A DNA stretch of 21,184 nt, from the IMG/VR virus record IMGVR_UViG_3300025141_000941, positions 1 to 21,184 of that record; one strand, given 5' to 3'. Position 1 is the first letter of the stretch; the number at the start of each line of letters is the position of its first letter. A model generated the notes under the pieces. That model searched no databases and had not been told where the DNA came from. It worked only from the letters and a program-made list of their open reading frames with translations. Position numbers and translations under genes: made by a program. The DNA comes from a virus. Below are positions 1 through 21,184 of the stretch, piece by piece.

Positions 1-1
1 C

Positions 2-613
2 TCTTGGGTGAAGGATGCCCTCGCTGCTGCATCACCCGAAACGGTCAAGACGGCAACCATTAAAATGTTCGGCCAAGGTTGGGTCATCGGCACCCCGGCA
101 GATCGGGAAGCCGACAAAAACGCGATCACGCACGGCAAGACGGTCGTGTCCGGTCGGACCCTCACATCCGATGCGTGGGATGCGGTGCGCCGCTCCAACG
201 CGGCTGTGTCGTCCGCGACGAACTACAGCCTCAAGCCGAACCACGGCAACCGTCCAGCAGTGCGGGCGCAGGCGAACCAGTTCACGGCGAACCTCAAGCG
301 GTACGCGACGAAGGTGTGCAAGCACCTGCTCGACACCGACTACGTCGAAATCGACATCTGGGACGACCCCGGCGAGAAGCACGCAGGCATGTACTGCGGC
401 GGTCGGATCGTCATCAACCTCGCGGCGTTGCGTCGGGAAGGTTCGTTCCGTGACATCGACACGTTCGCCCACCGCATCGACGATTTGTTGATCCATGAGT
501 GCGCCCACAAGTTCTCCGACGATCATCTGTGCCTCGCCTATGTGCAGGCCTGTACCAGTCTCGGAGCGAAGGCCCGTACCCTGTCCACTAGATGGAAGGC
601 AGAAGTTCGATGA
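2..613 (+). CDS. HExxH-motif protein, probably the C-terminal part of a longer phage protein
   Basis: The frame is open to the left edge. The first in-window start is GTG at 8, but no ribosome-binding site can be seen for it, so the gene may begin upstream. The clearest signature is near the C-terminus: LLIHECAHKFSDDHL, a zinc-metallopeptidase-type HExxH, followed by a short helical tail. The middle is basic and polar and contains VEIDIWDDPGEKHAGMYCGG. From memory, similar tails (IHE.AH..SDHL..Y...L..LGA) occur at the end of phage ATP-binding (GHKL-like) proteins. If this is one, the ATPase part would lie outside the window; that is inference. No signal peptide or membrane segment is seen. 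Its stop overlaps the next start (ATGA at 610). Confidence 0.6.
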   Translation, partial: SWVKDALAAASPETVKTATIKMFGQGWVIGTPADREADKNAITHGKTVVSGRTLTSDAWDAVRRSNAAVSSATNYSLKPNHGNRPAVRAQANQFTANLKRYATKVCKHLLDTDYVEIDIWDDPGEKHAGMYCGGRIVINLAALRREGSFRDIDTFAHRIDDLLIHECAHKFSDDHLCLAYVQACTSLGAKARTLSTRWKAEVR

Positions 614-768
614 TCCCATGTGTGTATTGCGACGGTGACCGTAAGTCCCCGTCCTCAGATGGCCGCACCGAGTGCGGGTTCTGCGACGATGGTCTCATGC
701 CCAAACCGTTCTGGTCTGAGCCTCGGTCGGAGAGGGACGCTCTGCTTGCCAAGGAGGGCGCTGGCTAG
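610..768 (+). CDS. Small zinc-ribbon-like protein, 52 aa
   Basis: The 52-codon frame begins MIPCVYCDGDRK and contains two CxxC knuckles (CVYC and CGFC, about 18 residues apart), the pattern of a small treble-clef or rubredoxin-like zinc site. The start ATG overlaps the stop of the upstream gene (ATGA) and has GGAAGG at 594-599, ten bases before it. The C-terminal half is charged (SEPRSERDALLAKEGAG). Small CxxC..CxxC proteins are common in actinophage accessory regions and usually have no known function. The role is unknown; zinc binding is inferred from spacing only. Confidence 0.7.
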   Translation: MIPCVYCDGDRKSPSSDGRTECGFCDDGLMPKPFWSEPRSERDALLAKEGAG

Positions 769-849
769 TTGTTGTGGTGGGCAGCGACTATGGCGGGTGT
801 GGCGGTGGTGTTCTTCGTGCTGGAGCGCATGCACCGTTCGGACGACTAA
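769..849 (+). CDS. Tiny single-pass membrane protein, 26 aa
   Basis: The TTG start directly follows the preceding stop codon. A very strong ribosome-binding site, AAGGAGG at 751-757, lies inside the upstream gene 11 bases before it, which is the main reason to believe the frame. The peptide is LWWAATMAGVAVVFFVLE followed by the charged tail RMHRSDD: one hydrophobic helix of about 18 residues with a short polar C-terminus. It resembles small membrane peptides found in phage early regions, but it is too short to assign to a family. An alternative TTG lies at 772. Confidence 0.45.
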   Translation: MLWWAATMAGVAVVFFVLERMHRSDD

Positions 850-890
850 CCCTCCCACACACTTGTTCAGTCGTGTGGTTGACTGTCGGC

Positions 891-1022
891 ATGAACGGCT
901 GGACGGACCTCAAAGAAGAAGAGATGGGTGAGCCTCCCGTTCTTGATCCGTTTGCCGACGATGAGCCGATTGTGGCGTCATGCGATCTGGAGAACCCGGA
1001 GTCCTGCGAGTCCTGCCAGTAG
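891..1022 (+). CDS. Small acidic protein, 43 aa
   Basis: The frame is open further upstream, but ATG 891 is chosen because the upstream part overlaps the tiny membrane gene and reads as unlikely protein. The product starts MNGWTDLKEEEMGEPP and ends ENPESCESCQ. It is strongly acidic, with three cysteines near the end including a CESC pair. There is no Shine-Dalgarno sequence. TTGACT lies exactly six bases before the ATG, a weak version of the leaderless arrangement seen elsewhere in the window. ATG 924 is an alternative start. Function unknown. Confidence 0.45.
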   Translation: MNGWTDLKEEEMGEPPVLDPFADDEPIVASCDLENPESCESCQ

Positions 1023-1132
1023 TCGCAGCGACGGGGGTCGTCTGGGGGCTAGTGGTCACGGGCCTTTTGATCCTGTGGGTCGAGTCCTTCGCGAACGCCC
1101 TCGGATTGGAGAAGCGCCGTGTTCAAAGATGA
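980..1132 (+). CDS. Small single-pass membrane protein, 50 aa
   Basis: This frame overlaps the end of the preceding gene by 43 bases and the start of the next by 14. The product has a short basic N-terminus (MRSGEPGVLR), then one long hydrophobic segment, about residues 12-34 (VVAATGVVWGLVVTGLLILW), then an amphipathic tail ending LEKRRVQR. The positive charge on both flanks gives no clear topology. The ribosome-binding site is weak. Support is the good membrane segment and the way the frame fills an otherwise empty gap between two genes. Phage micro-membrane proteins of this size include superinfection-exclusion factors and holin partners, but no specific role can be read here. Confidence 0.45.
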   Translation: MRSGEPGVLRVLPVVAATGVVWGLVVTGLLILWVESFANALGLEKRRVQR

Positions 1133-1247
1133 CGATTTCTATGTGATCTTCCGCGACGAGTGGCTGGCTCGGACGGAGAACCCTGATGACGAGTCGGAGT
1201 TCCGCCGGTTCTTGGCAACGATCACGGAGTTGTTCGGCGCTGTCTGA
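1119..1247 (+). CDS. Small acidic hypothetical protein, 42 aa
   Basis: The GTG start has GGAG at 1108-1111, seven bases upstream, which fixes the start. The product begins MFKDDDFYVIFRDEWL and continues with an acidic helical segment (ENPDDESEFRRFLATITEL). Composition and length suggest a soluble helical protein. It is the last of five micro-genes running from 610 to 1247, with a promoter immediately downstream starting the next unit. No family recognised. Confidence 0.55.
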   Translation: MFKDDDFYVIFRDEWLARTENPDDESEFRRFLATITELFGAV

Positions 1248-1266
1248 AAAGAATGTTGACCAGAGG

Positions 1267-1294
1267 TTGGCATTCTGGCAAACGCCTGTACACT
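1267..1294 (+). promoter_or_regulatory. Sigma-70-type promoter
   Basis: TTGGCA (1267-1272) and TACACT (1289-1294) are separated by 16 bases. Transcription would begin near 1301, giving a leader of about 78 bases before ATG 1379. The same TTGGNA and TACACT boxes recur at 6151-6179. TTGACC at 1256 is too far from the -10 box to serve. Confidence 0.6.
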
Positions 1295-1378
1295 GGGGGG
1301 GCGGCCAATGATTTCTCGTTCTCCCTAGTAGTGACGCCGCATCCTCAACATCTCCCAATAGAAAGCAACACTGAAACC

Positions 1379-1870
1379 ATGGAAACAATCACCAAAACCA
1401 TCGACGAACAGTTCGAAGTCACCGTAGACCGCGACGAGATCGCCGACTACATCTCCGACTTCATCCGTGAAAGCGTGAAGAAGGGCGACCCCGAGACACT
1501 CGTCTTGTTCCTCGCCCCAGCGGTCAATTCATGGATCAACGCCTGTCACGCCAAATACACCCGCAGGATTCGCCTCGCAGCCGCGGAGCGTGTCGACGGA
1601 TTCGGTGGCCCAGTCACCTTCTCCACCTCGACGGGGGAAGAAGCAGACGTTGAATATCCCGGCGTGTTGGACGAAGCCGTCCTCGCCGATACCTACAAGA
1701 TCAACGGCGTCATTTACCGCGTTGGCGACATGCACACCCCGCAGCACGAGTCCATGGTCGGTCGTTACCGGTCGAACATCGACACCTTGCAGATCCGTGT
1801 GGATTTCCACTTGGAAGCCATCAGGATCTTGCAGGCCAGCGGGGCGTCCTGCCTCAACGATCTGGTCTAA
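1379..1870 (+). CDS. Hypothetical phage protein, 163 aa
   Basis: The frame is open upstream to 1253, but that part overlaps the promoter, so ATG 1379 (METITKTIDEQFEVTV) is chosen. AGAAAG at 1360-1365, a match to the 5' side of the extended anti-Shine-Dalgarno complement, lies upstream. The N-terminal 60 residues are acidic and helical (DRDEIADYISDFIRESVKKG). The central part is mixed, with RRIRLAAAERVDGFGG. The last 50 residues look helical (DTLQIRVDFHLEAIRILQ). No catalytic motif or membrane segment is visible and no family is recognised. It is the first gene behind the 1267 promoter and is followed by the hairpin at 1877, so it may be transcribed largely on its own. Confidence 0.75.
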   Translation: METITKTIDEQFEVTVDRDEIADYISDFIRESVKKGDPETLVLFLAPAVNSWINACHAKYTRRIRLAAAERVDGFGGPVTFSTSTGEEADVEYPGVLDEAVLADTYKINGVIYRVGDMHTPQHESMVGRYRSNIDTLQIRVDFHLEAIRILQASGASCLNDLV

Positions 1871-1876
1871 CCCCAC

Positions 1877-1930
1877 AGGGGGAGGGGCCAAGGCTCATTC
1901 GACACCCAAACAAGGGTCGCCCCTCTCCCT
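1877..1930 (+). repeat. Solo GAYACCC-loop hairpin, possible terminator
   Basis: AGGGGGAGGGGC (1877-1888) pairs with GCCCCTCTCCCT (1919-1930) over 12 positions with one wobble. The 30-base loop contains GACACCCAAAC at 1901-1911. The stem lies seven bases after a stop codon, so it may act as a terminator although no T-run follows. Its plan, a long GC-rich stem with a loop of about 30 bases and a central GAYACCCAA, matches the units of the array at 2924-3531, including the GACACCC variant of unit 3. Confidence 0.6.
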
Positions 1931-1994
1931 GCACCCTCCTGCCGTCCATAACACCTAACCACCGAAACCCATAACAGAAAGCACAACCACTACT

Positions 1995-2777
1995 ATGAAC
2001 ATCGACATCGAAACCATCGAACGCGACTACGACCGGTTGCGTTGGAATGCCCGCAACCTCACTGACATCATGCAAACCCGTATCCGCTTGAGCAACCGGC
2101 AGGGAGCCTACGAGCGCTCTGGCGGCGTAGACTTCGATACGGAGGACATTCTTGCCCTTCAAAAAACAGTGGAGGAAGGCGCGGTCAAGGGCCTCACCAC
2201 CATCATGCGAGAAATTGTCGGCCCGCACATGACAGCGTTCCTCGCCACCAAGGGCATCGGCGACGGGAAGTTGCCTGCCCGCCTACTAGGCGAAATCGGT
2301 CACCCCGTTGTCGCAATTCCGCGGCATTGGGAGGAACGACCCGACGCCAAGGGCACCGCCGCCGATCCGAAGCGCGTCCTCGTCAAGGACGCTCCGTTCC
2401 TGCGGACCCCGGGTCAACTCTGGCGGTACTGCGGCTACGGCAACCCCGAAGACAAGCACCGAAAGGGCATGGCACAGGAAGAACTTTTCCTGTGTGGCAA
2501 CACTATCGCCAAGTCACTTGTTTACTTGATGTCGAAAAACTGTGTCCTGTTGACGGGCAATCCCGACAAGAACGGTGTCGTCAAGGCACGTTCCCCGTAC
2601 CGCAACGTGTACGACGAAACGAAGGCCCGCTACGAGACGATACGTCCCGAGTGGACCCCCATCCATAGGCAAAACGCGACGCTTCGCAAGGTCTCCAAGG
2701 AGATCCTCAAGGATCTTTGGGTCGCGGCGAAGGCAGACTTGGCTGAGACAGAACAAGCGCTGCCGGAGGCTGCATGA
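1995..2777 (+). CDS. Helix-hairpin-helix protein resembling the IS110-type transposase C-terminal domain
   Basis: The 260-residue product starts at ATG 1995 behind an AACAGAAAGC leader. Residues 1-75 are polar and helical. Around residues 80-100, FLATKGIGDGKLPARLLGEI has the GIG..hxAxxLLxEIG form of a helix-hairpin-helix DNA-binding motif. It is followed by RTPGQLWRYCGYG, the classic continuation of the Transposase_20 (PF02371-like) region of IS110-family enzymes, and later SPYRNVYDE and KEILKDLWV. I see no DEDD RuvC-like catalytic domain and no terminal IS features, so it is unlikely to be an active transposase. It is more likely a phage DNA-binding protein using this fold. It sits just upstream of the repeat array, which makes it a candidate binder. 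Function is inference. Confidence 0.7.
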   Translation: MNIDIETIERDYDRLRWNARNLTDIMQTRIRLSNRQGAYERSGGVDFDTEDILALQKTVEEGAVKGLTTIMREIVGPHMTAFLATKGIGDGKLPARLLGEIGHPVVAIPRHWEERPDAKGTAADPKRVLVKDAPFLRTPGQLWRYCGYGNPEDKHRKGMAQEELFLCGNTIAKSLVYLMSKNCVLLTGNPDKNGVVKARSPYRNVYDETKARYETIRPEWTPIHRQNATLRKVSKEILKDLWVAAKADLAETEQALPEAA

Positions 2778-2920
2778 CTGGAATCGTAGACACATCCACC
2801 CTGCTCGTCGAGATCGAGGATTTTCTTCGGCTCTCGGCGGGTAGGGAGTTGTTCTCGTCGCAGGAGGTACAAGACTTCCTGCTTGACCTTCGCAATCTTG
2901 TGGAGGCCGAGAACAACTGA
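2774..2920 (+). CDS. Small acidic helical protein, 48 aa
   Basis: The ATG overlaps the upstream stop (ATGA), and GGAGG at 2765-2769 lies four bases upstream, so translation is coupled. The product MTGIVDTSTLLVEIEDFLRL..FSSQEVQDFLLDLRNLVEAE is almost entirely predicted helix, strongly acidic and leucine-rich, suggesting a small helical bundle or a protein-protein adaptor. No family name can be given. It is the last gene before the repeat array. Confidence 0.7.
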   Translation: MTGIVDTSTLLVEIEDFLRLSAGRELFSSQEVQDFLLDLRNLVEAENN

Positions 2921-2923
2921 ACA

Positions 2924-3531
2924 CCCCCGGGCCAAAAATGACGCGATACCCATCATTGTCCCGCCCGGGGGGTTCAATAATCTCACTAGCCAAAGCCGAC
3001 CCGATACCCCGGATGACGACGCTGGTGAGATTATTGAGCCCCTCCATTGCTGCCTCGACACCCAAGCCGGATTCGGGGGTTCAATAATCTCACTAGCCCA
3101 GTCGGATGCGATACCCATACGCGGCCCGCCGGTGGGATTATTGAGCCCCCCTATACCTGAATCGATACCCAAGAACGGCTCCGGGGGGTTCAGTAATCCC
3201 ACTAGCCATTCACGGATCGATACCCAAAGAGTGCGCGCTGGTGGGATTGTTGAGCCCCTCCAAGAAAGGCACGATACCCAAACCGGCTCCGGGGGGTTCA
3301 ACTGTCTCACTAACCAAGGCTCTTCCGATACCCAAAACAAGTACGTTGGTGAGATTGTTGAGCCCCTCTGTCGCGAAATCGATACCCAAACCGGATCCGG
3401 GGGGCTCAACTGTCTCACCGGCCAGAGTAGAAACGATACCCAACCAGTTTACGCCGGTGGGACTGTTGAGTCCCTCTATCACTGAATCGATACCCAAGTC
3501 GACCTCGGGGGGCTCAACTGTCTCACCCGCC
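2924..3531 (+). repeat. Alternating inverted-repeat array with GATACCC every 54 bases (non-coding)
   Basis: The heptamer GATACCC (GACACCC once) occurs 11 times on the plus strand, starting at 2945, 3003, 3057, 3110, 3164, 3219, 3273, 3327, 3381, 3435 and 3489 (spacing 53-58, mostly 54). Between successive heptamers lie arms of alternating orientation. The A arms are like GGGGGGTTCAATAATCTCAC (from about 2967, 3075, 3183, 3291, 3399 and 3507). The B arms are like GTGAGATTATTGAGCCCC (3025, 3132, 3241, 3349, 3457). Any A and its neighbouring B can pair into a stem of up to 18 bp with a loop of about 33-38 bases that contains one heptamer; B1 (3025-3042) with A2 (3076-3093) is complete apart from one G-T wobble. 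At the left edge CCCCCGGGC (2924-2932) pairs with GCCCGGGGG (2963-2971) around the first heptamer. Sequences between arms and heptamers vary. Both strands stay open for long stretches, but unit lengths of 107 and 109 shift the reading frame of the repeated segment, which argues against coding. Together with the leader to 3569 this is the only gene-free stretch over 300 bases. Confidence 0.9.
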
Positions 3532-3569
3532 AAGTACAATCAGAACACCTAACAGAAAGCGATAACGAC

Positions 3570-3929
3570 ATGACCGAGATCCTCGCCGACGGAGACCTCA
3601 TCTTCTACATGCCCGACTGGGTGTGCGCCCCCGACGAACCCATCTGGCGAAACGTCATGGCGATTGCCATGAAGGCCGACCGGATCGGCGAATTCGAGGG
3701 TGGCGTTCGTCCCATCATCGACGAACAGGATCGGATGATGGCAATCGAAATGCCGAACCCGGCCTACAACGGCGTCCCCTCAGAGGCAGTTCTCAACGCG
3801 CTTCGTGGCTTGGGGATGGAAGAGCGGGACATCACCGACCTGATCGATTCGTTCACCGAGTTCGAATCCACCCGGGAACCCACGCAGGAATTAGAGTTGC
3901 CCGACATGTTCGTGGAAGGACAGGAATAA
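3570..3929 (+). CDS. Acidic hypothetical phage protein, 119 aa
   Basis: It starts at ATG 3570 with AGAAAG at 3554-3559, ten bases upstream, in the repeated leader form AACAGAAAGC. The product begins MTEILADGDLIFYMPDWVCA and is strongly acidic throughout, with about 20 Asp/Glu in the last 45 residues (LGMEERDITDLIDSFTEFES). It has no membrane segment and no recognisable catalytic motif. It lies immediately upstream of the RecB-type nuclease, two bases apart, and is probably co-transcribed with it. It could be a nuclease partner or regulator, but that rests only on position. Confidence 0.7.
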   Translation: MTEILADGDLIFYMPDWVCAPDEPIWRNVMAIAMKADRIGEFEGGVRPIIDEQDRMMAIEMPNPAYNGVPSEAVLNALRGLGMEERDITDLIDSFTEFESTREPTQELELPDMFVEGQE

Positions 3930-3931
3930 CC

Positions 3932-4765
3932 ATGCCGAAGATCCCGACTGTCAAACGAAACGACTCCCGCCTGTACCTGTGGGACGGCGGCGAACATCCC
4001 GGTGTCACCTCAGTTGTCGGGATGCTTCCCAAGCCTGCGCTCCAGCATTGGGCTGCGAAGAAGGTTGCCGAATGCGCCGTCGAAGTCGACCTTGGCCGCG
4101 TCATTTCCGAAAACGGCGAAGACCGGGCGGTCGACTGGCTCAAGCGCGCCCCGCAACGCGACTTACATAAGGCAGCCGACACGGGTACGAACGTCCATTC
4201 CCATGTGGAGCAGTTGGCGCTCGGCAACAAGGTCGATATCCCCGAGTCTGAACAGGGCTTCGTTGACGGCTTCAACGAGTTTGTCGACCGGTTCGAACCG
4301 GAGTGGCTGCGGTTGGAAGAGACCGTCTACGGCGAGTCGCCGTCCGGCAACGGTTACGCCGGGTCGTTCGACGCCCACTTGAAGATCAAGGGCGGGTGGG
4401 GTCTTAGCGATGACGGGGCCAATGAGACATGGTTGGTGGATTTCAAAACCACCCGGTCGGGCGTCCACCCTGAGGTAGCGATCCAATTGGCGGCCTACGC
4501 GAACGCGAAGGAGTTCATCCACCCGGATGGCAGCACGGAACCGATGGACAAGATCGACCGGTTCGGCGTGTTGTGGCTTCGTCCCAATGAGTGGTCGTTC
4601 ATCGAGTTGAACGTCACGCAGTCGCCTAACGACCTGTTCTTCAAGACGTTCTGTTCGCTGCTGGACGTGTGGCATTTCGATACGCATCTGCGACGCACTG
4701 CTTTGGGAGCCCCGTTGGGGGGTTCTAGCGCTGAAAGGCGACGCAAACTCGCCCGACCGTTCTAG
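3932..4765 (+). CDS. RecB/Cas4-type PD-(D/E)XK exonuclease
   Basis: The 277-residue product starts at ATG 3932, with AGGA at 3922-3925; upstream codons of the frame overlap the preceding gene and are rejected. The RecB-family motifs are in order: GTNVHSHVE (residues 85-93, motif with H89), ETVYGE (about 130), GSFDAH with D147, VDFKTT with D170 and K172, and the Q motif AIQLAAYA with Q185 and Y189. D147, D170 and K172 form the metal-binding and catalytic set of PD-(D/E)XK nucleases. No four-cysteine iron-sulphur cluster is seen, so it is RecB-like rather than a full Cas4. With SSB nearby, a recombination or replication-associated exonuclease role is likely. No annealing protein is visible. The stop codon overlaps the -10 box of the next gene. 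Confidence 0.85.
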   Translation: MPKIPTVKRNDSRLYLWDGGEHPGVTSVVGMLPKPALQHWAAKKVAECAVEVDLGRVISENGEDRAVDWLKRAPQRDLHKAADTGTNVHSHVEQLALGNKVDIPESEQGFVDGFNEFVDRFEPEWLRLEETVYGESPSGNGYAGSFDAHLKIKGGWGLSDDGANETWLVDFKTTRSGVHPEVAIQLAAYANAKEFIHPDGSTEPMDKIDRFGVLWLRPNEWSFIELNVTQSPNDLFFKTFCSLLDVWHFDTHLRRTALGAPLGGSSAERRRKLARPF

Positions 4766-4768
4766 ACT
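4763..4768 (+). promoter_or_regulatory. Leaderless-type -10 box before the LexA-like gene
   Basis: TAGACT ends six bases before ATG 4775, and there is no ribosome-binding site. This is the TANNNT-N6-start pattern established for leaderless actinobacterial transcripts. No convincing -35 box is seen. The box overlaps the stop codon of the nuclease gene and lies in the palindrome TCTAGA. Confidence 0.55.
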
Positions 4769-4774
4769 GAACAC

Positions 4775-5092
4775 ATGAACAACACATTCCAATACCATTT
4801 TGGTGGGACAACCACCGGCACACAGGCCAGCCACGTTGAGTGGACTTCACTCGACATCGACAGTCCGGTACGCGATAAGCGGCTGGAGGACATGGCGGCG
4901 TTTGTCGCCGTGTTCTGGCGACGGAAGCGTTACGGCCCGACGCTGCGAGAAATCCAATCCGAGTTGCACATAGCGTCGCTTGGCACAATCCGTTCTGACA
5001 TCGATCACCTCGTCAGAGCAGGGTGGGTGGATTACACCCCCTATCAGTCGCGGACGCTCGTCCCTACTGATAAACTGTTGTCGCTGGTGTAG
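4775..5092 (+). CDS. LexA-type winged-helix DNA-binding protein without a peptidase domain
   Basis: The 105-residue product starts at ATG 4775. Residues 36-98 match the LexA N-terminal DNA-binding fold: a first helix (RLEDMAAFVAVFWRR), then RYGPTLREIQSELHI with the P-T-x-R-E-I signature, a recognition-helix region (SLGTIRSDIDHLVRAGWV), and a wing (DYTPYQSRTLVP). LexA continues with a Ser-Lys self-cleavage domain of about 120 residues; here the protein ends after the wing, so it cannot be inactivated by RecA-stimulated autocleavage. It could be a phage transcription regulator. It is expressed from its own leaderless-type promoter and precedes ssb. The first 30 residues are polar and may be disordered. 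Confidence 0.75.
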   Translation: MNNTFQYHFGGTTTGTQASHVEWTSLDIDSPVRDKRLEDMAAFVAVFWRRKRYGPTLREIQSELHIASLGTIRSDIDHLVRAGWVDYTPYQSRTLVPTDKLLSLV

Positions 5093-5105
5093 GCCAACAA
5101 CGAGC

Positions 5106-5124
5106 GATACCCAACTCAACCTCG
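5106..5124 (+). repeat. Array-like element in the ssb leader
   Basis: GATACCCAACTCAACCTCG matches the last array unit at 3489 (GATACCCAAGTCGACCTCG) at 17 of 19 positions and has the same orientation. It lies 45 bases upstream of the ssb start. Another GATACCCAA sits inside ssb at 5433-5441. No long stem flanks it. Confidence 0.55.
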
Positions 5125-5168
5125 CCTCTCCAGCCACCCATTAACCACGAGGCCGACTGGAGAAAGAC

Positions 5169-5588
5169 ATGGCCGTAGACAACAACATCACGATCGTCGG
5201 GAATCTGACTGCCGATCCGAAACTGCGCTATACGAACGGTGGCGCTGCTGTCGCTGACGTTCGTGTGGCCGTGAATCGGCGCTGGCAGAAAGACAACGAG
5301 TGGATCGAAGAGACTTCCTATTTTGATATCACGGCGTGGTCGACGATGGCGGAGAACGTCGCTGAGTCACTTGGCAGCGGCAACCGGGTCATTGTCAGCG
5401 GCAGGCTCGAAGAGCAACGCTGGGAAGATAAAGATACCCAAGAGCCACGCCGCAAGATTGTCGTCATAGCGGATGACATCGCCCCGTCTCTTCGGTGGGC
5501 AACCGCAGACATCACCCGTCAGAGCGGCAAGGCTGGCGGCGCCCCCAAGAAGAAGGCCGCTCCCCAACTGGACGACGCTCCGTTCTAG
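5169..5588 (+). CDS. ssb: Single-stranded DNA-binding protein
   Basis: The 139-residue product has the OB-fold of bacterial-type SSB: NNITIVGNLTADPKLRYTNG at residues 5-24, VADVRVAVNRRW, ETSYFDITAW, AENVAESLGSGNRVIVSGRL, and the strand RRKIVVIADDIAPSLRWA. A short linker rich in Lys, Gly and Ala follows, then the acidic tip LDDAPF, the conserved C-terminal peptide that recruits replication and repair partners. GGAGAAAG lies just before ATG 5169. SSB coats single-stranded DNA in replication and recombination, which fits the neighbouring nuclease. A hairpin (CTCCAG at 5128-5133 with CTGGAG at 5157-5162) could partly cover the ribosome-binding site. The stop shares the bases CTAG with the stop of the convergent gene. 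Confidence 0.95.
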   Translation: MAVDNNITIVGNLTADPKLRYTNGGAAVADVRVAVNRRWQKDNEWIEETSYFDITAWSTMAENVAESLGSGNRVIVSGRLEEQRWEDKDTQEPRRKIVVIADDIAPSLRWATADITRQSGKAGGAPKKKAAPQLDDAPF

Positions 5589-6118
5589 CCCTCTTTGCCT
5601 AGGTCGAGCATGAACCAGTCGTTCACCCACATCAGGGCGATCACGGAGTAGCCGACCAAGTCGAGCCACGAGTCACGCTCTGGTTCGAACAGGACCGGGC
5701 CGTCGTGGTCGCGGAGGTTGTGGAGGCGCTGGATCTTGTCCCAGCATCGGATGACGATGCCGGGGAGACCGAACGCTTCGATGTTGCCGTGTCCGTACAT
5801 GGCTTGTTTCCCGGCGATGGTCATCAGAATGTTGTGCATCGCGGTCGTTGGCGAATCGTGTCCGACTCGGACGTAGGAGTCGAACGCGGCAGCGCCGATG
5901 TTTGCGAACAGGTGCGCCACTCCCGGTTCTTCGCGGACGGTCGGCGCGGGTTGTCCGGGCGTGAAGTACATCGATCGGAGGTCGATCATCTGGTCTTCGA
6001 TGAACACAAGGGCGGCGTGTTCGTCTGGGAAGTTGAGGGCGCCCTCGTCTTCCCAGAGGTCGAAGAACGTGCCGCCGACGATTGCTGCTCCGTCTTCCCA
6101 GTGCGATGGACTGTCCAT
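5585..6118 (-). CDS. Nmad1/DUF1599-like protein, 177 aa
   Basis: This is the only leftward gene. The frame is open to 6178, but the start at 6118 (MDSPSHWEDG) is preferred because TAGGCT lies seven bases before it on the minus strand and the longer form would cover the divergent promoter. The C-terminal half, KQAMYGHGNIEAFGLPGIVI then RCWDKIQRLHNL and ERDSWLDLVGYSVIALMW, matches from memory the phage family DUF1599 (nucleotide modification associated domain 1), with the conserved YG.GN, DK..RL.NL and D...DLVGY blocks. The family is associated with phage nucleotide metabolism or modified bases, but its activity is not established. The N-terminal 90 residues are not recognised. It converges on ssb, sharing four bases. 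Confidence 0.7.
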   Translation of the reverse strand: MDSPSHWEDGAAIVGGTFFDLWEDEGALNFPDEHAALVFIEDQMIDLRSMYFTPGQPAPTVREEPGVAHLFANIGAAAFDSYVRVGHDSPTTAMHNILMTIAGKQAMYGHGNIEAFGLPGIVIRCWDKIQRLHNLRDHDGPVLFEPERDSWLDLVGYSVIALMWVNDWFMLDLGKEG

Positions 6119-6125
6119 ATAAAAA

Positions 6126-6131
6126 AGCCTA
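6126..6131 (-). promoter_or_regulatory. Leaderless-type -10 box for the leftward gene
   Basis: Reading leftward, TAGGCT is followed after seven bases by the ATG at 6118. The same hexamer precedes the genes at 8512 and 17827. A T-run lies in the spacer. No -35 box is clear. Confidence 0.45.
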
Positions 6132-6150
6132 TGCCCATTTTGGGTGAAGG

Positions 6151-6179
6151 TTGGTAAACGTCGCGTAAGCGTGTACACT
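6151..6179 (+). promoter_or_regulatory. Sigma-70-type promoter of the zinc-protein operon
   Basis: TTGGTA (6151-6156) and TACACT (6174-6179) are separated by 17 bases, the best promoter in the window. The start of transcription would be near 6186, with a leader of about 24 bases containing GGAAAG (6199-6204) before ATG 6210. The -10 box lies inside a dyad at 6171-6189. Confidence 0.7.
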
Positions 6180-6189
6180 TAGTGGACAC
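6171..6189. promoter_or_regulatory. 19-base dyad, operator candidate
   Basis: GTGTACACTTAGTGGACAC is a near-perfect inverted repeat: nine-base arms with one mismatch around a central T. It covers the -10 box and the predicted transcription start, where bound repressor would block RNA polymerase. It also lies about 40 bases upstream of the leftward gene's -10 box, so one protein could affect both directions. Confidence 0.6.
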
Positions 6190-6209
6190 CACCAAGACGG
6201 AAAGACACG

Positions 6210-6668
6210 ATGACAGAAACCAAGACTCGCTCTCGCCAGATGTACCGCTGCTTCGAATGCGGCCTCATCATCGGCGCCCGCATTCTCGACAAAGACCATT
6301 ACGACGGCTACTGCCCCAAGTGCGGCGAGTTCGTCGACCGTCAGTTCGTTCCCACCCCGGGGCAACTACGCGCCCTCGGCAAGAAGATCGCCAGCCGGGT
6401 TCCGGCCACGCGTGCCCCGGCACGCCCCGCCTCGAACGACGAGGCCGACACAGTTGACGAACTCGTCCGCGAAGGCAAGCGCACCATCCGCGTCGGCCAG
6501 CAGGTCGTCTGCCAGCCGAAGGAACGCAAGGGCACCAGCCGCCTCCCCGGCGAGGTCATCGAGATCTACGCCGACGACACGGTCCTGATCGACATCGGTG
6601 AAGGCGTATCCAACCGCGTTCATGGCGACTGGGTACACGTTCCGAACCAGCCCAAGGTGAAGGCATGA
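6210..6668 (+). CDS. Zinc-ribbon protein with a C-terminal KOW/SH3-like segment, 152 aa
   Basis: It starts at ATG 6210 with GGAAAG five bases upstream. Residues 12-42 form a zinc ribbon: YRCFECGLIIGARI, then GYCPKCGEFVDR (CxxC, 20 residues, CxxC). Residues about 43-90 are a basic, proline-rich linker (ATRAPARPAS). The C-terminal 60 residues, VGQQVVCQPKERKG..LPGEVIEIYADDTVLIDIGEG, have the alternating pattern of a small beta-barrel (KOW or SH3-like; G.V.....D.VLV). Such pairing suggests nucleic-acid or protein binding, but no named family is recognised. It is the first gene behind the 6151 promoter. Confidence 0.75.
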   Translation: MTETKTRSRQMYRCFECGLIIGARILDKDHYDGYCPKCGEFVDRQFVPTPGQLRALGKKIASRVPATRAPARPASNDEADTVDELVREGKRTIRVGQQVVCQPKERKGTSRLPGEVIEIYADDTVLIDIGEGVSNRVHGDWVHVPNQPKVKA

Positions 6669-7087
6669 CCGAGAAGGTCGATTGGAGTGAATGGCAACTG
6701 ATGAACGTCCCAGTCGAAGAAACGGATCCAGTGATGAACCGCGCCAAGTGCGACCGCTGCGGAGTCCCGACTCGTAGCGAGTTCGAAGGCGAAGGTCACC
6801 CAGAGTGGAACACGCAGTTCGAAGGTGGCCTACACATCTACGCCCGCGGGTACTACGGCGGGTTCTGGGACACGCTGTCTTTCGCAGGCGAGGGACCTGT
6901 GGACGTACACCTGTGCCACGACTGCTCTGCGTGGCTGTGTCGGGAGATCCCGAAGTTGGCAGCCGAAGCAGAGGGCGGGCACTTCAAGGAGAACATCAGG
7001 GATGGTTGCGACTGCGAGTGGGGTGTTGTCATCGACGACCCGCGCGAGGATGTCGCCTTGAGTATCTCTCCAACAACAGGAAGGTAG
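6665..7087 (+). CDS. Cysteine-rich hypothetical protein, 140 aa
   Basis: The start overlaps the upstream stop (ATGA), indicating translational coupling; AAGGTGAAGG precedes it. A possible zinc site is formed by CDRCG (about residues 29-33) and LCHDCSAWLC (about 83-92). Between them is an aromatic, glycine-rich stretch (LHIYARGYYGGFWDTLSFAG) likely to be beta strands. A further CDC pair lies near residue 116. The tail is acidic. Its form, split CxxC pairs around a beta hairpin, recalls phage proteins annotated only as hypothetical. Function unknown. Confidence 0.75.
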   Translation: MTEKVDWSEWQLMNVPVEETDPVMNRAKCDRCGVPTRSEFEGEGHPEWNTQFEGGLHIYARGYYGGFWDTLSFAGEGPVDVHLCHDCSAWLCREIPKLAAEAEGGHFKENIRDGCDCEWGVVIDDPREDVALSISPTTGR

Positions 7088-7091
7088 ATCC

Positions 7092-7352
7092 ATGGTTAAG
7101 GGAACGACCCCCTCCGGTGGCCCCAAGGACCGGTATACAAAAGCCGCCAGCAAGCAGCGGCGAACAGCGGAACGAGTCCGTGCTGACAAGCGCCTCGAAG
7201 AGTTGGCCGATCAGGGCTTCTACACCTGCGCGGATTGCCGCAAGCAGCACACAATCGAAGCGTTCCAGTACGTCTTCGACGGTGAGACTAAAGTGGCTCG
7301 CCGTTGCGAATCCTGCCGAGCGGTTCGTCGAGCCAGCCGGAGGTATCGCTAA
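7092..7352 (+). CDS. Basic zinc-binding protein, 86 aa
   Basis: It starts at ATG 7092 with AGGAAGGT (7078-7085) six bases upstream. The N-terminal 40 residues are highly basic and helical (KAASKQRRTAERVRADKRLE). The C-terminal half has YTCADCRKQHTIEAF and RRCESCRAVRRAS, two CxxC pairs 24 residues apart, a treble-clef-like zinc site. This resembles small phage proteins related to HNH folds, but no H-N-H residues are present, so a nucleic-acid-binding role is more likely than nuclease activity. Third gene of the operon. Confidence 0.75.
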   Translation: MVKGTTPSGGPKDRYTKAASKQRRTAERVRADKRLEELADQGFYTCADCRKQHTIEAFQYVFDGETKVARRCESCRAVRRASRRYR

Positions 7353-7615
7353 TGATGATTATCCCTATCCCACTGTCACAGGTACTTGCCTACGTAGAAC
7401 GTAAACCTGACCTTTACCAAGTGGCGACATGGCCGCCCGACGAATACCAGTCGGGTTGGTCGGTGGCCCATAAAGACTGGGTTGCCATCATCCGCCGCGA
7501 GAGTGACGTTTGGTATTCGTTCGTTCGCGACGAAGAGGGCAATGACGCCATGCTCGACATGGGCGAAACCATGGACTGGATCTCAAGCGACCCGACCGGA
7601 GTACCAAATGAGTAA
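7352..7615 (+). CDS. Hypothetical protein, 87 aa
   Basis: The ATG at 7352 forms TAATG with the preceding stop, and GGAGG at 7339-7343 lies eight bases upstream. ATG 7355 is an alternative. The product begins MMIIPIPLSQVLAYVERKPD and is rich in tryptophan and acidic residues (VATWPPDEYQSGWSVAHKDW, VWYSFVRDEEGND). It is probably a small mixed alpha/beta fold. There are no cysteines, unlike its neighbours. No family recognised. Confidence 0.7.
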   Translation: MMIIPIPLSQVLAYVERKPDLYQVATWPPDEYQSGWSVAHKDWVAIIRRESDVWYSFVRDEEGNDAMLDMGETMDWISSDPTGVPNE

Positions 7616-7772
7616 GGCTGTATCGAAGAAGAAGAGCATCCAAGGTAGGCACGTCACCGCGGCCTGCCGGAGTTACCCGCTGTCCCGAGAGTGCATGAAC
7701 CGTTGCGGCTCTCACGCCAAGTATTGCGACAGTTGCTATTGGGATTGGCTCAAAGCCGGGAAACCAGAATGA
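7608..7772 (+). CDS. Small zinc-finger-like protein, 54 aa
   Basis: The start at 7608 overlaps the previous gene by eight bases and has GGAG at 7598-7601. The first 20 residues are basic (MSKAVSKKKSIQGRHVT). Then CRSYPLSRECMNRCGSHAKY and CDSCYWDWLKAG give five cysteines, including a CxxC near the end. Composition points to a compact zinc-binding domain. Too short for a family name. Confidence 0.65.
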   Translation: MSKAVSKKKSIQGRHVTAACRSYPLSRECMNRCGSHAKYCDSCYWDWLKAGKPE

Positions 7773-8080
7773 GGGAAGGCCAGTTCTGGGACGACCTCGC
7801 CGACGCTAACCCCGACGCCGTCATCTTCGACGGTCCCGGCCCACAGGACTTCTTTGATTGCTGCATCGTCGGCTACGGGTCCCGCATCAACATGTCCCCT
7901 GTGCTGGTTTACGACGAGAACAAGATGATCGAACGCATGATGTGCGGCGGCGACGGCATGTCCTATGAGGATGCTGTTGACTATCTGTCCTTTAACACGT
8001 TCGGGGCATGGTTGGGTGTGGGCACACCGATGATTTTGCGAAGTTACGAGGGACGCAACATCTTTCGGCCCCTTGGTTGA
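7769..8080 (+). CDS. Conserved-type phage hypothetical protein, 103 aa
   Basis: The ATG overlaps the preceding stop (ATGA). The protein includes DAVIFDGPGPQDFFDCCIVG, then PVLVYDENKMIERMM, then MSYEDAVDYLSFNTFGAWLG and VGTPMIL. I know this pattern (D.hh..GhDdAhhGh.....P..VYD..K.I..L....MTYEEAVEYF.FNV.GA..G..TP) as a widespread phage family of unknown function. The normal C-terminus is near TP.hh. Here about a dozen extra residues follow, and a second copy of the C-terminal coding sequence lies just downstream in another frame (8095-8135), suggesting the 3' end was rebuilt by recombination. Confidence 0.8.
   Translation: MREGQFWDDLADANPDAVIFDGPGPQDFFDCCIVGYGSRINMSPVLVYDENKMIERMMCGGDGMSYEDAVDYLSFNTFGAWLGVGTPMILRSYEGRNIFRPLG
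8013..8038 (+). repeat. Direct repeat, copy 1 (26 bases)
   Basis: This copy starts TGGGTGTGGGCACACC and encodes the GVGTPMIL segment of the gene ending at 8080. The identical second copy is at 8095-8120, 82 bases downstream. Confidence 0.9.
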
Positions 8081-8094
8081 TGTCATCCGCTGAG

Positions 8095-8134
8095 TGGGTG
8101 TGGGCACACCGATGATTTTGAGGGCCTACTCCGC
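8095..8134 (+). pseudogene. Second copy of the upstream gene's C-terminus, out of frame
   Basis: 8095-8120 is identical to 8013-8038. Read in the frame beginning at 8097, it gives GVGTPMILRAYSA followed by a TAG stop, against GVGTPMILRSYEG in the intact gene. The tail after the exact repeat is similar but not identical, as expected if it came from a diverged relative. It has no start of its own and lies after the stop of the gene at 8080. Confidence 0.6.
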
Positions 8135-8158
8135 CTAGCCGTTTCGGCGAGACAAACT

Positions 8159-8196
8159 GACTAGGTCACATCCGCCAGTGAAGGAGGTGCCTAGTC
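8159..8196 (+). other. Hairpin enclosing an unused Shine-Dalgarno sequence
   Basis: GACTAGG (8159-8165) pairs with CCTAGTC (8190-8196). Inside the right arm is AAGGAGGTG (8181-8189), a full anti-Shine-Dalgarno match, but no start codon with a convincing frame follows at usable spacing. A smaller hairpin GCCGTTTCGGC lies at 8138-8148. Confidence 0.4.
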
Positions 8197-8202
8197 GTCG
8201 CC

Positions 8203-8225
8203 GGGACCCCCGTTGAGGGGGTCCC
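8203..8225 (+). terminator. Terminator-like hairpin
   Basis: GGGACCCCC (8203-8211) and GGGGGTCCC (8217-8225) form a perfect 9-bp stem with a GTTGA loop. No T-run follows, as is often the case in high-GC genomes. It lies between the zinc-protein operon and the next promoter. Confidence 0.65.
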
Positions 8226-8230
8226 GTGCG

Positions 8231-8243
8231 TCTACACTGTAGA
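8231..8243 (+). promoter_or_regulatory. -10 box TACACT within a 13-base perfect dyad
   Basis: TACACT at 8233-8238 lies eight bases before ATG 8247. The surrounding TCTACACTGTAGA is a perfect inverted repeat about its central C. TTGAGG at 8213-8218 is only 14 bases upstream and sits in the terminator stem, so a -35 box is doubtful. The dyad could be an operator; it differs in sequence from the one at 6171. Confidence 0.5.
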
Positions 8244-8246
8244 TAC

Positions 8247-8507
8247 ATGGCACGACGGCGAAAAAAGCAAGACGATCGGACAAAGACAGCGCGTCTGGTG
8301 CGCTTCTTCGGTGGTCCCTGCGATGACACAACCATGTGGCTCGCGTTGCCACTACCCCCTCGGCTGAAACTCGATATGGGGCGTGCCCCCTATTTCCAGA
8401 TCGAGGCGGGGAAGGCTGAATATGAATACGATTCTGAGCGTGAGTATCTGCCACTGAATAGGTGGTCGCCTCCTACCACGTCAGGGCAGTCAGGCGACGT
8501 AGGCTAA
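8247..8507 (+). CDS. Hypothetical phage protein, 86 aa
   Basis: ATG 8247 (MARRRKKQDDRTKTARLVRF) is chosen over an upstream in-frame ATG at 8226, which lies inside the promoter. The N-terminus is very basic. Then FFGGPCDDTTMWLALPLPP follows, the F.GGPCDG.....L pattern I know from small actinophage proteins of unknown function, and a tyrosine-rich acidic region (KAEYEYDSEREYLPLNRW). No membrane segment. It is expressed from the promoter at 8233, probably with little or no leader. Confidence 0.7.
   Translation: MARRRKKQDDRTKTARLVRFFGGPCDDTTMWLALPLPPRLKLDMGRAPYFQIEAGKAEYEYDSEREYLPLNRWSPPTTSGQSGDVG
8500..8505 (+). promoter_or_regulatory. Leaderless-type -10 box
   Basis: TAGGCT is followed after six bases by ATG 8512. 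The local sequence CGTAGGCTA is shared with the site before 17827. No ribosome-binding site or clear -35 box. Confidence 0.5.
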
Positions 8508-8511
8508 GAGC

Positions 8512-8739
8512 ATGTCTGCTTCGACCGCTCTTTGTATTTGGGCTATCCCCACCTTTCTTGTGGTGCTTTTCGGCAGGCAGTTACCCCTTGATCCGCGGGC
8601 ACGGCTTGCAGCGGGGGCACTGGTTTCAGGGACATCGGCGGGGATCGCTGGTGGGATGATGGTTGGCACCGAAACGGGTCTGTTCGTGGCTTCGGCGTTG
8701 CTGATCTTGGTGGCGTTTCTAATGGGCTACGAGGGCTGA
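8512..8739 (+). CDS. Small membrane protein, 75 aa
   Basis: The product is mostly hydrophobic, with three candidate membrane segments: about residues 5-22 (TALCIWAIPTFLVVLFG), 32-53 (LAAGALVSGTSAGIAGGMMV, glycine-rich) and 56-73 (GLFVASALLILVAFLMGY). The first loop carries RQLPLDPRARR-like basic residues. Size and topology would suit a holin or a small inner-membrane modifier, but no endolysin lies next to it and it directly precedes the portal gene, so function is open. Start set by ATG 8512 behind TAGGCT. Confidence 0.7.
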   Translation: MSASTALCIWAIPTFLVVLFGRQLPLDPRARLAAGALVSGTSAGIAGGMMVGTETGLFVASALLILVAFLMGYEG

Positions 8740-8740
8740 T

Positions 8741-11137
8741 ATGGCATTTCTGGACAAGTTCCGTTTCTCGGGACACGGGCAAGATGGTTGGCACCGCGAG
8801 GGGGAGAAGGCGCAGTTCTTTGGCGCCAACATAAGCGAGTACGGCGGCGCATCAAAGAACAAGGCGTACAAGGACGACTGGGACGTTGAACGCGCGGTCA
8901 CCCACGGCAACGACCGTGTGACTTGGGTCTTCAAGAGCGTTTTCGCTATTGCGTCGAACGCGGCTCGTCTCCGTGCATACATTGAGGATGAGGATGGGGA
9001 AGAACAGGGGGGCCATTCTCTGTTGCCGTTGTTGAATCGGAAGGCGAATGATTACCACGACGCTTACAATTTCCGGTTCCAGTTGTCGTCGCAGATCCTG
9101 CTGTCAAAGCGGGGAGCGTTCATCGAGGTGGTTCGTAACCGTCTAGATGAGGTAACGGCCCTGTATCTCTTGCCGCCTCAGAACACTTATCCGATCCCTG
9201 ATTCGAAAAAGTTTGTGTCGGGATTCAAGGTTGAGATGCCTTACGGCCAGACTGATCGGATTATCCCGGCGGAGAACGTCGAATGGATTCGCATCCCGCA
9301 TCCGATTGACCCTTACCGCGGGCAATCACCCTTGGAGTCGTGTGGTCTCGCTACCGAAATCGATTACTTCTCTCGGGTTTACAACCGAAACTTTATGATC
9401 AACGATGGTCGCCCCGGTGGCATCTTGATGGTCAAGGGCGACATGGACGACGATACCGCTGAAGAATTGCGGCGCCGTTTCCTCGGCTCCACAGGTTCAG
9501 CGCTTGGTGGCGCTGGCCGCTTGACGGTCATGGAGGCCGAACACGCTGCCTACTTCGATACGTCGACCACGAACCGGGACTCTCAGTATTCGGAGTCGAA
9601 GCATCTCGCCAAGCAGGAAATTCTGATGGCGTTCGGTGTCCCTGAGTCCGTTATCGGCAACGCTTCTGATCGCACGTTCGCTAACGCCGACACGGAACTC
9701 GAAGTGTTCTGGCGGGAGACGATGCTTCCCCACCTGATACTGATTGAACGGTCTCTTGATCGCCTTGACGGTTCGGAGGAACTGACGGTCAAGTTCGACG
9801 TGTCCGATGTCGCGATTCTGTCTCGGGACGAACGGGAACGGGCGACGTTCCATCTCGACGAACTCAAGGCTGGCGGCATTTCAATCGACGAATATCGCTC
9901 GCTGACCGGCCGTGATCCCGTCGGGGCAGACCATCTGTGGGTGCAGGGCAACCTGATGCTCGCTGGCGCGACGGGTAAGACCGCTGTGGTTTCGCGGCCT
10001 CTTGTCGTGGAGCCGTCAGGCGGTAATGGTTCAGCACCACCTGAGCCGGGTCCCCCGGTCACCGACCCTGTGGCTCCGGCCAACTCAGGACCGGTCGCCA
10101 TCGGTACTCCTGTCGGCGCTGTCGTGCCGTCGGGGTTTCCCGGCCCGGTGCCCGTGAGGGCAGCAATGCCAGACGACGAGGTAAAGGAGAACGACCCCCG
10201 CCCTTTGTCGGAGACGAAGTGGGGGTTCCCGTTCGGGGAGACGTGGGTCGATAGCAAAGAGGCGGACCTGATCCGTTTGCGCCGTGATCAGCAGTTGGAG
10301 CGCTTAGAAAAATCGGTGGGGATTCAAATGGCAGCGTTCTTCCAGAGGCAGCGTCGTGTTGTGCTGGAGAAGTGGAAGTCTCGCAAGATCCGTGAGAAGG
10401 TCAACAAGGGCCACACGGTTGTCGTCGGCGAGGTTTTCGACACCCCGACGTGGGATGGTCAGTTGACTGCTGATGCTCGGGCGTTCCTCGCCGCCGCGGT
10501 TGTTGATGGCGGTAACGAGGTTGCCCTGATGGTCGGGAAAGAACTCGATGCCGAAGACGGGCTAGTCGCCGCCGCGATTCTCGCTGGCGTGGAGCGCATC
10601 AAGGAAGTCAACGCGACGACGCGCCGTCAGTTGGAGAAGGCCATAGCGGGTGGCCTCTCGAAGGGTGCGTCGGTGGATGACATCGCTGTCGACATTGAGG
10701 ATGTGTTCTCGAAGGCAGTCAAGTCTCGGTCGCCGTTGACGGCTCGTACCGCTGTGTCGTTTGCTGTAAACGAAGGCCAGTTGATCGCAGCAACCCAGTC
10801 CGGCCTCACTCACAAGGTGTGGTTGTCGATGCAGGATGAGAAGGTGCGTCATTCACACACGGATGCGGACGGACAAGCGCGTCCAGTGCGCGACTTCTTT
10901 GTTGTCGGTGGGAGTTTGATGATGCACCCCGGTGCGCCCACGGCTCCGATTACTGAAACGGCGAATTGCCGTTGTACGATGTTGTTTACGTCGAAGCCGG
11001 TGGTGGGCAGTCTGCTCGAATTTGACATCCCGACGGACGATTTACAGCGTGTGAGGGCCGGGGATTCGATTGGGCGAGCCGTTGCGGCGGGCTTTGGGTT
11101 GGCCGTGGCGGCCACGACAGGCAACGAACTGGGATAG
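8741..11137 (+). CDS. Portal protein fused to a MuF-like capsid minor protein
   Basis: The 798-residue product starts at ATG 8741 with GAGGG at 8731-8735. Residues about 50-410 are an HK97/lambda-type portal: DRVTWVFKSVFAIASNAARL, SSQILLSKRGAFIEVVRNRL, YLLPPQNTYPIP, IRIPHPIDPYRGQSPLES, and ILMAFGVPESVIGN (294-307). Residues 420-500 are a Pro/Gly/Ala-rich linker. Residues about 505-750 are MuF-like, with SPLTARTAVSFAVNEGQ, then HSHTDADGQ (704-712) and ANCRC (741-745), the MuF H...DGQ and NCRC signature. Portals form the dodecameric DNA gate at one capsid vertex; MuF proteins are minor internal head proteins. In many phages these are separate genes. The fusion gives one MuF per portal subunit. 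No terminase gene precedes it. Confidence 0.93.
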   Translation: MAFLDKFRFSGHGQDGWHREGEKAQFFGANISEYGGASKNKAYKDDWDVERAVTHGNDRVTWVFKSVFAIASNAARLRAYIEDEDGEEQGGHSLLPLLNRKANDYHDAYNFRFQLSSQILLSKRGAFIEVVRNRLDEVTALYLLPPQNTYPIPDSKKFVSGFKVEMPYGQTDRIIPAENVEWIRIPHPIDPYRGQSPLESCGLATEIDYFSRVYNRNFMINDGRPGGILMVKGDMDDDTAEELRRRFLGSTGSALGGAGRLTVMEAEHAAYFDTSTTNRDSQYSESKHLAKQEILMAFGVPESVIGNASDRTFANADTELEVFWRETMLPHLILIERSLDRLDGSEELTVKFDVSDVAILSRDERERATFHLDELKAGGISIDEYRSLTGRDPVGADHLWVQGNLMLAGATGKTAVVSRPLVVEPSGGNGSAPPEPGPPVTDPVAPANSGPVAIGTPVGAVVPSGFPGPVPVRAAMPDDEVKENDPRPLSETKWGFPFGETWVDSKEADLIRLRRDQQLERLEKSVGIQMAAFFQRQRRVVLEKWKSRKIREKVNKGHTVVVGEVFDTPTWDGQLTADARAFLAAAVVDGGNEVALMVGKELDAEDGLVAAAILAGVERIKEVNATTRRQLEKAIAGGLSKGASVDDIAVDIEDVFSKAVKSRSPLTARTAVSFAVNEGQLIAATQSGLTHKVWLSMQDEKVRHSHTDADGQARPVRDFFVVGGSLMMHPGAPTAPITETANCRCTMLFTSKPVVGSLLEFDIPTDDLQRVRAGDSIGRAVAAGFGLAVAATTGNELG

Positions 11138-11147
11138 TTGGCCTAGA

Positions 11148-11165
11148 CGCTCCGCCACTGGAGCG
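11148..11165 (+). terminator. Weak terminator-like hairpin
   Basis: CGCTCC (11148-11153) and GGAGCG (11160-11165) enclose a six-base loop just after the portal stop. No T-run follows. It may reduce read-through or protect an mRNA end. Confidence 0.4.
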
Positions 11166-11176
11166 GGCAGTGGTCA

Positions 11177-11182
11177 TATCCT
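11177..11182 (+). promoter_or_regulatory. Possible -10 box before the protease gene
   Basis: TATCCT would start transcription near 11189, giving a short leader with AGGAG (11201-11205) before ATG 11211. No -35 box is evident. Confidence 0.35.
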
Positions 11183-11210
11183 GTGAGAGAACATGGCTAC
11201 AGGAGACCGC

Positions 11211-12740
11211 ATGGATCTGGCACATAAGCAGGCTCGGGTAGACGCCAAGGCGCTCGACGATGTTGAAGGCATTGTCGAAGCCGTGGTGTCCGTCACGAAC
11301 ATTGTCGACAACGTCAACGATGTCATCGAGCCGGGCGCGTATGCAAAGACTCTGGAGAAGCGTGTCCCGAAGGGCGTCTGGTCCCATGACACGACCATCC
11401 CCGTCGCGCGCACAATCAAAGCCGTGGAACTCATGCCCGGCGACGAGCGTCTCCCTGCCCACCTCCAAGCGAAGGATGCTGGCGGCGTTCTTGTCAAGAT
11501 GCAGTTCAACCTCAACACCACCCGCGGTCGTGATGCCTACGAGGACATCAAGTTCTTCGGTCACGAGCAGGAGTGGTCGATCGGCTACTCGGTTCCCGAA
11601 GGCGAGTCGAAGACGGCCGAGGACACTGGCACCCGGCACATCAAGTCGCTTGAGTGGTACGAGTATTCACCCGTGCTGTTCGGAGCCGCCCCCGGTACCG
11701 CAACAGTTGGAGTCAAGTCGACCAAGGAGGTCGACTTCGCCGAGGAGGATGGCGAAGAGACCGAAGAGAAAGGTCCGATTACCAGCCACGCAGTCGGGTT
11801 TGCTGATGATCGCCCGTGGAATGCGGCGATGTACAAGAACGTCCGGTCTCCAGCCGACAAGGCTTATTACTCCAAAATCTTTGCGTATTTGGAGGACGGG
11901 GAAGACCCGACCTACAAGACGAATTACACCTTCATCCATCATTACGTTGCCAAGGACGGTTCGCCCGGTGCTGCCTCCCTTGGTGGTATTCGTGAAGGTG
12001 TATCAGTCCTCAACGGCGCCCGCAGGGGCACCAAGTTGACGGGAAGTGCGAGAAAGGGCGTGTACAACCATTTGGCACGCCACTACCGCGAGGGTGGAGA
12101 AACTCCGCCCACATTGAAGTCAGACGAATATTTGGCAGAGATCATGCAGTTGAAAGATGCTCTCTCCGGTATCGCCTGTGATGAAATTGACACCCTTATC
12201 GAAGAGGGTAAGGAAATCCACGAAATCAAGTCCCTACTGGAGGACACCATGGAAGCCCAGATCACCGAAACCACGGAGGCCGAGGTCATCCCCGCCGATG
12301 GCGGTGACCTTCGGAGCCTTCTCAATGAGGCAGTTGTTGCGCTGAACCTTCTCAGCGAACGGCTGGAGTCCCTTGAGGAAAAGGGCGGCGATGCCGCTGG
12401 TTTCTCGAACACGGCTCCCGATTCGCCTGAGCGCGCCGAGGGCGCTGGCGCAGACGCGCCAGAGGTTGTCGAAGACCTCAGCCACGGCGGGACATTGGCC
12501 CCAGACCAGATGGCCGTCGCAGGTTCTCCGGCAGGTGGAGATTCACCCGCTCCGAAGAAGGCCCCGAAGGCCAAGGCCCCAGTCGCAGATGACGCCGAGA
12601 AGGCCGACGACGCTGAGGTCGAGTCCGTCGAGGACGAGGTTGAAGAGGCCAAGGCCACAGAAGAGACTGTGGAGTCGATCTCGGTCATGGAACTGCGTGA
12701 GTTCCAGAACCTCATTACTTTCTCGGAGTTCGGCGAGTAA
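11211..12740 (+). CDS. HK97-type prohead protease with an internal extra domain and a scaffold-like tail
   Basis: ATG 11211 is chosen because AGGAG lies five bases upstream; ATG 11193 would add six residues. The product is about 509 residues. Residues 1-165 are an HK97-family (U35) prohead protease: DVIEPGAYAKTL, catalytic H59 in VWSHDTTIP, catalytic S123 in EWSIGY, and EYSPVLFGAAPGT. Residues about 200-305 (RPWNAAMYKNVRSPADK, HHYVAKDGSPGAA, GVSVLNGARRG, YNHLARHYRE) form a separate domain seen in some actinophage proteases. The rest is acidic with coiled-coil potential (LLNEAVVALNLLSERLESLE) and low complexity, as in a scaffolding protein. The protease cleaves scaffold and capsid delta domains during prohead maturation. 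Confidence 0.85.
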   Translation: MDLAHKQARVDAKALDDVEGIVEAVVSVTNIVDNVNDVIEPGAYAKTLEKRVPKGVWSHDTTIPVARTIKAVELMPGDERLPAHLQAKDAGGVLVKMQFNLNTTRGRDAYEDIKFFGHEQEWSIGYSVPEGESKTAEDTGTRHIKSLEWYEYSPVLFGAAPGTATVGVKSTKEVDFAEEDGEETEEKGPITSHAVGFADDRPWNAAMYKNVRSPADKAYYSKIFAYLEDGEDPTYKTNYTFIHHYVAKDGSPGAASLGGIREGVSVLNGARRGTKLTGSARKGVYNHLARHYREGGETPPTLKSDEYLAEIMQLKDALSGIACDEIDTLIEEGKEIHEIKSLLEDTMEAQITETTEAEVIPADGGDLRSLLNEAVVALNLLSERLESLEEKGGDAAGFSNTAPDSPERAEGAGADAPEVVEDLSHGGTLAPDQMAVAGSPAGGDSPAPKKAPKAKAPVADDAEKADDAEVESVEDEVEEAKATEETVESISVMELREFQNLITFSEFGE

Positions 12741-12747
12741 CACCGCG

Positions 12748-12767
12748 ACCTCCGCGAAAGCGGAGGT
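12748..12767 (+). terminator. Hairpin with GAAA tetraloop after the protease gene
   Basis: ACCTCCGC and GCGGAGGT form a perfect 8-bp stem closed by GAAA, eight bases after the protease stop. No T-run follows. It separates the protease from an inserted pair of non-structural genes. Confidence 0.6.
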
Positions 12768-12776
12768 AACACATGG

Positions 12777-12782
12777 GATAAT
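12777..12782 (+). promoter_or_regulatory. -10 box GATAAT
   Basis: GATAAT immediately follows the hairpin and would start transcription near 12789, leaving a leader of about 20 bases with GAGAGG (12795-12800) before ATG 12810. No clear -35 box. Confidence 0.45.
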
Positions 12783-12809
12783 GGTGTGGACGGCGAGAGG
12801 CGTGTCCAC

Positions 12810-13031
12810 ATGGTCGATCTCTACAGCGAAATGCGGCTCCAGAAGAGCCACGCAGGGAAACTCAAGATTGATGAGATTCTCGACGCGATGGATGAGGAGG
12901 ATCGAGCCTCCCTCCGGGCAGCGCTATGCGACCCCGGGGTTCAAACGCAACGGGTAGCGCATGTTCTCACTGAGCGTGGATGGCCCGTGTCATGGAGTGC
13001 CGTCAACAACTGGCGACGGGCGAACGCGTGA
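12810..13031 (+). CDS. Small helix-turn-helix-like protein, 73 aa
   Basis: ATG 12810 has GAGAGG nine bases upstream; GTG 12786 is an alternative start eight codons longer. The product has a helical N-terminus (KIDEILDAMDEEDRASLRAA) and a C-terminal segment, PGVQTQRVAHVLTERGWPVS then WSAVNNWRR, with helix-turn-helix spacing (helix, short turn, recognition helix starting near SAVNNW). From memory, proteins of this form (LxxLxxxDxxxLxxAL.D..V....IA..L...G..V....V..HR) sit beside calcineurin-like phosphoesterases in actinophages. It may be a DNA-binding partner. Its stop overlaps the next start (GTGA). Confidence 0.65.
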   Translation: MVDLYSEMRLQKSHAGKLKIDEILDAMDEEDRASLRAALCDPGVQTQRVAHVLTERGWPVSWSAVNNWRRANA

Positions 13032-14203
13032 GCAACTCGAATGGGCAAAAAGCGAGTATTGATCTTCAAAAGGAATTAGCCAAGTCACGCTTGGGCAAGA
13101 TCGCCGATCTGTTGGACAGGTCGGGCATATCAGCAGAAGAGATTGGGTCTGTTGAGAAGGTCCGTATTTCCGAGTGGCAGGGCCTCACCAAGAACGAAGA
13201 AGGCGTAGCCGAAGTCCACGACCTCGGCGGCATTTCAGTTGTTCTCAACCCGGCGTGGATCGACGGCCCAGAATGGCCCACTGTTCAGCAGGCTGCCCCA
13301 GTCACCATTAAGCACGCTCCCAAGTCAGCGAAAACGAAGTCCCGATACAAGACGGCAGTGATCCTCCCCGATCCCCAGATCGGGTTCCGCATGTACGAGG
13401 ACGGCGAACTCGACCCCTTCCATGATGAAGAGGCGATGGCGGTCGCCATCAAAATCACCCGCGACCTGAACCCCGATCTCATCGTTAACCTCGGGGACTT
13501 TCTTGATTTCGCAGAGTTCGGCAAGTTTGAGCAGGAACCAGCGTTTGCGAAGACCACTCAGGCGTCCATCGATCGCGGCCACCAGTTCCTGTGTGAACAG
13601 AGAGCGAATGCACCCGACGCCCACATGGTTCTCTTGGAAGGCAACCATGATCGCCGCCTCCAGAAGGCGGTCACGAACAACACGGCGGCGGCTCTCCACA
13701 TCAAGCGGGCGGAGGCTCCTGAGGATTGGCCGGTCATGTCAGTCCCTTTCCTGTTGCGGTTGAACGAGCCTCATCTAAACATCGAATACGTTGGCGGGTA
13801 CCCGGCGGGGATCTTCTGGATCAACCAGAACCTCGCCTGCATCCATGGTCACATCACCAGAAGCCGGGGTTCCACTGTCGCTGCTGTTGTCGATGACGAA
13901 CGTACATCGGTGATTCACGGGCATATCCACCGCATCGAGTTGCAACATAAGACGCGGCGCACATTCGATGGGGCGAAACGCAGCCTTGCAGCATCTCCGG
14001 GGTGCTTGTGTCGGATCGATGGAGCGGTACCCTCGACGAAGGGGTCAACGGACCCTCATGGTCGGCCCGTCAACGCAGTGGAAGACTGGCAGCAGGGCCT
14101 TGCTGTGATCTCTTATGAGGAAGGTGATAATAATTTCGATGTCGAACTCGTCCCCATCTCCCGAGGCGAAGCAATCTTCCGCGGCACTTACTACGCCGCC
14201 TGA
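13028..14203 (+). CDS. Calcineurin-like metallophosphoesterase
   Basis: GTG 13028 overlaps the upstream stop; codons further upstream lie inside the preceding gene. The product is 391 residues. The metallophosphoesterase motifs are in order: VILPDPQIG (D115, with Q117 where the family usually has His), NLGDFLDF (D157 and D160), LEGNHDRR (N206, H207, D208), CIHGH (H273) and VIHGHIHRIE (H298-H301 region). These residues bind two metal ions and catalyse phosphoester hydrolysis. The first 100 residues are a separate helical region (LQKELAKSRLGKIADLLDRS) that may bind DNA or a partner. The substrate cannot be told from sequence; nucleic acid is likely in a phage. Its place between protease and capsid is unusual for a virion gene. 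Confidence 0.85.
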   Translation: MSNSNGQKASIDLQKELAKSRLGKIADLLDRSGISAEEIGSVEKVRISEWQGLTKNEEGVAEVHDLGGISVVLNPAWIDGPEWPTVQQAAPVTIKHAPKSAKTKSRYKTAVILPDPQIGFRMYEDGELDPFHDEEAMAVAIKITRDLNPDLIVNLGDFLDFAEFGKFEQEPAFAKTTQASIDRGHQFLCEQRANAPDAHMVLLEGNHDRRLQKAVTNNTAAALHIKRAEAPEDWPVMSVPFLLRLNEPHLNIEYVGGYPAGIFWINQNLACIHGHITRSRGSTVAAVVDDERTSVIHGHIHRIELQHKTRRTFDGAKRSLAASPGCLCRIDGAVPSTKGSTDPHGRPVNAVEDWQQGLAVISYEEGDNNFDVELVPISRGEAIFRGTYYAA

Positions 14204-14480
14204 GGAGGAGTGCGGGTTCGATTACGACATCCCGCAGTCCAAGGCGTTCCCGGTAATCACGATTGTGCTTTCGTTCGACGATCCGTCTGAACCGAACCAT
14301 GTGGATCTTGGGTCCGTTCCTCCACAGATTGCCGCCGCGGCACTCGCCCGAATCAGCCAAGAACTCGGACGTTTGTCTTGGCCTTCCCGAGTCACCTACG
14401 CGGGCCAGACGGTCTTTGACCCGACTATGACTTACTCGAACGAAGAAGAAGACGGGATCGAGTTCGACGAGCGGGTATAA
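14139..14480 (+). CDS. Acidic hypothetical protein, 113 aa
   Basis: The frame overlaps the end of the phosphoesterase by 65 bases. ATG 14139 (MSNSSPSPEAK) is preferred; ATG 14115 would add eight residues. AGGAAGGTG at 14117-14125 could serve as a distant ribosome-binding site. The body begins EEECGFDYDIPQSKAFPVIT and includes ITIVLSFDDPSEPNHVDLGS, AAAALARISQELGRLSWPS and an acidic end (SNEEEDGIEFDERV). It looks like a genuine soluble alpha/beta protein. No family recognised. It is the last gene before the capsid leader. Confidence 0.6.
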   Translation: MSNSSPSPEAKQSSAALTTPPEEECGFDYDIPQSKAFPVITIVLSFDDPSEPNHVDLGSVPPQIAAAALARISQELGRLSWPSRVTYAGQTVFDPTMTYSNEEEDGIEFDERV

Positions 14481-14485
14481 AAAAT

Positions 14486-14505
14486 AGTGTGACCCTCGTC
14501 ACACT
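14486..14505. terminator. Hairpin with an A-run on its left
   Basis: AGTGTGA and TCACACT form a 7-bp stem with loop CCCTCG. The A-rich TAAAAAAT precedes it, so a canonical hairpin-plus-U-tract terminator reads on the minus strand, not toward the capsid gene. It may act in both directions. The remaining 88 bases to the capsid start form a leader with no clear promoter. Confidence 0.5.
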
Positions 14506-14593
14506 CTCCCGCGTACATGTGTCACTATGGTCGAGCAGGGTGCTTACCTTGTTAGTACATCCGTATCCATCCATCACATTGGAGTAACCTGAC

Positions 14594-15859
14594 ATGGCAT
14601 TAGATTCCCGTATTCGGGATCTCAAGGCCTCCCTCCGTGACGCCCTCGCCGAGAACGACTCAATTGTCGATCACGCCGAGGCTGGCCGCGAAGAGGGCGG
14701 ACCTGACATTCAGGTCGAGGCGAAGCACCTGACTTCTTTCCGCGAGAACCTCAACAAGGCCCGTGGCCTTCGCGAGGAGATCGAGGTTCTGGAGGGTCAG
14801 AAGGAAATGGCTGATTGGGCTCACGAAGCCCCGGCCGCTCCCGAGACCGCCCACGAAGCCAAGAGCATCATCCCGACCAGTGTTGGTCAGTCGTTCATCG
14901 ACAGCGACGAATACAAGTCGCTTGACGGTGGCCGCAATGGTTACACGATGCACGTCCCATACAACGTCAAGGGCGACCTTGGCGGCATGTGGCAGCGCAA
15001 GGACGTTTACACGACTCTCCCCTCGGGAACACCGGCTCAGTTCGGTACCCCGCAGCGGGATGCGATCGTGGAGCGTGCCCACCGCGCCATGCGTGTTCGG
15101 GACCTGTTCAACGTGCAACAGACCAACACCAACCTTGTTGAGTACTTCCGGGTGACCGGTTTCACGAACAACGCAGCCACTGTGTCGGAGCGTTCTGGTT
15201 CGCCAGAAGCGTTCACGGCAATGGCCCAGTCCACACTCACTGTGGCGGGCGCTCAGGCTCCTGTTCGGACCATCGGCCACTACGAAGTTGCTCACCGCAA
15301 TGTCCTCGACGACGAGCCCGCGCTTCGCGGGATCATCGACAACGAGTTGCTGTACGGCCTGCGTCTCACCGAGGATGATCAAATCCTCAACGGGAACGGC
15401 ACCGGCACCAACCTCACGGGTATCACCAACGCTGGCGTCAACGTACAGGCGCTGGGTTCTGATACACGGGTCGACGCGATCCGTAAGGGCATTACCAAGA
15501 TTGCTCTCGCTTATTACGAGGCAACAGGCATCGTCGTTCACCCGAACGACATGGAGCAGATCGAACTTGAGAAGGATGGCGACGAACGTCACATGCTTGT
15601 CGCCTCGATCGCTCTTGGTGCTGAAGCCCGCATCTGGCGCCTGCCGGTTGTGGAGACCGCTGCGATGACTGAGGGGACCGGCCTTGTCGGCTCCTTTGGT
15701 ATCGGTGCGACGCTCTATGACCGCATGGAAGGCAGCGTGCGGATTTCCGAGAACCACTCGGACTTCTTCGTGAGGAACGCTGTTGCGATCCTCGCCGAAG
15801 AGCGGATTGCTCTTGCCGTGAAGCGGCCTGAGTCGTTCACCATCGTTACCGGCATCTAG
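14594..15859 (+). CDS. HK97-fold major capsid protein
   Basis: The 421-residue product starts at ATG 14594 with GGAG at 14581-14584. Residues 1-85 are charged, helical and coiled-coil-like (LTSFRENLNKARGLREEIEV), as in the HK97 delta scaffolding domain removed by the prohead protease. From about residue 105 the HK97 core is visible: RDAIVERAHRAMRVRDLFNV, PVRTIGHYEVAHRNVLDDEP, LYGLRLTEDDQILNGNGTGT, IAL.YYEATGIVVHPNDMEQ, RIWRLPVVETAAMTEGT and VRNAVAILAEERIALAVKRP. Hundreds of copies form the icosahedral shell. It has its own leader and a strong hairpin downstream, consistent with a separately expressed abundant transcript. Confidence 0.93.
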   Translation: MALDSRIRDLKASLRDALAENDSIVDHAEAGREEGGPDIQVEAKHLTSFRENLNKARGLREEIEVLEGQKEMADWAHEAPAAPETAHEAKSIIPTSVGQSFIDSDEYKSLDGGRNGYTMHVPYNVKGDLGGMWQRKDVYTTLPSGTPAQFGTPQRDAIVERAHRAMRVRDLFNVQQTNTNLVEYFRVTGFTNNAATVSERSGSPEAFTAMAQSTLTVAGAQAPVRTIGHYEVAHRNVLDDEPALRGIIDNELLYGLRLTEDDQILNGNGTGTNLTGITNAGVNVQALGSDTRVDAIRKGITKIALAYYEATGIVVHPNDMEQIELEKDGDERHMLVASIALGAEARIWRLPVVETAAMTEGTGLVGSFGIGATLYDRMEGSVRISENHSDFFVRNAVAILAEERIALAVKRPESFTIVTGI

Positions 15860-15907
15860 TCGGTAGCCACATAGTCCTCCTCTCCCCTCTGGGGGACTGA
15901 CATAACA

Positions 15908-15939
15908 GGGGTCGGGTTGCGATCGAGCAGCCCGGCCCC
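15908..15939 (+). terminator. Strong terminator hairpin after the capsid gene
   Basis: A 13-bp GC-rich stem (15908-15920 with 15927-15939, three G-T wobbles) has the loop GATCGA, and GTTGTGGTTTTC follows, giving a modest T-rich tail. A smaller hairpin TCCCC-TCT-GGGGA lies near 15884-15896. It separates the capsid transcript from the inserted genes. Confidence 0.75.
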
Positions 15940-15983
15940 CGTTGTGGTTTTCGGGACCTCTCGCTTCTATACGTTCGAGCCGC

Positions 15984-15989
15984 TATACT
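15984..15989 (+). promoter_or_regulatory. Leaderless-type -10 box
   Basis: TATACT is followed after six bases by ATG 15996, with no ribosome-binding site. It is the closest to the consensus TATAAT among the leaderless sites. Confidence 0.6.
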
Positions 15990-15995
15990 GTGTCT

Positions 15996-16226
15996 ATGGC
16001 AGTTGACACTATGAGGACCGTTGTTCTCGACCGTGACCTCTTTGAGGACAAGGGCGGGGTCAGAACGCTCGTCGCTCGCAAGGGCGAAAGGGTGACCCCT
16101 GACTTCGCGATCAAGCACGGGGTCCTTCCCATCGAATCTGCTGGGTTGCCTGCCATGGAAGCCAAGGTCACTGAGGTGACCAACCGTCAGGACTATCAAG
16201 TTTCGGCGAATAAGCGGCTCCGTTAG
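15996..16226 (+). CDS. Hypothetical protein, 76 aa
   Basis: ATG 15996 (MAVDTMRTVVLDRDLFEDKG) is set by the leaderless promoter; the frame is open upstream to 15942 but that part is promoter. The protein is mixed charge with VRTLVARKGERVTPDFAIKH, resembling small phage proteins found directly after the capsid gene that carry a beta-hairpin and the phrase RKGE.VTP. A head-decoration or connector-accessory role is possible but cannot be shown. ATG 16011 is an alternative start. Confidence 0.7.
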   Translation: MAVDTMRTVVLDRDLFEDKGGVRTLVARKGERVTPDFAIKHGVLPIESAGLPAMEAKVTEVTNRQDYQVSANKRLR

Positions 16227-16247
16227 CCGCTCAAACCACTCCACTAG

Positions 16248-16583
16248 TTGAAGCGCTCTGGCCCCCCGCGTCGTCGCACGCCCCTACGCTCCCGCAAACG
16301 GATTAGTCCGATGAGCAGGAAGCGCAGAGAGGAATTGGAACAACGCGCTCAGGTTCGGGAAGAAGTGTTGGCCCGAGATGATCACACCTGCCAAGCCAAA
16401 TACCTGTTGGTTCACATCCCTTGCTGGGGTCCACTCGACGTGGACGAGATTATCGGCAGGGGCAGGGGCGGCGATTGGCTCGATCCAGAGAACTGCCAAG
16501 TTCTGTGCAGAGTCCACCACATGTGGAAGCATGAGAATCCGCTTGAGGCGCTGGCGCTAGGCCTATCAGGGAAGGCCCAATGA
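16248..16583 (+). CDS. HNH-endonuclease-like protein, first catalytic His apparently absent
   Basis: The TTG start at 16248 gives MKRSGPPRRRTPLRSRKR, the basic N-terminus usual in actinophage HNH proteins, so it is preferred over ATG 16311. The product is 111 residues. The HNH fold is seen in TCQAKYLLVHIPC (C48, C59), DVDEIIGRGRGGDWLDPENC, then VLCRVHHMWKHENP, with N82 and H90/H91. In relatives the first motif is usually V-H-E or V-D-H; here it is V-D-E, so the general-base histidine is not where expected. Phage HNH proteins often lie beside terminase and assist DNA packaging; this one is next to capsid and no terminase is seen. Confidence 0.75.
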   Translation: MKRSGPPRRRTPLRSRKRISPMSRKRREELEQRAQVREEVLARDDHTCQAKYLLVHIPCWGPLDVDEIIGRGRGGDWLDPENCQVLCRVHHMWKHENPLEALALGLSGKAQ

Positions 16584-17212
16584 GATATTTAGCAGCGATT
16601 ATCTTGACTGTGGCGGCTTGTTCAAACCAGTCGTTTCCACTCGGGATGAGTGGACAGTCTGTGGTGGACCCACCCGAGCCTGTGTCTACGGCAGTCATGC
16701 CAGCAGAGAGCATCGAATTCCATTACGAGATTCCCACGCCCGTCATCGACTACGACGCTGAGTGGAAGGCCTTCGTGCATGAGAGCGTGCTTGTCCACGC
16801 ACAGAAACCAGAACATGCGTTTTGGAGTGCTGCCACGACGACCACCACGACGCAACCGATCCCGTTGGCTCCGCAAACTTTCCAGAAACCGACGATTCCG
16901 CAGTTCACTCTCGGTCAACTCGTTGACTACTTCTTCGAACCCCAAGACCGGGCATGGGCGATGCGGGTGGCGTTCTGCGAGTCCAGCGGCCAACCCGATG
17001 ACGTAACCTCCGACGCCCGCCACCACCGCTCTGGCGCATCCGGCTGGTTCCAACACTTGCCCAAGTTCTGGGACGAACGGTCGGAAGCGGCGGGCATTCC
17101 TGACACAGACATCATGGACCCGATTGCCAACGTCCTAGTCGCTTCATGGTTGCTGTACGAAACCCCACAGGGCACCGGTCATTGGTATCCGAGCCAGTCT
17201 TGCTGGGGGTAG
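16580..17212 (+). CDS. Lipoprotein with a transglycosylase/lysozyme-like domain
   Basis: The ATG overlaps the HNH stop (ATGA). The product is 210 residues. MRYLAAIILTVAACSNQ is a lipoprotein signal peptide with lipobox VAAC and C14 as the lipidation site. Residues 20-110 are a Pro/Thr-rich spacer, including a run of six threonines (86-91). Residues 112-209 look like a lytic-transglycosylase fold: AWAMRVAFCESSGQP with E134 as the likely catalytic acid, then SGASGWFQHLPKFWDERSEA, DPIANVLVASWLLY and GTGHWYPSQSCW. It would be anchored on the outer face of the membrane and act on, or bind, peptidoglycan. A lysis aid, a superinfection-exclusion factor or host-cell-wall remodelling are all possible. 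Confidence 0.75.
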   Translation: MRYLAAIILTVAACSNQSFPLGMSGQSVVDPPEPVSTAVMPAESIEFHYEIPTPVIDYDAEWKAFVHESVLVHAQKPEHAFWSAATTTTTTQPIPLAPQTFQKPTIPQFTLGQLVDYFFEPQDRAWAMRVAFCESSGQPDDVTSDARHHRSGASGWFQHLPKFWDERSEAAGIPDTDIMDPIANVLVASWLLYETPQGTGHWYPSQSCWG

Positions 17213-17215
17213 GGT
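17210..17215 (+). promoter_or_regulatory. Leaderless-type -10 box
   Basis: TAGGGT overlaps the stop of the lipoprotein gene and lies exactly six bases before ATG 17222. The G-rich sequence here could alternatively act as a weak ribosome-binding site. Confidence 0.4.
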
Positions 17216-17221
17216 GACGCC

Positions 17222-17425
17222 ATGCCAGAAACCTCAACCCACTTCCATCAGCGGCAGCATCACATCAAGTTCACCCTTGCAGAATTGGCTGAAATAGTGG
17301 GGGTTCCAGCGGAGGCGTTAGGCGTGACACACGTCGATACTGCTCCGGGGGATTCCGATGCGGTGGTGCGTATCTGTTTGAATGAAAATTGCGACACCAG
17401 CCAAGGCAATTTGTTCCAGACATAA
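17222..17425 (+). CDS. Hypothetical protein, 67 aa
   Basis: The product starts MPETSTHFHQRQHHIKFTLA. Six of the first 20 residues are His or Gln. It continues with a short helix-turn pattern (LAELAEIVGVPAEALGV) and ends ICLNENCDTSQGNLFQT. LAEIVGVPAEALG resembles the helix-turn of small DNA-binding proteins but is too short to be sure. It lies between the lipoprotein gene and whiB. No family recognised. Confidence 0.6.
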   Translation: MPETSTHFHQRQHHIKFTLAELAEIVGVPAEALGVTHVDTAPGDSDAVVRICLNENCDTSQGNLFQT

Positions 17426-17428
17426 CGC

Positions 17429-17455
17429 TGTAACCCCAGTGTTACATGCGACAAT
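17429..17455 (+). promoter_or_regulatory. whiB promoter region with a dyad
   Basis: GACAAT (17450-17455) lies six bases before GTG 17462, the leaderless spacing. Just upstream, TGTAAC (17429-17434) and GTTACA (17441-17446) form a perfect inverted repeat around CCCAGT, placed where a regulator would sit between the -35 and -10 positions. Confidence 0.5.
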
Positions 17456-17461
17456 GGGCGT

Positions 17462-17791
17462 GTGCATCGGGACGAATCTGGATTATTTCAGCAGGCTGTA
17501 TCGAGTGGGTGGGATAACGACGACCACGTTATTGCCATTGAGCGTCCTGAATGGCAGGAGGGTTCCGCTTGCAAGGGCGTCGAAGATCCTGCCATCTTCT
17601 TCCCGTCGCCCGGTGACACGGAGGCGCTTCGTGCAGCGAAGGGCATCTGCGCTGGCTGCCCCGTGCTTCTCCCGTGTCTCGAATACGCCCTTGCCAATAA
17701 TGAGCGGTACGGAATCTGGGGTGGGAAAAGCACCCGCGAGCGTTTGCTTATTCTCCGAGCAAAGAGGATGATTGAGAAGGGCGAAGCCTAA
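17462..17791 (+). CDS. WhiB-family iron-sulphur transcription regulator
   Basis: GTG 17462 is the start, set by the leaderless -10 box. The product is 109 residues. The four cluster-binding cysteines of the WhiB family are C37 (SACKG), C63 and C66 (GICAGCPV) and C72 (PCLEYAL). The conserved turn YGIWGGKSTRERL follows, and the C-terminus is basic (LRAKRMIEKGEA) for DNA contact. WhiB proteins are found in actinobacteria and their phages. They carry a 4Fe-4S cluster and usually act with the principal sigma factor; phage WhiB can alter host septation or regulate promoters. This is the best host marker in the window. It lies inside the virion module rather than in an early region. Confidence 0.93.
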   Translation: MHRDESGLFQQAVSSGWDNDDHVIAIERPEWQEGSACKGVEDPAIFFPSPGDTEALRAAKGICAGCPVLLPCLEYALANNERYGIWGGKSTRERLLILRAKRMIEKGEA

Positions 17792-17814
17792 TGGCCCCGG
17801 CCCCCTAGAAAGCG

Positions 17815-17820
17815 TAGGCT
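17815..17820 (+). promoter_or_regulatory. Leaderless-type -10 box for the connector operon
   Basis: TAGGCT is followed after six bases by ATG 17827. It starts the tightly coupled run 17827-20414. The same CGTAGGCTA context occurs before 8512. Confidence 0.5.
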
Positions 17821-17826
17821 AGACGC

Positions 17827-18387
17827 ATGGCCGTCATCACTTATCTCGATTTGCAGGATTACATGGGGAAGACGTTCACGTCGACCCAACAGACTGCCGC
17901 TACGTCCCTCGTTGGCGCCCTAGAGCGGGAACTGGGGGCGATCCTTGGCCGGTCCCTGACTGGCATTACGGTTACGAGTGAGGCTCACGTTTTACAGGCA
18001 GGACAGCGTCAGATCTTCCTTAGGGAATATCCGGTCAATACGGTCACTGCCCTTAGCGTTGGGGACCTTGGGTCTGAAACGGCGCAAACTCTCAGCGACT
18101 ACGACATCTATAAATGGGGGATTGACGGTCTTCGAATCGCCACACAGGGCCTATCCGCGCTCGTGACCTACACGGCCGGTATGGCCGCTGCTGACGCGCA
18201 GAAGTTGGAGGCGGTCATGCTGCGAGCCTCTGCTCGGGAGATGTCCGCCATATTGGCCGACGCTCAGGGTTTGGAGCGGCTCAGTATCGAAGGTGTATCA
18301 ATGCAGTTCGCTAACGGAGGCCAAGGCGGGTTTACCGACGATGACCTCAGGCACGTCAGGCGGTATCACCGCAAGGGTGTGTTCTGA
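17827..18387 (+). CDS. Head-tail connector (adaptor) protein
   Basis: The 186-residue product begins MAVITYLDLQDYMGKTFTST, then has a helical segment (AATSLVGALERELGAILG), a beta region (HVLQAGQRQIFLREYPVNTV), WGIDGLRI..LSALVTYTAG, and helices (EAVMLRASAREMSAILADAQ) with the tail DDDLRHVRRYHRKGVF. This order, an N-terminal helix pair, central strands with R.I.L..YPV..V, and C-terminal helices, is that of HK97 gp6/SPP1 gp15-type adaptors that bind below the portal. It is followed directly by the remaining connector genes, which supports the call. Confidence 0.75.
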   Translation: MAVITYLDLQDYMGKTFTSTQQTAATSLVGALERELGAILGRSLTGITVTSEAHVLQAGQRQIFLREYPVNTVTALSVGDLGSETAQTLSDYDIYKWGIDGLRIATQGLSALVTYTAGMAAADAQKLEAVMLRASAREMSAILADAQGLERLSIEGVSMQFANGGQGGFTDDDLRHVRRYHRKGVF

Positions 18388-18713
18388 TGCGTGGGGCGAA
18401 CCATTCTCTTAGGATTCGCGCCCGCACACCTTCGACTGATGCAGAAGGAAGAGTGTCGTACACGAATAGCGACACGACCGTTCAGGGGCACGTTTCTGTC
18501 CGCGCCGCCACGGCGGTGACGCCAGATTCACGCGGCCAGTTTGTGCAGCAGTTGCGTGGGGTCGCGTTGGTGCCCCTCGGGACAACTGTGACCGACAACG
18601 ATCAGGTCGTCGTTACCGGTATCGATACGGTGGTCAACGGCACCTATGACATTGACACTGTCCAGTACACACGCGCTCATTTGCGGCTGGCATTACGCGG
18701 GGACCCGACCTAA
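18387..18713 (+). CDS. Head-closure (stopper)-like protein, 108 aa
   Basis: The ATG shares one base with the preceding stop (TGATG). The product is mostly predicted beta: LRIRARTPSTDAEGRVSYTN, VQGHVSVRAATAVTPDSRGQ, GVALVPLGTTVTDNDQVVVT, YDIDTVQYTRAHLRLALRGD. The final pattern (V..G..YDID.VQ....HLRL.LR) is typical of small beta-barrel stoppers (SPP1 gp16/phage connector family) that seal packaged DNA. Assignment rests on fold pattern and position between the adaptor and the gp10-like protein. Confidence 0.65.
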   Translation: MRGANHSLRIRARTPSTDAEGRVSYTNSDTTVQGHVSVRAATAVTPDSRGQFVQQLRGVALVPLGTTVTDNDQVVVTGIDTVVNGTYDIDTVQYTRAHLRLALRGDPT

Positions 18714-19354
18714 TGCGAGGCTCGGGGCCGCAGACCAGTTATGCACAGGCGACGCTCGCCAACGCTCTGCGCGTGTTCCAAGCGGGTTCGGGCAGGGGAA
18801 CGAGTGGCCTTAAGGCGGCCGGTGCATTGATTGGTTCACAGTGGGCGAAAGCGATCCAAGCCTCATTGAGTGTCCCCGGGGGTTCAATGGGGGCGGCGAT
18901 CATCGGTCAGTCGAGACAAACCCCGTCCGCTCCGGGGACGCCTCCACACAGACAGTCGGGTGCTTTGCGGGACAGCATCAAATGGAGGACAGCCCGGTTG
19001 GCGGGTCAGAAGATGGGCACGGGTGCGTTCATGCGGAGCGGACGGGTTGTCATCGATATTTACCAAGATCCGAATGCGCCGGATTACGACGGCGACAAGG
19101 CCGGTTCCCATGTGTACTACGGGGCGCTCCACGAGTTCGGTGGGGTAATGAACGGGCGGACGTACCCGGAGAGGCCCTTTTTTAGGCCGCAACTCAGAAG
19201 CCCGGCAATGAGGGCTATGGTTAGAACCCACACTCGCAACTTTTTCATCGCTGAGGAAGTAGCGGCAGCGGCGAGAATGAGGCACTTGAAGATGCACATG
19301 GTGCCGATCATTATGGGCTCGACACGTTCGCTCAGACCGATGAAGTTCAACTAA
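18713..19354 (+). CDS. HK97 gp10-like tail-completion protein
   Basis: The ATG shares a base with the upstream stop (TAATG). The product is 213 residues. The N-terminal half is helical and glycine-rich. SAPGTPPHRQSGALRDSIKW is the typical gp10-family stretch (PP...TG.L..SI). HVYYGALHEFGG and YPERPFFRPQL are the family's most conserved blocks (YA...EFG, .R.FL.PA). The C-terminal 40 residues are basic helix. Proteins of this family help join head and tail. It overlaps the next gene in the same coupled manner. Confidence 0.8.
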   Translation: MRGSGPQTSYAQATLANALRVFQAGSGRGTSGLKAAGALIGSQWAKAIQASLSVPGGSMGAAIIGQSRQTPSAPGTPPHRQSGALRDSIKWRTARLAGQKMGTGAFMRSGRVVIDIYQDPNAPDYDGDKAGSHVYYGALHEFGGVMNGRTYPERPFFRPQLRSPAMRAMVRTHTRNFFIAEEVAAAARMRHLKMHMVPIIMGSTRSLRPMKFN

Positions 19355-19743
19355 TGGCTTCCGTCGCTTCCGTTCTCCGCACGGCAATCGTGGACGCGAA
19401 TCTGTCGAATGTTACGACCAAGGTCTTCCGAGACTTTGCCCCTGACAACATCTCCACACCGTTTGTGACGTTCACGGATGACGTGAGCCGGTCCCCTGCT
19501 CTCATCGGCGACAGGACGGTTCTCACCCAGTCGCGGATGACCACAGTCCACCTGTGGCAAGACCTCGATTCCGAGGATCTCGCTCTGGTCGACAGCCTGC
19601 ACGCAGCAGTCGACAACGCGACTCTCACAGGCGCCGACAAAACGATTTTCGGTTGCCGCGTGGATGGCATCGCACGGCTAATTGACCCGCCGTCGAACTC
19701 TTGCCAGCATGCTTTGACCGTCACTTTGACGCAGGGGGCCTGA
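19354..19743 (+). CDS. Tail terminator-like protein
   Basis: The ATG shares a base with the upstream stop (TAATG). The 129-residue product begins MASVASVLRTAIVDANLSNV, then has PFVTFTDDVSRSPALIGDR, TVHLWQDLDSEDLALVDSLH and CQHALTVTLT. The order (short helix, strand, VQV-like strand with W, helix, final strand) is that of the lambda gpU/DUF3168 tail-terminator family, which caps the tail tube and connects it to the head. The gene position after a gp10-like protein is the usual one. Confidence 0.7.
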   Translation: MASVASVLRTAIVDANLSNVTTKVFRDFAPDNISTPFVTFTDDVSRSPALIGDRTVLTQSRMTTVHLWQDLDSEDLALVDSLHAAVDNATLTGADKTIFGCRVDGIARLIDPPSNSCQHALTVTLTQGA

Positions 19744-20414
19744 TGGCATTCACGACTATCACCGCTACGGGGACGTATCTCCAGTCTGACGGCAGCACCC
19801 CAGCGGTCGGGACAGTCTCGTTCGTCGCGTCGAACGCGATGACGGACTCGTCGAACAATCAGGTTGTTTCCCCGACGTTGATCACAGGCACCCTCAATGG
19901 GTCTGGGGCGTTCTCGGTCACGTTGACTGCTACGGATGACGCGACGACGCAGCCGTCCGGCACGACCTATGAGGTCACGGAGCGGATCACCGGCGCAGCG
20001 GAGAACAAGTACAACATTGGGGTCGCAGCAGCAGCGACAAACGGAACTTTCGACCTTGCGGATATCACTCCGGTAACCGATCCGATTGTGCAGTACTCGT
20101 ATGCGACTGTCGCCTATGTGGATTCACAGTTGGGGTTGACGGCGTCGAACTTGCCGTTTTCGGCTACCGCGGAGATCTCATCGACGAATGTTCAGGCAGC
20201 CGTTGTGGAGGTCAGGGCGAAGTCGAAGTACACGCATGACCAGTCGGTGCCTTCTGGAACGTGGTCGATTACGCATAATTTGGGTTTCCGGCCGAACGTC
20301 GCGGTGGTCGATACGTCAGACACCGTCTGCTTTGGAGACATTGACTATACGAACGACAATGCGCTGGTGGTGACCTTCGCACAGTCATTCGGCGGGAAGG
20401 CGTATCTTTCATAG
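19743..20414 (+). CDS. Minor tail / fibre-like protein, 223 aa
   Basis: ATG 19743 shares a base with the upstream stop (TGATG); AGGGGG lies just before. Residues 1-110 are Thr/Ser/Ala-rich beta (GTYLQSDGSTPAVGTVSFVA, TGTLNGSGAFSVTLTATDD, YEVTERITG), as in actinophage minor tail proteins with bacterial Ig-like or carbohydrate-contact domains. A linker with TNVQAAVVEVRA follows. The last 55 residues, SGTWSITHNLGFRPNVAVVD..ALVVTFAQSFGGKAYLS, match a common tail-fibre C-terminal domain (HNLG..P.V.V.D........V.Y......V...F..GGKAYLS). A major tail protein would normally be expected here. Confidence 0.75.
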   Translation: MAFTTITATGTYLQSDGSTPAVGTVSFVASNAMTDSSNNQVVSPTLITGTLNGSGAFSVTLTATDDATTQPSGTTYEVTERITGAAENKYNIGVAAAATNGTFDLADITPVTDPIVQYSYATVAYVDSQLGLTASNLPFSATAEISSTNVQAAVVEVRAKSKYTHDQSVPSGTWSITHNLGFRPNVAVVDTSDTVCFGDIDYTNDNALVVTFAQSFGGKAYLS

Positions 20415-20440
20415 GTAGGACCGTCCCGCAGGAGTCATAG

Positions 20441-21184
20441 ATGCCGAAATATCTGGTAAACGTCGATCTCAATCAGAACCAACTGGTCAAGGCTCGTATA
20501 GAGAACCTTGCCAGTGCCCCGGGGAGCCCCGTATCGGGGCAGGTGTACTACAACACTGGTAGTGGCACCATTCTTTTCTACAACGGCTCTGCATGGGTTG
20601 ACGTTGGCGGCGACATCGCTGGCGTTAGCGCCGGGACTGGGATGTCGGGTGGCGGGACCACCGGGACAGTCACCCTGAACCTTGCCGACACGGCAGTCAC
20701 GGCCTCGTCCTACGGGTCAGCATCAGCCGTTGGCACGTTCACGGTTGACGCCCAAGGTCGCCTCACTGCTGCGGCCAACGCCAACATCGCCATCGCCTCC
20801 ACGGCAGTCACTGACTTCACGGAGGCGGTACAGGATGTAGCAGGCGCACAGATCGTTACAAACGGCTCCCACACGGGACTCTCTGCCGCTTATGACGACG
20901 CGGGCGACGGCGCAGTCGATCTGTCCCTTACCAACACTGGCGTCACTGCTGCCGCTTACGGCTCTGCTACCGCTGTTGGCACATTCACCGTCGATGCCAA
21001 GGGTCGCCTCACCGCCGCCGCCGACGCAACCATCGCTGTTGCTTCGACGGCCGTTACCGACTTCACCGAGGCCGTCCAAGACGTAGTCGGCGGGATGGTC
21101 ACGGGTAACACCGAGACCAGCATGACCGTCGCCTACGACGACTCCGACGGCACCCTCGACTTCGTCAACACTGGTGTTACCGCT
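20441..21184 (+). CDS. Repeat-containing tail-fibre-like protein, 3' end outside the window
   Basis: ATG 20441 has GGAG (20431-20434) six bases upstream. The frame stays open for 248 codons to the right edge. Residues 1-60 (MPKYLVNVDLNQNQLVKARI, then GQVYYNTGSGTILFYNGSAW) are a fibre head segment known from phage tail proteins. Then SAGTGMSGGGTTGTVTLNLA leads into tandem repeats of about 82 residues, each with YGSA.AVGTFTVDA.GRLTA, TAVTDFTEAVQDV and AYDD. The DNA period is 246 bases (20729 to 20975). The copies are diverged at synonymous positions, so the repeat is old and selected at protein level. The repeat probably forms a trimeric beta shaft. Confidence 0.8.
   Translation, partial: MPKYLVNVDLNQNQLVKARIENLASAPGSPVSGQVYYNTGSGTILFYNGSAWVDVGGDIAGVSAGTGMSGGGTTGTVTLNLADTAVTASSYGSASAVGTFTVDAQGRLTAAANANIAIASTAVTDFTEAVQDVAGAQIVTNGSHTGLSAAYDDAGDGAVDLSLTNTGVTAAAYGSATAVGTFTVDAKGRLTAAADATIAVASTAVTDFTEAVQDVVGGMVTGNTETSMTVAYDDSDGTLDFVNTGVTA

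What the first reader, a model, noticed from the sequence alone, without database searches (positions are those of the whole stretch)
2924..3531. Phased array of GATACCC heptamers in strand-alternating hairpin arms
Eleven same-orientation heptamers at a near-constant 54-base step are separated by arms that flip orientation each time, giving a 108-base full unit. Each arm can pair with the neighbour on either side, and either pairing leaves one heptamer in a loop of about 33-38 bases. Arms covary: B2 GTGGGA meets A3 TCCCAC, where B1 GTGAGA meets A2 TCTCAC. Arms drift gradually from left to right (AATAATC to AACTGTC), as in an old tandem duplication under selection for pairing. The sequences between are not conserved. 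It is not CRISPR-like and I know no named element of this form. It could be a multimeric binding site, a replication origin, a centromere-like site or a structured RNA.
Basis: seen in the sequence. Interest (0 to 1): 0.9.

Follow-up and report, generated by a model that had tools for sequence, protein, structure and literature searches.

The report
Phage array of dual-spacer guide RNAs
The repeat is a row of small RNA hairpins, each carrying two 9-letter guide sequences, beside the gene for its partner protein; it is a new example of the TIGR-Tas RNA-guided DNA-binding systems described in 2025, and relatives in common laboratory mycobacteriophages swap their guides unusually fast.

Summary
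The array is real: 10 exact GATACCC plus one GACACCC at about 54-nt steps. Each unit is a hairpin with free-sequence stem and a fixed 30-nt loop, CA-N9-C-GATACCC-A-N9-C, i.e. box C-spacer-box D twice. Across unrelated phages this exact geometry gives 58 stems where other geometries give about 1, with strong covariation. The adjacent gene, window 1995-2777, encodes a solo Nop-domain protein whose profile matches TasR (E 2e-31) and TasH (6e-20) and whose predicted fold matches them at Z 17. This is therefore a stem-loop TIGR array with a TasA protein (Faure et al. 2025, PMC12045711), a new member in an uncultivated phage. The flipping arms follow automatically from tandem duplication of two abutting hairpins. 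Beyond the published text: cluster A mycobacteriophages carry the same array upstream of a gene annotated 'transposase'; there spacers are 42% identical while 4-fold sites of tasA are 92% identical. In 8 relatives guide hairpins lie in-frame inside tasA itself. Natural targets were not found. Transcription, processing and DNA binding of this system are inferred, not shown.

The parts
1995..2777 (+). tasA candidate: 260-aa solo Nop-domain protein, no nuclease domain
   Evidence: PHROG_4285 'transposase' 6.6e-24; profile hits TasR 9mty 2.1e-31 and TasH 21kl 5.6e-20; AlphaFold model pLDDT 85.9, Z 17.6 to TasH, 17.0 to TasR, 13.7 to IS621
1879..1928 (+). single stem-loop unit upstream of tasA; spacers AGGCTCATT / AACAAGGGT
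   Evidence: cmsearch R1 E 1.3e-8; orthologous unit in L111 517-566
2923..3516 (+). TIGR stem-loop array, 11 abutting units (2923, 2981, 3035, 3088, 3142, 3197, 3251, 3305, 3359, 3413, 3467; about 50 nt each)
   Evidence: cmsearch R1, E 2.6e-9 to 0.002
2935..2943 (+). example spacer A of unit 1 (AAAATGACG); box C CCA 2932-2934, box D CG 2944-2945
   Evidence: listing; geometry
2944..2952 (+). example loop repeat CGATACCCA of unit 1 (box D CG, linker ATAC, box C CCA)
   Evidence: consensus
2953..2961 (+). example spacer B of unit 1 (TCATTGTCC)
5085..5132 (+). isolated weaker unit between the LexA-like ORF and ssb
   Evidence: cmsearch R1 E 0.0075
3932..4765 (+). Cas4/RecB-like exonuclease gene, context; follows tasA also in cluster A mycobacteriophages
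   Evidence: PHROG_298 9.7e-37; synteny

Best explanation
A TIGR-TasA system. The + strand of the array is transcribed and cut into single stem-loop guide RNAs. A dimer of the neighbouring Nop-domain protein (TasA) holds each RNA by its two box C/box D pairs; spacer A pairs with one strand of a DNA target and spacer B with the other strand of the adjacent stretch (predicted target on one strand: spacer A, 0-2 bp, reverse complement of spacer B). Having no nuclease domain, TasA would bind and bend DNA and so block transcription, replication or recombination of the target, most plausibly DNA of a rival mobile element or the host. Shown here: array, structure, covariation, family membership of the protein, co-occurrence, spacer turnover. 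Inferred from the published relatives: transcription, processing, DNA binding. Guess: biological role and targets.
For: [quoted passage not shown] PMC12045711). Covariation: 10 of 10 stem pairs change on both sides, 96.9% of cells paired, score 1.12 against 0.28 shuffled, slid controls at most 0.21. Protein; the tblastn hits include Salicola phage CGphi29, host of the paper's SpTasH. Co-occurrence: of 13 contigs found by DNA motif alone, 9 encode a TasA homologue; the other 4 are fragments of 8-20 kb. Conversely, five distant contigs found by protein similarity alone (L112-L115, L117) carry the hairpins. Elements cluster around tasA. Spacer hypervariability in 23 cluster A mycobacteriophage records, some of them the same phage twice.
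Against: No transcript or target was seen. Box D here is CG, not the UG of TasR; but it is TG in both halves in contig L050 (5 of 6 units), the expected kind of covariation. In silico the naked RNA prefers long pairings of alternate arms, so all 11 hairpins do not appear together in the minimum-energy fold. Predicted targets of cluster A guides were not found in 50,697 phage records, in viral contigs or in one mycobacteriophage's own genome.
Confidence: 0.9

Rival explanations
1. A bridge-RNA-like recombination system: the protein is a shortened IS110-type transposase and the hairpins guide DNA rearrangement.
For: Fold also matches IS621 recombinase, Z 13.7 over 176 residues; PHROG name 'transposase'.
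Against: The protein aligns from IS621 residue 122 onwards only, so the DEDD/RuvC domain is absent; sequence and fold are closer to TasH and TasR; each RNA has one loop, not a target and a donor loop; no element ends or copies seen.
Confidence: 0.04
2. A DNA-level site (origin, centromere or operator array) bound as double-stranded DNA, with hairpins incidental.
For: Conserved blocks lie about 11 bp apart, on one face of B-DNA; same orientation throughout.
Against: Stems are conserved only as complementarity, with unrelated sequences between units and phages; units sit inside ORFs and as lone copies; spacers are far more variable than 4-fold sites.
Confidence: 0.03
3. A structured phage RNA (protein decoy or mRNA stabiliser) unrelated to guides; the N9 stretches are mere spacers.
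For: No target found in any search here.
Against: Fixed 9-nt length with turnover far above 4-fold sites, while all else is invariant; partner protein of the guide-RNA-binding Nop/Tas family.
Confidence: 0.03

Closest known systems
TIGR-TasA with stem-loop array (Faure et al. 2025, PMC12045711; Peromyscus gut contig, 13 stem-loops)
   Different: Here units in the main array abut without linkers, so neighbouring hairpins share one 22-24 nt arm; constant 9-nt loop repeat CGATACCCA; box D CG; whether the paper's supplementary table already lists these phages could not be checked
Dual-repeat TIGR arrays (TasR, TasH)
   Same: Two 9-nt spacers per unit, CCA box C, homologous Nop domain
   Different: No edge repeats, period 54 not about 36, no nuclease domain
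IS110/IS621 bridge RNA
   Same: Related Nop/Tnp domain, loop with left and right guides
   Different: No DEDD domain, many single-loop units
CRISPR array
   Same: Tandem units with conserved frame and variable spacers
   Different: Two 9-nt spacers per unit, hairpin frame

Membership tests
TIGR-Tas (stem-loop class) | Neighbouring protein with a Tas-type Nop domain | tested here: met
   Profile built without TasR or TasH finds 9mty (TasR) 2.1e-31 and 21kl (TasH) 5.6e-20; model Z 17.0-17.6 over 191-196 residues
TIGR-Tas (stem-loop class) | Two short spacers (8-12 nt) per unit, each preceded by box C and followed by box D | tested here: met
   CCA-N9-CG twice per loop; box D is CG, TG/TG in L050
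TIGR-Tas (stem-loop class) | Variable palindromic stems in place of edge repeats | tested here: met
[quoted passage not shown]
   window 1879-1928 and 2923-3516 flank 1995-2777; other contigs
TIGR-Tas (stem-loop class) | Transcribed and processed into unit RNAs bound by Tas | not testable with these tools
   needs RNA sequencing
TIGR-Tas (stem-loop class) | Spacers A and B direct binding to opposite strands of a DNA target | tested here: inconclusive
   no target found; weak codon-phase hint
TIGR-Tas (dual-repeat class) | Alternating 8-12 nt edge and loop repeats, units of about 36 nt | tested here: not met
   period 54/108, palindromic arms
IS110 transposon with bridge RNA | N-terminal DEDD/RuvC domain plus Tnp domain | tested here: not met
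   260-aa protein aligns only to the part of IS621 from residue 122 on
CRISPR-Cas | cas genes beside an array of 25-36 nt repeats | not tested
   Repeat and spacer sizes do not fit; cas genes were not searched for systematically

The most novel reading that the evidence does not exclude
In actinophages TIGR-TasA guides are renewed far faster than neutral sites and aim at protein-coding DNA of rivals or hosts: related guide pairs joined as A-NN-rc(B) tend to differ at codon third positions of one frame. In a sub-branch the guide units are written in-frame inside tasA itself, so one transcript is either translated or cut into guides.
Probability: 0.3. Interest if true: 0.85.

Novelty: new member of a known kind. 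Interest (0 to 1): 0.62.

Why it matters
The TIGR paper names the origin and targets of spacers, and the role of nuclease-free TasA, as open questions, hard to study because most systems are metagenomic. Here the same system is found in cluster A mycobacteriophages, which grow on Mycobacterium smegmatis and exist in many sequenced isolates; their spacers turn over while everything else stays fixed. That gives natural variation and a laboratory host in which to look for targets and function. It also corrects a common annotation ('transposase' or 'hypothetical protein').

Tried and rejected
Rfam, no match. BLAST of window and array against phages, nothing. GTDB genome scan for three linked cores: 27 stretches, none showing the element in the later geometry scan, though the genome behind one of them carries units elsewhere. 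Relation between spacer A and B of a unit: none. Self-targets, spacer pairs within 45 bp in any orientation in 1.7 Mb of fetched loci including 50 kb of phage Greg: none beyond the arrays. Predicted 20-mers A-CG-rc(B) of 22 and then 8 guide pairs in 50,697 phage records: no match; only near-exact matches would have been seen. Degenerate family patterns in viral contigs: 0, 4 and 1 hits; the ones read lie in unrelated genes, one in no long frame, consistent with chance. One shared guide in 395 genomes of one class of small genomes around MAG G021, probably not mycobacteria: none. A first codon-phase test on loosely related pairs was weak (0.573 against 0.514); on closer pairs p = 0.007 for a 2-bp gap, best of three gaps, pairs not independent, so a hint only. 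An overlapping shared core between spacers was rejected because the spacer ends are not complementary.

Full report
What is there. The window is a 21-kb IMG/VR virus record with portal, capsid and SSB genes. Between a 260-aa gene (1995-2777) and the next ORF (3570) lie eleven units at about 54-nt steps. A longer contig of the same virus (L110, 100% identical over the 260-aa protein) has five further units 3.7-4.1 kb upstream, each with its own stem: GGCCCAGC/GCTGGGCC, GGACCCGGC/GCCGGGTCC, GAGTCCGGC/GCTGGACTC and others. That showed that the unit is a single hairpin and that the alternation in the window is secondary.

The unit. A search for three GATACCC at this spacing in viral contigs brought in unrelated contigs. 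Over all fetched DNA, stems of 7 bp or more around GATACCC occur at one geometry only (12 nt before, 11 nt after: 58 sites; nearly all other geometries 0-3; the few cells of 7-11 are tandem coding repeats). Aligned units read stem(8-17)-CA-N9-C-GATACCC-A-N9-C-stem; the loop holds CCA-N9-CG twice, 18 nt apart. In 39 units from about 19 contigs all ten stem pairs change on both sides, 96.9% of cells pair, and shuffled or slid controls fall far below. A covariance model (R1) finds 13 units in the window, E from 2.6e-9 to 0.0075.

Why the arms alternate. If two hairpins H1 and H2 abut and the pair is duplicated, each arm is [3' half of the previous stem][5' half of the next stem]. Arm A is then rc(H2 5')+H1 5', arm B is rc(H1 5')+H2 5', and B is exactly rc(A). 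Here H1 is TCTCACTAGC/GCTGGTGAGA and H2 is TTATTGAGCCCC/GGGGGTTCAATAA. So arms that pair with both neighbours, a 108-nt double unit and strand flipping follow without any special mechanism. All hairpins can form with 10-12 bp stems if each arm is shared between its neighbours; the naked RNA instead prefers long pairings of alternate arms. L040 shows the same arrangement with other arms.

The partner protein. The 260-aa protein matches PHROG_4285 'transposase'. Its relatives occur in 9 of 13 contigs that had been found by the DNA motif alone; the four without are fragments of 8-20 kb. Contigs found by the protein alone also carry the hairpins. A profile of 18 relatives, with no TasR or TasH in it, finds TasR (9mty, 2.1e-31) and TasH (21kl and others, 5.6e-20) among solved structures. 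The AlphaFold model (pLDDT 85.9) aligns to TasH at Z 17.6 (195 residues, 2.6 A), TasR at Z 17.0 and IS621 at Z 13.7; unrelated long-helix proteins follow at 10.9 and below. The IS621 match begins at residue 122-124 of that enzyme, so the DEDD domain is missing.

Identity. [quoted passage not shown] box C is CCA, box D is UG in TasR and may diverge but covaries between the two halves. Everything tested here fits. Box D is CG in nearly all units and TG in both halves in contig L050. The paper's cutting data (8-nt 3' overhangs, cut 5' of the nucleotide that pairs with base 5 of each spacer) imply a target of spacer A followed by rc(spacer B) on one strand; I had reached that order independently from the pseudo-symmetry of the loop.

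Mycobacteriophages. The protein has 29%-identical relatives in cluster A mycobacteriophages, annotated as transposase, DNA-binding or hypothetical protein. The gap of about 336 bp upstream of that gene holds five units, followed by a Cas4-like exonuclease, as in the window. In 23 records (some the same phage in two collections) the stems and boxes are invariant but the spacers differ: mean spacer identity 0.42 where 4-fold sites of the adjacent tasA are 0.92 identical. Spacers are therefore exchanged rather than drifting. Elements or homologues are also seen in Gordonia phage Morrissey, Rhodococcus phage Peregrin and mycobacteriophage Rich.

Guides inside the gene. In L112, L114, L115, L117, L040, L146 and L210 one to four perfect units lie between the GxG motif and the C-terminal KDLW motif of TasA, in the same protein loop and all in the same reading phase (alignment; positions). 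G007 is a further case by position. No internal stop interrupts the seven TasA frames scored. The TIGR paper's main text does not mention this.

Targets. Not found. Predicted 20-mers are absent from 50,697 phage records at near-exact identity, from the viral contigs for two guide families, and from phage Greg itself. Some related guide pairs joined with a 2-bp gap differ mainly at third codon positions; on 21 close pairs this has p = 0.007, but it is the best of three gaps and the pairs are not independent; a looser set was weak.

Limits. Transcription, processing and DNA binding of this array are inferred from homologues. The paper's supplementary tables could not be opened, so I cannot say whether these very phages are listed there.

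Noticed in passing
L112 5931-6650, L117 5676-5842, L115 3972-4081, L114 6141-6190, L040 and L146 (minus strand), L210: Complete guide hairpins sit in-frame inside the tasA ORF, in the same protein loop and all in the same codon phase, 1-4 per gene.
   Followed up: partly
G021 (MAG behind L159), loci L216-L223: Nine single units on eight short contigs, sharing nearly the same stem (GCACCGGGGC/GCCCCGGTGC) but with different spacers, plus a TasA fragment. A dispersed rather than tandem form.
   Followed up: partly
L179 3739-3797 and equivalents in cluster A phages: The second hairpin has a small extra stem-loop (CGGCAACTCGCCG) in place of the short loop repeat, as in bridge RNAs.
   Followed up: no
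window 5085-5132: A lone unit lies directly upstream of ssb.
   Followed up: no
L111 1531-1974 against window 2923-3516: In a relative the last unit is almost unchanged while most other units of the array carry different spacers; the downstream exonuclease is 99% identical, the tasA gene only 72%.
   Followed up: partly
window 20441-21184: Repetitive C-terminal ORF (tail-fibre-like; repeated TVTLNLADTAV/TAAAYGSATAVGTFTVDAKG units) running off the record end.
   Followed up: no
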